Below are positions 1 to 57,981 of a stretch of DNA of 57,981 nt, one piece after another (position 1 is the stretch's first letter; every line of letters starts with the position of its first letter). Under the pieces are notes generated by a model, which worked only from the letters and a program-made list of their open reading frames with translations, searched no databases and was not told where the DNA came from. The stretch covers positions 1-57,981 of the forward strand of contig NZ_ABOX02000048.1 in the NCBI RefSeq assembly GCF_000172555.1, in the 5' to 3' direction. The position numbers were made by a program, and so were the translations under genes. Source of the DNA: Pedosphaera parvula Ellin514. GTDB taxonomy: Bacteria > Verrucomicrobiota > Verrucomicrobiia > Limisphaerales > Pedosphaeraceae.

Positions 1-344
1 GGCTTTGCCAACAATGGCCTGGATTCAACCTTCCAGGACTTGGCCGTTACGAAGTGACTCATAATGAAGCCGATAAAGCCAGGTTCGCTGTTCCCTCTCT
101 CCGCAACGTCGAACTCACCGGGCCATACATGCACGACGGTCGCTTCAAAACTCTGGAAGAAGTGATCGAACACTACAGCACGGGAATGCAACGGAGCGTC
201 ACCTTGGACCCCAATCTCGCGAAGCATCCCGATGGCGGCGTTCCTTTAAGTCCAGCCGACAAAAAAGCTCTTGTCGCCTTCCTGAAAACCCTCACGGAAG
301 AATCGTTGAGGTCGCCAACCCTCGTTCAGGTTTCCGTAAAGTAG
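1..344 (+). CDS. Di-heme cytochrome c peroxidase, 3' fragment with an apparent frameshift
   Basis: This is the C-terminal part of a bacterial di-heme cytochrome c peroxidase (CcpA/MauG family), a periplasmic enzyme that reduces peroxide with electrons from small cytochromes. The gene runs in from the left edge, so the heme-binding CxxCH sites are not visible. Positions 1-42 read GFANNGLDSTFQDL in frame 1, which then reaches a stop at 55-57. The family continuation GRYEVTHNEADKARF lies in frame 3 from position 42. The family block PSLRNVELTGPYMHDGRF follows, then the terminal helix, with a stop at 342-344. One missing G in the G run at 42-43 would join the two frames. Either the gene is broken or a base was lost in the assembly. 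A start at the GTG at 54 would be an artefact of the shift. It converges on the marC-like gene with an 11-bp gap. Confidence 0.85.
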   Translation, partial: LCQQWPGFNLPGLGRYEVTHNEADKARFAVPSLRNVELTGPYMHDGRFKTLEEVIEHYSTGMQRSVTLDPNLAKHPDGGVPLSPADKKALVAFLKTLTEESLRSPTLVQVSVK

Positions 345-355
345 GCCGCTCCAGA

Positions 356-1006
356 CTACATTCCTGGCGGGTTGGCCAATAAATCTGTTCTCAACGTCTT
401 AAACGCATTCAGACCGAATTGAATTGCCACTGCCGCCAGCAATAGTCCCATGATGCGGATCGCCACGTTCATCGCGATCGGATTTAACCACTTCGCTCCT
501 CGTGCTGAAACTTTCAGGATCAGATAGCTTGCGAAAGAAACGCCAAGGATGCACACATACACTGCCGCATGTTGGGCCGCCGTTTTTGCCTGGTTCTGTA
601 ACAGAATGGCTGTCGAGATGGCTCCCGGCCCGGCTAACATTGGAATCGCCAGCGGCGTCACTGCGATATCCGCCTTCTCTGCACCAGCCTCCGTCTCCTC
701 ATGCGTTTCCTGCACGCGAGAGCGCTGCGCCCGCAACATGTCCAGCGCCACCAGCAACAATACAATGCTCGCTGCAATCTGAAACGCTGGCATCGTAATC
801 CCCATCAATTTGAATATCACCCTCCCCGCCGCTGCGAATGAGAGCAAGACACCTGCCATGACAAAACAAGCCAACCTCGCCGTTTTGATCCGCTGTTCCG
901 GGGTATCATGCGGCGTCATCGCAATAAATGCCGGCACTGTCGCTACCGGATCTACGATCACAAACAGCGAACTGCCTGCCAGCAAAGTATATTCAAACAA
1001 GCTCAT
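356..1006 (-). CDS. MarC family integral membrane protein
   Basis: A 216-residue polytopic inner-membrane protein of the MarC (UPF0056/NAAT) family. About six hydrophobic segments are visible. The N-terminal segment carries the family signature FVIVDPVATVPAFIAMT. The second half carries TPLAIPMLAGPGAISTAI, the usual MarC repeat of the PxxxPxF/PLAxPxxAGPG type. Length matches the family (about 200-220 residues). Some relatives have been proposed as amino-acid exporters, but the function of MarC itself is not settled. The loop near residues 92-113 is charged and rich in Glu. No clear Shine-Dalgarno sequence precedes the ATG at 1006. It stands alone, convergent with the peroxidase fragment and 29 bp downstream of the lipoprotein gene, so the two could be co-transcribed. 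Confidence 0.88.
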   Translation of the reverse strand: MSLFEYTLLAGSSLFVIVDPVATVPAFIAMTPHDTPEQRIKTARLACFVMAGVLLSFAAAGRVIFKLMGITMPAFQIAASIVLLLVALDMLRAQRSRVQETHEETEAGAEKADIAVTPLAIPMLAGPGAISTAILLQNQAKTAAQHAAVYVCILGVSFASYLILKVSARGAKWLNPIAMNVAIRIMGLLLAAVAIQFGLNAFKTLRTDLLANPPGM

Positions 1007-1035
1007 TTAAGAGATCGACCATTCCCAAACCCTCA

Positions 1036-1599
1036 TCACTTCTTGAAGAGCGCCTCCAGGTAAGCCTTGAGTGGCTCAACGAGCTGCTGCGCCGGCTCAT
1101 CATCAAGCGGCGAATTCGGGCCCTTTGTCTTTAGAATTACGGAAGCCAGTGATTCCTGGGTAGCCACATCATAAACTTGAATGCTTACCGCAATGTTGCC
1201 GTTCGACTTCCCAAACTCGTTGTCCTCGTTCACCCACTGCACAATGGAAGGAACTATCAGGTAATCGCATTCCTGTTGGTGCGCCTTGGTAAATGACTCG
1301 TCCAGTGAGCGGGGCACGTCTCCAGCAATAACCGATTTCAAATAGTCCCCAAAACCCTGGTAAACCACATCCGACACCGCCACTCCTGTGCCTTTCAACC
1401 TTTTGACGCCCCTATAATCGTCTTCCGCAACCACTATATACCCACTTTTTTTCCGGTCCAATGGCGCCTTTTTGTATTCGGCAACTGCATCGTAATGAGT
1501 TTTGCACCCCGCGATTCCCAACGCCATGGCCACCAAAAGGAAGAGTTTCAGTATCGTGTTCACAATAGTTCCACCAAAAATATATTCATTTGCTTTCAT
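1036..1599 (-). CDS. Putative lipoprotein, DUF4823-like
   Basis: A probable outer-membrane or periplasmic lipoprotein of unknown function. The hydrophobic stretch ILKLFLLVAMALGIAGC ends in a lipobox with Cys at about residue 32. The mature part is a small soluble alpha/beta domain with a region reading ECDYLIVPSIVQWVNEDNE and then a strand-rich SIQVYDVATQESLASVIL. This resembles the DUF4823 group of lipoproteins, but that is recognition from memory. Two starts are possible. The ATG at 1599 follows AAGAGG at a short spacing. A GTG at 1563 follows GGTGGA and gives a more compact 20-residue signal peptide. Which one is used cannot be settled here. Confidence 0.7.
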   Translation of the reverse strand: MKANEYIFGGTIVNTILKLFLLVAMALGIAGCKTHYDAVAEYKKAPLDRKKSGYIVVAEDDYRGVKRLKGTGVAVSDVVYQGFGDYLKSVIAGDVPRSLDESFTKAHQQECDYLIVPSIVQWVNEDNEFGKSNGNIAVSIQVYDVATQESLASVILKTKGPNSPLDDEPAQQLVEPLKAYLEALFKK

Positions 1600-1971
1600 C
1601 GCGCCTCTTGCAAGTAGTTGATTATTCCTGAGAACACAACGTTCTTTTGTCTCAATTATGGTTAATCCTCCTCATAAAGCACCTCTTTCTGAACCTGCTA
1701 AGTTCGGATTCTCATCCTTCTCAGATTGCTGTGATGCGTAACGAAATCCCCTGTTATCTGCCCAAAAAATAGATTGAACGAAATCTAATCTTAGGCGTCG
1801 AAGCTATGTAGGTAGTTTTTCGTACTTTGTGGCCAGTCCTGGGTGGGACTGGCCTTTTTGTTTATTTTTATCGATTTTTAAGCTGCTTTCGGCGCCATTT
1901 GATATTGATGACCAACAGGATCTCCAGTGACACGGTTGCCCTGTCTGATATTATTCCTATTAGGATATTAT
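1600..1971. other. Intergenic region holding an orphan terminator and possible small RNA
   Basis: This gap separates two divergent genes (lipoprotein on minus, peptidase-like protein on plus). It holds a strong plus-strand terminator hairpin at 1831-1863, although no protein gene reads into it from the left. The stretch from about 1770 to 1830 could therefore be a short transcript. The rest is AT-rich and presumably contains the promoters of the flanking genes. I could not assign clear -35/-10 boxes. Confidence 0.5.
1831..1863 (+). terminator. Rho-independent terminator without an upstream gene
   Basis: The 9-bp arms GGCCAGTCC (1831-1839) and GGACTGGCC (1846-1854) flank a 6-nt loop and are followed by TTTTTGTTT. 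It lies on the plus strand between divergent genes, so it does not terminate any visible protein gene. It may end a small RNA or protect the downstream gene from read-through. Confidence 0.8.
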
Positions 1972-3480
1972 ATGAATCGTTGCCTGCTCATCTTCGTTGC
2001 TGCTTTGCTCACGGCTCCGTGGACTTTTGCTCAATCGAACACTGTTCCACTCGCGCAACGTCATTGGTTCGAAACTCGCACGGCTCATTTCAACGTCTAT
2101 AGTTGCGGTGCGTCCCAGGATGTTGCCAGAATTTCTTCAAGGCTCGAACAATTCAGGGACGCCTACGCTCAACTGGCTGGCGCCCAAGCCGTGGCTTCTC
2201 CCCCGATTGCTGTCATGGCCTTTCCGGATGTCAAATCCATGGAGCCGTTCCTGCCGCTCTATCAAGGCAAGCCGATTCATCTTGCCGGCTTTTTCCACCG
2301 TGGGAGTGATCAAAACCTTATCGTGCTCGCCCTCTCAGCCAATGAAGATGGGCTCGACGTCATCTTTCATGAATACACTCACCTCCTCCTAAGGCACAAC
2401 GACCTCATCTGGCCGCCCTGGCTTCAGGAAGGCATGGCGGAGATTTACTCCACGTTTGAGGCCACCGGACGTGGAGTCCACATAGGCAAACCCATTCCCC
2501 ACCATCTCCATACTCTTACCGAACAGCCTCTCATGCCTCTCGGCGAGTTGTTTGCCGTGGCTCATGATTCGCCACAATATAACGAACGCGAGCATCAAGG
2601 CATCTTCTATGCCGAATCCTGGCTTCTGACGCATTACCTCATGGTCGGCAACCCGGCCCGCAAAGCTCAGTTCAGTCAACTCACAAAACTGCTCCGCCAG
2701 GGTCAATCAGCCGAACAGGCATTTACCAATGCGTTTCACACTTCGCTTCCTGCCATGGAAGCAGAACTCCACCACTATCTCGAACGTCAGCAGTTCGAAT
2801 CCCTCGCCTTGGTTTTGAGCTCTGATGTTTCCCTTCCCCGCAACCTGGCTATGCGAAATATTTCCACAGTCGAAACGGCCTTTCACCTTGGCAATGAACT
2901 CCTCCGTATTGGTCGCGGCGAAACCGCCGAGAAGTATTTTTCGCAAGCCCATAAAATCGCTCCCGCCAGTCCGCTTCCCTACGAAGGTCTGGGATTGCTG
3001 GCCGCGCACGAACATAAATCCGAAGCCGCCATCGACTTTCTAAAACAGGCTTTCGACCATGGTTCCACCAGCTTCCTGGCTCATTACGTGTACGCCCAGG
3101 AAAAATTCCGGCAGACCGCCGATTCAAGGGAGAGATATACCAAGCTGGAAAAGGATGCGGCGTCGGCAATTCGTGAAGAACTTGAAAAATCCATCGCCGT
3201 GATGCCCAGTTTCGGCCCCGCTCAACATCTGCTCGGTTTCTTTGAAATAGTCCAGGGTGATGATCTCGCCTCGGCCGAACAACATTTGCAACGGGCCATT
3301 CAGTTGGAGCCCGAAAACCAGTCCTATCTCTTCAGTCTGGCTCAAGCTCAAATTGCCAGGAACGAACCTGATGCCGCTCGTCAAACCTTGGACCCCTTGC
3401 GCCTTCCCAATGTGGACAAAAAGCTTCGGCAACAAGCCGAACAGATTTTGGCTGAAATCCCGCGTTCAACCCCAAAATAG
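1972..3480 (+). CDS. Secreted gluzincin-type metallopeptidase-like protein with TPR repeats
   Basis: A 502-residue exported protein. I chose the ATG at 1972 because AGGA precedes it and the product starts with a clean signal peptide (MNRCLLIFVAALLTAPWTFAQ). An in-frame upstream ATG-like start at 1927 would add an unlikely leader. Residues about 125-160 contain HEYTHLLL followed by WLQEGMAE, which fits the HExxH...E zinc site of gluzincin peptidases (peptidase MA/DUF1570-like). The C-terminal half (about residues 290-500) is a run of TPR-like helices, with blocks such as AEKYFSQAHKIAPASPLPYEG and AEQHLQRAIQLEPENQSY. The likely role is a periplasmic or surface peptidase with a protein-binding scaffold; the substrate is unknown. 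A terminator follows at 3649. Confidence 0.8.
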   Translation: MNRCLLIFVAALLTAPWTFAQSNTVPLAQRHWFETRTAHFNVYSCGASQDVARISSRLEQFRDAYAQLAGAQAVASPPIAVMAFPDVKSMEPFLPLYQGKPIHLAGFFHRGSDQNLIVLALSANEDGLDVIFHEYTHLLLRHNDLIWPPWLQEGMAEIYSTFEATGRGVHIGKPIPHHLHTLTEQPLMPLGELFAVAHDSPQYNEREHQGIFYAESWLLTHYLMVGNPARKAQFSQLTKLLRQGQSAEQAFTNAFHTSLPAMEAELHHYLERQQFESLALVLSSDVSLPRNLAMRNISTVETAFHLGNELLRIGRGETAEKYFSQAHKIAPASPLPYEGLGLLAAHEHKSEAAIDFLKQAFDHGSTSFLAHYVYAQEKFRQTADSRERYTKLEKDAASAIREELEKSIAVMPSFGPAQHLLGFFEIVQGDDLASAEQHLQRAIQLEPENQSYLFSLAQAQIARNEPDAARQTLDPLRLPNVDKKLRQQAEQILAEIPRSTPK

Positions 3481-3648
3481 GCGACCGCGCCGTAATTTTA
3501 CTATGACGCCCGCAGCCGGAAGTATTGTCCCTGCCTTGTCATCTGCAGCACTGGGGGGCTTGCAGCCAACTCACTGTTTGACAATTCCAGCATCACAGCT
3601 ATTTTTCCTTCCATCGTTTCAGCCCTTCGGGGATCCTACGAAGCGATT

Positions 3649-3678
3649 GGGGGACCTGGAGGTCCCCCTCCTTTTTTA
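3649..3678 (+). terminator. Terminator downstream of the peptidase/TPR gene
   Basis: GGGGGACC (3649-3656), loop TGGA and GGTCCCCC (3661-3668) form a perfect 8-bp stem, followed by TCCTTTTTT. It sits about 170 bp after the stop codon at 3480. The intervening 3481-3648 shows no gene. Confidence 0.85.
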
Positions 3679-3693
3679 ATCTGATCACACTAA

Positions 3694-3726
3694 CAAAAAA
3701 GCGTGAACTTTTAAGGTTCACGCTTT
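3694..3726 (-). terminator. Terminator of the Gfo/Idh/MocA gene
   Basis: Arms AAAGCGTGAAC (3698-3708) and GTTCACGCTTT (3716-3726) are perfectly complementary around a 7-nt loop. Read on the minus strand the hairpin is followed by a run of T (AAAAAA on plus at 3695-3700). It lies 18 bp beyond the stop of the minus-strand oxidoreductase gene. Confidence 0.88.
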
Positions 3727-3743
3727 GCATTAACTAAACCGGA

Positions 3744-4871
3744 TTAAGACACCTTTACCCACGCATTATTATGCGCTCCCTTGTACGCAGCCTCCATTAC
3801 GCTTACACGGGCCGCAGCCTCGCGAGGTTTCACCAGCGGCATGTCTTTGTTGCCCATCAGCGCATTTACAAACTGATCCATGGGTGCGGGCGGGGCCGAT
3901 GGCAATTCTGTCCAGGGCTCCTTTCCATCCGCGCCCTTCACATTCTTGCTGTTGAAATAAAGTTTGTTGTTGATGATCACCGCATGCCCTTCCGTGCCGC
4001 TGATCTCCAAAGTGACCGGATTTGCCACATCCACCCATCCAGCCGCCAGTGTAACCGCTGCTCCCTTTGCGAACTTCATCAACGCTTCGCCTGATTCGTC
4101 ACAGTTTTCATACCTGCCGGTAACCACATTGATGGCAGCCGTGACCGACTCCACATCGCCCAGCAGCCACATCAAAATATCCAGCGAGTGCGTGCCCAAA
4201 TCTCCGAATGCACCCACACCCGCCTGCTTTGGATCAGCCATCCAACGCCACTCTTTATCGAACCAGCCACCAAGCGATCCGTTGTGACAATTTGAACCTC
4301 GGGCGCGCGTGATCTTGCCAAAACTTCCCTTCTCAATTTGCTCCTTCAGGAAAATGTGAGCTGGCGCGGTGCGCATGAAATAGCCGGTCGTGAATATCAG
4401 GTTCGCCTTCTCAATCGCATCCGCCATGGCCTTGCTATCTTTCGCGGTAATTCCCAACGGTTTCTCGACAAACATATGCTTCTTCGCATTTGCCGCCGCC
4501 ACGACCAAATCCCGGTGCCGATTCGTCTCCGAACAAATTACCACTCCCACAATCTCAGGATCATTCCAAACGGTCTTCGGGTCATCCACGACCTGGCTCC
4601 CTAACTCCTTGGCATTCCTGGCCGCCCTTTCCTGGTCATGATCCCAAACGTACTTCACTTTTACTTCCGGACGCTTCTTCAAAATATTTACATAGTTGGG
4701 CGTATGAATATGCGCCGCTCCCACCAGCGCCAGCGTAATCGTTTTTGAATTCTCCTGTCCAAATGCAGAAATGGATTGCGCAAACAACGCCGCAGAAGCC
4801 GCAGTAGCACCCACTTGCCTGATGAATTCCCGTCGCGGCAAACTTTTGGATATCGACTGTTCTGAGTTCAT
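3744..4871 (-). CDS. Tat-exported Gfo/Idh/MocA family oxidoreductase
   Basis: A 375-residue NAD(P)-dependent oxidoreductase of the Gfo/Idh/MocA family, which acts on sugars, inositols and related polyols. The N-terminus LPRREFIRQVGATAASAALF is a twin-arginine signal, so the folded enzyme is expected in the periplasm. The Rossmann part starts near ITLALVGAAHIHTPNYV. The conserved EKPLGITAKDSKAM block contains the catalytic Lys region. The C-terminal domain has GDLGTHSLDILMWLLGD, the usual GxHxxD motif. The nucleotide motif reads GAAHIH rather than GxGxxG, so cofactor use cannot be taken for granted. It is monocistronic with its own terminator. The substrate is unknown. Verrucomicrobia and Planctomycetes encode many such exported paralogues. 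Confidence 0.9.
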   Translation of the reverse strand: MNSEQSISKSLPRREFIRQVGATAASAALFAQSISAFGQENSKTITLALVGAAHIHTPNYVNILKKRPEVKVKYVWDHDQERAARNAKELGSQVVDDPKTVWNDPEIVGVVICSETNRHRDLVVAAANAKKHMFVEKPLGITAKDSKAMADAIEKANLIFTTGYFMRTAPAHIFLKEQIEKGSFGKITRARGSNCHNGSLGGWFDKEWRWMADPKQAGVGAFGDLGTHSLDILMWLLGDVESVTAAINVVTGRYENCDESGEALMKFAKGAAVTLAAGWVDVANPVTLEISGTEGHAVIINNKLYFNSKNVKGADGKEPWTELPSAPPAPMDQFVNALMGNKDMPLVKPREAAARVSVMEAAYKGAHNNAWVKVS

Positions 4872-5052
4872 AGTTCGAAAACTTTCCGTTTGATGTGTTG
4901 AGCTGAATCAGGTGGATGTTATCTCTCAAGCCTTTTGGAAACAAGGCGGCAATCATACTCAATCTTTTAGCCGGGGTATCCACCCACCTTGCGGGCGTGC
5001 TCGACCGACGCTACTTACTCCAAAACAGTTAAAACACTTCTCTCGTGAACAT

Positions 5053-5334
5053 ATGAAACATCTCATCCTTACAATCTTATGCGCAGCTGCTCTTTTATTC
5101 ACGAACAGCTTGCAAGCTGCTGCCGAAGTCAAAACTTACCAAGTCACCGGCCCGATCCTTGAGGTAACACCAACTACGGTCACTGTTCAGAAAGGTGATG
5201 AAAAGTGGCAAATCGCTCGCACCAAAGATACAGACGTCGCAGGCGACCTCAAAGTCGGTTCCAAGGCTACAGTTACATATCAAATGATTGCGACTTCGGT
5301 TCAGGTTAAGGACGCTAAAGGCAAGAAGAAGTAA
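5053..5334 (+). CDS. Small secreted protein, unknown function
   Basis: A 93-residue protein with a signal peptide (MKHLILTILCAAALLFTNSLQAAA) and a short beta-rich mature domain of about 70 residues. Its segments QVTGPILEVTPTTVTVQKGDE and KVGSKATVTYQMIATSVQVK suggest a small barrel of OB or SH3 type. I placed the start at the ATG at 5053 because it begins the signal peptide; the open frame upstream (from 4912) reads like non-coding sequence. The C-terminus is Lys-rich (KDAKGKKK). No Shine-Dalgarno site is evident. It converges on the Gly/Tyr/His-rich protein gene and its terminator. Confidence 0.72.
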   Translation: MKHLILTILCAAALLFTNSLQAAAEVKTYQVTGPILEVTPTTVTVQKGDEKWQIARTKDTDVAGDLKVGSKATVTYQMIATSVQVKDAKGKKK

Positions 5335-5357
5335 AAGCGCTCCGTTGCACGGCCAAA

Positions 5358-5384
5358 CAAAAAGCCGGAAATCTCATTCCGGCT
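5358..5384 (-). terminator. Terminator of the Gly/Tyr/His-rich protein gene
   Basis: AGCCGGAA (5363-5370) pairs with TTCCGGCT around a short loop. Read on the minus strand the stem is followed by TTTTTGTTT. It lies about 50 bp past the stop of the minus-strand gene at 5436. The plus-strand side has no T run, so it is oriented for the minus strand. Confidence 0.78.
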
Positions 5385-5435
5385 CTCGCGCTCACGAGTT
5401 ATGGACTTAAATTACGCTGGCTTCCGCACCTCTCA

Positions 5436-5858
5436 TCAATGGTGCCAACCGCCGTGACCGTAGTAGCCGCCGCCGTGACCATAATAACCACGACCATAAT
5501 AGCCGCCGTGACCCCACCCACCATGTCCATAATAGCCACCACCGTAGTAGCCACCGCCGTAATAACCACCACCATAATAGCCACCGCCGTAATAGGGATA
5601 CGGTGATATAACCACTGGGGGCGGAGCAGCGTAAATCGGTGCCGGTTGACCATAAAACGCAGTTGAACCCTGATAGAAAGGCTGTTGACCTGGCTGAACA
5701 TATAGAGGCGGAGGTTGGCCTCCTATAACTATGGACGGCGGAGGTGGCAATGGTATGGGCGGAAACGGTAGATTGATGCCAATATGAAAGCCCACGCCGG
5801 CATAGGATGCTGATGCCAATCCAAGCAAAACTGCCGACATTAGAAATAGTTTCTTCAT
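5436..5858 (-). CDS. Secreted Gly/Tyr/His-rich low-complexity protein
   Basis: A 140-residue exported protein with signal peptide MKKLFLMSAVLLGLASASYA. After a Pro-rich stretch (LPFPPIPLPPPP), the C-terminal half consists of repeated GGGYY units and then GHGG/GHGGYYG units ending in HGGWHH. This resembles structural or surface proteins of low complexity, and the His clusters could bind metal; both are inference. It matches no enzyme family I know. The DNA repeats (a GGTGGNTAT-like unit on the minus strand) can expand or contract by slippage, so length may vary between strains. A minus-strand terminator follows. Confidence 0.78.
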   Translation of the reverse strand: MKKLFLMSAVLLGLASASYAGVGFHIGINLPFPPIPLPPPPSIVIGGQPPPLYVQPGQQPFYQGSTAFYGQPAPIYAAPPPVVISPYPYYGGGYYGGGYYGGGYYGGGYYGHGGWGHGGYYGRGYYGHGGGYYGHGGWHH

Positions 5859-6023
5859 ACATAGATTCGACGATTTCCACCCGGCGGTTATTTGACTTTA
5901 TTCAGCGTTTTTCCAGGTTTTTGTTTGAATAAAATGAAAGAAAATCGGTCGCAGATGGCTCCACATTTCCGCAAAAATCGCATCCCTCTCTCTTGACAAA
6001 AAAAACACTCACTACGCCAGGAA

Positions 6024-8783
6024 TTACTCCATTTTCAAATCCAGATGCTCTGGCAGCGGAACTGGATGGGATAAATCCTTCGCAAAAGTTCCCTCAGGCT
6101 TCTCAACAAAACCATGCTTCAACAGAAAGTTTATTGCCGGCTCATTCCGCAGTCCCACAACATAGGGTGCAATCAGCACCCCTTTGCCCAGGGCAATCGC
6201 CTTCTGCGAAAGACCATGCAATAGCGCCTCCTCGACTCCTCTCCCCAAAGCCCGGCAACTCATCAACAACGTATCCAACCAGAACCCCTCATCAATGGGT
6301 GTCGCAATGCATGTTCCCACCAGACCATAATCACCAAAACGATCTTGTGCCGATACCACCCAAATCCAGCAGCTCTGAGATTTCAAATCCCGAATCTCTT
6401 GTTCGGTGCGGCGCTTCAGTGAAAGATTGAACTGGTTCGTTTTTTGGGTGAGTTGCGCGATCCGTGAAATATCTGCTTCCTGCGCCAGGCGTATCTGCAC
6501 CTTTAATTCCAAAGTTCGCAAATAGCTTTTTAAATCCGCCGCTTGTGCCTGCACTATTTTTCGCTCGGATTCAGAGAACATGTAATCACTCCGCGCCTCA
6601 TCCTCCTGTGTGATCGTCGGCGAATCAAACAACCACAACTTTGAAAGCACATTGCCAAAAGACATCGCCTTAGCCGGCAGTGGAACTACTGTAACCTCGG
6701 GACAGTTCGTTTCCACCTCGAGTCGCTCCACCGGGTTGTCATCGAAAAACACAAACGAATCCAACGCAACGTTCAACTCGGCAGCCAGCTCCCGGAGGTT
6801 CTTCGACTTTGCCTCCCAATTGATTCTCGCGGCGGCTATATCCTTTCTCAGCAAAACCATCCCGTCATGATTCTCCAAAACTTGCCAGACATCGTCCGCC
6901 GAATTTTTACTCACCAGCACCAACAACACCCCGCGAGCTTTTAATGCGAGCAGTTGGGATTGAAATTTCCTGAAATCATCCAACCCTATCCCTGATACTC
7001 CATCCTCGCCTACAACTCCTGCCCACAGCGTCCCATCGCAATCCAGTGCCACCACCTTTTTCGGCGGCACGCGGAATTTCCTTATCCCACGCGTGATCGC
7101 GATGCCCAACCTCTGGTAAACCGGGGCCGAATAGGGAGCGCTGGCTATCCGTTCCATCTGTTGATCCCGTGCATTGGTGGTTCCCAGTTCGGTTATAATC
7201 TCCGAAAATGGAAGCACCTCCACGCGCTCGATTTTAACCAACTCGTCCCGCCACCAACTCTGCAGACGCTCGGCCTCACCCATACCTCCAACCCAGGCAG
7301 TCGACACCACCGGCGGCAAATCGCTCACGAGCAACGGCGTTCCACTCCCATCCACATGCTGTCGGATGGCTTGAACCAACTGTTCGCCAACAATTCTGCC
7401 CGTCGGATCATTTTCGCTCACCAAATCCTCCGGGCGAACCAGCACCACATTTACTCCTGCTTTATTCGTCACGAATGAACTCTCTGGCGAAAGCAAAGCT
7501 TGCTGCACCTGGTTGAATCCATAAAACTCCGCCTCAATCGCAAATCCAAAGCTTCTTCCCCAAAGCTTCAAAGTGCTGGCCAGCGACTCCGCCGTAAAAC
7601 TCGCGGCAATAACCACCCGGACTTTGGCCTTCGCCACATCTGCCCTCCCGGTTGCCGCCTGCTCCTTCCTGGCCAATGCTATGGTAATCACACCAGCATC
7701 ATAAATTGGAAATAAGTCCGGATTCTCCGGCAGTAAAAATTTTGTTTCAGGCGTGGATTTCTCACTTTTGCCGCTCCGCAAAAGTCTCTGAATCTCCGCC
7801 ACGGAGTCGAGTTGAAACACCCGGTCTGCCGGAACCATCACTCCATAACGATCGTACAGAGCCGCGGCTATGGCCATTTTCCCAATCGAATCCCATGCCG
7901 AAAACTCCGCGCTGCCAGCGGAAATAGTAACTGCCTTACGAGGCAGGGAAAGCGCATCGGCAATCAAACCGGTCACTTCAACATCGATTGATACGCTCTT
8001 ATCCGAACTCGCCTCAGGCGGGACTCCTTTATTCCCCAGTTCGCGCCTGCGTTGAAAAGTAGCCGGACTGCCGCCCCAAACCTCTCCCGCCGGTATCCGC
8101 ATGAATGGCATCACATGCGAAAAGGGCTCTATGAGCGAGTCGTCCCCAATTTTCGCCCCCATTTCAATCTGAGCGCCACCGCCCACCGTAACATTCCTGC
8201 CGATTTCAATCGGTGCGCTTTGGTACACCAGCGACCCACTCTCACTTCGCGTGAAGCTATGCGCAATCAACCGGCTATCGTGTCCGAGAATCGAACCGGC
8301 CCCAATGATCGTCAGGTCAGGATCAGTGATTGTCCCCAACGGAATGGCGCGTTCGCCCAGAAATAATTTTGTGGAGTAGGACCTCGGAATCAACCAGGCA
8401 AAGACGGGCACTTGGGCGAAGTGGAATATCATCGGCAGCGAACCCACTAGAAAAGCGCGTCGATAAAGCAGAATCAGAACGATTGAGGAAAATGAAACGA
8501 TCTTGTCTTTGTGCGAATCCAACCGCCGGGGCTTTTCGAAGAACCACCCCAGAATGGTTGTCTCCAGCGTATATGCGCTCAACAATATCAGCAGCCATAC
8601 CGCGTATAGCACGGGGGAAATAGCAATCCAAAATGGAGCGGAATAGTGCTGCCATCCCACCGTCTTGATGCTTGTCGCCACGCCCGCCGCCGCCAGTGCC
8701 GGCTCAATCAAAGCCAACCCGGTCACGATCACACATGCGATCCCCTGCACCGGTATTTGAATAGCTTTGCTCTTTCCTACCAT
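6024..8783 (-). CDS. Membrane LbH acyltransferase-like / acyl carrier / FkbH-like fusion
   Basis: A protein of about 919 residues with several domains in series. The N-terminal ~150 residues hold about four membrane segments. Residues ~140-245 are a left-handed beta-helix of hexapeptide type (IGAGSILGHDSRLIA, IEIGRNVTVGGGAQIE). Residues ~265-340 form a carrier domain with the phosphopantetheine Ser in AWDSIGKMAI. The rest matches FkbH: a HAD-type core with DxDGT (VVALDCDGTLWAGVVGEDG) and a C-terminal GNAT-like domain. FkbH-type proteins transfer a glyceryl group from 1,3-bisphosphoglycerate to a carrier thiol. Here the carrier is fused in cis and joined to a membrane acyltransferase-like domain, which suggests acylation of a cell-surface or secreted product; that is inference. 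I chose the ATG at 8783, preceded by GGAGGAGTA, over an upstream ATG at 8807 with no ribosome site. No polyketide synthase is nearby. Confidence 0.82.
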   Translation of the reverse strand: MVGKSKAIQIPVQGIACVIVTGLALIEPALAAAGVATSIKTVGWQHYSAPFWIAISPVLYAVWLLILLSAYTLETTILGWFFEKPRRLDSHKDKIVSFSSIVLILLYRRAFLVGSLPMIFHFAQVPVFAWLIPRSYSTKLFLGERAIPLGTITDPDLTIIGAGSILGHDSRLIAHSFTRSESGSLVYQSAPIEIGRNVTVGGGAQIEMGAKIGDDSLIEPFSHVMPFMRIPAGEVWGGSPATFQRRRELGNKGVPPEASSDKSVSIDVEVTGLIADALSLPRKAVTISAGSAEFSAWDSIGKMAIAAALYDRYGVMVPADRVFQLDSVAEIQRLLRSGKSEKSTPETKFLLPENPDLFPIYDAGVITIALARKEQAATGRADVAKAKVRVVIAASFTAESLASTLKLWGRSFGFAIEAEFYGFNQVQQALLSPESSFVTNKAGVNVVLVRPEDLVSENDPTGRIVGEQLVQAIRQHVDGSGTPLLVSDLPPVVSTAWVGGMGEAERLQSWWRDELVKIERVEVLPFSEIITELGTTNARDQQMERIASAPYSAPVYQRLGIAITRGIRKFRVPPKKVVALDCDGTLWAGVVGEDGVSGIGLDDFRKFQSQLLALKARGVLLVLVSKNSADDVWQVLENHDGMVLLRKDIAAARINWEAKSKNLRELAAELNVALDSFVFFDDNPVERLEVETNCPEVTVVPLPAKAMSFGNVLSKLWLFDSPTITQEDEARSDYMFSESERKIVQAQAADLKSYLRTLELKVQIRLAQEADISRIAQLTQKTNQFNLSLKRRTEQEIRDLKSQSCWIWVVSAQDRFGDYGLVGTCIATPIDEGFWLDTLLMSCRALGRGVEEALLHGLSQKAIALGKGVLIAPYVVGLRNEPAINFLLKHGFVEKPEGTFAKDLSHPVPLPEHLDLKME

Positions 8784-8907
8784 TACTCCTCCATAGTGCC
8801 AGAGCATTTTGCTAAATTTCTAGTGTAAAGATGCGCTGCTATATTTAACAGCCTGCTTTTCGTTGGAGCCTTGGCTCGGACGTGCTATTTATCTAAAGGA
8901 GGTTTAT

Positions 8908-10350
8908 GTGCGGCCAAATCAATGTCTCATGCTTTATCAATGGTTTCTGATCGGATTTTTCATCCTGATTGGATGCTCATCACCGCAGCAGTTCAAAACT
9001 GCGCGCCCGTTCCCCGCCCCTTCATACCAGCGGGTTGAAATCGGTTTATGTGAAGATTATCCAAAAGCTTCGCGCTCCATCGATGTGGCGCGAGGTGACC
9101 TCCTCCTTTTAAAAACGAATGGCATTCACGTTTTGCGAATAGCTTTTCCCTGGGACACAATTGAAATTGAACCCGGAAAATACGACTGGAGTTTCTGGGA
9201 TGAATTTGTCCGCATGGCTGCCGACGAGTATGGCATCCGCCTTATTCCCTACGTTTGCTATACCCCACGGTGGAACTCAAGTGGCAACGACACCAATTAC
9301 TGGCGTCAACCTCCAAAGGATATTTCCCGCTTTGCGGATTTCATGAAAGTGATCGCCAGGCGTTATAAAGGCCGCATCCATTCATGGGAACTTTGGAATG
9401 AACCGGACAACGCCGAGTATTGGGAAGGTAGTTCACAGGAATTTGCGGAGTTGGCAAAAGCCGGGAGCAAAGCAGTCCGCGAGGCCGATCCCACTGCGAA
9501 GATCGTTCTGGGTGGCATGTCCTGGAATATTGAATTTTTGCGCGACCTTTTTGTGACCCACGGAATAAGTCCCTTCATCGATGTGGTAAACCTGCACAAT
9601 TACTATGAAACCTGGTCACCCGATCCCATTGAAAACATCAACATATACATTTCCAAGGCCTCCCAAATCATCGATCTCCATGGAAATGGACAAGCCCTAT
9701 GGCTGGCGGAAGTAGGCTACAGTAACTTCCGTCACGGCAGTCATGTCTCAAGAACGTACGAAGCCCGTTACAACTTTGAACATACCCCACAATTCCAGGC
9801 ACAAAGCATGGCACGCATGCTTTCCTCCATCTTGGCCACCGGCAAGGTTCAATTGATCGCCTGGTACCGCATTCATGACCTGCCCGAAACGACGCTCATC
9901 ATCGGCGACGTGAACAACCGGCGTCTGGGTATCCTCGATGTCCAGGGTCGTCCCAAGCCGGCACTGAAAACGTTGCGCTTCTTCAGTTACATATTTGAAA
10001 ACGATTTCCGGTGCCTGGATGGAGAGGTGATTGAATCGCGATTAATCCGCTCAGACAGCCAGGCTCATGTTTTTGAACAACGCAATGGCTCAACTTTTGT
10101 CACCGTCTGGCTGGAAATGGAAAACTTCCAAAGCCCTCAAACGATCACTCAGTCCCAAACAGAGCAACTCGATCTTCTCTTTCCCAAGCCATTGGAATCC
10201 AAAGCCACGGTTTACAACGAACGGGGAGAGCTGATTTCCCGAATACGGCTGGATCAGGCTGACAATCGCACGGCCATAAAAAACCTCACTATTGATCGAG
10301 CCCACTTGGAAGTCATTCGATGTCTGCCGAAAAATTCCCCGCTTCATTGA
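8908..10350 (+). CDS. GH39/clan-A-like glycoside hydrolase lipoprotein
   Basis: A 480-residue exported enzyme with a (beta/alpha)8 glycosidase core. The catalytic motifs are visible: WELWNEPDN (acid/base Glu after Asn) near the middle and WLAEVGYS (likely nucleophile Glu) further on. This resembles GH39 and PslG-type hydrolases that trim exopolysaccharide. The C-terminal ~110 residues form a beta-rich accessory domain. I chose the GTG at 8908 because AAAGGAGG lies 5 nt upstream, an ideal ribosome site. The resulting N-terminus has a lipoprotein signal ending FFILIGCSSP. It is divergent from the FkbH fusion (125 bp between starts) and convergent with the carbohydrate-binding protein (5-bp gap). 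The arrangement fits surface-polysaccharide metabolism, but the substrate is unknown. Confidence 0.85.
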   Translation: MRPNQCLMLYQWFLIGFFILIGCSSPQQFKTARPFPAPSYQRVEIGLCEDYPKASRSIDVARGDLLLLKTNGIHVLRIAFPWDTIEIEPGKYDWSFWDEFVRMAADEYGIRLIPYVCYTPRWNSSGNDTNYWRQPPKDISRFADFMKVIARRYKGRIHSWELWNEPDNAEYWEGSSQEFAELAKAGSKAVREADPTAKIVLGGMSWNIEFLRDLFVTHGISPFIDVVNLHNYYETWSPDPIENINIYISKASQIIDLHGNGQALWLAEVGYSNFRHGSHVSRTYEARYNFEHTPQFQAQSMARMLSSILATGKVQLIAWYRIHDLPETTLIIGDVNNRRLGILDVQGRPKPALKTLRFFSYIFENDFRCLDGEVIESRLIRSDSQAHVFEQRNGSTFVTVWLEMENFQSPQTITQSQTEQLDLLFPKPLESKATVYNERGELISRIRLDQADNRTAIKNLTIDRAHLEVIRCLPKNSPLH

Positions 10351-10355
10351 CGGGA

Positions 10356-11294
10356 TCAAGGGGTTTTCAATGGCTTTAACAGGATTTGTCGCACATCCAT
10401 GACTGCATCGGCATGTTTATTCCTGGGCCGCACCGCAATGGAATGGATGCCGGCCCGGGAGAGGTTTACCCTGCCAATCTGTCGAGGCACGAAGTTCTGA
10501 AAATGCCCGGTCTCCTCTACAACCAAGGAAAACCTCTCGCCATCGACAACCACATCCACATCACTTCCACCCTGCCCCTTCCCGCACCCTTGCCACAATT
10601 CAACGTCGTACGTACCCAGCTGCCTCACAGTGAATTTCCATTCCGCCCAATCCTGTGGATTCACCCAATAACCAAGGCAGTTTTTCTTCTCATTCGGCTC
10701 ATAACGCATGGTTACGCTATGAGTGATCGCATTGCTCGCATGTAATGTAATCGGTCCGTCGCCTTGCTGAATAACAGACTTTCCTTCAGGCGCCGGTCGA
10801 AGGATGATGGCTGCTAAATTCAGGGCGCCGAGGGAATTCGTATCTCCACTCCTCACCTGCAAGGAAAATGGTTCTACTTTCTCCACGTAAACGCGGCCAA
10901 TAAGGAGGTTGGTGAAATGCGAAGTGTCGCCAGTCGATGAGTAACTGGCAGAAAATTGTCTCCCGGCCACTTCGACCTGCATTGTACCGCCATTGGTCTC
11001 TGCAGAATACGAAATATTCACTTCGTACATTCCCCAGCGAGTCGGCTTGTAATTCCAGGACACAACATCGGAGGTATGAATCAAGGAAACTGACTTGGTG
11101 CTCAATTTCGTCTCCACTCCTGCTGCACCTCCCGCAAGTTGAGCATCCACCGGGAGAAAGGAAATATCGCCCCATGCGACCTCAACCAGCCGGTTCGTTG
11201 CTGTCCCTTCCGCTGCTCCTAGGTTTTCGGCAAGGGCAACCACGACACCGCAAACCAGAAAGCAAAAACAGCGCACGATTAAAGGTTGGGGCAT
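10356..11294 (-). CDS. Secreted protein with two tandem carbohydrate-binding-like domains
   Basis: A 312-residue secreted protein. I placed the start at the ATG at 11294, which gives MPQPLIVRCFCFLVCGVVVAL as signal peptide. The longer open frame upstream (to 11516) reads through a repeat element and is not conserved-looking. Two beta-sandwich repeats of about 110 residues follow: the first around WGMYEVNISYSAETNGGTM, the second around LGTYDVELWQGCGKGQGGSD. Both end in similar strands, LAAIILRP and VRQILLKP. This pattern is seen in accessory domains of sulfatases and fucosidases (DUF5077/CBM6-35-like). No catalytic domain is present. It lies tail to tail with the glycosidase gene, so it could bind the same glycan, but it is not in its operon. 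Confidence 0.72.
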   Translation of the reverse strand: MPQPLIVRCFCFLVCGVVVALAENLGAAEGTATNRLVEVAWGDISFLPVDAQLAGGAAGVETKLSTKSVSLIHTSDVVSWNYKPTRWGMYEVNISYSAETNGGTMQVEVAGRQFSASYSSTGDTSHFTNLLIGRVYVEKVEPFSLQVRSGDTNSLGALNLAAIILRPAPEGKSVIQQGDGPITLHASNAITHSVTMRYEPNEKKNCLGYWVNPQDWAEWKFTVRQLGTYDVELWQGCGKGQGGSDVDVVVDGERFSLVVEETGHFQNFVPRQIGRVNLSRAGIHSIAVRPRNKHADAVMDVRQILLKPLKTP

Positions 11295-11352
11295 ATAGGA
11301 GTAATTGAACTTAAGATTATCGAGATACTTCCATACCTGGAAGTTTAAACTC

Positions 11353-11625
11353 CATGGCAGGCGCATCTCAATGCCACCGCAATCCTGTGGAAAAACCCTT
11401 AACTTTGCGATTTGGCGCAACTCCGAAATCCTGCCACGGCTAATGCTTGCTTCATCAATTGAGGCGCTCCAGCCAACATTTTTAGACGACTCTGGCAGGA
11501 CATAAACTACCCGCATTGAGAGCAGGCAATGCGGGTAGTTTAAAAATGATGGAACTTCGTGTCGAGAAAAATGGTGTGGCGGCGAAACTCTGGGGGGTAG
11601 AACCCATTTAAATGCGTCTGCCCTG
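11353..11625 (-). mobile_element. MITE-like element, copy 1 (inverted orientation)
   Basis: A 273-bp non-coding repeat, related along its length to 30612-30883 and 43393-43663. Its ends are CATGGCAGGCGCAT (11353-11366) and ATGCGTCTGCCCTG (11612-11625), an imperfect 14-bp terminal inverted repeat. The 10 bp GTTTAAACTC occurs directly on both sides (11343-11352 and 11626-11635), a perfect target-site duplication. An internal hairpin with perfect 14-bp arms lies at 11504-11541. Because the repeat carries an open frame, it extends the carbohydrate-binding protein's frame upstream, which is why a start inside the repeat is probably wrong. Confidence 0.88.
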
Positions 11626-11703
11626 GTTTAAACTCCAACTCACACATTTACACATGAACCCTGCGAGGAGTTAAATGTACAAAGGCTCGTGATTTGATTC
11701 AGA

Positions 11704-13080
11704 TTAAACTTGTGGGGCGGGCGGGCCGGTTGGACCACTCCCCGGCAAAGCCATGACTTCATTGCTGGATTGTCTTTCCAACATGCGCCCATCTGAATCT
11801 TGTTTCAGCATCAGTGTCTGAGTTGGTAAGGCGAAATTAATTCCTTCTTTATCGAAACGTTCCTTTAAGGCCAGATTCATTTCCTGCATGCCAGCCAGAT
11901 AGGCCTTATTATCGGATGAACCCCAAAAGTGAACCACATTGATGTTCAGCGCAGAATCAGCAAACCGGTTAAAATTTACCACCAAATCCTTTGTCATCGG
12001 ATTGGAACGATACACCTCCTCTATGATGCGCAGCGCCTGCCTCACCTTTTCCGTCGGCGTATCATAGGTTAGTCCGATATTCATTTCTGTCTGGATGGTC
12101 GGTCGCCCGGTAATGTTGGTGATGGTGGCGTTGCCCACGGTCTTGTTCGGGATGGTGATCAGGAACCCCTTGGCATTCCTCACTCGCGTGCTCCGCATAC
12201 CAATGCTTTCAACGTTGCCTTCGACCTGGTCAATTCTGATCGTATCGCCAATCCGAAACGGCTTATCGACGAATACTGCAATCGCTCCGAATAAGTTGGC
12301 CAATGTATCCTGCGCCGCCAAACCGATTGCCAAACCGCCAATGGATAATGACGTTATTGCTGCGGTCACATTAATGCCTAGATTCTGACACGTCACTAAC
12401 ACCGCTACTACAACGATGAATACCTTCAAACTTTTACGGATGATCGGGAACAGTTGTTCATCAAATGTTCTATCCGCGTCCGTGGAGGCACGCTGACGCC
12501 AATACCCCAGGGCCAATTCCACAAATTTAACCAGCATGTAGGTCAGGGTGCTCGCTACGACGATGGTGAAACATTTCGCTAGAATATTTTCCACCACTGT
12601 CGGCCACCTGAACACACTAAGACCGATGTGCAGAAACACCACAAAACTGACAACCTTCACCGGTCCATTCAACAGGTCGAGTATGAGATCGTCGAACTTG
12701 GTCTCGGTTTTCTCAGCCCACTTCCTGAGCCACACGCGCGTCAAGTGATCGAGAAATTTCGAAGTATAAAAAGCGAGAATGATATAGACCAGGGATGCCA
12801 TGTATTTCCACAGTTCATTCCCCAGCCATTGATATTTCAGAAAAGGAAAATCGACCGCCAGTTTCTCAATCCATTGGGGTGTAACATCCACCGGGTCAAC
12901 TGGTGGGGAATCATGCCCTTGAGTGAAGAAATTCAAGAATCTATTTAACTTGGTATCGGGTGGCGTAGTGGTGGATGGGGTGCTCGAACTTTGCGCCAGG
13001 CTGGTCCAACTGCACCAAAAGAGCAAAATGAACAACCCAACAAGTAAAGCGTTAAAAAATGTCTGAAACTTCCATTTCAT
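11704..13080 (-). CDS. MscS-family mechanosensitive ion channel
   Basis: A 458-residue small-conductance mechanosensitive channel. It begins with a signal peptide (ending SLAQ), followed by about four more hydrophobic segments. The pore region and MscS beta domain are clear: SLSIGGLAIGLAAQDTLANL, then VDKPFRIGDTIRIDQVEGNV and a VRNAKGFLITIPNKTV block. The Gly/Ala packing of the pore helix is retained. A C-terminal alpha/beta vestibule and a Pro-rich tail (GPTGPPAPQV) complete it. It is longer than E. coli MscS (286 residues) because of an N-terminal extension of about 150 residues that includes a periplasmic part. It would release solutes upon hypo-osmotic shock. No Shine-Dalgarno site is evident before the ATG at 13080. 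Confidence 0.9.
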   Translation of the reverse strand: MKWKFQTFFNALLVGLFILLFWCSWTSLAQSSSTPSTTTPPDTKLNRFLNFFTQGHDSPPVDPVDVTPQWIEKLAVDFPFLKYQWLGNELWKYMASLVYIILAFYTSKFLDHLTRVWLRKWAEKTETKFDDLILDLLNGPVKVVSFVVFLHIGLSVFRWPTVVENILAKCFTIVVASTLTYMLVKFVELALGYWRQRASTDADRTFDEQLFPIIRKSLKVFIVVVAVLVTCQNLGINVTAAITSLSIGGLAIGLAAQDTLANLFGAIAVFVDKPFRIGDTIRIDQVEGNVESIGMRSTRVRNAKGFLITIPNKTVGNATITNITGRPTIQTEMNIGLTYDTPTEKVRQALRIIEEVYRSNPMTKDLVVNFNRFADSALNINVVHFWGSSDNKAYLAGMQEMNLALKERFDKEGINFALPTQTLMLKQDSDGRMLERQSSNEVMALPGSGPTGPPAPQV

Positions 13081-13216
13081 AATTTGTCAGTTTATCAATA
13101 ACTGCGGAGTTATGGACAGGGTTTCGCTGCTTTTAATCAAAGAATTATCCAGGCTTCGGACAAGGAAATCCTGTAAACGCATGCCCTCAAAGCCCTTGAG
13201 AAGTTTACTACAAAAT

Positions 13217-13426
13217 TCAACCACCGGCCACTATCTTGACGATCTCCAGACGATCCCCTGAAGCCAACTGTCGCGCTGCAAATTCCGAAGGCGCCACTGC
13301 CTCACCGTTATGTTCCACCACCACGCTACGGGGCAACAATTTCTGGGTCAAAAGAAACTCTTCAATGGTCAATGGCAACCGCGTTGCTATTCGTTGCCCA
13401 TTGGCGATGACAAAAGGTGTATCCAC
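13217..13426 (-). CDS. thiS: Sulfur carrier protein ThiS
   Basis: A 69-residue ubiquitin-fold sulfur carrier for thiazole synthesis in thiamine biosynthesis. The C-terminus is VAGG, the diglycine that is thiocarboxylated. The central PRSVVVEHNGEAV and GDRLEIVKIVAGG blocks match ThiS. I chose a GTG start at 13426, preceded by TGGGGATATT, which gives the usual family length and no overlap with the DUF2071 gene. An ATG at 13468 would add 14 residues and overlap that gene by 31 bp. It is the last gene of the thiH-DUF2071-thiS group. No thiG or thiF lies in the window. Confidence 0.85.
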   Translation of the reverse strand: MDTPFVIANGQRIATRLPLTIEEFLLTQKLLPRSVVVEHNGEAVAPSEFAARQLASGDRLEIVKIVAGG

Positions 13427-13437
13427 AATATCCCCAT

Positions 13438-14163
13438 CTAAACGTGCAACTCCTGTTCCGTGTGCCATTCATGCTCGATATTGCGCATAATCAAAGCACA
13501 ATCGAATGAAACCGATCCTTCAGGAAACTTTGATTTTTCATCAAAATAGCTGGAACGCACGCGCTCCACATCCAAAGCCTCCACCTTCCAATTCATGGTC
13601 TTCAACCGGATGCCATCAAGTTTCAAACCACCTTTCGTTGCAGAATAACCCAGCGCGCCAGGTTCAAAAAATTGAGAAGCTTCTTCCAGTGTTAAAAATC
13701 CGGAACTTTTCGGCAATTGTTTGGCTGTGCGTGCCTGAATCGCAACAGCCACTTGTCCATCTTCTGAATTCAACGAAAAATCCACGGCCTCTCCGTCATC
13801 GGCCACCGCAAATTTGGCCGCATGCTGTTCACCGGGAAAAAACCGTCCGCCCGCAATTTGATTCAATCGTGAATTCGTATCCCGCCGCGGAATATACACT
13901 CCTTCCTGAGCCTTTCCCTGTTCATCATCCCATAATACAGCCACCCGATGCGCCGCATTCTCGCTGCTAATCCCCAAAAATGCCGGCATTCCTTTCGGAC
14001 GTATTTCCTCCAACTTGATTAAACAAATTCCACCAATCGCAAAACCGTTATGCAACTTGGGCCGAAACTTTTCTGGCAACTGCCGCTGCATCACCACCGA
14101 ATCCACGCGGTAATTCACCAGGATTCTTCTCCGGATAATTCCTTGTATGGTGGGTAGTTTCAT
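13438..14163 (-). CDS. DUF2071 family protein
   Basis: A 241-residue cytoplasmic protein of the DUF2071 (COG3361, YqjF-like) family, related in fold to acetoacetate decarboxylase. The hallmark N-terminal block is VNYRVDSVVMQRQLP followed by FRPKLHNGFAIGGICLI. No catalytic lysine can be assigned with confidence. It sits between thiH (27-bp gap) and thiS (11-bp gap) on the same strand, so it is probably co-transcribed with thiazole genes. Whether it takes part in thiamine metabolism is unknown; the placement alone is the argument. The start is the ATG at 14163. Confidence 0.8.
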   Translation of the reverse strand: MKLPTIQGIIRRRILVNYRVDSVVMQRQLPEKFRPKLHNGFAIGGICLIKLEEIRPKGMPAFLGISSENAAHRVAVLWDDEQGKAQEGVYIPRRDTNSRLNQIAGGRFFPGEQHAAKFAVADDGEAVDFSLNSEDGQVAVAIQARTAKQLPKSSGFLTLEEASQFFEPGALGYSATKGGLKLDGIRLKTMNWKVEALDVERVRSSYFDEKSKFPEGSVSFDCALIMRNIEHEWHTEQELHV

Positions 14164-14190
14164 AACATGTGGACTAATCGCACATTTGGT

Positions 14191-15393
14191 TCAAGCCGTC
14201 AGCGCCGCATCCCAGTCCTTCCAAACCGGTTCGTAACCCAATCGACGAATCAATTCCGCCATTTCCTGCGGCGAACGTTCGTCTGCAATATCGAACTGGC
14301 CGGTCGCGTTAGTTGCTCGATTATTCGCTGGTGACCATTCACTCGCTCCGGCTGCTAATTCCACAATTCTTCCCCGCTCCGTATGATGAATTTTTTCCTT
14401 TCCAGCTCCCGTATATCCTCCCGGTTCCGTATGGCTGCCCGCACTGATCATCGTAACGCCCAGCGGAATCAACCCGTCCCGCAGTTTGGACGGTTCACGG
14501 GTCGAAAGCACCAATCCCACATCCGGCAGGAATAGGCGAAACGCACAAACCAATTGAACCAGTTCACGATCACTCAGGTGTGTGAGCGGCTGAAACTCAC
14601 CCGCACAAGGTCTTAGCCGTGGTAATGAAATAGTGACCTGCGATTTCCAGCACGTACGCAATAAATAGGCGGCATGTGCTGCCACGGAAATAGCTTCCAT
14701 CCGCCAGTCACTTAAACCATACAACGCTCCAATACCCAACCTGCGAAACCCCGCTGCATAAGCGCGCTCCGGGGTTTCCAATCGCCAATCAAAATTCCGT
14801 TTTGGTCCGGCTGTGTGCATATCATTATAGACTGCACGATCATAAGTCTCCTGATACACGACCAACCCATCCGCGCCAGCTTCCACAATGGGCCGATACT
14901 CCTCCGTTTCCATCGGGCCGACCTCAAGCGAGATGCTCGGAATTTCCTCGTGCAGCACTCGCACGCATTCAGCCATGTAACCATTGGAAACAAATTTGGG
15001 ATGTTCGCCCGCGACCAGTAAAATATTACGAAACCCCTGCTCCTTCAGCGCCCGTGCCTCACGCACCACCTCTTCAACCGATAAAGTCACGCGAAGAATG
15101 GCATTGTCCCGGGAGAACCCGCAGTATTTGCAATTATTGATGCACTCGTTGGAAAGATAAAGCGGCGCGAAAAGTCGAATGACTTTGCCAAAACGTTGCC
15201 GGGTGATTGCCTGTGAGCGATTGCAGAGGGATTCAAGTTCCTCGCCGCCAACAGGTGAAATCAGGTGTGTGAAATCAGTCAACGATAATTGACCTTTCAC
15301 CATGCTTTCACGCACCGCAGCGACAGCTGTGGAAAGCGCCCGCTTTACCAGGGCATCCAGGGGCAATGCGTTAAACTCAGCGACGAAACTCAT
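14191..15393 (-). CDS. thiH: 2-iminoacetate synthase ThiH (radical SAM)
   Basis: A 400-residue radical S-adenosylmethionine enzyme that cleaves tyrosine to dehydroglycine (2-iminoacetate) and p-cresol for the thiazole ring of thiamine. The cluster motif CINNCKYCGFSRDN has the CxxxCxxC spacing. The downstream block GFRNILLVAGEHPKFV and the substrate-binding region GIGALYGLSDWR are typical of ThiH and its biotin/thiamine-synthesis-associated (BATS) domain. The length matches the family. It lies 46 bp downstream of xylB and 27 bp upstream of the DUF2071 gene. ThiH normally works with ThiG and ThiS. ThiS is close by, but ThiG is absent from the window. Confidence 0.93.
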   Translation of the reverse strand: MSFVAEFNALPLDALVKRALSTAVAAVRESMVKGQLSLTDFTHLISPVGGEELESLCNRSQAITRQRFGKVIRLFAPLYLSNECINNCKYCGFSRDNAILRVTLSVEEVVREARALKEQGFRNILLVAGEHPKFVSNGYMAECVRVLHEEIPSISLEVGPMETEEYRPIVEAGADGLVVYQETYDRAVYNDMHTAGPKRNFDWRLETPERAYAAGFRRLGIGALYGLSDWRMEAISVAAHAAYLLRTCWKSQVTISLPRLRPCAGEFQPLTHLSDRELVQLVCAFRLFLPDVGLVLSTREPSKLRDGLIPLGVTMISAGSHTEPGGYTGAGKEKIHHTERGRIVELAAGASEWSPANNRATNATGQFDIADERSPQEMAELIRRLGYEPVWKDWDAALTA

Positions 15394-15439
15394 ACGACCA
15401 ACTTAGCAAATGCACCCACGTTGTCGAGCGGGTGCTATT

Positions 15440-16966
15440 TTACCGCGATACAAATCGCCGATGCTTCACAAATACATCACGCAGACTGGCAGACATTTCA
15501 TCCTGCAATTCCTGCAGTTGCCGATAAGTCTCCACGTTCTTGCTGTCTGGTAGAGCCGTCTCTTCCTTGTTTAATTCGATGAACTTGTCGGTGATCTCCT
15601 TGATCGTAATTTTTTCGCCCTGTTGCTGGCGCAGACACCAAAGCGCCTGTAACGCGGCACCGTATGCCGCACCTTCACTGACCTTGAGTGTGACCACTTC
15701 CGCATTGAAAATATCGGCCATGATTTGACGCCATACCTTCGACCTGGCACCGCCACCGGTCGCACGAATCTGGGTTGGTTTGACTCCCAACTCGGCCAGT
15801 CGCCGCAATCCATAGTTCATCCCCATGGTAACACCCTCCATGGCAGCGCGCGCCTGGTAGTCGAGATTATAAGTGCGCTGGCTTACTCCCATCAAAACGC
15901 CCGTCCCAGCTGGCACATTTGGCGTTCTTTCACCTTCAAGATAGGGCAGCAGAATCAATCCACCTGAACCAACCGGCACCCGCGAAATCATTGCTGAAAA
16001 TTTCTCATGATTCCAGCCTGCCGCATTGCGAACCAACTCGGTCGCGGTGGTTACGTTCATGGTGCATAGGAGCGGCAGCCAACGATTCGTGGAATCGCAG
16101 AAGGCAGCAATCTCTCCTTTGGGATCCACCACCGGCTTTTCCGCGCAGGCATAAATGGTGCCGCTGGTTCCAAAGCTCGCGGTAATAACGCCCGGGTTGA
16201 CATTACCAGTTCCGATGGCGCCCATCATATTGTCGCCCCCTCCGGCACTGACCAGCACGTCCGTGTTCAAGTCCAGCATCCGGGCGGTCGCCGATTGCAG
16301 TTTGCCAACCGGCGCATCACTGGAGCTGAGCGGCGGAAGCTTCCCCATTAACTCGGGATCAATCGCGTCAATGGCCGCTTGCGCCCATTTGCGTTTGCGC
16401 ACATCCAACAGCGCGGTGCCGCTCGCGTCGCCATATTCCATCGCCTTCTCACCCGTCAGCCAAAAATTCAGGTAATCGTGCGGCAAAAGCACTGTGGCCA
16501 GGCGTTGATAATTTTTTGGCTCATGATTTTTGAGCCATAATATTTTCGAAGCGGTAAACCCGGGCAGCACCGCATTCCCCAGCGTCTTGATCGTCGCCTT
16601 GGGGCCGCCAAGTTTTTCCGTAATTTCAGCGCACTCTGCCTCAGTGCTCGTGTCACACCAGAGCTTGGCCGGGCGAATCACTTCGCCCTTCTCATCCAGG
16701 GGCACAAACCCGTGCTGCTGCCCGCTGACGCCGATGGCTTTTACTTCGGCAGCCACCGCCTTGGCTGCCCGTAACGCCTGCCGGATCGCGCTCCCAGTGG
16801 CCTCACGCCAGGTATGCGGATGTTGCTCCTTCGCGCCAGGCGGAAGGTTGGGCAGCAAATCATACGCCTGGGCAGCCGAGGCCAGGACTTTGCCGTTCTG
16901 TGCATCCACCACCAATACCTTGGTGGATTGCGTTCCACTATCAACACCGATCAAAAGCGTTCTCAT
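15440..16966 (-). CDS. xylB: Xylulokinase
   Basis: A 508-residue FGGY-family sugar kinase that phosphorylates D-xylulose to xylulose-5-phosphate. The N-terminal phosphate loop is LLIGVDSGTQSTKVLVVD. The catalytic-base region is IGVSGQQHGFVPLDE, and the WCDTST motif is typical of xylulokinase. The C-terminal ATP-binding block IRATGGGARSKVWRQIMAD and GAAYGAALQA complete the fold. I placed the start at the ATG at 16966, which begins the kinase fold directly; the frame is open further to 17092, but that region is a repeat. No xylA lies in the window, and the thiamine genes follow on the same strand, which may reflect only convenient co-transcription. Confidence 0.92.
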   Translation of the reverse strand: MRTLLIGVDSGTQSTKVLVVDAQNGKVLASAAQAYDLLPNLPPGAKEQHPHTWREATGSAIRQALRAAKAVAAEVKAIGVSGQQHGFVPLDEKGEVIRPAKLWCDTSTEAECAEITEKLGGPKATIKTLGNAVLPGFTASKILWLKNHEPKNYQRLATVLLPHDYLNFWLTGEKAMEYGDASGTALLDVRKRKWAQAAIDAIDPELMGKLPPLSSSDAPVGKLQSATARMLDLNTDVLVSAGGGDNMMGAIGTGNVNPGVITASFGTSGTIYACAEKPVVDPKGEIAAFCDSTNRWLPLLCTMNVTTATELVRNAAGWNHEKFSAMISRVPVGSGGLILLPYLEGERTPNVPAGTGVLMGVSQRTYNLDYQARAAMEGVTMGMNYGLRRLAELGVKPTQIRATGGGARSKVWRQIMADIFNAEVVTLKVSEGAAYGAALQALWCLRQQQGEKITIKEITDKFIELNKEETALPDSKNVETYRQLQELQDEMSASLRDVFVKHRRFVSR

Positions 16967-17037
16967 AGGCAAGGTAATAGAAAAACAGACTGCCACTGAT
17001 ATGTGAAGCATTAAACCCGTGCGAAAAGTTGATTCTA

Positions 17038-17255
17038 TACCGAATGCCGAAAGAAATTTCCGAATGGCAGGAGGGATTTTGATTTGAGGCAAGGCCTACA
17101 GCGCCACCTCAAACCAAAAGCACCTGCTCCCAATGACTAATGAATTTCCCCGTCCCCAAGCCCATGACTCATCAGTCTCCACTTTCTGCAGACTTATTTT
17201 CTGCCTTCCTTCCGGTTCTTTTCCCCATTTCGGAAATTAATTTTGGCATTCGGTA
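17038..17255. repeat. 218-bp element with 28-bp inverted ends
   Basis: The ends TACCGAATGCCGAAAGAAAT.. (17038-17065) and its inverse at 17228-17255 match at 24 of 28 positions. Inside, TTTTGATTTGAGG (from about 17077) can pair with CCTCAAACCAAAA near 17110-17125. The first 55 bp recur at 28730-28784 with 53 of 55 matching. No clear target-site duplication is visible. It separates xylB from the divergent small membrane-protein gene, so it may carry promoter or regulatory function. It has no coding capacity. Confidence 0.8.
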
Positions 17256-17324
17256 AAACTCACCTTTTCTTCGGCGGCAACGTGGCGCTTGGCCAAAAAC
17301 TGTGGAACAGATACTCTTCTCGAC

Positions 17325-17615
17325 ATGAGAACAAAGCTGCGCGTGTTTGCGCTAATCCTCACCTTGATAATTTTGGCTTTCTGGTTTTTCGGCGGACCGA
17401 ATCTCGGCTGGACGAAAACCTCGGTTGCCCACAAGGAGAAAGATCCCGTTACCGAACTCGAGAAGATTGTTTACGAAAAACAATTCGTGCCGGGAATGGA
17501 TTTTTTGTTTGGTGGACTGGCATTTGCCGCGGTGCTCAGTGCCAGCTCATTTTTCTTTAAAAAGAAACCCGCACTGACGAACGAACACGGTCGCGAATGC
17601 AGTTGCCCGCATTAA
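17325..17615 (+). CDS. Small two-span membrane protein, unknown function
   Basis: A 96-residue protein with an N-terminal hydrophobic segment (LRVFALILTLIILAFWFFGG) and a second one near residues 60-80 (FGGLAFAAVLSASSFFF). A polar loop of about 25 residues lies between them (KTSVAHKEKDPVTELEK). The tail is charged and ends in HGRECSCPH, with two Cys and two His that could bind metal. I used the ATG at 17325, since the in-frame sequence from 17289 shows no signal-like character. No function is assigned. It lies downstream of the 218-bp repeat and upstream of yceI (145-bp gap). Confidence 0.65.
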   Translation: MRTKLRVFALILTLIILAFWFFGGPNLGWTKTSVAHKEKDPVTELEKIVYEKQFVPGMDFLFGGLAFAAVLSASSFFFKKKPALTNEHGRECSCPH

Positions 17616-17760
17616 ACCCATTCCGTGCCTGCCCGGAAGGAATGACCCGGAAATCCAACAGTCTTTGTTTCATCCGCATTCCCGCAGTCGGCAGCCACAT
17701 CCTGATTTTCACGAGAAAAAATAAGTGCTTTCTAAGGAGTAACTTGATAAGCTTCAATGT

Positions 17761-18369
17761 ATGAAGAAATCTGCGCTCATCATCACTCTGGCCTGCCTCC
17801 AATTCGGGGCATTTGCCGCTCCGCAGGAATTTGATTTCAAGGATCCTAAAGGGGTTAACAACGTCGTGTTTAAGACCGATGCCCCCTTGGAATCCATCAA
17901 CGGCACAGCCAGCGGCATCTCTGGCACCGTTTCTTTCGATCCCGAAAAACAAGACACTCTTAATGGCAAAATTATTGTGGAATCAGCCTCGTTGCATGTT
18001 CCCAATCCCACAATGAAAGGGCATCTTCATAGTGACAAATGGCTGGATGTCGCCAAATATCCTCAAATTACTTTTGAAACCATCAGCCTCGAAAACGTAA
18101 AGACTGCCGGCAATGTAACCACGGCGGATGTGACCGGCACCTTGACGATCAAAGGAGTCTCCAAAAAAATAGCTGCCCCAGTCAAACTTACCTACCTCAA
18201 GGACAAACTGAAAGATCGCTTCCCCAACCTAAAAGGTGACCTCCTGGTGATTCGATCAACATTCACCGTCAAGCGAAGCGATTTTGGCATTAACAAGGGC
18301 AATCTCGAGGATAAAGTTTCTGACGATATTGAACTCAACCTTAGCCTGGCTGGTCAGGCCCCTCGTTAA
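17761..18369 (+). CDS. YceI family periplasmic protein
   Basis: A 202-residue secreted protein of the YceI family, whose members have a lipocalin-like beta barrel that binds isoprenoid lipids. A signal peptide (ALIITLACLQFGAFA) is followed by the barrel. Typical elements are SGISGTVSFDPEK, MKGHLHSDKWLDVAKYPQIT and VTGTLTIKGVSKKI, the family's core motifs. The length matches. AAGGAG lies about 20 bp before the ATG at 17761, too far for standard initiation, so the start context is weak. The apaG-like gene follows 15 bp later on the same strand and is probably co-transcribed. Confidence 0.9.
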   Translation: MKKSALIITLACLQFGAFAAPQEFDFKDPKGVNNVVFKTDAPLESINGTASGISGTVSFDPEKQDTLNGKIIVESASLHVPNPTMKGHLHSDKWLDVAKYPQITFETISLENVKTAGNVTTADVTGTLTIKGVSKKIAAPVKLTYLKDKLKDRFPNLKGDLLVIRSTFTVKRSDFGINKGNLEDKVSDDIELNLSLAGQAPR

Positions 18370-18384
18370 ACTGAATATTTTTTA

Positions 18385-18801
18385 GTGAAGGATAGAGCAA
18401 AGTTCATTGAACCTGCCGGGCTACGGGTAACCGTGGATAAGGTAATGTTTTACCCGGAAGCTGAAACTCCACCTGACCGCCCCTATTGCTTTGTTTATTA
18501 CATCAGTATCCATAACGAGACTGACATTCCAGTCACCATCAAGGGCCGAAAGTGGGTCGTAACTAATGAGCGTGGCGAGATTACTGCCGTCGAAGGAGAA
18601 GGCGTGGTGGGGCAAACACCAACCATAGATCCTGGAAACTCATTTGATTATAACAGTTTTCATTTGCTTGATACCACCTCAGCAATAGCTGAAGGCAGCT
18701 ACTTGGGCGTGGATGCTGCCGGCTGCCACGTGATTACGCGGATTCCCAAATTTGAAATGAGAGTTCCGTCCACCGGTAGTTTATTACGGAAAAGAGGTTA
18801 A
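18385..18801 (+). CDS. apaG: ApaG domain protein
   Basis: A 138-residue ApaG-domain protein with a fibronectin-like beta sandwich. The glycine motif [12 protein letters not shown] followed by [10 protein letters not shown] is the family signature, and [20 protein letters not shown] matches the early strands. ApaG has been linked to cobalt/magnesium efflux and diadenosine phosphate levels, but its biochemical role is not established. The start is a GTG at 18385, 15 bp after the yceI stop, without an evident Shine-Dalgarno site. Its last codons overlap the tail of infA on the other strand by 4 bp. Confidence 0.87.
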
Positions 18802-19016
18802 GTGTGGCGGAAGGTGATGCGTGCTTTGGCCAGATCATAAGGAGACATCTGGACATTCACTCTATCTCCAACACTTATCCGGATGAAGTTTTTGCGCATC
18901 TTGCCGGAAATGTGAGCCAAAACTTCATGTCCGTTAGGCAGCGCAACACGGAACATGGTGCCGGGTAATACCTGAGTTACGGCACCGGTAACTTCAATTG
19001 GTTCTTCTTTAGCCAA
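18798..19016 (-). CDS. infA: Translation initiation factor IF-1
   Basis: A 72-residue IF-1, an OB-fold protein that occupies the ribosomal A site during initiation. The sequence is typical: [18 protein letters not shown], then [17 protein letters not shown] and [12 protein letters not shown]. The start codon is TTG at 19016, preceded by AAGAGGATCAC, so the ribosome site is good but the codon is rare. Downstream it overlaps apaG tail to tail. Verrucomicrobia often carry infA away from the ribosomal operon, and that is the case here. It appears monocistronic. Confidence 0.95.
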
Positions 19017-19237
19017 GTGATCCTCTTATTCAATGATTTGTTTGGGCCCGATTCTGGCACCGACAAATAATTACAAGACTTGGGACATTGCAATTTTCAG
19101 ATACCAAAATCAAGCATCTTTTGTTTCAATCGGACGCATGCGAAGTTTTCATTTTAGGTAATTTCTGAATCTTTCCCGCCCCAAGCTGTCAAAAACGCAT
19201 TGGACAACCATCATAGACTGATTAGACTCACCGAAAT

Positions 19238-19534
19238 ATGAAAAACAACCAATTCGCGGCTGTGCTTGCCGGGCTGTTGCTGGTAAGTACGCTGATAACG
19301 TGCTTTCAGATCTTTCGATACACATTCGCAGTCATAAAAGCCCGTTCCCTGCAGCCAAGGTTGATAGCGGTTAATAGCTCCCGCAACCTGGTTCAATCTC
19401 TGATCAATGACACACTGGAGTATAGCAAAAGAAATCCCAACCCGGATATGAATCACCTCTTGCAGCAGGTTTTCCCGGAAGGCCATCCTACCCTCGGCAC
19501 ATCCACCACCCCTTCCAAACCTGCAACCAAATAG
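19238..19534 (+). CDS. Single-span membrane protein, unknown function (pair member 1)
   Basis: A 98-residue protein with one N-terminal membrane segment (FAAVLAGLLLVSTLITCFQIF) and a soluble C-terminal part that is helical (SRNLVQSLINDTLEYSKRNPNPDMNHLLQQVFP) and ends in a Ser/Thr/Pro tail. No family is recognised. The next gene starts 4 bp after its stop and has the same architecture, including a YSK..NP/YSKAHPDF-like segment, so the two are likely paralogues or partners. Both are probably inner-membrane anchored with the bulk outside the cytoplasm. Confidence 0.7.
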   Translation: MKNNQFAAVLAGLLLVSTLITCFQIFRYTFAVIKARSLQPRLIAVNSSRNLVQSLINDTLEYSKRNPNPDMNHLLQQVFPEGHPTLGTSTTPSKPATK

Positions 19535-19537
19535 CTC

Positions 19538-19894
19538 ATGAACGAAACCAATCCTCAAGCGTCGGCCGACTCTGCTCTTAATGATCTGCAGGCACAAGTT
19601 CGTTCTTTACGGCTGCTGCTTATCACCACCCTGGCTCTCGTTTTCATATTCAGTGCCGGTGTAAATCTTTACCTCACTCATCAATCAAAGATGGCCAAGG
19701 CTCAGGCTGATGAGGCTGAAAAGGTCATCGCTCAATTTAACGGCTTTGGAGCTCCTTGGGCCAATGACTTTTGGAACAGGTTGCTTGCTTATTCAAAGGC
19801 ACATCCCGATTTCAATCCCGTCATAGAGAAGTACCGCCCATACATCACTGCTCCTCCTCAGGCCGGCACAACTGGCGTTGCCCCTAAGAAGTAA
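19538..19894 (+). CDS. Single-span membrane protein, unknown function (pair member 2)
   Basis: A 118-residue protein. A short acidic N-terminus precedes one membrane segment (LLLITTLALVFIFSAGVNLYL). A helical part with coiled-coil character (KMAKAQADEAEKVIAQFNGF) follows, then a RLLAYSKAHPDFNPVIEKY segment resembling the EYSKRNPNPDMNHLL segment of its neighbour. It begins 4 bp after that gene and is surely co-transcribed. The tail is Pro/Gly/Thr-rich (PPQAGTTGVAPKK). No function can be proposed. Confidence 0.7.
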   Translation: MNETNPQASADSALNDLQAQVRSLRLLLITTLALVFIFSAGVNLYLTHQSKMAKAQADEAEKVIAQFNGFGAPWANDFWNRLLAYSKAHPDFNPVIEKYRPYITAPPQAGTTGVAPKK

Positions 19895-19932
19895 TATTCT
19901 CCTTCAAATTTTCTCGCTGGATGCGGCACAGC

Positions 19933-20349
19933 CTAGTGCTGCATCTGGCTGGGCGCGGATTTTAAGTCAGCGCCACAAGTCGAACAAAAATTGGATTTGG
20001 GAGCGCATACAGCTTCGCATTCGGAACATTGCAGGTGTGCCTCCGCATGACGTCGCTGGATGATCAAATTCCGAATATACGGAATCCAGGTGAAGGCATA
20101 GGCAAAAATAAACACTGAGTCGTGCTGATAAAAAAGCGCGTAGGAGAGCAACAGCAGGGAACCAGTCAAACTCAACCACCAGAAAGCAGCTGGCACGACC
20201 ACTTGTTTGCGTTTTTCAGTGGCATACCACTGCACCACGAACCGGGTGGAGAAAATAGCATTTCCCATCCAGCCAATACATTTCCAAACACTCCAGTCGA
20301 TTCCCAGAAAATGTCCGTTATGCCATAGCAGGTGCTCAAGCGAATCCAT
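19933..20349 (-). CDS. LAB_N domain membrane protein with C-terminal zinc ribbon
   Basis: A 138-residue membrane protein matching the lipid A biosynthesis N-terminal domain (LAB_N): KCIGWMGNAIFSTRFVVQWYATEKRKQ and then three hydrophobic segments with PAAFWWLSLTGSLLLLSYAL. LAB_N proteins are small, SemiSWEET-like in topology, and often sit next to glycosyltransferases. The C-terminal 35 residues carry CSECEAVC...NFCSTCG, a zinc-ribbon (CxxC...CxxC) appendage that LAB_N proteins usually lack. I chose the ATG at 20349 because AAGGGA precedes it; the frame is open to 20379. It is the last gene of an operon with the TlpA-like protein (58-bp gap). Confidence 0.82.
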   Translation of the reverse strand: MDSLEHLLWHNGHFLGIDWSVWKCIGWMGNAIFSTRFVVQWYATEKRKQVVVPAAFWWLSLTGSLLLLSYALFYQHDSVFIFAYAFTWIPYIRNLIIQRRHAEAHLQCSECEAVCAPKSNFCSTCGADLKSAPSQMQH

Positions 20350-20407
20350 AGTACAATCCCTTGGATTAAGCCCGAGCAAACTCGATCATACAAACCATTT
20401 CGTCACC

Positions 20408-21592
20408 CTACTCCGCCAGCAATTTCTCAACCGTGCCCTCCAGATCCCCTCTGGCATTTACACTCTGCAAATTACCGCGCTTATCCACCAGCCACATCGC
20501 CGGAATTCCACGGATTCCATATTGCTGGGCAAATTTATTTTCCCATCCCTTGCCATCAAAATACTGAGGCCATGGCAATTCCTTTTCCTTTACAAATTTT
20601 TCCAGACTTTCCTGTTCTTGATCCAGGCTGATGCCTACGACTTCAAAACCCTTTGGATGAAATTTTTCGTAAACCTCCTTCACGTGGGGGATTTCTGCCA
20701 CGCACGGCCCGCACCATGTAGCCCAGAAATCCACCAGCACAACCTTGCCCTGCATCTGTGACAAATCAACTTTGCGGCCATCAATCGCGGTGAACTTGAT
20801 CTCCACCGGCTTCCCTAACCGGTCCAACTGCTTCAACTTGTCCATCGCCTCATTTCTAAACTGCTCCGGTGCCGCTTCATTCGCGGCAATCTCCTGCAAA
20901 ACTGCTTTTGCTTTCTCCCCCTGTTCCATCTGCGAGGCTATCATCAGCAACTCGAAACCAATTTGATGCTTCGGATATTCCTTCAGTAGTTCATGGGCCT
21001 TTGCCTCCAATTGATTCAAAGTTCCAGGCAAACCGTTCACCAATTTTTGGATCTCTGGCAGTTGCTTCCTGACTTCCTGATCTTCGGGCGATAACTCTTT
21101 TTGCGTTGCAGGGCTCTCAACTGCCAAAATCGTTTTGTCTAACTTATCCAATCTCGCCACCTGATTCGTGTCGCCAAATCTTTTCGCCGCGATGCTCAGC
21201 AACATAACTTCCTTCTTTTTGGCTTCGTCAGCTTTTGGATGATTCGGATACTTCGTATAAAAGTCCCTCGCCTTGTCTGCGCCCTGAGTCAGCAATGGCA
21301 CAAAAAACGCCTGCTGTTCTTCCAATGTTGGCTGCTTCTGCTGCCATTCAACTGGAATCATCGGCGATTGCGATGCCTTCATCACTTCCTTCCACCCCTT
21401 GTCCGCTTCTGGATTATTAGTCATTGCGACGGAATTCGTCGCCTGGATCGAGTTCACGGTGTCAACTGCCACGATCCCAGGGCTCTTGATAACCACGTCC
21501 TCGGCAAACACGCTCGCATCATAAAACCCATGCCAACCAATCAAAGCCACCACCGTCGCGCACCAACGAGAAAAGTATTTAATTGTCATCAT
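20408..21592 (-). CDS. TlpA-like thioredoxin-domain protein with helical N-terminal region
   Basis: A 394-residue exported protein. A signal peptide (residues ~1-30) is followed by a long alpha-helical region (to about residue 250). It resembles tandem helical-hairpin repeats (PTLEEQQAFFVPLLTQG, AKAVLQEIAANEAAPEQF). The C-terminal ~140 residues are a redoxin/thioredoxin of TlpA type, with VVLVDFWATWCGPCVAEIP carrying the WCGPC active site and GIRGIPAMWLVDKRGN, the cis-Pro loop. The role is presumably periplasmic thiol-disulfide reduction. The fused helical part may bind partners. It starts 15 bp after the Fe-S-like gene and is followed by the LAB_N gene. Confidence 0.88.
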   Translation of the reverse strand: MMTIKYFSRWCATVVALIGWHGFYDASVFAEDVVIKSPGIVAVDTVNSIQATNSVAMTNNPEADKGWKEVMKASQSPMIPVEWQQKQPTLEEQQAFFVPLLTQGADKARDFYTKYPNHPKADEAKKKEVMLLSIAAKRFGDTNQVARLDKLDKTILAVESPATQKELSPEDQEVRKQLPEIQKLVNGLPGTLNQLEAKAHELLKEYPKHQIGFELLMIASQMEQGEKAKAVLQEIAANEAAPEQFRNEAMDKLKQLDRLGKPVEIKFTAIDGRKVDLSQMQGKVVLVDFWATWCGPCVAEIPHVKEVYEKFHPKGFEVVGISLDQEQESLEKFVKEKELPWPQYFDGKGWENKFAQQYGIRGIPAMWLVDKRGNLQSVNARGDLEGTVEKLLAE

Positions 21593-21607
21593 AAGATTAC
21601 CCGCAAG

Positions 21608-22399
21608 TTATACGTCGTTATCCCTGTTTGTAAGGGTCAACAGCGGCTTCAATTTCTCCAACACCAATTGAATTCTTCGTGGATTATTGGCAGCCCCCAC
21701 ATCCCCTTCCCGCAAAGATGCATCCGTCTGGTTCACCCCTTCCTTTAAAACCGCCTCCAGTGTCTTCACTTCGTCTGGAGCCAAATCCCACCGCAGCTTC
21801 TCTTGTTGTTCCATTCGCATCGCCTTACGCGCAAACTCCATGAATACCGCGCACGGCTCCAGGCATGGAATCAAACTTTTTGTCTCCACTGAATCTGCCC
21901 CCAATCCGGCCACTGTCCAAAGGCGTTGCTTTAAGCAAAACTTCCGGTTGCAACAAGCCTCGATCACCCGCCCGGCCTGTGCGTCATTCAACATGGCCGT
22001 TATCCGATACATCCCCGACTGTCGCCCCGTGAACTCCCGAAAATCTGTCACCGATGGATTCCCTGCTCTCACGGCATGCCAATCCGCGATCGCTCCCGGA
22101 TAAAATGCATCCAGCGCCATGCCCAACCCCTCAGCATCCGCGACGACCAATCTCCATCCACGCTTCAAGTTCGGCGCGGATTTTAAGGGCCTGAATGCTC
22201 CTGCCTCTGTATGTTGCGCCCAGCTTCTAACCTCAGGCAACCTAAGCTCTCTCAAGGATTCCGCCAGTTGTTCCCGATCCTCCACGTGCCTGAGATGGTA
22301 GTTGCCATCACTGCGACGAATCAGCACCTGGGCGAAAACCAACTCAGTGCCAATCTGGGCAATAAAATGCTTTAAAGCAGGATTTTCCAAGTCAGCCAT
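21608..22399 (-). CDS. DR2241-like 4Fe-4S protein (putative)
   Basis: A 263-residue protein. The distinctive part is a cysteine pattern near residues 160-200: ACCNRKFCLKQRLW and then IPCLEPCAVFMEFARKAM. This matches my recollection of the 4Fe-4S domain of the DR2241 family, often fused to CbiX-type chelatases, although no CbiX domain is seen here. The N-terminal half has two-domain alpha/beta character (LPEVRSWAQHTEAGAFRPLKSAPNL). I used the ATG at 22399, which begins MADLENPALKHF; upstream frame to 22444 has no support. It is the first gene of a three-gene group with a thioredoxin and a LAB_N protein, which fits a role with redox or metal cofactors but does not show it. Confidence 0.6.
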   Translation of the reverse strand: MADLENPALKHFIAQIGTELVFAQVLIRRSDGNYHLRHVEDREQLAESLRELRLPEVRSWAQHTEAGAFRPLKSAPNLKRGWRLVVADAEGLGMALDAFYPGAIADWHAVRAGNPSVTDFREFTGRQSGMYRITAMLNDAQAGRVIEACCNRKFCLKQRLWTVAGLGADSVETKSLIPCLEPCAVFMEFARKAMRMEQQEKLRWDLAPDEVKTLEAVLKEGVNQTDASLREGDVGAANNPRRIQLVLEKLKPLLTLTNRDNDV

Positions 22400-22762
22400 T
22401 ACGCTCAAAGTAGACCAAATTCCAAATTTGGAAACCCCAAACAACTTCCTCCCATTTCAATAAGCCATAAACTCTTATTTCCATCTGCATTCCCCGGCCT
22501 CAAACCCGCAATACCCTCTCGATACGCGCTCTTAGCTGCCGAACTTTATTCCTCCCCAACTCGAAAATCTGCCACGTTGAAGGAAAACTAAACTATTTGT
22601 TGGAATTTCAGGCTTGAAGAAATATCGCTTATTCGAGGTAAAGCCCTGCTCCGCAATCGGATCACGCTGCCATCCCGCAAATCCAGCCTCACCGGGAAAA
22701 GCTCGATATTCTCCCCTCGCTTCCACCTTCCCTCACCCTAACAGTTCATGGCGGGTTTCGGT
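22400..22762. other. Intergenic region, no gene seen
   Basis: This stretch lies upstream of the DR2241-like gene and downstream of the response-regulator gene, both on the minus strand. Short open frames exist, but none shows a signal peptide, motif or ribosome site. No hairpin terminator of note was found. It presumably carries the promoter of the DR2241-like operon. Confidence 0.5.
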
Positions 22763-23221
22763 CTAAAAATTATAACACAGTCTCGCATACGGAAATCTGG
22801 CCTGTAGCACGAAAACGTTAATTTCCTCGATCCTCCTTCTAAATTCGTCCAGTTTCTGCGTCTTTATAAGAAATGAGTTGGCCCCCATGAGGTACGCTTT
22901 CTCAACATCGATAGGCTGCGGGGTTCCGGTGAGAAGAATCACAGGAATATGATCGTACTCGCTGCGTTTGCGAATCCAGTCCAACGTGCCAAAACCGCCA
23001 AGGTGGGCCATGTGCACATCGAGTAGAATCAGGCTGGGCATGGGAAATTCATAGCGATCCTGATACTTTTCCGCGCCGAGCAAATAAGCGACGGCTTCGT
23101 TTCCGTCTTTAACCACTGAGATGGGATTCCTCACACCCCAACTCTCAAATGCGCTTATCAATAAGCCCGCATCAGCTTCGTTGTCCTCTGCCAGTAGGAT
23201 GGTTCCAGTGCCTTCGCGCAT
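22763..23221 (-). CDS. Single-domain response regulator (Rcp1-like)
   Basis: A 152-residue receiver domain without an output domain. The acidic pair is ILLAEDNEADA, the phosphorylation site is LILLDVHM, the Thr/Ser switch is VILLTGT, and the conserved Lys is in FLIKTQKLDEF. The GAEKYQDRYEFPMPS insertion is typical of Rcp1/CheY-like regulators that pair with phytochrome or hybrid kinases. I used the ATG at 23221, which begins MREGTGTILLAEDN; the longer frame to 23263 is possible. No histidine kinase is adjacent, so the partner is elsewhere. Confidence 0.9.
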   Translation of the reverse strand: MREGTGTILLAEDNEADAGLLISAFESWGVRNPISVVKDGNEAVAYLLGAEKYQDRYEFPMPSLILLDVHMAHLGGFGTLDWIRKRSEYDHIPVILLTGTPQPIDVEKAYLMGANSFLIKTQKLDEFRRRIEEINVFVLQARFPYARLCYNF

Positions 23222-23764
23222 AGTGCCATAATAAATACGGAGGCTGGAGGCAGAATCTTTCAAGAATTCTCATCTTCGAGGCCCAATTCTCAAATAAACC
23301 AGTCCGGCTTGCCTCCGCTTCGGGCCAATTCATCGCTGCCGCCCCCTTTGCAGACGCCTTCGGCGGCGGCAATCCAGCCCAGTTCCTGCAATTTACCTCC
23401 CTGGCGACAACTACTAATTGCCGTCTTCTTGAATTATCATGAAATATTCTCCCGTTTGGTTACGTATTATATGTATAGGGCATCGTTGTAGGGATGTCCT
23501 ATGGTTCGAATGACCAGTCTCAAGTCTTGAGACTGGTCTTTTTTATAAGGTATCTGCCTGTTACGAACTGGAAGGCAGTCATCGTAAATTCGTCATATCC
23601 CCAAGTGAGGTCACGGGGGAGCTACAAACAGTGTGGCCCGTGTCGCAACCAGCAAGGTTGGGCGTCTTCGCCTGTATGATCCTCGCGTTTATCCTTTGAG
23701 CATATGGAAAAACAAAAGTCGATGACTGGACATTAAAGAATCCACCGTGTCAGAGAACCCCTGG
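23222..23764. other. Intergenic region with an orphan terminator and possible small RNA
   Basis: This gap lies between two minus-strand genes. The only distinct feature is a strong plus-strand terminator hairpin at 23512-23544. The preceding segment, about 23455-23511, contains an AT-rich stretch TATTATATGTATAGGG that could act as a -10 region. No protein-coding frame with motifs or a ribosome site was found. Confidence 0.5.
23512..23544 (+). terminator. Rho-independent terminator without an upstream gene
   Basis: Arms GACCAGTCTCAAG (23512-23524) and CTTGAGACTGGTC (23526-23538) are fully complementary and are followed by TTTTTT. No plus-strand gene precedes it: genes on both sides lie on the minus strand. 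It is also nearly symmetric, but the minus-strand side has no T run of comparable length. The arrangement parallels the orphan terminator at 1831. Confidence 0.82.
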
Positions 23765-24988
23765 TCAGGAGAGCTGCTCCACCCGTCGCGTCCTGCCCGA
23801 AGGTTTGGTGCTGTTGGGAAAGTAGGAGTCCAGCAAATGTCCGTCAGCAAAGGTGCGAACCACAGAACCAATCGCGTGCAGTTTGCGATATTTTTTATGT
23901 TCGCGGTGAAGCTGTGACATTTTCCTTAAAGCTCTCTCCATGTCCCGGCAACCTTGATCGGATCGAGCGAGGATGGAGGATTGGGAAAACTCGCAGTCGC
24001 AGGTCGGTACTTCACTGGGCGGCTTGCGGTAGATGATATGCAGAATGTCAAACAGCGTTGGCGCTACCGCTTCGTGCAATTGTTTCGTCACTTGACGCAG
24101 ACGGGGGCGGCCTGCGGGCTTCTGCTGCACCACGTGGTGCAGCAAGTGTGCCAGATAATGCCGGTCGGCCACCTGCCTGCTTTGGTTCCGCGTCCGGCTG
24201 CTGAACTGGAGTTCCTTTATCGTCAGAAGCACTTCATCCATATTTTGGGGCTCCTGACCGTTCGGTCCAAAGAGGTCGATCATGAAGCAAAGCGTATTCT
24301 TGTGGGCGGCCGCGTCGTATATTCCGTCTAGTGGAGTGTTGGACAGGCAGCCGCCATCCCAATAAAGTTGGCCATTGATGGAAGTGCCGGGGAATCCCGG
24401 AGGCATGGCTCCGCTGGCCACAACATGAGTCACATTCAGTTTGCAGACTCTGCTGTCAAAGAAATGCTGATGGCCGTTCCGGACGTGGGTGGCCCCGAGG
24501 ATGAGGCGTGCTTTTTTCCGGACGTTAATGAGGTCAAAATCGACATATTTAGCGAGAGTTGTCTCCAGTGCGGCGGTGTCGTAAAAGCTCGTGGCCCCCA
24601 GCGACCCGGCGGGTTGATATGGCGGAGTGGGAAAGCGGGGCATAAAGAAGCTGGGCTGGCCAAAGAGAAAACCTTGGTAGGAACTGAATTGATTGTGCCA
24701 TTTCTTGAGATCGGCCAGGCCCTCCGGAACCCTGAAAAAGTCCGGCCAGGCGATCTCCTTCCAAAATGCGTTCAGCTGGCTGACCCGGTTCTGAGGCTCA
24801 TTTCCGGCAATGATGGCGGCAGTAAACGCCCCGATGGAAATGCCCGCAATGATATCAGGTGAATAGTCGGCCGCTTCCATCGCCTTGAGCGCGCCAATAT
24901 GATACGCGCCGAGAGAACCGCCGCCCTGGCAGGCCAGGGCAATGCAATCGTAGTCATGAGCCTTTCGGCTTTTCTTCATTCTCTTCAT
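23765..24988 (-). CDS. Patatin-like phospholipase
   Basis: A 407-residue serine acyl hydrolase of the patatin family. The oxyanion motif is CQGGGSLGAYHIGAL, the nucleophile elbow is GISIGAF, and the catalytic Asp is in YWDGGCLSNTPLDG. The C-terminal ~130 residues match the DUF3734 extension found in many bacterial patatins (VEQ-type tail, Arg/Lys-rich). The likely activity is phospholipase A or lipid acyl hydrolase in the cytoplasm or at the membrane; no signal peptide is present. The ATG at 24988 follows GGAGGAGAGG, with a second ATG three codons on. It stands alone. Confidence 0.9.
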   Translation of the reverse strand: MKRMKKSRKAHDYDCIALACQGGGSLGAYHIGALKAMEAADYSPDIIAGISIGAFTAAIIAGNEPQNRVSQLNAFWKEIAWPDFFRVPEGLADLKKWHNQFSSYQGFLFGQPSFFMPRFPTPPYQPAGSLGATSFYDTAALETTLAKYVDFDLINVRKKARLILGATHVRNGHQHFFDSRVCKLNVTHVVASGAMPPGFPGTSINGQLYWDGGCLSNTPLDGIYDAAAHKNTLCFMIDLFGPNGQEPQNMDEVLLTIKELQFSSRTRNQSRQVADRHYLAHLLHHVVQQKPAGRPRLRQVTKQLHEAVAPTLFDILHIIYRKPPSEVPTCDCEFSQSSILARSDQGCRDMERALRKMSQLHREHKKYRKLHAIGSVVRTFADGHLLDSYFPNSTKPSGRTRRVEQLS

Positions 24989-25334
24989 CCTCTCCTCCAG
25001 TTCGGCAGTGCGGCATTATTTGTATTGGCAGGCTGGTAAAAAACTTCCCGGGGTTTAGGCTCGGGGGCTTTTATACCAACCCCTCGCTCGGTTGACCACT
25101 GGGTGCGAACCCCATACCCTCGTAATTGCCATCTGGTAACACCGACGTCTTAATCATGCTCACCGGCAATGAAGTTGCACCTCCTGCCCAATCACTAGTC
25201 TCAGCAGGAGCTTTCCGAAACAAGTCAGCCAGGTTGCTACCGGCTCAACTTGGTTTCCAACCCGTCTCTCTGCACCTCCCATCACTTGATTTCCTTGACC
25301 AATTCACACGTCTGCTATTCATTGCCTCCAATCA
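24989..25334. other. Intergenic region between divergent genes, nothing specific seen
   Basis: This region separates the patatin gene (minus) from the PQQ fusion gene (plus) and must hold promoters for both. Short open frames occur but none is convincing. I saw no clear hairpin or operator in it. Confidence 0.45.
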
Positions 25335-28300
25335 ATGAACAGGTTCCTCACACTTTGCATCGCCGCTCTACTTTGTCTTCCCTTCTTCGCACTCCCAGGG
25401 CATGCGCAACTTGCAGCTGCGAAAGACCCCGCCAATCTCAACACCGCCCTTTTCAACCATACCAATCTCGTGGCCTGGTGCATCGTTCCCTTTGATGCGA
25501 AAAAGCGTGGCCCGGAGGAACGCGCCGCCATGCTCGAAAACCTCGGTTTCAAACTCTTCGCCTACGATTACCGCGCTGAACACATCCCCTCGTTTGATGC
25601 CGAGATTGAAACTCTCCGACGTCATCACATCCAACTCCTCGCCTGGTGGTTTCCAACCGCCATGAACGACGAAGCCCGTCTCATCCTTGACCTCCTGAAA
25701 CGTCATAACCTCCAACCTCAGCTCTGGGTGATGGGTGGTGGCGAGGCAACCCATGGCGCCAAGGAACAAACTGCGCGCATCGTTTCCGAAGCCGCACGCA
25801 TTCGTGCCATCGCCGAAGCCGCCGCGCAAATCCACTGCACCGTCGCTCTCTATAACCACGGCGGTTGGTTCGGCAATCCTGACAACCAGATCGCCATCAT
25901 CACTCTGCTCCGATCTCAAGCCGTCACCAATGTCGGCATCGTTTACAACCTCCATCATGGCCACGATGATCTAGATCGCTTTCCCGAGTTATTGCAACGA
26001 ATCAAACCTTACCTGGTCGCGCTCAACCTGAATGGCATGGTTCGTGAAGGTGATAAACATGGCCAGATGGTTCTCCCCATCGGTCAAGGCGATCTCGATT
26101 TAAAACTTCTGCGAACCATCGCCACCAGCGGCTGGCAAGGGCCAATCGGGATTCTCAATCACACGGATGAAGATGCTGAAACACGGTTGCGCCAAAACCT
26201 CACCGGTCTCGATCACCTGGTCACCCAATTGCAACAACCCACAGAAAATCCCCGGCATGCCACCGATTACTGGGCCGTGGAGGATGCCAGGGAACGTGAA
26301 AAACTCCCTCTCTATCAGGAAATCCCCGCTGCTAAACCGGACGAACTGACTCCCGCACAGGCAACGCCCAAACCGGAATCCTTTCTCATCTGGCATCGGT
26401 CACAAGGCGACAACGCCGGCACGCGTTACTCCGGCCTGACCCAAATTACCTGCCAGAACGTCAAAGACCTCCAGGTCGCCTGGACTTATCATTCCAAGGA
26501 CGCCGCCGGAAATATCCAGTGCAATCCCATTATCGCCAACGGCGTGATGTTTGCGCCAACTCCCGGCAAATGCATCGTGGCGGTCAATGCTGCCACGGGC
26601 GAAGAACTCTGGCGCTTCAAACCCGATGGCCGCCCCGCCTTTCGCGGCCTGATCTACTGGACCGGGAGCAACGGTATCAGCGAAAGGGTTATGTTTTGCG
26701 CGGGCAGGTTTCTTTACGCTCTCAATCCGAAAACAGGGCACCTACTGACCGATTTTGGACGCGATGGCCGTATCGAACTGCCCGGCGCGGCTCAAGGCGA
26801 CTTCGGAGCTGCCACCGCCGCACCCGCCATTTACGATCACACCATTATCGTGCCCGGCTTTGAGAAGGACGTTTGGGCTTTCGATGCCGTCACCGGTGCT
26901 CATCGTTGGACTTTTCACACCATCCCTCAGCCCGGCGAGTTTGGAGCGGATACCTGGGACCGTCTTGAGCATTACGGTGCGAATTGTTGGGCCGGCATGG
27001 CGCTGGACGAAACTCGCGGCATCGCGTTCATCACCACCGGTTCGCCCAAGGAAAATTTCATCGGCACACGCCATCTTGGTCAAAACCTTTTTGCCAACTG
27101 CCTCATTGCGCTTGATGCCCGCACCGGAAAACGTCTCTGGCATTTTCAAGAGATACGCCACGACATCTGGGATTTGGATATCCCCGCACCGCCCAACCTG
27201 ACCACCATCACGCGGGATGGGAAGCGGATCGATGTCGTCACTGCCGTCACCAAAATCGGCAACACTCTCCTCCTTGATCGCGTCACCGGAAAACCGATCT
27301 TCCCCTTCCGCCTGCGTCGCGCACCCACCAGCGATCTGCCCGGCGAACAAACCTGGCCTTACCAACCCGATCTTGAACTCCCTCAGCCTTTCGCCAAACA
27401 AGACTTCACGCTCGCCGACATTACCGATCGCTCCGACGAAGCGCACGAATATGTCCTCAGCAAGTTCAAGAGTTCCACTACCGGGTGGTTCCGTCCCTTT
27501 AGCGAAGGCAAAATGAACCTCTTTTTCGGTCTGCTCGGCGGAGCGGAATGGACCGGCGCCTGTGTCGATCCAACCACCGGACGGCTCTATGTCAGTGCCA
27601 ACCGAATTCCCTGGATTATTTCACTCTTCCGCGACGATGATCCGCCTGACGACCCACATGCACCCAAGACTCCCGGTCAGGTTGTCTACGAACAACGTTG
27701 CGCAGCCTGCCATGGCAATAACCGCATCGGCATCGCCACCTGTCCTCCATTGCGTGGACTGCGCCACCGCATGACCGATGCAGCCATCGTTCAACAAATC
27801 CGTAACGGAAAAAATTCCATGCCCGGCCAGCCTGATATCACCGAAACAGACCTTAAATCCCTGGTCGATTTTCTGTTGCTCCGCGATCGTCCATTGCCAG
27901 TCTCCACGGAAAAATCTGAACGTCCTCGGTACAGCTTCAATGGCTACAACAAGTTCGTCGATCAGGATGGATATCTCGCCAGCAAACCACCGTGGGGCAC
28001 GCTCAATTGCATCGATCTCAATACCGGCAAAATCGCCTGGCGGGTTCCTTTGGGCGAACACGAAGAATTGACGAAACAGGGAATTAAGAACACCGGCACG
28101 GAAAACCTTGGCGGGCCCATTGTCACCGCTGGCGGCCTCGTCTTTTGCGCCGGCACTCGCGATAATAAAATCCGCGCCTTCGATAAGGAAACCGGCCAGG
28201 AACTTTGGTCAGCCAAATTGCCTTGGACCGGCACAGCCCCGCCAGCCACCTACGAAGTCAACGGCCAACAATTCGTCGTTGTCGCGGCAACTGGTGGCGG

Positions 28301-28361
28301 CAAATTGGGCACTCCCACAGGCGATGCTTACGTTGCCTTCGCGCTGCCGGCACGAAGATAA
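25335..28361 (+). CDS. TIM-barrel / PQQ-dependent dehydrogenase / cytochrome c fusion
   Basis: A 1008-residue exported protein. After a signal peptide (MNRFLTLCIAALLCLPFFALPGHA), residues ~40-320 look like a sugar-phosphate isomerase/AP-endonuclease-2 TIM barrel, with ALNLNGMVREGDKHGQMVLP as a late strand and loop. Residues ~350-1008 are a quinoprotein beta-propeller (WHRSQGDNAGTRYSGLTQIT; repeated W-motif strands such as VNAATGEELWRF and INCIDLNTGKIAW-like). A cytochrome c domain is inserted near residue 789 (RCAACHGNN, with a GKNSMPG loop offering the Met ligand). It would oxidise sugars or alcohols in the periplasm and pass electrons to its own heme. The TIM barrel as a fused partner is unusual. 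The ATG at 25335 has no clear Shine-Dalgarno site. Confidence 0.85.
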   Translation: MNRFLTLCIAALLCLPFFALPGHAQLAAAKDPANLNTALFNHTNLVAWCIVPFDAKKRGPEERAAMLENLGFKLFAYDYRAEHIPSFDAEIETLRRHHIQLLAWWFPTAMNDEARLILDLLKRHNLQPQLWVMGGGEATHGAKEQTARIVSEAARIRAIAEAAAQIHCTVALYNHGGWFGNPDNQIAIITLLRSQAVTNVGIVYNLHHGHDDLDRFPELLQRIKPYLVALNLNGMVREGDKHGQMVLPIGQGDLDLKLLRTIATSGWQGPIGILNHTDEDAETRLRQNLTGLDHLVTQLQQPTENPRHATDYWAVEDAREREKLPLYQEIPAAKPDELTPAQATPKPESFLIWHRSQGDNAGTRYSGLTQITCQNVKDLQVAWTYHSKDAAGNIQCNPIIANGVMFAPTPGKCIVAVNAATGEELWRFKPDGRPAFRGLIYWTGSNGISERVMFCAGRFLYALNPKTGHLLTDFGRDGRIELPGAAQGDFGAATAAPAIYDHTIIVPGFEKDVWAFDAVTGAHRWTFHTIPQPGEFGADTWDRLEHYGANCWAGMALDETRGIAFITTGSPKENFIGTRHLGQNLFANCLIALDARTGKRLWHFQEIRHDIWDLDIPAPPNLTTITRDGKRIDVVTAVTKIGNTLLLDRVTGKPIFPFRLRRAPTSDLPGEQTWPYQPDLELPQPFAKQDFTLADITDRSDEAHEYVLSKFKSSTTGWFRPFSEGKMNLFFGLLGGAEWTGACVDPTTGRLYVSANRIPWIISLFRDDDPPDDPHAPKTPGQVVYEQRCAACHGNNRIGIATCPPLRGLRHRMTDAAIVQQIRNGKNSMPGQPDITETDLKSLVDFLLLRDRPLPVSTEKSERPRYSFNGYNKFVDQDGYLASKPPWGTLNCIDLNTGKIAWRVPLGEHEELTKQGIKNTGTENLGGPIVTAGGLVFCAGTRDNKIRAFDKETGQELWSAKLPWTGTAPPATYEVNGQQFVVVAATGGGKLGTPTGDAYVAFALPARR

Positions 28362-28429
28362 AGATCGTTACTCCTCACTGCCATCTAAACAGGAACACCC
28401 GCAGTCGATCACTGATTAAAAATGCGCGG

Positions 28430-28663
28430 TTAAAGACCACTTCCTGTGGACCCGCCTCCGAGGCCGGTGCCTGCACCGACGCCCGCAGTACCAGTCCCCA
28501 CGTCCAGCTCACCGGTGCTCCAGCGGCTGGCTGGGTTTCGAGCAGCGCTGGTATTGTGCTGATATGCACCCCCAACGCCCCCCATACCACCCTGACTAGT
28601 GCTGCTGCATCCCACGAAATTCAATATCCAACCAGATATTACAAATACTAATAGTAATTTCAT
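28430..28663 (-). CDS. Small Gly-rich lipoprotein
   Basis: A 77-residue protein with a lipoprotein signal (MKLLLVFVISGWILNFVGCSS). The mature part is Gly/Thr-rich (GGMGGVGGAYQHNT, TGTAGVGAGTGLGGGSTGSGL) with no known domain. GAGG lies 8 nt before the ATG at 28663. The lipobox and ribosome site make it a real gene rather than a shadow. It is convergent with the PQQ fusion gene, and function is unknown. Confidence 0.65.
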   Translation of the reverse strand: MKLLLVFVISGWILNFVGCSSTSQGGMGGVGGAYQHNTSAARNPASRWSTGELDVGTGTAGVGAGTGLGGGSTGSGL

Positions 28664-28729
28664 GGGGTAAACCTCATCGCTCCCGGGTCACAATTGCCAT
28701 TGGGGGATTAACCTCCTCCTTTCAGCGGT

Positions 28730-28784
28730 TATACCGAATGCCAAAAGAAATTTCCGAATGGCAGGAGGGATTTTGGTTTGAGGC
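28730..28784. repeat. Solo end of the 218-bp repeat family
   Basis: These 55 bp match 17036-17090 at 53 positions (ACCGAATGCC, TTTCCGAATGGCAGGAGGG). The rest of the element is absent here, including its inverted partner end. It lies between the Gly-rich lipoprotein and the ABC permease. Confidence 0.8.
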
Positions 28785-28901
28785 GATCGCTTCTCCTCCC
28801 TTTATGCAGCCCAATAACCCGAGTTTCTGGAATCTGAATGAGATCAAACCATCGCTCCAAATGTGCGCTCTATTTTGCGCGTTCCGCTCCGAATGAATAT
28901 C

Positions 28902-30530
28902 TTACTTTGCCAACCCAAGGGAGCCCGATGAGTTCCGGGAAAACCGTTTTAGGGCAAGCTCGCGAAAATTGCGTGTTAATTGCCAATGGGCGGTGAAACC
29001 AAAGACACCATCAGCCAGCACCCCGAATGCGAACCACCAGCCTAGATAGAATTTCCAACCCGGCTCCGGTATCCCCAGCCATGCCAGGATGTTTGCGATC
29101 ACTGCCACCGCGCCCAGAAGCAACCATGGCACGATCATTACCCGCGTGATCGTGCTTACACTTGCATGGTTCGGACTTTGAGCGGTTAGCGCTGTTGCCA
29201 TCGCAACCCAACTCAAAGCCACCGCATCCGCGATCAGCATTACGCTCCCGTAAATCGACATGGTCAAGATCTTCGCGGTGAACTGGGGCGATTCTCCGGC
29301 TGCTACCCACATAAAAGCTAATTCCAAAACGATCACGACCAGCACCGGCACGAGAAACTGTCGTCGCAAGGCCAGAAGTTGTCCCCGCAATATGTCCTGC
29401 ACACTCAGACGTGTGGAGAGTAATAATTCCAAAGCACCTGCTTTTTGATCTTCCGCCAACCGTTGCCCTGCCTCCAGGGCAATCCACAGCTTGAGGGCTG
29501 AATTCACAATCAATGCCATGGTCACGCCCGTCGTTACATCCAGCCACAGGCGTCCTGCAGACATCCAGCCAGAGATCCACCAACCTCCCATCAAGCCAAG
29601 AAACAACCAGACGTGCAGCGGCTTCATCCTCGCCCGGCTCGCCAGCCAATAAATCGCATTCACATCCAGCAGGCGTCTTCGAAATACTTTCCGTTTCGCC
29701 GCTCCTCCATAGTTCACTGCCTGCCGAAGCTCGCGCCATCTCTTCCTTCCAGCAGGCGCTGGTTTGTCCTGCCAAAATCGGGGAACGATCATGCACGCCA
29801 GCACGACCAGCAGCCAGGTGAGGCCATGAACCACCGCCAACGAAATCCAAAAATGCTCCTTAAGCCCGGTATAGGGAGCGTCAAAACTGAGATAAAAGGA
29901 ATAAAATGGACAGGCCAGCAGCAATTCAGGAATGAACCTGTGCGGAGCCCCGAGTGCAGCCACTGCCCCTGCGCACGCAGGAAGTGCGGCAACCAGTAAT
30001 AGGAACAAAAGGAAGTTGGCGCCAAACGCCTGACGACTATCCCGGCTGAACGAGGAAACAAATACTCCGATTGCGAGTGAAAACAAACAGGTATTTATGA
30101 GCACCACCACCATCCGCCAAAATTCGCCATTCGTCACGCCGCCCATGAGCAGCGGCACCGCCAGCACTGGGAATACCGCCAGCAATCCATAAAAACCATT
30201 CACGGACGTCGCGGCCAACTTGCCACACACCACGTCATACCCTTTCAGGTCGGTCAGAAACAACAATCCCAGTGTTCCCTCTCGTTTCTCTTCACTCAGG
30301 CAATCTGCCGTCGAACGCCGCCCCGCTGCCAGGCAATACAACAGACAGAGAAACGACAGGGCTTGGAATAGGACATGCCCCCGCTCCTGCGGTGGCCTTC
30401 CGGCCCCCGCTACATAAACGAAAACCCCAAGCACGATCGCAATCAGGGCCATCGCCATGCGGGTCAGGTACGTGCCACGCCTGCGCGCAGTAACACGCAA
30501 CTCGCGATCCACAATGGGCAGGAATGTCAT
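28902..30530 (-). CDS. ABC-2 type transporter permease
   Basis: A 542-residue membrane protein with about eleven hydrophobic segments. The block DCLSEEKREGTLGLLFLTDLKGYDVVCGKLAA, with LSEEKREGTLGLL as its core, is typical of ABC-2 permeases of the ABC2_membrane_2 group. A second copy of the same theme occurs in the C-terminal half (EDQKAGALELLLSTRLSVQDIL), so the protein is a fused tandem permease. The ATP-binding partner is not in the neighbourhood; the plus-strand genes alongside are unrelated. It may assist export of a polymer or drug, but the substrate is unknown. The start is the ATG at 30530. Confidence 0.82.
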   Translation of the reverse strand: MTFLPIVDRELRVTARRRGTYLTRMAMALIAIVLGVFVYVAGAGRPPQERGHVLFQALSFLCLLYCLAAGRRSTADCLSEEKREGTLGLLFLTDLKGYDVVCGKLAATSVNGFYGLLAVFPVLAVPLLMGGVTNGEFWRMVVVLINTCLFSLAIGVFVSSFSRDSRQAFGANFLLFLLLVAALPACAGAVAALGAPHRFIPELLLACPFYSFYLSFDAPYTGLKEHFWISLAVVHGLTWLLVVLACMIVPRFWQDKPAPAGRKRWRELRQAVNYGGAAKRKVFRRRLLDVNAIYWLASRARMKPLHVWLFLGLMGGWWISGWMSAGRLWLDVTTGVTMALIVNSALKLWIALEAGQRLAEDQKAGALELLLSTRLSVQDILRGQLLALRRQFLVPVLVVIVLELAFMWVAAGESPQFTAKILTMSIYGSVMLIADAVALSWVAMATALTAQSPNHASVSTITRVMIVPWLLLGAVAVIANILAWLGIPEPGWKFYLGWWFAFGVLADGVFGFTAHWQLTRNFRELALKRFSRNSSGSLGLAK

Positions 30531-30611
30531 GCCTTGGTAAAATCATTCTCGAAAATTACCGGCCGTATGTCAATGACATCACCGCGCCCCGGCCATCTTC
30601 GGTTCGTCAGG

Positions 30612-30883
30612 CAGGGCAGACGCATCTAAATGGGTTCTGCCCCCAGAAGTTTTTGCCGCCACACCATTTTTCTCGACACGAAGTTCCAATCATTTTTAAA
30701 CTACCCGCATTGGGGGCAGGCAATGCGGGTAGTTTATTTCATGGCTGGTTCGTTTAAAATATGTTGGCTGGGGTGCCTCAATTCATGAAGCATTAGCCGT
30801 GGCAGGATTTCGGAGCTGCGCCAATTCGCAGAACCAAATGTTTTTCCGCCGGATTGCGGTGGCATTGAGATGCGTCTGTCCTG
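30612..30883 (+). mobile_element. MITE-like element, copy 2
   Basis: A 272-bp non-coding repeat. Ends CAGGGCAGACGCAT (30612-30625) and ATGCGTCTGTCCTG (30870-30883) are inverted repeats matching at 13 of 14 positions. The direct repeats GTTCGTCAGG (30602-30611) and GTTCGTGAGG (30884-30893) match at 9 of 10 and look like a target-site duplication. A hairpin with perfect 14-bp arms (AAACTACCCGCATT/AATGCGGGTAGTTT) occupies 30698-30735. It lies between the ABC permease and the DUF4097-like lipoprotein. Confidence 0.9.
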
Positions 30884-30967
30884 GTTCGTGAGGACGATTC
30901 CCTTGTCATTGCCTCTGGCATCGTGTATAAGAGCCTTGGAAGTAAACGCACCCGTCAACTAATCGAA

Positions 30968-32173
30968 ATGAAAACCTTTCGTCACAAACATGCTTTTCGA
31001 CTGATTTGCCTGCTCAGCGCGTCCACCTTGTCCCTCGCGGCCGGTTGTGTGTATGTCCACGATTCCAGTTATAGTTACTCCAGCAGTGATTTCACGGCTG
31101 TGGCCTCTCAGACCCGCAAGGGAGAGCTTCCTGCCGACCTCAAAATCCTGGATGTGGAGAATCATTTCGGCGCCGTCCACGTCGTCGCCACCGACAATGG
31201 CCCCGCACAATTCACCTGGAAACTGACTGTTCACGCGCGCACCGATGTCCTGGCATCCAACGCTCTCGCGGTGGCACGTTGCGAGCCTGTGCGTAATGGC
31301 GATCGCGTTCAGTTGATCCTCATCCCGCCTGATACCGCTGACCGTTTGAGTTATCAATCCGACCTGGAAATTCAAATTCCAAAGGCCACTGCCTTGCGCA
31401 CGCAAAACCATTTCGGGGCAACGACGATCGTTGGCCTCGCCGGGGACGTGGAAGTCGAAGGGCAAAACGGCTCGGTTGAACTGCGCAACCTCGACGGCAA
31501 GGTGCAGGCAAAAACTTCCTTCGCTTTGCTAAGGGTCGATACTTCCGGTCCTGCTTCGTTAAAAAATCAAAACGGACCGATTGAAGCCGTCAACATCCAT
31601 GGTTCATTGGATGCCGAAACAAGTTTTGCCAGCCTGACAGCGCGAGGCGTCAATGGCCCGGTTAAACTGCACAATCAGAACGGTCGCATCGAGGCCCTGC
31701 AAGTCAAAGGCAATGCAGATTTGAAAACCTCCTTTGCTGATTTGGTTGCTCAACAAGTGGAAGGCGATGCCGCATTGGCCAATCAGAACGGCCGCATCAG
31801 CGCTCGCGATATCACCGGCTCAGTAAAAGCGGGCACCTCCTTTGCTACTTTGGAAGTCGAAGGCACCGGTCCAAGCTTTATCTGCCATGACCAGAACGGG
31901 TCAATTCATCTGCGCGCCTCTTCCACTGATCTCGCCAAAATCGACGCCCAAACCTCTTTCGGCACGATTGAAGTGAGTTTGCCTGCCGGATTAAAGCCGG
32001 CCATCCAGGCTCACACCAGTTTCGCGGAAATTGAATCCGATTTTCCTGTGCTCCTGAAACCCAAAGGTCAGGAGGTCTTTGCTGACATTGAAGCTGGCAC
32101 GCCGCGCGTCACCCTGCAAAATCAAAACGGAGGCATCAGAATCCTGCGCGAAAAAGCCACCGCTGCACGTTAA
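30968..32173 (+). CDS. DUF4097-type repeat lipoprotein
   Basis: A 401-residue exported lipoprotein. I placed the start at the ATG at 30968, which gives a lipoprotein signal ending LSLAAGC. The mature part resembles the DUF4097 beta-helix. It alternates two short motifs about every 20 residues: NQNG-type turns (KNQNGPIEAVNIHG, HNQNGRIEALQVKG, ANQNGRISARDITG) and TSFA-type turns (KTSFALLRVDT, ETSFASLTARG, KTSFADLVAQQ). At least four cycles are clear. Ladder repeats of this sort form elongated solenoids. Function is unknown. The MITE-like element lies directly upstream and could carry its promoter. The OsmC-like gene follows 25 bp later. Confidence 0.82.
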   Translation: MKTFRHKHAFRLICLLSASTLSLAAGCVYVHDSSYSYSSSDFTAVASQTRKGELPADLKILDVENHFGAVHVVATDNGPAQFTWKLTVHARTDVLASNALAVARCEPVRNGDRVQLILIPPDTADRLSYQSDLEIQIPKATALRTQNHFGATTIVGLAGDVEVEGQNGSVELRNLDGKVQAKTSFALLRVDTSGPASLKNQNGPIEAVNIHGSLDAETSFASLTARGVNGPVKLHNQNGRIEALQVKGNADLKTSFADLVAQQVEGDAALANQNGRISARDITGSVKAGTSFATLEVEGTGPSFICHDQNGSIHLRASSTDLAKIDAQTSFGTIEVSLPAGLKPAIQAHTSFAEIESDFPVLLKPKGQEVFADIEAGTPRVTLQNQNGGIRILREKATAAR

Positions 32174-32198
32174 ACGAAGTTTTCTAATACTTCATAAA

Positions 32199-32660
32199 AT
32201 GTCTGAACATAAAGCCATTATTTGTTGGAAAAGAACCAGCCCCGATTTCCTCAAGGGCAGGTATTCACGCGAACACACCTGGACTTTCGATGGCGGAACC
32301 ACAATTCCCGCTTCACCTTCTCCGTCAGTTGTGCCCGTCCCCTATTCCAATCCCGCGCATGTCGATCCGGAGGAAGCCTTTGTCGCCTCCATCTCCAGCT
32401 GTCACATGCTCACTTTCCTGTATTATGCCGGCAAACAAGGCTTGGTCGTGGATAGCTACGAAGACGAGGCTGTCGGCGTAATGACGAAGAACGAAAAAGG
32501 AATTCCATGGGTGAGTGCCGTTACGCTCCATCCAAAGATTTCATACAGCGGCGAGAAGTTGCCTGCTCCAACCGACGAAGCACTACTCCATCACCTTGCT
32601 CACGAACATTGCTTTATTGCAAATTCGGTCAAATCAACGATTACCGTTGCCGGCTTCTGA
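32199..32660 (+). CDS. OsmC family peroxiredoxin-like protein
   Basis: A 153-residue OsmC/Ohr-family protein that would reduce organic hydroperoxides with a reactive Cys pair. The peroxidatic Cys is in SISSCHMLTFLYY and the second Cys in EHCFIANSVK. The N-terminal strand YSREHTWTFDGG and the VDPEEAFVAS block match OsmC. The ATG at 32199 follows the DUF4097 gene by 25 bp, so they are probably one transcript. The upstream frame from 32079 overlaps the preceding gene and was rejected. A Cys to Ser change is not seen, so it should be active. Confidence 0.9.
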   Translation: MSEHKAIICWKRTSPDFLKGRYSREHTWTFDGGTTIPASPSPSVVPVPYSNPAHVDPEEAFVASISSCHMLTFLYYAGKQGLVVDSYEDEAVGVMTKNEKGIPWVSAVTLHPKISYSGEKLPAPTDEALLHHLAHEHCFIANSVKSTITVAGF

Positions 32661-32857
32661 TCACGCCTTTCAATCATCGTGTCTTTCTCCCGCGCGGCTC
32701 TTCGCTCATCCCTCGATTTGAGAAAAGTTCCAATGTGTTAAGCGACAAATGCAAAGGGAAAAACCACCCTCTGAAGACAGCAATTTTGTTCTCCAAAGTG
32801 ATTGTTGCCTGATAGTTAATCTGCTAGGTTCAGGAATGTTCTGATGCCAGAGGATAG

Positions 32858-33415
32858 ATGAAAGATACGGATTCAATCGCCGCAAAATCAAAGACGGAAA
32901 GGCCTCGGTTTAGACTGTTCCGCTTTGTGCCCGAGAGCAGGCAGTTTCTGCTCATCCTCTGCATCTTTCTCGCCTCGATTGGAAGTTATTTTCTTATCAG
33001 CCGATTTCTAATAATGGCCGTCGAAATCAAAGGTGTGAGCATGAATCCCACACTCATCGATGGCGACAGATATCTCTTATACCGCTGCACTTATTTTTGG
33101 CGCACCCCTCGAAAGGGCGAAATCGTGGTCATAAAGGACCCCCAGGACCATGGTCTCTCCATCAAACGTATCGTGGCGCTTCCTGAGGACACAGTCGAAA
33201 TCCGCCGTGATGGGGTCTATGTAAATCAGTATAAATTGAGCGAACCTTATCTCAGCCCGTCAGCTGTTAAAGCTTCAGGCGAAACACCTGTATCCCCTAC
33301 CAAACTGGGCAAAAATTCCTACTTCGTTTTGGGGGACAATCGCAGCAAAAGCTTTGACAGCCGCTACTATGGAGCCGTGCAAAGGCACGAAATCCTGGGT
33401 TACATTTCCAAATGA
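32858..33415 (+). CDS. lepB: Signal peptidase I
   Basis: A 185-residue type I signal peptidase, the membrane enzyme that removes signal peptides from exported proteins. One N-terminal membrane segment (LILCIFLASIGSYFLISRFL) anchors it. The catalytic Ser is in IKGVSMNPTL and the Lys in LSIKRIVALP. The box FVLGDNRSKSFDSR is the family's conserved Gly-Asp-Asn motif. AGAGGA precedes the ATG at 32858. It converges on the C25-like gene (24-bp gap). Many Verrucomicrobia have several paralogues, so this may not be the sole one. Confidence 0.94.
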   Translation: MKDTDSIAAKSKTERPRFRLFRFVPESRQFLLILCIFLASIGSYFLISRFLIMAVEIKGVSMNPTLIDGDRYLLYRCTYFWRTPRKGEIVVIKDPQDHGLSIKRIVALPEDTVEIRRDGVYVNQYKLSEPYLSPSAVKASGETPVSPTKLGKNSYFVLGDNRSKSFDSRYYGAVQRHEILGYISK

Positions 33416-33439
33416 GTTCTGGCCGGCTGGTCAGTACTC

Positions 33440-35854
33440 TCATTTTGAGGAAAATCCAAAGACACAATAAAACCTCTGCTGATCGCTCGGAACAGAATCA
33501 AACCAGTTGGCGCGGGAATCATTGGCCCACACATCCACACCCATATCCGTCCAATATGGATCATCCAGGGACATTTTGTACGCCACATGATAATGTCCTT
33601 CCACCACACTGTCCCAAGCAAGCATGATCCCGTCGCTGTAAGCATGAATGGAAACATTCGACACGCCATTTCCGGCAATGAAAACCGTATCCTGATTCGG
33701 CGTTCCTATTTGATAATTTGAATCAGGATTAAGGGCGATCACCAATCTCCTGTCTTCCACCGGACTCCAAACTGATTGTGGAAAAACGTCCAGTGTCACC
33801 GAAGCTGAACCTGCCGGAATGATAATCACCCCCACCATGTCACCGGTGGAGAGTTGATAATCAGACCATAACTGGGCAGTGCCGCTCAGAGTATACGCAA
33901 CTGCGAGATCTGCAGATAAACCGCCGGTTCGCATCAACGTAAACGTCCCTGGAGTCGGAGCCAGACGAGATGCATAAGGAGCAGTGGCGCTGATGGTCAC
34001 CACTGGTATTCCACTGGAAAATGAATCCACACCGGAGAAAATCCCCTGGCTGGCATTATAGTATGTGCCACTCGCCGTGTTCTCCAATTTCACGGCTCGG
34101 ACCATGTAGCTATAAGTCCCCGCAAGCGCATTGAAGTCCGAATAACTGTTACCCATTACGAGAGAGTCGTTAACTCGCAGATAAGGGCCGTTGGTATCTG
34201 TTGCTCGATAAACGTGGTAACCGACGACAGAGTCGCTTGAAGAGTTCCAACTCAGGTAAACACCGCTGGAATCCGAAGTGCTTGCCAGATCGCCCGGCGG
34301 GCTCACGGAATGCATTCGCAACGTTGGATCACCCATCAATGCGATGTGAATTTGTGCAACGTCCTGGTTCGTCTGATTTTGGTAAAGGCCAGTGAAACCG
34401 TTGTTCTGCGTCAGACGGGTGCTGAACCCAATCGGTTCACCAAGTGCCATATGGTGACAGAACCAATGTGGACGGCCACTCCACGCGCAAGTCAGGCCCA
34501 AACTCGGCGTCGCCAGCACCGCGCGCATGATATTATCTTCAGAATCCCAATCCCCAAGCCAACTGCCAAACAATAGCGTGAAGACTGCTTTTACATCTGC
34601 CCCAACAAGATCGGTGGTCGTGCCTGTATCATATTGTCCCTGAGTCCCGATTCCACTAATGCTGTTAAATGATCCCCCTCCACATCCATAAGCCCACAAA
34701 TATTGGTTATTTCCCAGCCACGGAATCCACGTTCCCTGATCGGGCAGGGATGCGATGTTCTCCGCCCCAAAGAAAGGAGCAAAGCTGCGCCAGCCACTCG
34801 CCGCATAGGCTTCACCATCATGAATTCCAAAATAATCCCCCACCAACCCGCGACGCGGTACGTCGATCAGCTTATGACGAAATTTGTGATCCTTGTTAAG
34901 GTAATTCCGCAGCAACTCCAGTTCGCTCGGAAATGTAGGAGGACTGTCGTAGCTTGGCTTTCCTGGCATATTTGCCAGGTCCACTCTTCCCACCATTAAC
35001 CGAACCATGGCTGGCATGGTCGATTGATCGAACTTGCCGTCACCGGGAACATTCCAGTTCCGGGAATTATCCGCCGCAGCATCGTTGATTTGGTTATCGG
35101 TCCAGGAACCATCCATATCTCCATAGTACACGTCCGCCGGCCAGGCACCCTTGTGGTTTGGCGGGTGGCCATCCGGAACAATGTCACCGGAATACGGAAC
35201 CGGTACATGGCCAAAAAGAAAAACCATCTGCACATTGTCTGGGTCCGCATCGTATTGCTCCTGAATCAGTCCCTTTACAGTGGTCACAGAATTGGTCCGA
35301 GAGACATCTTGACGGACCACAACCCAACCATCACCGACCATATCCTGTTGCAACTGAGCTAGCTCAGATTCCAACTCCGTAGCGTAGGTTTTATCCACGA
35401 CCAGAATCAATTTGCCGCGAGACTCCGTCAGCGGGGCATCGATGCCAACATACGCGTAACCATACCCTTTGTAACCAGAGGCATCCTTCATGATCTGGTA
35501 CTCATAAGCCTGGCCATAAGCAACATTGCCATCGATATAGTTGGTGCTGATTCCAGGAAGGAGGGTTCCCGGCCCCCACGCACTATCATCCAGCCCCTTG
35601 CGATACACTGTATAGCTGTTCGGTGTCGCGGAAGTATCCTGAGGCCACACCAGGGTAATTTGTGGAGGCGCTGTCTGTATGGTGGCGCTCACCCTCACTG
35701 AATAGTCCCAAGTCGCCTCAACGGCTACCACCGTTTGCACGGAGAAAACTAGGAACTGGAGCAGAGAGCACGTTTTCAGCAATTGAAAAAGATGCCGGAA
35801 GCACCCACTTTCGTTGGCACTTGGTCTCCAATCACACCGATTGTAGTGAGACAT
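33440..35854 (-). CDS. Large secreted protein with C25-like, FnIII and Calx-beta-like regions
   Basis: An 804-residue exported protein. A signal-like stretch (residues ~25-45) is followed by a fibronectin-type region (TAPPQITLVWPQDTSATPNSY). Residues ~160-420 resemble gingipain (peptidase C25) caspase-like domains. The block GKLILVVDKTYATELESELAQ begins the fold. VQMVFLFGHVPVPYSGD holds a possible catalytic His and WAYGCGGGSFNS a possible catalytic Cys. Neither residue can be confirmed by eye. A second fibronectin-like stretch follows (DLASTSDSSGVYLSWNSSSD). Residues ~630-740 look Calx-beta-like (FTLMRTGGLSADLAVAYTLSG, ..IIPAGSASVTLDVFP). It may be a surface adhesin or protease. No anchor motif was identified. 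Confidence 0.7.
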   Translation of the reverse strand: MSHYNRCDWRPSANESGCFRHLFQLLKTCSLLQFLVFSVQTVVAVEATWDYSVRVSATIQTAPPQITLVWPQDTSATPNSYTVYRKGLDDSAWGPGTLLPGISTNYIDGNVAYGQAYEYQIMKDASGYKGYGYAYVGIDAPLTESRGKLILVVDKTYATELESELAQLQQDMVGDGWVVVRQDVSRTNSVTTVKGLIQEQYDADPDNVQMVFLFGHVPVPYSGDIVPDGHPPNHKGAWPADVYYGDMDGSWTDNQINDAAADNSRNWNVPGDGKFDQSTMPAMVRLMVGRVDLANMPGKPSYDSPPTFPSELELLRNYLNKDHKFRHKLIDVPRRGLVGDYFGIHDGEAYAASGWRSFAPFFGAENIASLPDQGTWIPWLGNNQYLWAYGCGGGSFNSISGIGTQGQYDTGTTTDLVGADVKAVFTLLFGSWLGDWDSEDNIMRAVLATPSLGLTCAWSGRPHWFCHHMALGEPIGFSTRLTQNNGFTGLYQNQTNQDVAQIHIALMGDPTLRMHSVSPPGDLASTSDSSGVYLSWNSSSDSVVGYHVYRATDTNGPYLRVNDSLVMGNSYSDFNALAGTYSYMVRAVKLENTASGTYYNASQGIFSGVDSFSSGIPVVTISATAPYASRLAPTPGTFTLMRTGGLSADLAVAYTLSGTAQLWSDYQLSTGDMVGVIIIPAGSASVTLDVFPQSVWSPVEDRRLVIALNPDSNYQIGTPNQDTVFIAGNGVSNVSIHAYSDGIMLAWDSVVEGHYHVAYKMSLDDPYWTDMGVDVWANDSRANWFDSVPSDQQRFYCVFGFSSK

Positions 35855-36248
35855 AGTCTTTTTCGAGTCTTTCTGAATCCTTCTGTACTGGCAGGAAACC
35901 TCGGTGACGATCTGCTCTCATTCAATGGGGTGTTAGGTCCCAGGAATTTGGCAAAGGACGGCTCCACGAGAAGCCCGACTTTAATGAACAACGATAACGC
36001 AATAATACCGCTGAGAAGTTGCACGAGTAATTAACGAGGACGTTGTCGTATTGGCTGCCTGAATGGTGAACACGGTTTAATCCCACCTTAAAATAAATTG
36101 AAAAATACGGATTCTCTCGAATTGAAATGAGACACGCGCCTCTCCTTGGGCCTCTGTCCGCCCCTAAAAGCGACAAAACAAATGGGCAACTTGTTTGCAC
36201 AAGTTGCCCGTTGGAAATGACTGCTGATTGGCGGCCTATTGGCCAGAC
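35855..36248. other. Intergenic region with one terminator hairpin
   Basis: This gap lies between two minus-strand genes. A strong hairpin at 36184-36209 serves the prepilin gene. The remaining 35855-36180 contains short open frames without motifs or ribosome sites. Confidence 0.5.
36176..36209 (-). terminator. Terminator of the prepilin-like gene
   Basis: Arms GGGCAACTTGT (36184-36194) and ACAAGTTGCCC (36199-36209) form a perfect 11-bp stem with a 4-nt loop. Read on the minus strand it is followed by ATTTGTTTTG. It sits 40 bp after the stop at 36249. Confidence 0.8.
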
Positions 36249-37037
36249 TTAATAAAAGGCGTAATTGGTCCGGCCTGTGTCGGTCACTGCCCAAAGATTC
36301 AGCGGCTTCAATCCCTCCCAATATTTTAAGAACCTTGCACCGCCATCCACAAACGCATGATTGGATCCACCCGATCCATTTGAAAAGCCGACGCTCGAGT
36401 GACGTCCCTTTTCGATTTGGTCGCTGTCGTTGCCGTATCCTTCATCAAAGTCCATGTAATATTGCCTCGAAAGATCAATGCTCACGCTCTTCTTTTCACC
36501 AAAGGCAATCGTGTCGGAAGGATGCGATACCGCAGCGTCCTTCATCCCTTGTGGGTAGGTCCCTGCCATATACTTGGCGAAATCATCTGTACTCAAAGCA
36601 GATGAAAAATAATCATTCCACCCATTAATCATGTAGCTTCTCGGGGCCGCATCAAAAGGATAATTAACCGGATCAGCAGTGTATGATTGCGGATGTGGAT
36701 CGGTTGGGCAGACCAATATATTAGTGGTCTTGTACCCATCACTCAATGCGGAGGGCCAGCGGCTGGTCACCGAACGCGGCGGATAAAACCCTTCATTATC
36801 ATCCGCGTAAAGCCGCAATGAAAGACCGAGTTGACGCAGGTTGTTAACGCATCCAATGCGACGACCGGCCTCCTTCGCCTTCGCGAGCGCGGGCAATAAC
36901 ATGCCAGCCAGAATGGCAATGATGGCAATCACCACCAGCAATTCCACGAGGGTGAAGCCGAGAATTTTATTCTTTGCATCATGCGCAACGAACTTCTCTT
37001 TCGTCTTTATCCATTTGTTTGCAATTTTCATATCCAT
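36249..37037 (-). CDS. Type II secretion/prepilin-like protein with H-x-DG motif
   Basis: A 262-residue pseudopilin-like protein. The prepilin cleavage motif [12 protein letters not shown] is followed by the hydrophobic core [20 protein letters not shown]. After the N-terminal helix the sequence [21 protein letters not shown] is the DUF1559-type signature that marks a large paralogous family in Verrucomicrobia and Planctomycetes. The C-terminal [16 protein letters not shown] is the H-x(9)DG-like domain. Such proteins are processed by a prepilin peptidase and may build filaments or decorate the outer membrane; this is inference. It has its own terminator. The ATG at 37037 precedes [11 protein letters not shown]. 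Confidence 0.9.
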
Positions 37038-37186
37038 AATAGTTTCTCTTGAGTGTGTCCTTTTTTAGGACGATATGGCGGATATCAACCCGGATTTAAA
37101 CGTTCGAGCATGGCTTATGCCTTTTCCACAAAATTCTTCTGCCGCTCGAATAATTCCCTATCCCCATCGTCCATCTTCAAGCCTTT

Positions 37187-37663
37187 ATGACTAAAAAGAA
37201 CATTATTCTGATTACTGCGTTCCTCGTCCTGGTTGGCAGTATTTACTTTTACCTCTATAGGGACTTATTCAGAAAGGCGGATATTCAAATCAGCCACACA
37301 ATTCGTGCAAAACGGGGATCGTTTCGGCGGCCCAACCCTAATCCCGATGCAGCGCCAGAGGATTTGATTATCTTCTCAATGAACCGTGATTACAACCTTA
37401 CTGCGATAAGTGTTTTTTCCGCCGCTGAAATCGCCACAAATAGATTTGCTCATCCGCTTTGGGAACTGACAACCAAGTCAAATAGCGCTCCCACCTCCGT
37501 TTTCGCATATGGTGCTCATGTTAGAGGAATGCATCCGACCGTCAAAGGCGCTCAGCCTGCCCCGCTACAACCCAATGTCACCTATCGTCTGCGGATTGAA
37601 GCAGGTTCACAAAAAGGCGAACACGACTTTTCCATCGCCGACGATACAAATGTCGCCCAATAG
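37187..37663 (+). CDS. Membrane-anchored protein, unknown function
   Basis: A 158-residue protein with an N-terminal signal anchor (NIILITAFLVLVGSIYFYLY) and a soluble part of about 135 residues. The soluble part is beta-rich, with DIQISHTIRAKRGSFRRPNP and ATNRFAHPLWELTTKSNSAP. The end (YRLRIEAGSQKGEHDFSI) looks like a fibronectin-type strand pair. No family could be named. It is divergent from the prepilin gene and followed by the opp operon on the other strand. Confidence 0.62.
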   Translation: MTKKNIILITAFLVLVGSIYFYLYRDLFRKADIQISHTIRAKRGSFRRPNPNPDAAPEDLIIFSMNRDYNLTAISVFSAAEIATNRFAHPLWELTTKSNSAPTSVFAYGAHVRGMHPTVKGAQPAPLQPNVTYRLRIEAGSQKGEHDFSIADDTNVAQ

Positions 37664-37831
37664 AAACTTAGACAAGCTTCGCAACCTGATAGGTTACACT
37701 TTTAAATTAGAATTTTAAAATTCGTTGTTTGAATTACGATTGCCGAACACTCAAAACCTCCACATCTTGGGCCCAAAGACTAACACACCGCTAGATGGTG
37801 TGGTCTGAAGTATCCTGCAAAGAAAACTTTT

Positions 37832-38800
37832 CTATTTCGCGAAGTGACAAGCTGCCCAGTGACCGGGTGTCACTTCTCTCAATGCGGGAATTTCTGCCTG
37901 ACATTTCGGAAACTCTGCAATCGGACAGCGTGGATGAAACGGACAACCCGACGGAGGATTAATTGGTGAAGGCACATCTCCCGCTAAAACGATGCGCTTT
38001 CTTTTCGTTTCAGGATCGACTTCCGGAACTGCTGAAATCAAAGCCTGAGTGTACGGATGTTTGGGAGCGCTGATGATTGCCTTGGCTTCCGCCAGTTCCA
38101 CCACCTTCCCCAAATACATGACCATCACCCGGCGACTAATGTGCTCCACCACGGCCAGATCGTGCGCAATAAATAAATAAGCAATACCATGCTTCTGCTG
38201 CAGATCCTGGAGCAGATTGATGATCTGCGCCTGTACCGACACGTCCAGCGCGCTGACCGGTTCATCACAAACAATCAGCTTGGGTTCCACAGCCAGGGCG
38301 CGAGCGATGCCAATTCGCTGACGCTGCCCACCACTGAATTCATGGGGATAACGTTGGGCATAAATCGGGTCCAATCCCACTGACTTGAGTAATTCAGCAA
38401 TTCTTTTCTGCCGCGCAGAAGAATTTTCAGCCAGATGATGAATATCAATCGCCTCGCCGATGATCTGTCCCACGGTCATGCGGGGATTCAACGATCCATA
38501 AGGATCTTGAAAGATCATCTGGAATTTGCGCCGTCTGGCCCGCAACTCCGAACCGCTCAATCGCGCGATATCCTCTCCTTCGAAAAAAATATTTCCCGCC
38601 GTCGGCTCAACGAGTTTGACGATGGCACGTCCCAGGGTTGTCTTTCCGCAACCGCTCTCCCCCACCAATCCAAGCGTCTCGCCGGGTTTGATGCTGAAGC
38701 TGACATCATCCACAGCTTTCACAAAAGCATGCACGCGACTGAACAAGCCGTGCTTGACGGGAAAGTGCACTTTTAAATTATTGACTTCGAGGAGGCTCAC
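37832..38800 (-). CDS. oppF: Oligopeptide ABC transporter ATPase, OppF-like
   Basis: A 322-residue ATP-binding subunit of a peptide/nickel-type importer. The Walker A is [12 protein letters not shown], the signature is [15 protein letters not shown]-like ([10 protein letters not shown]), and the Walker B is [12 protein letters not shown]. The C-terminal oligopeptide_HPY-type domain has [10 protein letters not shown]. The upstream oppD gene overlaps its start by 4 bp, a sign of translational coupling. It is the last gene of the four-gene operon oppB-oppC-oppD-oppF. Substrate could be peptides or other small molecules, as no binding protein is present in the window. Confidence 0.92.
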
Positions 38801-39765
38801 AAATCTTTGGAATAAAGGCAGCGTACCCAGCGCTTTGGTTCAACTTCGATCAATTCCGGCATGGTGTTCGCGCATTCGGGGTGCGCTGCTGCTGATGGAC
38901 AACGAGGATAAAACCGGCAACCAATTGGAAAATTACCCAGGCTGGGCACATTTCCCGGAATCGCCGTAAGCCGCTCCGCGGTACCATTGAGCTTCGGCAC
39001 TGAATTCATCAATGCTTTGGTGTACGGGTGTAACGGTCGGCGCAGCAGGTCCAGCGCCGGAGCCATTTCAACCACCTGTCCCGCATACATGACCGCCAGA
39101 CGATCCGCAATGTCTCCCACGATTCCCAAATTGTGCGTAATAAGAAGAATGCTCATTCCCATACGCTTCTTCAAATCCAGCAGCAGTTCCAAAATCTGCG
39201 CCTGAATGGTGACATCCAGCGCCGTCGTCGGTTCGTCTGCCACCAGGAGTTTTGGTTCCGAAGCCAAGGCCATGGCAATCATCACCCGCTGCTGCATTCC
39301 CCCCGACATTTGATGCGGATAATCTTTGATGCGCGATTCAGGCGCGGGAATTCCCACCAGTTTCAAAAGCCGGATAACTTCTGCGTCGGTTGCTTTTTCC
39401 GGACGATGCAGCTTGAGCGATTCCTTGATTTGGCTGCCCACTCGGAACACGGGATTTAATGATGCGCTCGGGTCTTGAAAAATATAGCTTACTACCCCGC
39501 CCCGGATGTCGCGAACCTCGTTCTTGGACATCTTGAGCACGTCTTTCCCGTTTAACAGAATCTCGCCACCAACATATTTGGCCGGTGGACTGGGAACCAA
39601 CCGCGCAATGGAGAGGGCGGTAACGCTCTTGCCGCACCCGCTCTCGCCCACGAGGCAGACGGTTTCGCCCGAATCAATGGTGATGGAAACATCATCGACC
39701 GCTCTTAAATTGCGGCTTCCGGCAATGAAATCCAGCTTCAGATTTTTAATTTCAAGCAATGGCAT
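38797..39765 (-). CDS. oppD: Oligopeptide ABC transporter ATPase, OppD-like
   Basis: A 322-residue ATP-binding subunit. Walker A is [12 protein letters not shown], the signature is [15 protein letters not shown], and the Walker B is [12 protein letters not shown]. The C-terminal domain has the oligopeptide_HPY motif [11 protein letters not shown]. Its first codon is at 39765, 22 bp after oppC, and its end overlaps oppF by 4 bp. OppD and OppF form the heterodimeric ATPase of the importer. Confidence 0.92.
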
Positions 39766-39787
39766 TGGATTAATACTGCTTTTCCGT

Positions 39788-40888
39788 CTACTGGCTTTTC
39801 GTATCGACTGCGTCTCTTAAACCATCTCCGAGAAAGTTGAAAGCAAGAACGGTGACAAAAATGGCCACGCCAGGGGCCAGCAACCACGGATAATTGGTCA
39901 GATACTCGGGATTTTGCGCTGCATTCAACATGATTCCCCAACTCGCATCCGGCTCCTGAATACCCACACCTAAAAAGCTCAGCACCACTTCGCCCAATAT
40001 GTAATACGGCACGCTGAGCGTAGCAGCAACGATTACGTATGAAAAGGTGCTGGGTAAAATATGTTTCAAGACAATTACTCTCCGGCTTTGACCAAGGGTT
40101 TTCGCGGCCAGCACAAACTGTCTCTCGCGCAGGGATAACGCCATGCCTCGGATTACCCGGGCCGAACTGGCCCAGCCTATCAAGCTCAATATGGCGATGA
40201 TCAACAAATATACCTGGGTGGAACTCAAGCCCGGAGGAAAGGTCGCGCGCAAAGCCATGATCAAATACAAGGCGGGAATTGACATGATCAACTCGCAAAA
40301 ACGCATGATTACACTATCAACTTTGCCGCCCAGGTAGCCGGAAACACCTCCAATAATCATCCCCAGGCTGAATCGAATGATGATGCCAATTAACCCAATG
40401 GAAAGGGAGATTTGCGATCCATATAAAAGACGCGACAGAATACACCGCCCATACTGATCTGTGCCCAAAAGATAAATCGGATGCTTGGGATCATCCGTCC
40501 CGAAAAGGTGCAAATTCGTCGGTATAAACCCAAACAATTTATATTTCTCGCCACGCACGAAAAACCGGACGGGCTCAAACTCTCCTGGTACCGGCCTGAA
40601 TTTGAAAGAGCCGACTGGCTCATAGCGCTGGACCACCAAACGCCATCCATGGATTCGCAGGGCCATGGGCGCTTCAAAAAGTCGTTCCCGATCCTGTCGT
40701 TCATATCCGTAGGGTGCGATGAATCCGGCGAAAAGTGCCATCAAATAAAGAATTACGAGGATTATCGCCCCCAACATTGCCATGCGCTGCCCGCGGAGCC
40801 GCTTCAAGATCATTTGCGTCGGCGACGCAACCAGCGGGGTCGCTTGTGCGATCGCTTCGGTTCCTGAGGATTGCGGCGAGGTTTCCAT
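39788..40888 (-). CDS. oppC: Oligopeptide ABC transporter permease, OppC-like
   Basis: A 366-residue inner-membrane permease with about six hydrophobic segments. The coupling-helix region is IIAILSLIGWASSARVIRGMALSL-type (EAA loop near VIRGMALSLRERQFVLAAKTLG). It is longer than usual (about 300) because of a loop of about 90 residues after the first segment, in which FEPVRFFVRGEKYKLFG is part of a typical periplasmic insert. Its start codon abuts the oppB stop (TAGATG), which indicates coupling. Confidence 0.9.
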   Translation of the reverse strand: METSPQSSGTEAIAQATPLVASPTQMILKRLRGQRMAMLGAIILVILYLMALFAGFIAPYGYERQDRERLFEAPMALRIHGWRLVVQRYEPVGSFKFRPVPGEFEPVRFFVRGEKYKLFGFIPTNLHLFGTDDPKHPIYLLGTDQYGRCILSRLLYGSQISLSIGLIGIIIRFSLGMIIGGVSGYLGGKVDSVIMRFCELIMSIPALYLIMALRATFPPGLSSTQVYLLIIAILSLIGWASSARVIRGMALSLRERQFVLAAKTLGQSRRVIVLKHILPSTFSYVIVAATLSVPYYILGEVVLSFLGVGIQEPDASWGIMLNAAQNPEYLTNYPWLLAPGVAIFVTVLAFNFLGDGLRDAVDTKSQ

Positions 40889-41854
40889 CTATTTCAATCG
40901 AATCCGCGGGTCACTCCAGGCCAGGAGCAGGTCCGCAATAAAATTACCAGCCACCAACAATCCCGCGGCCATCACCACGCTGTCCACCACGAGAAAGTAA
41001 TCCTTCGCCGAAAGCGCCTCAATGGTAAGCCGCCCCAGTCCGGGCCACGCCATGATGTTTTCAACAATAAACGCGCCGCTTAGCAGGCCAGCCAGGGAAT
41101 AACCAAATATTGTAAGCAGAGGGTTAATGGCATTCCGCAGAACATGTTTATAAATGACCCAGCCCTCTGGCACCCCTTTGGCACGAGCGGTCGTTACAAA
41201 CTCAGCACGTAAAGAGTCCAACAAATTCGACCTCATTTGCCGCATAATGCCGGCCAGTTCACCTGCCGCCAAAACAATGGTGGGAAGAATCAAGTGGTGA
41301 ATCCGATCCATAAACTGCTGACCGGGAGTCATCAGGTCATAAAGCGGGCTTTGCGATCCACCCACCGGAAACCAGCCCGTGGACGCGGCCAACATCAATG
41401 CCAACAGTGCCAGTAACACATCAGGGATGGAAAGCCCCACAAACGCAATCAGGGAGCACAATCGATCAACCCAGGAATCCTTTTTCACTGCTGCCCAAAT
41501 TCCCAATGGAATCGCCGTGCACCAGGCCAACACCGTGGCACAAAGCGATAATAGAAATGTATTCCACAAACGGCTCGCGATGAGATCGCTCGCAGAAGTC
41601 TTATAGGCGACTGAATAACCAAAATTGCCCTGCAGAGCACCCTTGAGCCAGTAGGCATATTGAATATACCAGGGTTTGTCCAGATGCCGCTCAGCACGTA
41701 ATTGAGCTACCTTTTCAGGAGATATTTGGGGATTCTGCGCGAGCTGGGTGTAATAGTCACCCGGAGTCAGTGCCATCAGCAAAAATGTGAGCAGCGAAAC
41801 GCCCAATAAAATTGGGATCAGATGCAACACACGTTTAATTATAAAGGACAACAT
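40889..41854 (-). CDS. oppB: Oligopeptide ABC transporter permease, OppB-like
   Basis: A 321-residue permease with the usual N-terminal segment (IIKRVLHLIPILLGVSLLTF) and further hydrophobic segments. The loop ARAKGVPEGWVIYKHVLRNA is the EAA motif of binding-protein-dependent permeases. It is the first gene of the operon, and the 319-bp gap upstream contains the presumable promoter shared with the divergent galE gene. Confidence 0.9.
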   Translation of the reverse strand: MLSFIIKRVLHLIPILLGVSLLTFLLMALTPGDYYTQLAQNPQISPEKVAQLRAERHLDKPWYIQYAYWLKGALQGNFGYSVAYKTSASDLIASRLWNTFLLSLCATVLAWCTAIPLGIWAAVKKDSWVDRLCSLIAFVGLSIPDVLLALLALMLAASTGWFPVGGSQSPLYDLMTPGQQFMDRIHHLILPTIVLAAGELAGIMRQMRSNLLDSLRAEFVTTARAKGVPEGWVIYKHVLRNAINPLLTIFGYSLAGLLSGAFIVENIMAWPGLGRLTIEALSAKDYFLVVDSVVMAAGLLVAGNFIADLLLAWSDPRIRLK

Positions 41855-42173
41855 TACGAACTAAGTCTTAGCGAAATCCGGGTCGGTAAATGGATAGCAC
41901 AAAGCTATTTTTGTCCAGCCCTGCACGACATTTAATGATACTAAAATTTTGACCTCGGTTTGCTGCAGGGGTTTAGAGCGGCATCATTCTCGAAAACAAA
42001 ACCCATGAATGCAAACTCACGAGCACAACTTACTCAATGTACGGAGCAAAGCCAAATATTTTAGGCATAACGCCTTGTGCACTTGTAAATCCGGCGAATT
42101 CCCCATTCTGTCGCCAATTTATGCTACGTCTTTTCAGATTGTGAGCTTTGGTGCCTGACATTACCTTCTCGCC
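41855..42173. other. Divergent promoter region oppB/galE
   Basis: This region separates the divergent oppB (minus) and galE (plus) genes. It is AT-rich near 41880-41960. I saw no convincing hairpin, operator or open frame. Confidence 0.45.
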
Positions 42174-43145
42174 ATGAACGTTTTTGTCACGGGCGGAGCA
42201 GGCTATATCGGGTCAGTCTGCGTGGAGGAGTTGATCAAGGCAGGTCATCAGGTCACGGTTTATGATAATCTGTCTGAGGGACATCGCTCGGCAGTGGATT
42301 CACGAGCAAAATTCATCCTTGGACATCCGGAGAAGGAAAACGACCTTCGAAATGCCGTCCTCTCCACCAAACCGGAAGCAATCCTCCATTTTGCCGCCAG
42401 CACTCTCGTGGGCGAATCCATGACCGATCCCGGCAAATATTTTCACAACAATGTTTGCAACGGTCTCACACTTCTCAACGCCGCCGTCGAAGCCGGGGTT
42501 AAAAAATTCGTCTTCAGCTCCACCTGCGCCACTTATGGTCCGCCTGACAAGGTCCCCATGACCGAGGATTTGCCCCAACGCCCCATCAATCCCTACGGCG
42601 AATCCAAATTAATGTTTGAGAAAATGCTCAACTGGTATCATCAGGTTCACAAATTGGAATTTGTCGCTTTTCGTTATTTCAACGCCGCGGGCGCCAGCGA
42701 GCAGTTTGGTGAACATCATCGCATCGAAACCCATTTGATTCCCAACATTCTCAAAGTTCCGCTTGGCCAATCCAAACAATGCGACATTTACGGCACTGAT
42801 TACCCAACTCCCGATGGCACCTGCATCCGCGATTACATCCACATCATCGATCTGGCCCAGGCTCACATGCTGGCCCTTGCCCCGGGCAAACAGGGTTTTT
42901 ACAATCTTGGAAATGGCGATGGCTATTCGGTGCGACAGGTGATTGAAATGTGCGAAAAAGTGAGCGGGACCAAAATTCCGGCCATTGAGAAACCACGCCG
43001 TCCCGGTGACCCGCCTAAACTAGTGGCTGGCGCAGACAAAGCCATTCGTGAACTGGGCTGGAAACCGCAATATCCCAAGCTGCAAGACATCGTCACCACC
43101 GCCTGGAACTGGCATAAGCAGCATCCGAATGGTTACTCGGATTAG
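42174..43145 (+). CDS. galE: UDP-glucose 4-epimerase
   Basis: A 323-residue extended short-chain dehydrogenase that interconverts UDP-glucose and UDP-galactose with bound NAD. The Rossmann motif is VTGGAGYIGSVCVEEL. The catalytic Thr/Ser region is FSSTCATYG and the YxxxK motif is NPYGESKLMFEKML. RDYIHIIDLAQAH and FYNLGNGDGYSV complete the family pattern. The length matches. No Shine-Dalgarno site is seen before the ATG at 42174. Its stop overlaps the antitoxin gene on the other strand by 4 bp. Confidence 0.94.
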   Translation: MNVFVTGGAGYIGSVCVEELIKAGHQVTVYDNLSEGHRSAVDSRAKFILGHPEKENDLRNAVLSTKPEAILHFAASTLVGESMTDPGKYFHNNVCNGLTLLNAAVEAGVKKFVFSSTCATYGPPDKVPMTEDLPQRPINPYGESKLMFEKMLNWYHQVHKLEFVAFRYFNAAGASEQFGEHHRIETHLIPNILKVPLGQSKQCDIYGTDYPTPDGTCIRDYIHIIDLAQAHMLALAPGKQGFYNLGNGDGYSVRQVIEMCEKVSGTKIPAIEKPRRPGDPPKLVAGADKAIRELGWKPQYPKLQDIVTTAWNWHKQHPNGYSD

Positions 43146-43348
43146 GAATTAAAACGGTTCTCCTGATCACGCCTGGAGCGAATACGCTTTTTGACCTCTT
43201 CCCAAGTGATTCCCGAAGCAGGCTCGCCCTGAAATCGTGCTTTTCGAGCACGAATTTCCTGAACCACTAATGGATGATCAGGCAGTGAATGTTGCTCTTC
43301 CGCAATCGAGTTCCGTAACTCCGCGACCAACTCCGATAACGCAATCAT
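43142..43348 (-). CDS. Orphan antitoxin-like protein (addiction-module component family)
   Basis: A 68-residue protein like the Unstab_antitox (addiction module component) family that pairs with RelE/ParE toxins. The block VQEIRARKARFQGEPASGITWEEVKKRI contains the family's helix and WEEVKKRI tail; only part is quoted here as motif EIRARKARFQGEP. I chose the ATG at 43348, since a TTG further up at 43390 would read into the edge of the repeat element. No toxin gene is next to it: the upstream side is the MITE-like copy and the downstream side is galE. It is therefore a solitary antitoxin, possibly a relic. Confidence 0.68.
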   Translation of the reverse strand: MIALSELVAELRNSIAEEQHSLPDHPLVVQEIRARKARFQGEPASGITWEEVKKRIRSRRDQENRFNS

Positions 43349-43392
43349 GTCAGGAGAATAGGCCTCAGCGCCCCATTGATCAAAAGCCAAAT

Positions 43393-43663
43393 CAGGGCAG
43401 ACGCATTTAAATGGGTTGTATCACAGAATTTTTGTCGCCACACAATTGCTCTCGACACGGAGTCCCTTCACTTTTAAACTACCCGCATTTCTTGGCCTAA
43501 ATGCGGGTAGTTTACGTTATTCCGGGATGGTTCGTCTAAAACTTGCCGACCGGGTTTCTTAATTCATGAAGCATTCCGGAAGGTAGCATTTTGGAGTTGC
43601 GCCCATTCGTAAAACCGAGTGATTTCCACCGGATTGTGGTGGCGTTGAGATGCGTCCGCCGTG
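43393..43663 (+). mobile_element. MITE-like element, copy 3
   Basis: A 271-bp repeat related to 30612-30883. Its ends are CAGGGCAGACGCAT (43393-43406) and ATGCGTCCGCCGTG (43650-43663), matching at 12 of 14 as inverted repeats. The flanks AAAGCCAAAT (43383-43392) and AGGGCCAGAT (43664-43673) match at 7 of 10, an aged target-site duplication. The hairpin arms AAACTACCCGCATTT and AAATGCGGGTAGTTT (43476-43513) are perfect and one base pair longer than in the other copies. It lies between the antitoxin gene and the RND pump. Confidence 0.85.
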
Positions 43664-43713
43664 AGGGCCAGATTCAACGTTTACAAATACGGAGAGTTTG
43701 GCAAAGAGACGAG

Positions 43714-46700
43714 TTATTCATCCGTTTGTGCTGCCTTGCTAAACCGCCCAAATCGCAGAGCCAAAGTCGGCAGCACCAACAGATTCAGAACCGTCGAGGT
43801 AATCAAGCCACCAAGAATTACGATTGCCATCGGTCCTTCAATTTCACGGCCTGCTTCCCCGCTGCCAATCGCCAGTGGAAGTAAGCCAAGGGCCGTGACG
43901 ATCGCCGTCATTAAAATGGGAATCAGCCGCTCCGAGGCTCCGCGCAACGCCGTTTCCAGACTCCAATTCATCCCTTCCACCTGCACGAGGTGTTCAAAAT
44001 GTGAGATCATCATTATGGAGTTGCGCGTGGTAATTCCGAACAAGGTCACAAAACCCACCAGCGAGCCAATCGTCAATCCGCCTTCTCCGGGATCTCCAAA
44101 ATAGGTCGTTAAAAACACTGCCAGAATGCCACCTACGAGCGCAAAAGGCACGTTGGCCAAAATCAGCAGAAGGTTCTTCCAATTCCCAGTGACAATTCCC
44201 AACAGGATTATAATCCCCACAGCGGAAATTGCTGAATTCAACAAGAGTTGCTGTTGTGCCTTCGCTGTCGCCTCTGCGGCGCCGCTAAACACTGCATAAG
44301 TTCCTTTCGGGAACATCACCTTGGAAACAATTTGCTTTCTCGCCTCAGCGGTAAATGAAGTCACATCCGCCCCCTCCGGCTTGCAAGTCACCACCTGCCG
44401 TCTCCGCGCGCCATCATGCATGATGGAATAGCGGCCCGTGGTAAGATAGACTTCCGCCAGTTGGTTCAAGGGCATCTGCAAACCTTCAGCACTCTTCAGC
44501 AACAATGAACCTACCTCCTCTGGTTCGCGCCAGTTTGCGCCATCCAAAATCACTGTCACGTTTGCCACTTTGTCACCTTCATGCACCTGGGCTACCACTG
44601 CTCCTTGATAGGCGGTTTGAACCGCTTCCAAAATGTCCACAGGACGAAAGCCAAATTGGGTCATGCGGTCCGGCCGTAATCGCACCGCCATTCTGGGAGC
44701 GCCCGGAGGCGACTTCACCTGCACATCCTTCGCGCCCTTGACAGTGCCTAGCACCTGCGCCACTGCGCGAGCCTTCTCATCAATCGTATCCAGGTCGTCG
44801 CCATAAACGTTAATAACTACCGGGGCGGTTTCCCCCGTGATTGTCTCCCCAATGCGGTCTCCTAGGAACGTCATCACTTCGAATTGAATTCCTGGATATT
44901 TCTCCAGCACGGCACGAATCTCTTTGGTCAATGTTTCCTGGTCTTCACCCGACACATCGGGTTTCAATTCTACATGGAATTCACAACGATGGCTCCCGAA
45001 AGTGTCCTCGCCCTGCTCTGCCCGTCCCACCTGCTGCTCCACTGTCGCGATATTCTTATTTTTCAGCAGTTCATCAGAAATCTCTTTTCCCATCTTCAAC
45101 ATCTCTTGCAACGATGTGCCGGGAATCATCTGCACACCCAGGACGAAGTGTCCTTCGCGGAACTCGGGGAGAAACTCGCTCCCAAAATGAGGCAACATCA
45201 ACACTGCAGCGATGCATACGATTCCTACCACCGCCATGACTACCTTGGGCCAACGAGCAAGCGAGGTGATGATTCGCCCATAAAATCTCTTAAGCCAGAC
45301 TTGTAGTCTTGGCTCCTTGGAATTGCGCACTCCCTTGGCAAAAAATATCAGTGATAAGGCCGGTGTCACCGTCAGGGCGACTGCCAGTGAAGCCATGATC
45401 GCGAAAACATAACTCAGTGCCAACGGAGCGAAAAAGCTCCCTTGTAATCCTGTCAACGTAAGCACCGGCAGGAATACCAGAGCCACCACGAACGTCGCAT
45501 AAACCACTGCGCTGCGCACCTCAAGCGAGGCGTCCAGCACCACGCGGAAGGCAGATTTAGGCTTTGCCAGCTCCTGGTTCTCCCGCAACCTGCGGAAAAT
45601 ATTTTCCACATCAATGATGGCATCGTCCACCACTTCACCAATCGCAATCGCCAGGCCTCCCAAAGTAATCGTGTTCAGTGTTATGCCAAATTTATCCAAC
45701 AGGATGATCGCCGTGAGCAGCGAAAGCGGGATGGCGGTAAGGGAGATGAATGCTGTCCTGAAGTGTCCCAGGAACAGGAATAAAACCACCCCTACCAAAA
45801 TGCCGCCCATGTATAGGGAATGCTTGATGTTCTTGAGTGATACTTCGATGAAAGTTGCCGGCCGATGCAGTCGTGAATAGAGAGTAACTCCCTCCTGATC
45901 AAATATGGGCTGCATCTCTCTTAGCGCCGCCTCCACTGCCAGCGTCACCTCCATGGTGTTCGCTCCGTATTGGCTGGCGGTGGCCATCAATACGCCCGGT
46001 CTGCCTTGGATAAGCGCATCTCCCATTTTCGGCTCCGGCCCTTCCTTCACCTCGGCCACATCCTTCAATCGTACGCTCAGACCATTGGTGCGAACAATCA
46101 CCACCTCGCCCAATGCTTCCGCGCTCAGCGCCTGCCCTTCCGTTTGAAGGACGATCCGCTGGTTGGCATTCTCCACAAATCCGGCCCCCATAACGCCAGT
46201 CGAGAGTTTGGCAACGTTCATTACATCGGAAATCGACAGATCATAGGCGCTCAAACGATCCGGCTTGGCCAAAATTTGCATCTCCCGCACCTGTCCTCCA
46301 AACACAATGCACCGCGCCACACCAGGGACAGAAAGCAATCGCGGCTTCACCGTCCAATCAGCCAGAGTGCGCAACTGCATCGGCGTGAGCTTGTCCGACA
46401 CCAGACCAATTTTGAGCAAATCCATCGTCGCGGACGTGAGCGGAGACATGCGAGGCGTTTTAACGCTTACCGGTAGTTGCCCCGAGATCTCATTTAACTT
46501 TTCCGCCAACATCTGGCGTGCGACAAAGATGTCCGTTCCTTCTTTGAAGACTGCTGTGATGACTGATAGCCCCTGGATCGACTCGGAGCGCAACGAGTCC
46601 ATCCCTCCCAGTCCGTTTACCGTGGTCTCGATGGGTCGAGTCACCAGCACTTCCACCTGCTCGGGCGAAAGCCCCGGTGCTTCTGTCTGGATTTCCACCT

Positions 46701-46836
46701 GTGGCGGCACAAAATTCGGAAAGACGTCGAGCTTGGAATGGGCTGCGACATACAAGCCATAGCCAAGCAGCACACAGGATAAAGCAATAAGGACGCCCCT
46801 GAACTTGAGTGAGAAATGAACGATGCGCTGGAGCAT
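43714..46836 (-). CDS. Heavy-metal efflux RND pump, CzcA/CusA family
   Basis: A 1040-residue RND transporter that exports metal ions across the cell envelope using the proton gradient. The N-terminal IVHFSLKFRGVLIALSCVLL and the porter-domain blocks (TEAPGLSPEQVEVLVTRPIE, NVYGDDLDTIDEKARAVAQ) are typical of the HME-RND subfamily. The membrane helix-4 motif reads AIAIGEVVDDAIIDVEN. This differs from the DFG-type motif of CzcA-like Zn/Co/Cd pumps and from the AIGAMVD-type motif of CusA copper pumps, so the metal is not clear from it. It is the last gene of a three-gene operon with the fusion protein (11-bp gap) and outer-membrane factor. Confidence 0.9.
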   Translation of the reverse strand: MLQRIVHFSLKFRGVLIALSCVLLGYGLYVAAHSKLDVFPNFVPPQVEIQTEAPGLSPEQVEVLVTRPIETTVNGLGGMDSLRSESIQGLSVITAVFKEGTDIFVARQMLAEKLNEISGQLPVSVKTPRMSPLTSATMDLLKIGLVSDKLTPMQLRTLADWTVKPRLLSVPGVARCIVFGGQVREMQILAKPDRLSAYDLSISDVMNVAKLSTGVMGAGFVENANQRIVLQTEGQALSAEALGEVVIVRTNGLSVRLKDVAEVKEGPEPKMGDALIQGRPGVLMATASQYGANTMEVTLAVEAALREMQPIFDQEGVTLYSRLHRPATFIEVSLKNIKHSLYMGGILVGVVLFLFLGHFRTAFISLTAIPLSLLTAIILLDKFGITLNTITLGGLAIAIGEVVDDAIIDVENIFRRLRENQELAKPKSAFRVVLDASLEVRSAVVYATFVVALVFLPVLTLTGLQGSFFAPLALSYVFAIMASLAVALTVTPALSLIFFAKGVRNSKEPRLQVWLKRFYGRIITSLARWPKVVMAVVGIVCIAAVLMLPHFGSEFLPEFREGHFVLGVQMIPGTSLQEMLKMGKEISDELLKNKNIATVEQQVGRAEQGEDTFGSHRCEFHVELKPDVSGEDQETLTKEIRAVLEKYPGIQFEVMTFLGDRIGETITGETAPVVINVYGDDLDTIDEKARAVAQVLGTVKGAKDVQVKSPPGAPRMAVRLRPDRMTQFGFRPVDILEAVQTAYQGAVVAQVHEGDKVANVTVILDGANWREPEEVGSLLLKSAEGLQMPLNQLAEVYLTTGRYSIMHDGARRRQVVTCKPEGADVTSFTAEARKQIVSKVMFPKGTYAVFSGAAEATAKAQQQLLLNSAISAVGIIILLGIVTGNWKNLLLILANVPFALVGGILAVFLTTYFGDPGEGGLTIGSLVGFVTLFGITTRNSIMMISHFEHLVQVEGMNWSLETALRGASERLIPILMTAIVTALGLLPLAIGSGEAGREIEGPMAIVILGGLITSTVLNLLVLPTLALRFGRFSKAAQTDE

Positions 46837-46847
46837 GGGAACTTCTA

Positions 46848-47900
46848 TTAGTCGGCTTTGATCAAGCCCTTACGCTCTTCTGAGAGCAACGCCTGCGCGG
46901 CAGCCACGACGAGACGGTCGTTCGGTGCAAATCCTTCGGTTACAAACCAACCTTTCTCGATCAGATGATCCAAAGGCACTTCCCTACGGGTAAAAACCGT
47001 CTCACCCGTCTGGACGTAGGCCCAGCCTTTTCCCTCGGAACGAACAATCGCCTCGCGCGGTATTACCATCCCTTTGATTGGCTCCCCGGCTACCTTCAAA
47101 TACCCGGTAACCGCTTCGCCCGGCCGCAGTCTGGCCTCATTATTCTTAACAATGAAAATAAATCCTTGTCCCTGTGTCTGTGGGTCTACTGTGGTGGCAA
47201 TCGAAAGAAATTGTGCCTCAATTGGATTCCCTGAAAGTTTTAAAATGCGAGCGCTTGTGGGATTTGAATCCAAATTCTCTCCTCCCGCCAGATTGATCCG
47301 CACCAGGGCCGAATCAAGCGAGGTGAGCAACTTCACGAACTCCGGCAAATCCTTTTGTTCTGCAATTGCCTTCCCCCATGCTAATGTCAGACGATCCTTC
47401 GCCGACTGAATCAAAAGCTGATCACGAACCGCTGCCGCCTCAGCAGCTTGAAGTACTCGATCCGACGCGTTGCCTTGTTCCTTTAAAGTTTTAAGCCGTT
47501 CCAGTTCTTTGCTGGAAGCATTGTAAGCCGCCTCTGCGGTGGCCAGATCATTTATTGCAACAGTCAAAGGAGAGGGATCAACCACGCTGCCGTACCCCTT
47601 CACTTCAGGGGTCAGTTCGGTTGCTGTTAGAGGTTCCACTTTCAGGCCGATACGTTTCTGTGTCTCGTCATCCACAGCGATGACAGTATTGCCATTTGCA
47701 TCGGTCTTGACCCTTGATTCCTCGGCCGGATTTTTCTCATCCTTTGCTGCGGTTTCAGCCGGCTTCTTTTCTCCTTTGGTTGGAGCTTCCGCGGGCTTCT
47801 TCGCGTCCTTGGCCGGCTCATCCGCTGCATGCGCCTTGGTCATCACCAGTCCGCCGGCACAGGCCGCAAAAATAAGAGTGGATAAAAAGAATTGTCTCAC
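46848..47900 (-). CDS. RND membrane fusion protein (CzcB/CusB-like)
   Basis: A 350-residue periplasmic adaptor that joins the RND pump to the outer-membrane channel. A signal peptide (FFLSTLIFAACAGGLVMT) is followed by an unusual Lys/Ala/Glu-rich region (residues ~25-65, with KKPAEAPTKGEKKPAE repeats). A helical hairpin follows (LATAEAAYNASSKELERLKTL), then the lipoyl-like and barrel parts (GEAVTGYLKVAGEPIKGMVI, RREVPLDHLIEKGW). Length matches the family. Its start overlaps the outer-membrane gene by 4 bp. The charged repeat may be a flexible linker. Confidence 0.88.
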   Translation of the reverse strand: MRQFFLSTLIFAACAGGLVMTKAHAADEPAKDAKKPAEAPTKGEKKPAETAAKDEKNPAEESRVKTDANGNTVIAVDDETQKRIGLKVEPLTATELTPEVKGYGSVVDPSPLTVAINDLATAEAAYNASSKELERLKTLKEQGNASDRVLQAAEAAAVRDQLLIQSAKDRLTLAWGKAIAEQKDLPEFVKLLTSLDSALVRINLAGGENLDSNPTSARILKLSGNPIEAQFLSIATTVDPQTQGQGFIFIVKNNEARLRPGEAVTGYLKVAGEPIKGMVIPREAIVRSEGKGWAYVQTGETVFTRREVPLDHLIEKGWFVTEGFAPNDRLVVAAAQALLSEERKGLIKAD

Positions 47901-49318
47901 GGTTTGTTCTCCTTCATCGCCTGTCGGCGCGGTGATTGCTCGATCAATCCCGGCTTTATGGAATCAATTGGACGTTGCAATGCATCTTCTACAGCACCCA
48001 AAGCCTGGTATAACTTTATCCGCGTATCCAACTGCACCAGTTCGCTGGTTGCCAAATCCAATCGCGCGTTTGCCAGATCCAGTTGATCAGCCACCCCAAC
48101 GTTCACCTGAGCCTCCACAGATTGACTCTGTCTTTTCTGCTCTGCGGCCAGAGCATCAAGCCCACCGATTTGTGCGCTCGTGGTTCGATACACCGCCAGG
48201 CTGCGGTCTATTTCGGCAATCACTTTGCTCTGGAGCGCCATGAAACGGGCTGCAACCTCCAGGCGTTTGGCTTCCGCCTCGGCGATGGGCCCTTGATTCT
48301 GATTCAGGATTGGCAACTCGGCCGTGATCGCAAAAGAAAACTTATTGTCAGCCTGATCAAATTGATACCCGGGTCCCAAATGAACGTCGGGATACTGTTT
48401 GGCAATCTGAAGTTGCAGCGCAGATTGGCTGGATTCATACTCTGCGAGAATCGCCAGCACATCCGCACGGCCCTGCAGCGCCTGACGCCGAATCGCCTCC
48501 GTCACCAATTCACTCGCAGCAGGCAGTCGGGCACCGGGATCATAGGAAAAATCCATTCCTTCCAATTGTGACACCGGGATTCCAATCGCTTCCGCAACTC
48601 GCGCGCGTGCATCAGCCCTGGACGTCTGGGTCGTGAGCAAATCCAAACGTATTTTTTGCGCGGCTATTCGCACCAGGGTAAGCTCGGAACTGGCAAGAGC
48701 CCCGGCTTCCAATCGTTGTTGCAACAGTTTAATCACCCGCTCCTGAATTTCCAATTGCCGTTGCAACCAACCCTCCCGTTGACGCGAGGTCGTGTAATCA
48801 ATCAAAGCCGAACGCAAATTGATCCTCACCTGCCAGGCAGCGGTCGCAATATTTAAACGCGCTGATTCGGAAAGTTGCGCCGCCTGCGTCTTGCGATATC
48901 GGCGTTTGCCCATCGTTTCAATCGGCAGATCAAAGCTCACCGCTGGTATCCATGGATTTGCTGGCGAAGTGGCACTGAAATCATATCCCGGCACCGCACT
49001 GAGGGTCGGATTGGGCCGCTCTGCAGCCGTCACCTCTCCGCCCCGCGCCAAATCCCATTGCGCTCGTGCCACGTCCAGGCTCGGATGGTAATAGAGAGCT
49101 GCCAGGGTAAGGGTCTCAAAATCCCAGTTTGCTGCCGGCCAATCGGCGAACTTTTTCTGAAGATTCTTTTCGAGGAATGCTTTGAAACCCGTATCGTTCA
49201 ATGAACGGGACTCGAGCTTCGCCGCGGTTTCAGACGGCGAAATCGGGTGTGGCTGAAAACGGACACAACCTGCCAGTCCAACTACGACAACTGCAATAAT
49301 TACAAACCAACGATTCAA
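47897..49318 (-). CDS. Outer-membrane efflux protein (TolC family)
   Basis: A 473-residue outer-membrane channel protein of the CzcC/TolC group. A lipoprotein signal ends at VGLAGCVR. The mature part shows the two long helical repeats of the family, for example TLAALYYHPSLDVARAQWDLA and its partner LEVAARFMALQSKVIAEI. The conserved pattern NPTLSAVPG and DIPIETMGKRRYRK-like ends fit CzcC. It is the first gene of the efflux operon (gene order outer-membrane factor, fusion protein, pump). It would form the exit duct of the tripartite complex. Confidence 0.88.
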   Translation of the reverse strand: MNRWFVIIAVVVVGLAGCVRFQPHPISPSETAAKLESRSLNDTGFKAFLEKNLQKKFADWPAANWDFETLTLAALYYHPSLDVARAQWDLARGGEVTAAERPNPTLSAVPGYDFSATSPANPWIPAVSFDLPIETMGKRRYRKTQAAQLSESARLNIATAAWQVRINLRSALIDYTTSRQREGWLQRQLEIQERVIKLLQQRLEAGALASSELTLVRIAAQKIRLDLLTTQTSRADARARVAEAIGIPVSQLEGMDFSYDPGARLPAASELVTEAIRRQALQGRADVLAILAEYESSQSALQLQIAKQYPDVHLGPGYQFDQADNKFSFAITAELPILNQNQGPIAEAEAKRLEVAARFMALQSKVIAEIDRSLAVYRTTSAQIGGLDALAAEQKRQSQSVEAQVNVGVADQLDLANARLDLATSELVQLDTRIKLYQALGAVEDALQRPIDSIKPGLIEQSPRRQAMKENKP

Positions 49319-49405
49319 GCTGGTTAACTGAATGAAATTGACTGGAAGAAAGCAAGTCTTCCTTCATTACAAACTTTTCACAAAGTGGAATCCTGCGTTG
49401 CAACA

Positions 49406-49440
49406 ACAAAAAATCCTCTGTTTCAAACGAAACAGAGGAT
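49406..49440 (-). terminator. Terminator of hupE
   Basis: Arms ATCCTCTGTTTC (49413-49424) and GAAACAGAGGAT (49429-49440) pair perfectly around AAAC. Read on the minus strand the hairpin is followed by TTTTT. It lies 22 bp past the stop of hupE at 49463 and separates it from the efflux operon. Confidence 0.88.
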
Positions 49441-49462
49441 CAAATTTCTTTAAGGATTTCAC

Positions 49463-50062
49463 TTATGCCAACCAGAGACAGACGCCCGTTACCGCAATCG
49501 CTGCACCGGCAAACCGTACGAACGGTGTGGTTGCTCGCTTCTGCGCCATCATTCCAAAGCCAAGGCCGCAGGCATGCAATGCCGCCGTCGCAACCACAAA
49601 ACCGAGTCCGTACGAAACGCCGGAAGCTGCACTGGGCATCTCAGCACCATGCGCAAAACCATGAAACAAGGCAAAGACTCCAACGATTGCCATGCTTGCG
49701 ATCAACGGCAGCCTGGCCGATGCGGTAATCAACAACCCAAGCACCAGCACGCTCGCCATAATCCCCGCTTCCACCATCAGCAGGTGCATGCCCGTCATCC
49801 CCAGCGCACCACCCAAAGTCATCAAGCTGATGAATGCGGTCGGCACCATCCAGATGGCCCTTCCACCTAACTGAGCCGCCCAAAGCCCTACCGCCACCAT
49901 GGCAAGAATATGATCCAAACCATGAATCGGATGATTAATTCCGCTCGTAAATCCATTGCTCTCGCCCGGAAGATGATGCGCTTGCGCCAGAAGTGGCACG
50001 AAAGCAAATAGCGCGAGTAGGGACGATTTCTTCAAAAGGTTGCTGCTGTTCTGATTCTTCAT
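49463..50062 (-). CDS. hupE: HupE/UreJ family protein
   Basis: A 199-residue membrane protein of the HupE/UreJ family, whose members are involved in nickel (or cobalt) uptake for hydrogenase or urease. A signal peptide ends LLAQA. The His-rich N-terminal part includes HHLPGES and NHPIHGLDHILAMVAVGLWAAQ. The second HGFAHGAEMPS is the signature. About six membrane segments are seen. It sits upstream of a metal efflux operon on the same strand, separated by a terminator. This suggests a shared metal (nickel or cobalt) but does not prove it. Confidence 0.92.
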   Translation of the reverse strand: MKNQNSSNLLKKSSLLALFAFVPLLAQAHHLPGESNGFTSGINHPIHGLDHILAMVAVGLWAAQLGGRAIWMVPTAFISLMTLGGALGMTGMHLLMVEAGIMASVLVLGLLITASARLPLIASMAIVGVFALFHGFAHGAEMPSAASGVSYGLGFVVATAALHACGLGFGMMAQKRATTPFVRFAGAAIAVTGVCLWLA

Positions 50063-50082
50063 AAACTTGGTTTAAATTCCTA

Positions 50083-51261
50083 TTAACGGGTACCCATGCC
50101 GACACTTTGAACGGTCTGAAATAGCTTGCCCTCCGTTTTGATGCTGGGCGCAATAATGATTTCAGTTTCCTGAAACTCTCTAATACTCGCCGCCCCTACA
50201 TTACCCATACAAGTAGTAATAGCCCCCACAAGATTTTGCGAGCCGTCATCCACCGTCGCCGGGCCAAAAAGAATCTGTTTCAATGAGCCAGTCACTCCCA
50301 CCTTGATGCGCGTGCCGCGTGGCAAGTTGGCGTGCGGCGTGGCCATGCCCCAATGATTCCCCTTGCCCGGAGCTTCCTTGGCGCGGGCAAAAGCACTGCC
50401 CACCATGACCGCATCAGAACCACAAGCTAGAGCCTTGCAAACGTCCCCGCCTTTGCTCATACCACCATCAGTGATGATCGGAATGTACCTGCCGGTTTTC
50501 TTATGGTAGGCATCGCGCGCTGCTGCACAATCAACCGTCGCCGTGACTTGCGGCACTCCCAACCCCAACACTCCACGGCTCGTGCAAGCAGCACCAGGCC
50601 CTACACCAATCAGCACGCCAGCCACTCCGCAACCCATCAAATCCAACGTTACGTTGTACGTAACGGCATTGCCGATGATTACCGGGATGCGCAGGCTTTT
50701 GCAAAAATTCTCCAACTCCAGCGACTTATATTCCGTCGAAACGTGACGCACGGTCGATACCGTGGACTGCACAATGAAAATATCCGCACCCGCTTCCTGG
50801 GCAATCGCCGCAAAACGCTCGGCCTTTTGGGGAATGGAACTGACCGCTGCCAGCACTCCCGCCTTTTTCAGTTCCTCCACCCGACGACCAATCAATTCTT
50901 CCTTGATCGGCTCCAAATAGAGTTTTTGAATCAAGGACGTCACCTCATCCTTATCCGCCTTGACCACCTGCTCCAGGACTTCCGAAGGATTCTCGTAACG
51001 GGTTTGGACCCCTTCAAGGTTGATCACTCCGAGCCCGCCCAACTTGCCCATCTCGACGCAAAACTTCACATCCGTCACGCCGTCCATCGCGCTGGCAATG
51101 ATCGGTATCTTCAGTTTGATATGACTGCCATCCTTGCGAGGAATCAGAAAACTCGTATCCACCTCGTTTGGATTAATCGTCACATCTCCGGGTACGAGCG
51201 CGATTTCATCGAACCCGTAGGTCACACGGGCTTTACGGTTCCGGCCAATCCACATTCCCAT
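50083..51261 (-). CDS. guaB3: GuaB3 family IMP dehydrogenase-related protein
   Basis: A 392-residue IMP dehydrogenase/GMP reductase-fold protein of the GuaB3 group. The catalytic Cys loop is GVGPGAACTSRGVLG, and phosphate-binding residues are in ITDGGMSKGGDV and DAVMVGSAFARAKEAPG. The CBS domain pair of true GuaB is absent, which explains the shorter length. The N-terminal VTYGFDEIALVPGDVTINP block is typical of GuaB3. It may act in purine metabolism, but the family's exact reaction is not established. A second, CBS-containing guaB probably lies elsewhere in the genome. It lies downstream of the zinc-ribbon gene and upstream of hupE with a 20-bp gap to hupE. Confidence 0.88.
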   Translation of the reverse strand: MGMWIGRNRKARVTYGFDEIALVPGDVTINPNEVDTSFLIPRKDGSHIKLKIPIIASAMDGVTDVKFCVEMGKLGGLGVINLEGVQTRYENPSEVLEQVVKADKDEVTSLIQKLYLEPIKEELIGRRVEELKKAGVLAAVSSIPQKAERFAAIAQEAGADIFIVQSTVSTVRHVSTEYKSLELENFCKSLRIPVIIGNAVTYNVTLDLMGCGVAGVLIGVGPGAACTSRGVLGLGVPQVTATVDCAAARDAYHKKTGRYIPIITDGGMSKGGDVCKALACGSDAVMVGSAFARAKEAPGKGNHWGMATPHANLPRGTRIKVGVTGSLKQILFGPATVDDGSQNLVGAITTCMGNVGAASIREFQETEIIIAPSIKTEGKLFQTVQSVGMGTR

Positions 51262-51351
51262 AAGTCTTTAATTAGTCTAATCGAGCGGTGAGAATACTCC
51301 CCGCTTTTGAGTCTAAAGTTGCAGCAGTTTGCAAACACCGCAACCACGATT

Positions 51352-51576
51352 TTAAAACTCTATCGCATCGTTCAACCTGCCGCATTGTGAACAGCGCGAA
51401 CGGTCCACATCCACGTCGTCGGTATAAACCAATCCGCAGTTTTCACAGCGAAAAATCCGGTCTTCGGCCGATGCCGGACCGAACCGTCTGCGACGCAGCT
51501 CGGAATATACGGCGAGGCCGGAAAGCGCGGCAAGCAAAGAAACTACATAAGCAAAAATGAGGGCCTCGATTGACAT
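51352..51576 (-). CDS. Small membrane-anchored zinc-ribbon protein
   Basis: A 74-residue protein. One N-terminal membrane segment (ALIFAYVVSLLAALSGLAVY) is followed by a basic stretch (SELRRRRFGP) and a zinc ribbon with FRCENCGLVY and SRCSQCGRLN (two CxxC pairs 18 residues apart). It starts 3 bp after the stop of the TonB-like gene, so it is almost certainly in the exbB-exbD-tonB-like operon. No function is known. It may be a small regulator or assembly factor anchored in the inner membrane. Confidence 0.78.
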   Translation of the reverse strand: MSIEALIFAYVVSLLAALSGLAVYSELRRRRFGPASAEDRIFRCENCGLVYTDDVDVDRSRCSQCGRLNDAIEF

Positions 51577-51579
51577 AAA

Positions 51580-52362
51580 TTATGGTCCTGCATTGACGAT
51601 GTTCGTGCCCGCCAGTGCCACCGTATACCATTCAAAAATCAATTTCCCCCAAGTCACTCCCTCCATTTTGGCCGAACTGCTCAATCCATCCGAGCGGGTG
51701 GGCTCGAAGCATAGGCTTCTGGCCACATTCAACGCATACAAATCTGCCTCCTTGGAACCACTCCCGGAAACCAGCGCGGCAGAAAAAACAGTTCCATCCG
51801 GCTCCACGCTCACCTGCACTTCAGAGTTTTTCAGAATACTCGCTCCTGTCTGGGACCTCAGTTCCACGCTCCGAAGCAATGGCCGACCGACCAAGTCCCC
51901 AGCGACTCGCAACCTGGATTTCCCCTCAGCAATCGAAAATAGCGAAACATCGTCCAAATCCGGTTCGGACTCGCCCACAAGATCAAAAGGTCGGCTGAAG
52001 TTGGATCGCACCAACGTGCTAAAAAGGCTACCGAGTTGTTCTGCTGGCAGGGCCAAAAGGTTCGTTGGCCCCTCCCACTTGTCAAGGTCGTATGGAATTC
52101 CTGCGCTTCTCATCCATGCCAACCCGGAAAATCCCTCCCGGCTCGGCAGTGCGAACAACCTGGGATTTTCCAGACCCGGTATTTGCGCCCGTGAGTCTGG
52201 CGCCAAAACCATTGTGAGGCCGCCTTCCGGCCGACGCACCGTCGGCGACTTCCTCTCTCCCCACCAGAAAATCAATCCCACCTGCAGAAAAAAAAGGAAA
52301 ACCACCATCCCCCATAGTTGACGAGACGGCCAACCGTTGGATTGAGCTGACTCGGACCTCAT
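51580..52362 (-). CDS. TonB-like energy-transduction protein
   Basis: A 260-residue protein with one N-terminal membrane segment (LWGMVVFLFFLQVGLIFWW), a linker, and a C-terminal domain like TonB/TolA. The C-terminal block VQVSVEPDGTVFSAALVSGSG and then YALNVARSLCFEPT have the spacing of TonB's last domain, although the linker lacks the usual Pro/Lys-rich periplasmic arm. Its start overlaps the exbD-like gene by 4 bp. It probably transmits the proton gradient to an outer-membrane partner that is not in the window. The family assignment is moderate. Confidence 0.68.
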   Translation of the reverse strand: MRSESAQSNGWPSRQLWGMVVFLFFLQVGLIFWWGERKSPTVRRPEGGLTMVLAPDSRAQIPGLENPRLFALPSREGFSGLAWMRSAGIPYDLDKWEGPTNLLALPAEQLGSLFSTLVRSNFSRPFDLVGESEPDLDDVSLFSIAEGKSRLRVAGDLVGRPLLRSVELRSQTGASILKNSEVQVSVEPDGTVFSAALVSGSGSKEADLYALNVARSLCFEPTRSDGLSSSAKMEGVTWGKLIFEWYTVALAGTNIVNAGP

Positions 52363-52799
52363 GGAGTTTTCGGTTTCATCGGCTTGTCGAAAATTCTTGG
52401 CAGAACCTCCTGCAAGGCCTGCTTGATCCCGGCTTCCTTCGCCAATTCCATCAAACCCACCCAGGTTTCCGTATCCACCGCATTGTCCGCCTGTACCACC
52501 AACGTCAACGCCTCGGGCGCTGATTTCGCCACTGCTGCCGCCAGCCGTTGCTTCAACTCTCTTTTGTCGATGATCTGGTTCTCAAAATAAAAAATTCCAT
52601 TCTTGTCCACACCTACCGATACCGTCGGACCAGCCACTCCCGCCATCTCAGCGCTGGACGTTGGCAAATCCACCCGCACCCCCGGAGTATAAACCAGCGA
52701 GGTCAACAGCAGAAAAATCACGAGCAGGAAAAAAACTCCCGCAAACGGTGCCACATCCAGATGGCCCCGCATGATCTTGGCGTTGCGTGGAAACTTCAT
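52359..52799 (-). CDS. exbD: ExbD/TolR family protein
   Basis: A 146-residue ExbD/TolR protein. Its N-terminal membrane helix reads VAPFAGVFFLLVIFLLLTS. The acidic residue needed for proton use is the Asp in LDVAPFAG, just before the helix. The periplasmic part has VSVGVDKNGIFYFENQIIDKRELKQRL and then a conserved LVVQADNAVDTETW. It overlaps the exbB-like gene by 4 bp and the TonB-like gene by 4 bp, so the three are strictly coupled. Confidence 0.88.
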   Translation of the reverse strand: MKFPRNAKIMRGHLDVAPFAGVFFLLVIFLLLTSLVYTPGVRVDLPTSSAEMAGVAGPTVSVGVDKNGIFYFENQIIDKRELKQRLAAAVAKSAPEALTLVVQADNAVDTETWVGLMELAKEAGIKQALQEVLPRIFDKPMKPKTP

Positions 52800-53422
52800 T
52801 TGCCGTTTTGGGCGGACGATTCAGTGACTATGTTTACGATCTCGGTCGCGGCCTTTTCCATATCCAGCACAATCGCATTCACCCGGCTCACCAGATAATT
52901 ATAGGCTGCGTGACACACAATCGAAACCGCCAAACCCGCCGCCATGCAGATCAACGCCTGCCAAATCCCCGAGGAAAGTTCCTGCACATTGGCAAACACA
53001 CCTTTGGAATTGATGCTTTGAAAGACCTTGATAAACCCCAACACCGTTCCCAACAATCCGAGCAACGGCGCCAACTGCCCCAACGTCGCCAGCAAATTCA
53101 GCTTCTCCTCCAACCGCGGCACCTCCGCCAATCCCGTCTCTTCCAACGACTCCCGCACCCGCTCGCGACCGTAATCACGATTCAAAATCGCCGTCTTCAC
53201 CAGCCTGGCGACCGGCCCCGGCGTCGCATCACAAATCGAAATCGCTTCCACCACATTTTCCCGCTTCAAAACCGTCCGCACACCATTCAAAAACTCCGCG
53301 GAATTGATCTGCGCGCGATGACAATGCAAAAAGCGCTCAACAAAAACGGCAATGGCCACTGCGCTGGCGAATAAAATCACCCACAACATCGGCCCGCCCT
53401 TAAATAGCAAACTCGGCAACAT
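52796..53422 (-). CDS. exbB: ExbB/TolQ family proton channel protein
   Basis: A 208-residue inner-membrane protein of the MotA/TolQ/ExbB family. The second conserved part, LNLLATLGQLAPLLGLLGTVLGFIKVF, holds the pore-lining helix, and ALICMAAGLAVSIVCHAAYNYL the last helix. The Glu/Asp and Thr residues of the family are visible (TLGQ..APLLGLLGTV). Together with ExbD and the TonB-like protein it makes a proton-driven energising unit. It is the first gene of the operon exbB-exbD-tonB-like-zinc ribbon. Confidence 0.9.
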   Translation of the reverse strand: MLPSLLFKGGPMLWVILFASAVAIAVFVERFLHCHRAQINSAEFLNGVRTVLKRENVVEAISICDATPGPVARLVKTAILNRDYGRERVRESLEETGLAEVPRLEEKLNLLATLGQLAPLLGLLGTVLGFIKVFQSINSKGVFANVQELSSGIWQALICMAAGLAVSIVCHAAYNYLVSRVNAIVLDMEKAATEIVNIVTESSAQNGK

Positions 53423-53502
53423 GCCACCCTTTATACGATTCTAAACACAAAGTTTAAAGGTCAAACTCTACCCGCATCATCTCTCCAAAGTAAAAATTTC
53501 AA

Positions 53503-53540
53503 CCTACCGATACCTACCGATACCTACCGATACCTTCCGA
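53503..53540. repeat. Tandem 10-bp repeat
   Basis: The unit CCTACCGATA occurs three times perfectly (53503-53532), followed by a partial fourth (CCTTCCGA). It lies about 80 bp upstream of the exbB-like start on the minus strand, so it could affect its promoter. Confidence 0.85.
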
Positions 53541-53945
53541 ACCCCCTATAGATGTATGAAAATTTGACCACTCAGCACCGCTCGAAAAGCCCTCAAGTCC
53601 CGAGTTGATAGTTACTTCGTCCGTCTCGCAGCGATTTTCAAGACACGAATCGAAGTATTTCACAGTTACATCTCGAATCAAGGTCGTGTAAAGGAATCTC
53701 TTGTGCATAAATTATATTTTAAGCGTGTATTCTCGTTCTTAGTATATTAAATATAATACTTTGTCAATATGATTTTGTCATATTTTCAAAACGATTACCC
53801 TCTCGCAACCATGAAACGGACTAAAGCTCTTGCGCACCCCTATCGCGCACAAGACCGGCAAGCCGAAGCTCAAACAGCCATTGGAGGCAAACATAAATCC
53901 TTTCCCCCGAAAGCATGCTGGTTCGCCTCTCCCCAAGGCCCAACG

Positions 53946-54057
53946 GGCCAACCTTATCTTAGCGAAGCCCAACGGGCTGGAAACCTGCCCAAAAAAAGAA
54001 CCCGCTTCGGCCCACGATGCTGGCTTTTCAACTCCCGCAATCCGAAGCGGAACAGGA
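53946..54057. repeat. REP-like repeat, copy A
   Basis: The sequence with TTATCTTAGC, CGGGCTGG, CCCGCTTCGGCC and CCGAAGCGGAAC recurs in the same order at 56366-56477. Internal inverted repeat CCGCTTCGG/CCGAAGCGG suggests a hairpin. Such palindromic units are mobilised in many bacteria by RAYT-type transposases; no such transposase is seen here. Confidence 0.65.
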
Positions 54058-54082
54058 CAGCGCAATCTCCTAACTTCCGGGT

Positions 54083-54526
54083 TTAATCCGTTTCACCCAC
54101 ACTTCCCACCGCATTATTCCGCTCGTCCTCCTCAAACATCAGTTTGCACCCTCGCAACAACAATCCCACTCCCGACAGCGCAAAAACTGCCGTGCTCAAC
54201 CCTATAAACAACTGCGGCAACTGCTCCCGACTCACAAACCTTAACGGATAAAGCACACCAGCCAGCCCCGCCCCGATTAAGACCACCGTGAATAGGAACT
54301 GGAGCAACTTGAACCCGCGAAACTGGCGCTTTACGAAAAACAATTTCCAATAAGCCCAAAACACCACTCCTCCCACCGCCGACGCCGCCATTGTGTACCC
54401 GGAAAACTCGAACGAACTGGGCAACCTGTAAGCTTGCAAGGTCGCCGCCAGGACCGCCCCGCCCAGTGCGCTACCCCAAATAACAATGCTCTGAAGATTT
54501 GAAGCAAGTTGAGTGTTTTTATCCAT
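54083..54526 (-). CDS. Four-span membrane protein, unknown function
   Basis: A 147-residue membrane protein with four hydrophobic segments (for example SIVIWGSALGGAVLAATLQAY and LLQFLFTVVLIGAGLAGVLY). The loop after segment 2 is basic (KRQFRGFK) and the C-terminal tail is acidic and charged (FEEDERNNAV). No family is recognised. I used the ATG at 54526, which follows AAGGGAAAT; the frame extends to 54550. It is divergent from the sigma-54 activator gene, with a perfect 9-bp inverted repeat between them. Confidence 0.7.
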   Translation of the reverse strand: MDKNTQLASNLQSIVIWGSALGGAVLAATLQAYRLPSSFEFSGYTMAASAVGGVVFWAYWKLFFVKRQFRGFKLLQFLFTVVLIGAGLAGVLYPLRFVSREQLPQLFIGLSTAVFALSGVGLLLRGCKLMFEEDERNNAVGSVGETD

Positions 54527-54622
54527 ATTTCCCTTAACCGCAGCATCCATGCCATCACGATTTTATTCAGTACGGCACTGATTTTCAATACCTTACACAT
54601 GACTCAGCCATTTTAAAATCGT

Positions 54623-54646
54623 GTAACAACGACGAAACGTTGTTAC
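54623..54646. promoter_or_regulatory. Perfect inverted repeat between divergent genes
   Basis: GTAACAACG (54623-54631) and CGTTGTTAC (54638-54646) are exact inverse complements with a 6-bp centre (ACGAAA). It lies 28 bp before the ATG of the sigma-54 activator, where a dimeric regulator or the activator itself could bind. A hairpin in RNA is the alternative. Confidence 0.65.
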
Positions 54647-54674
54647 TCCAACGGCTCTACGTTATTCTGCTTCC

Positions 54675-56237
54675 ATGAACGTCGACCTCGAATCGCTGCT
54701 TTCCATTTCCTTGGCCGTCGGTCAGGCACGCCACATGGATGCCGTTCTCCCCCTCGTCGTAACAGGTCTGACAGAGAAAGCCGGCTTCGCCCTTGCCAGA
54801 ATCTGGCTCCTCGAAAAACCTCCAGTCACCACGCAGAACAAGCCCGCATCGAAATCAACCTTTCTCCAACTCGCCGCCAGCGCAGGTCGGTCGATCAACG
54901 ACGGCCAACTTTGGAATAACCTCCACGGCGAGTTCGCCCGCATCCCTGTCGGTGCACGCAAGATTGGCCACATCGCCGAACGCGGCGAATCCCTGCGTCT
55001 CGACGAACAGGAAGTCGCCAATTCCCATTGGACCGCCCATCCCGACTGGGTCGCGCGGGAAGGGATCAAAGGCTTCGCCGGACACCCGCTCGTGTTTAAA
55101 GGAGAAATTCTCGGTGTCATGGGCATCTTCAGCCGACAATCGGTTTCCCAACAGCAGTTCCAATGGCTCAGACTCTTCGCCGATCAAGCCGCCGTTTCCA
55201 TCGCCAACGCCCGCGCCTTCGAGGAAATCGAACGCCTGCGCGAACGGCTTGAACTGGAAAACGAATACCTGCGCAGCGAGGTAACGCAAAATTTCGGCGG
55301 CTTCGTCGGCCTAAGTCCCGCGCTCCAAAACATTTTCCAACAAATCGAATTGGTCGCTCCCACCGATACCAACGTTTTAATCACCGGTGAATCCGGGACC
55401 GGCAAGGAACTGGCCGCCCGCGCCATCCACGAACGCAGCAAACGCAACACTCACACCCTGGTAAAAGTAAATTGCGCCTCTGTGCCGCATGAATTGTTCG
55501 AGAGCGAATTCTTCGGCCACGTCAAAGGCGCCTTCACTGGCGCAGTTCGCGATCGCGCCGGACGCTTCGAGTTGGCCGATGGCGGAACGCTCTTTCTGGA
55601 TGAAGTCGGCGAAATTCCCCTCGCCCTCCAGGGCAAATTGCTGCGCGTGCTTCAAGAGGGAGAATTCGAGCGACTGGGTGAAGACCGCACCCGCAAGGTG
55701 AACGTTCGAATCATCGCCGCCACCAATCGAAATTTGAAGGAACAGATTCTTGCCGGACACTTCCGCCAGGATCTATTCTTCCGCCTCAGCGTTTTTCCTC
55801 TGGACCTGCCGCCTCTCCGCGAACGACGTGAGGACATCCCGATCCTTGCCACTCACTTTCTAAAACTCGCCGCCGCGAGAATGAATTTTCCCACGCCGCC
55901 CTTGACTGCTTCCGACCTGCAAACTCTGACGAACTATTCCTGGCCCGGAAATATTCGAGAACTCCAAAACGTCATTGAACGCGCCGTCATCTTGTCCCGG
56001 GGCGGCACATTGCATTTCCAGCTAAACGAATCCGCCATTTCCCCCGCGCCCCATGAAACCCTCGCTGTCCCCTCAACCCAAAAGGAATGGCTCCAATCCC
56101 AACGCCCAGCCATCGAAGCCGCGTTAAAAAAGAGCGGCGGAAAAATCTACGGCCCCGACGGCGCCGCCGCCTTGCTCGGCCTCCGCCCCACGACACTCAC
56201 CTCACGGATCGCCGCCCTGGGCATCAACCGACGCTAA
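54675..56237 (+). CDS. Sigma-54-dependent transcriptional activator, GAF-AAA-Fis
   Basis: A 520-residue enhancer-binding protein. An N-terminal GAF domain (residues ~10-170, with [16 protein letters not shown] and [19 protein letters not shown]) is followed by the AAA+ core with [18 protein letters not shown] (Walker A), [20 protein letters not shown], which carries the GAFTGA loop that contacts sigma-54, and [14 protein letters not shown] (Walker B). A Fis-type helix-turn-helix closes it ([20 protein letters not shown]). It would activate sigma-54 promoters upon binding a small effector at the GAF domain. No adjacent sigma-54 target is evident, and the effector is unknown. Confidence 0.93.
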
Positions 56238-56365
56238 TCGATGGTCGTGTTGTTTGGAATTCCCTTACTTCCTCCTCTTTCCTCGCCCTGAAAGCCCCGA
56301 AGCGTATCAGCCCAGGGTTGGCGCACCTCTCCGTTCTCCCTGGCGCGACTACCCAGGAGGTCCAA

Positions 56366-56477
56366 AGGACCGGCTTTATCTTAGCCCACGCCCATCGGGC
56401 TGGGTAACTGACGCCCAAAACAATCCCGCTTCGGCCAGCGATTGATAACACCGTAACTGCGCCGAAGCGGAACCGAT
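56366..56477. repeat. REP-like repeat, copy B
   Basis: Matches 53946-54057 in order: TTTATCTTAGC, CGGGCTGGG, CCCGCTTCGGCC, GCCGAAGCGGAAC. It lies in the 349-bp gap between the convergent sigma-54 activator and the NHL protein gene. The remaining part of that gap shows no gene. Confidence 0.65.
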
Positions 56478-56586
56478 CGAGCCAATGATGCGTCCTCCTG
56501 GCTCGGAGTCCCGCCTTCAGGCGGTGCCTTTGTAACAACACCACCTCTCGCGAAACCCATGGCCCCATGCCACCAACTTCCGCTCA

Positions 56587-57945
56587 TCACGGCGCATGCA
56601 ACCGATAAAACACCGGCGCACCATTCACACTATTCGTCACTGCAAACTGATTGCCCAAAATCCCCGGTGCATTCGTCAACACACCCCACGCTGACCCCGG
56701 CAACAAGGAACTATTCGTCTCCACCACATAACGCGGCGCCCACGGCTCCCATTTCAACACTGCCTTGTTCGGCAAAGAGCTTATCTGCAAGGTCGGCGAT
56801 GCCATCGACTCCACCCAACCGCAACGAACGGTATTATACGAGTGATCCGCAACGTAAAGATTACCATTCTTATCAAGAGCTACCGAGACAGGATTTACAA
56901 ATGCTGCTTTGGTTGAAACCCCATCTAAAGGGTAACTAAATCCGGCCCGACCACCTACGGTGCTTACGACATAATCTGTCCCCACCACAGTCACTTTCCG
57001 AATCGTATAGTTGTACGAATCGGCGACATAAACATTACCTGCACTATCCACCGCCGGGCTTTCGGGCCACGTGAACAAAGCCTGGTTGTTTGTACCGTCC
57101 AGACTCCCATTTTGCTGATTGGTCGAGCCTGCAATGGTTGTCACCACCCAATTCGTTCCCTCCAATGTTAACTTTCTGATGGCGTTGTTCCCCGTATCCG
57201 CTACGTACATATTTCCTGCACTGTCCAATGCCAGTCCTATTGGAGAGTAAAAAAGAGCGTCATTATTGGTCCCATCTTTAAAGCCGTGGATTCCGGCCGC
57301 CCCCGCTATCGTGGTGACCACCCAGTTTGTCCCATCCGGCCTCAACTGGCGAATGGTGTCGTACCCATCCGTTACAAAGAGATTCCCATTCGTATCGCAA
57401 GCCATGTTGCCATATGGCAAGTAAAACCGGGCATCACTGTTCGTTCCATCAGCGCTACCACTGGATCCCGCCAACCCTGCGATCGTCGTCACAATCCAGT
57501 TTGTACCAATGGGAGACAACTTGCGGATCGTGTTGGCATACCCTTCTGCCACAAATACGTTCCCACTTGCATCCACGGCCAATCCAGTCGGGCCGGTAAA
57601 TCTCGCCTCGGCATTCGTTCCATCCTTGGTTCCATAGGCTTGGTTTGTTCCAGCGATTGTCGTTACTACCCAATCCTTGCCAATGACCTCCACCTTCCGA
57701 ATGACCCGTCCATTGTAGTCCGCCACGTACACATTTCCGCTGGCATCGCAAGCCACACTTTGGGGAGAATAAAAATGTGCTGCTGTATTTGTCCCATCCT
57801 TGGAATTTCCCGCCCCCGTCGCGCCTGTGGTCGGCGTTGTAAAAGTAAATAGTTGCGCCTTCACCGTCGTTCCCCATCCACTCAACAACAACCCCGCAGC
57901 CAGTACGCAGCAGCTCCCGATATTTTTGAAGTTATTTAGAACCAT
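56587..57945 (-). CDS. Secreted NHL-repeat beta-propeller protein
   Basis: A 452-residue exported protein. A signal peptide (residues ~1-30) precedes six NHL-type repeats of about 55-60 residues. Each contains a block such as GLAVDASGNVFVAEGYANT, then IRKLSPIGTNWIVTTIAG and then a DGTN-x-ARF turn (DGTNAEARF, DGTNSDARF, DGTNNDALF). The repeats build a beta-propeller. The last ~90 residues form a separate beta-rich part (KAVLKWEPWAPRYVVETNSSLLPG). Such proteins are frequent in Verrucomicrobia and may bind glycans or proteins; no catalytic site is seen. GGAAGGA precedes the ATG at 57945. Confidence 0.9.
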   Translation of the reverse strand: MVLNNFKNIGSCCVLAAGLLLSGWGTTVKAQLFTFTTPTTGATGAGNSKDGTNTAAHFYSPQSVACDASGNVYVADYNGRVIRKVEVIGKDWVVTTIAGTNQAYGTKDGTNAEARFTGPTGLAVDASGNVFVAEGYANTIRKLSPIGTNWIVTTIAGLAGSSGSADGTNSDARFYLPYGNMACDTNGNLFVTDGYDTIRQLRPDGTNWVVTTIAGAAGIHGFKDGTNNDALFYSPIGLALDSAGNMYVADTGNNAIRKLTLEGTNWVVTTIAGSTNQQNGSLDGTNNQALFTWPESPAVDSAGNVYVADSYNYTIRKVTVVGTDYVVSTVGGRAGFSYPLDGVSTKAAFVNPVSVALDKNGNLYVADHSYNTVRCGWVESMASPTLQISSLPNKAVLKWEPWAPRYVVETNSSLLPGSAWGVLTNAPGILGNQFAVTNSVNGAPVFYRLHAP

Positions 57946-57981
57946 ATGAATATTCCTTCCTTGTATGCAGCTTTAATCTAC

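Follow-up and report, generated by a model that had tools for sequence, protein, structure and literature searches.

Three repeats in the window, by which we mean the whole stretch of 57,981 nucleotides analysed here (contig C48 of the 7.41-Mb Pedosphaera parvula Ellin514 genome, which is in 102 contigs), are copies of a family of non-autonomous transposons (MITE). The ends and flanking duplications of these elements make it very probable that their copies were mobilised by a transposase of the ISAs1 family, and they contain a conserved internal module, built of two boxes and a palindrome, that probably acts in cis on transcription.

Results

A dispersed family of elements lacking a transposase

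All three copies proposed by an initial annotation of the window were found at the positions that it had given (Table 1). A search of the home genome with one of them returned 31 matches, which were grouped by reading into 18 dispersed loci, i.e. 13 two-ended copies, one with a single good end (C18 near 81789) and four that are truncated (on C1, C12, C13 and C30). Nine short copies of 256-290 bp show pairwise identities of 62-86%, and four further two-ended copies are longer, at 388, 456, 626 and 1056 bp. The terminal inverted repeats that had been described as 14 bp long are real, the length having been put a little short: those of C48a extend over 21 bp at 90% identity. The exact 14-base end, CAGGGCRGACGCAT, occurs at seven sites in the 7.41-Mb genome, all seven being ends of the MITE or of the related insertion sequence (IS) described below; with two mismatches allowed the same search gave 164 matches against 65 for a reversed control, and so is largely background. 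A 21-base end pattern with two mismatches matched 32 times, 25 of these lying at elements of the MITE family or the IS by our own count, whilst its reversed control gave none. As the initial annotation had held, the element is without coding capacity: the longest open reading frame (ORF) wholly within C48a has 52 amino acids, longer ones only cross its borders, and no transposase is encoded.

Table 1. Coordinates of the elements and their parts; positions without a contig name refer to the window.
Feature	Location	Strand	Details
MITE copy C48a	30612..30883	+	272 bp
C48a left terminal inverted repeat	30612..30632	+	partner 30863-30883
C48a right terminal inverted repeat	30863..30883	-	
C48a duplication, left	30602..30611		GTTCGTCAGG; 9/10
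C48a duplication, right	30884..30893		GTTCGTGAGG
C48a promoter-like pair	30673..30702	+	TCGACA-N18-TAAACT
C48a palindrome	30697..30736	+	16-bp arms; overlaps TAAACT box
MITE copy C48b	11353..11625	-	273 bp; inverted
C48b duplication	11343..11352		GTTTAAACTC; 10/10
C48b duplication, other copy	11626..11635		
C48b promoter-like pair	11537..11565	-	TCGACA-N17-TAAACT
C48b palindrome	11503..11542	-	
MITE copy C48c	43393..43663	+	271 bp
C48c duplication	43383..43392		AAAGCCAAAT; 7/10
C48c duplication, other copy	43664..43673		AGGGCCAGAT
C48c promoter-like pair	43452..43480	+	TCGACA-N17-TAAACT
C48c palindrome	43475..43514	+	
Resident IS, home genome	C8:44598-45828		1231 bp
Resident IS, home genome	C17:28878-30108		1231 bp; identical to the C8 copy
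ISAs1 copy, sister species G001	C88:59231-60522		
ISAs1 copy, sister species G001	C166:126-1387		
ISAs1 copy, sister species G001	C300:23525-24127		shortened

Several individual loci have features of their own. The 1056-bp variant (C8:103980-105035) contains an ORF of 154 amino acids with a lipoprotein-like signal sequence, possibly a passenger gene within the MITE. Within another copy there is a palindromic stretch of a different kind, about 100 bp long (C18:81829-81934), for which one other, partial match (87%) was seen at C13:136266-136334. Adjoining C48b, an ORF on the minus strand (10356-11516) extends some 160 bases into the element; the outward-reading end of C48b provides an in-frame ATG at 11366, but a later in-frame ATG at 11294, where the sequence begins like a signal peptide, seems the more likely start.

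Copy-specific 10-bp target-site duplications

The direct repeats flanking the three copies had been scored at 10/10, 9/10 and 7/10 and read as target-site duplications; we obtained the same values, and the reading holds across the genome. Over the 13 two-ended copies the two 10-bp flanks agree at a mean of 7.69/10 positions within copies, compared with 2.88/10 in 156 cross pairs, and none of 200,000 re-pairings of the flanks reached the observed identity, i.e. the duplications are specific to each copy. The assumed length matters: identity is 0.77 at 10 bp, 0.39 and 0.40 at 9 and 11 bp respectively, and at most 0.40 at every other length within 4 to 14. The individual scores are 9, 10, 7, 10, 4, 8, 10, 7, 9, 4, 9, 6 and 7, such that 11 of the 13 copies score at least 6/10; the two scores of 4/10, counted without an indel, appear to be duplications in which a single base was gained or lost. 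In five copies (C25, C8, C34b, C18b and C5) one or both ends were placed by homology, by eye, so that a match could be favoured there; the eight copies with ends taken from the end patterns score 9, 10, 7, 10, 4, 10, 7 and 9.

These results bear on the proposal that the repeats are dispersed regulatory or structural sequences spread by recombination, with no transposon involved. All 26 aligned copies of the internal module are intergenic by our crude gene calls, and the modules of the sister species (G001, same genus) are without transposon ends, as such a proposal would have it; it is nevertheless contradicted in the home genome by the copy-specific 10-bp duplications and by the ends held in common with an IS, and we consider it extremely improbable. 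Also against it is an empty-site comparison for one copy with one flank matched, in which the G001 gene matching the neighbour of C48b has no element beside it; since this gene has 68% DNA identity and the intergenic stretch is unalignable, the comparison can show only the absence of the element.

An ISAs1 insertion sequence with the same ends

The search for an IS sharing the MITE ends, which the initial annotation had suggested, identified a resident 1231-bp ISAs1 element in two identical copies, each flanked by a 10/10 duplication. Its 381-residue protein contains the Pfam domains DDE_Tnp_1_assoc and DDE_Tnp_1 and matches NF033564, the model for the ISAs1 family, at 425 bits, and the transposase gene is intact; a profile search of the home genome at E 0.001 gave no further ISAs1 matches. 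The ends of the IS are CAGGGCAAACGCAT and CAGGGCAGACGCAT, the sequence in common with the MITE being CAGGGCARACGCAT, and the MITE end agrees with one of them at 14/14 positions and with the other at 13/14. This likeness is restricted to about 20 bp at each end. That the MITE arose from the resident IS through an internal deletion is not supported, no likeness beyond the ends being visible by eye.

Because no table of duplication lengths for the family turned up among the listed papers on ISAs1 with direct repeats or duplication lengths, we turned to named elements to test the 10-bp rule. Six were chosen among 12 matches listed, of 843 records with a match; they lie on cyanobacterial or proteobacterial plasmids and represent six genera from two other phyla (Nostoc, Stanieria, Gloeothece with ISCysp7, Azotobacter, Hydrogenophilus and Thiodictyon). 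CAGGGC-type ends are present in all six, with the CAGGGC..CGCAT form of the MITE, and four of the six have 10/10 duplications, so that the 10-bp duplication is common to the MITE and ISAs1 elements. The earlier suggestion that the length points to the helper is thus borne out, in that it fits ISAs1; the length is not special, being usual for this family.

Three ISAs1 copies, each with both ends, were also located in G001. Those on C166 and C88 have the ends CAGGGCARACGCATYTAAAT, which are closer to the MITE ends than are those of the resident IS, and the C88 end matches that of C48b and C48c at 20 of 21 bases. The intact transposase encoded on C166 and that of the resident IS are 67% identical. 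A clear 10-bp duplication was seen at none of the three G001 copies (C166, C88 and C300), and the C88 gene is apparently split over more than one frame.

In the mechanism that we propose, an ISAs1 transposase would recognise the shared ends (CAGGGCARACGCAT...) and excise or copy the MITE, insertion would take place at a 10-bp staggered cut, and host repair would then leave the 10-bp duplication. Assignment of the helper to ISAs1 is well supported, following from the shared ends, the 10-bp duplication on both MITE and IS and the presence in this genome of an intact gene for an ISAs1 transposase; that such a transposase moved the copies we infer from these sequence features. The resident IS is recent, its copies being identical, and the MITE copies with their pairwise identity of 62-86% are old, and so the present IS cannot have recently placed most of them. 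An earlier ISAs1 relative, perhaps with ends like the CAGGGCARACGCATYTAAAT of G001, is probably what would have moved the majority. The same difference in age, and the lack of visible likeness between the interiors of MITE and IS, might be explained by a transposase of a different family that makes long duplications, as do IS4- or IS1-like families, with the ISAs1-like ends a product of coincidence or convergence. Such an explanation would have to account for 14/14 and 13/14 agreement at the ends together with a 10-bp duplication on both elements, for the 20/21 match to the G001 C88 end, and for the recurrence of the CAGGGC..CGCAT form at ISAs1 ends in two other phyla, and we regard it as highly improbable.

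A conserved module of two boxes and a palindrome

Whilst the transposition reading of the initial annotation is supported, it missed a conserved internal module. In it a TCGACA box is followed, after some 17 nt, by a TAAA box running into a palindrome with arms of up to 16 bp and a loop of about 8. All 16 home copies that are not cut off there (of 18 loci) carry the module. The ten-pair core of the palindrome is free of mismatches in 15 of these 16, C13 having one, and in 7 of the 16 it contains only three G-C pairs. We aligned the 16 home copies with 10 of 12 copies from G001 and from G007, a genome of the same family, leaving out C249 and C4. TCGACA is exact in 22 of the 25 copies that reach it (one of the 26 is cut off before the first box), the TAAA(C/A)T box is exact in 22 of 26, and in 21 of 26 copies the boxes are 17 nt apart by alignment column; when the box pair was searched for in eight genomes with any spacing of 10 to 24 nt allowed, two of them gave 19 sites, all at 16 to 18 nt. 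On the forward strand the palindrome is followed by a T-rich tract (4 to 7 of 8 positions; mean 6.0, compared with 3.1 on the other strand, in the 26 copies), the first bases of which belong to the palindrome.

Base pairing in the palindrome is maintained through sequence change, with changes on both sides at 8 of the 16 stem pairs and 97.1% of cells pairing in the 26 aligned copies. None of 500 shuffles reached any of five pairing measures, and slid versions gave at most two doubly changed pairs. Of the home copies 15/16 also meet the exact stem pattern; the relatives were found by stem likeness, so that the paired percentage is inflated for them and the paired changes are unaffected.

Of 293 genomes sampled within the order, 3 gave a match to the palindrome with its commonest stem. 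Among the G001 and G007 copies mean pairwise identity is 0.85 for TCTCGACA and 0.90-0.91 for the arms, compared with 0.37 for the first 13 spacer bases, 0.60 for the loop and 0.43-0.45 for the flanks. Transposon ends were not found on these copies. At least three of them are decayed MITEs, because they can still be matched to the interior of the element: C134 and C209, among ten loci scanned, as far as about position 252 of 274, and, in a separate comparison, C249 as far as 268. C249 and C4 of G001 each lack one whole base pair of the palindrome and C81a has one more; since C81a gained a whole pair, its single U-A cell in the alignment reflects an indel and no substitution. Either selection or template-switch repair would explain such symmetric loss and gain.

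A search of Rfam with positions 29500-31500 gave two matches, both below the gathering score. We rejected assignment to the GTAG REP family, since GTAG here is base-paired with CTAC within the stem and the element is bounded by ISAs1-type ends. Two unrelated genomes, of Xenorhabdus vietnamensis and of a member of Cloacimonadales, each gave a single match to the palindrome pattern, with 6 and 7 bases separating its arms as against 10, probably by chance.

Genomic setting and possible role of the module

Settings were assigned from crude gene calls based on our own codon-usage scoring. The 3' gene lies on the same strand as the module in 14 of 16 home copies (P ~0.002 under a null based on local intergenic lengths) and in 7 of 10 from G001 and G007; for the 5' gene, co-orientation was seen in 13 of 25 overall (10 of 16 home copies, 3 of 9 others). 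Among tandem settings the module is co-oriented in 12 of 16 (9 of 10 in the home genome, 3 of 6 elsewhere), a figure that cannot separate a promoter from a terminator. Divergent settings outnumber convergent ones by 8 to 1, so that a position in front of genes is favoured. No common function was apparent among the downstream genes, which were varied in the 10 scanned of 13 outside the window.

Our preference, as a leaning, is for a promoter, then a terminator, then no function. We tentatively suggest that the module is an outward promoter directed towards the right end, with its start region in the palindrome, a possibility that still falls short of an even chance. In the window copies the boxes resemble the sigma-70 consensus, matching it at only 9 of 12 positions, and promoter-like sites number 3, 2 and 1, compared with 0.4 to 0.6 in shuffles; the position relative to genes mildly favours the same reading. 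Against a promoter, 102 other upstream regions of this genome showed no sigma-70 peak at spacing 17 and provide no yardstick for it, pairing is kept in the -10 region too, which a promoter transcript would not contain, and the T-rich tract suits a terminator better.

It is accordingly worth considering, as a doubtful candidate, that the module is an intrinsic terminator, with A-tract, stem and T-tract forming a hairpin that would stop transcription from the left end and insulate the element or its neighbours. Pairing kept through changes on both arms, as for an RNA hairpin, the T-rich tract on the forward strand and the 12 of 16 co-oriented tandem settings are all consistent with this. It leaves unexplained the conserved TCTCGACA box at its near-fixed distance, however, and the module has no preference for a position behind genes, the 5' gene being co-oriented in merely 13 of 25 cases, with 8 divergent settings to 1 convergent. 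A terminator scan found a partial form in one of the three window copies, with a number of sites similar to that in shuffles, and the three G-C pairs in the core of 7 of 16 home copies likewise count against a terminator.

The paired changes could instead have arisen during replication, imperfect palindromes being corrected by template switching, in a module without function. The gain or loss of whole pairs in C4, C249 and C81a of the sister species is what such correction would produce, but the identity of TCTCGACA in the G001 and G007 relics (0.85, compared with 0.37 for the spacer) is then unexplained, and we think this rather unlikely. Returning to the promoter, a broader scenario can be drawn, which we offer as speculation with the odds against it: an ISAs1-type MITE may have spread a promoter-in-palindrome module through Pedosphaera, with the sister species keeping the module, including the gain or loss of entire pairs in both arms together, while the transposon decayed, so that it was domesticated as a regulatory switch upstream of host genes.

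Discussion

As mobile elements the MITE copies described here are ordinary, and their conserved internal motif may affect the neighbouring gene. The pairing of MITEs with a coresident IS through ends and duplication length, and MITEs with outward promoters, are already known. What the present family adds, for Verrucomicrobiota, is a link between a named family of transposases and a non-autonomous element flanked by 10-bp duplications. If the module is a promoter, this would be a natural transposon handing out a palindrome-covered start site, with copies in two species. In the available portions of the literature naming both ISAs1 and MITEs we found no description of an ISAs1-driven MITE; one paper in that literature submitted three MITEs, with the families not given in the text portion available.

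The closest relatives in form are the ISAs1 insertion sequences themselves, which have the CAGGGC..CGCAT ends and 10-bp duplication of the MITE and differ in that the transposase gene is in the IS and none is in the MITE. Comparison with other systems draws on excerpts of the papers cited. MITEAba12 of Acinetobacter is similarly non-autonomous and shares its ends and duplication with a coresident IS, ISAba12, and it has outward sigma-70-like promoters with transcripts in one direction (PMC6382973); in contrast to the present family its duplication is 9 bp, its ends are different, its copies are 111-114 bp long and little diverged, and no covarying palindrome was seen in the excerpt (PMC6382973). 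The Correia/NEMIS elements of Neisseria are likewise MITEs that have promoters and stem-loops and for the most part map in front of genes, whilst no link to ISAs1 ends or to a box-palindrome arrangement was seen in the portions consulted (PMC10969869, PMC2229807). GTAG REPs, as far as the excerpt describes them, resemble the module in being short palindromes at dispersed sites, in which alternative stem letters are complementary, and in containing GTAG; there, however, GTAG is at the foot of the stem (PMC3733652), whereas here it takes part in the stem pairing, within a palindrome that has arms of up to 16 bp and is carried by a transposon. Finally, according to the part of PMC9208149 available, ISAs1 insertion sequences are overrepresented between convergent genes, in contrast to the MITE described here, which is found mostly in tandem and divergent settings.
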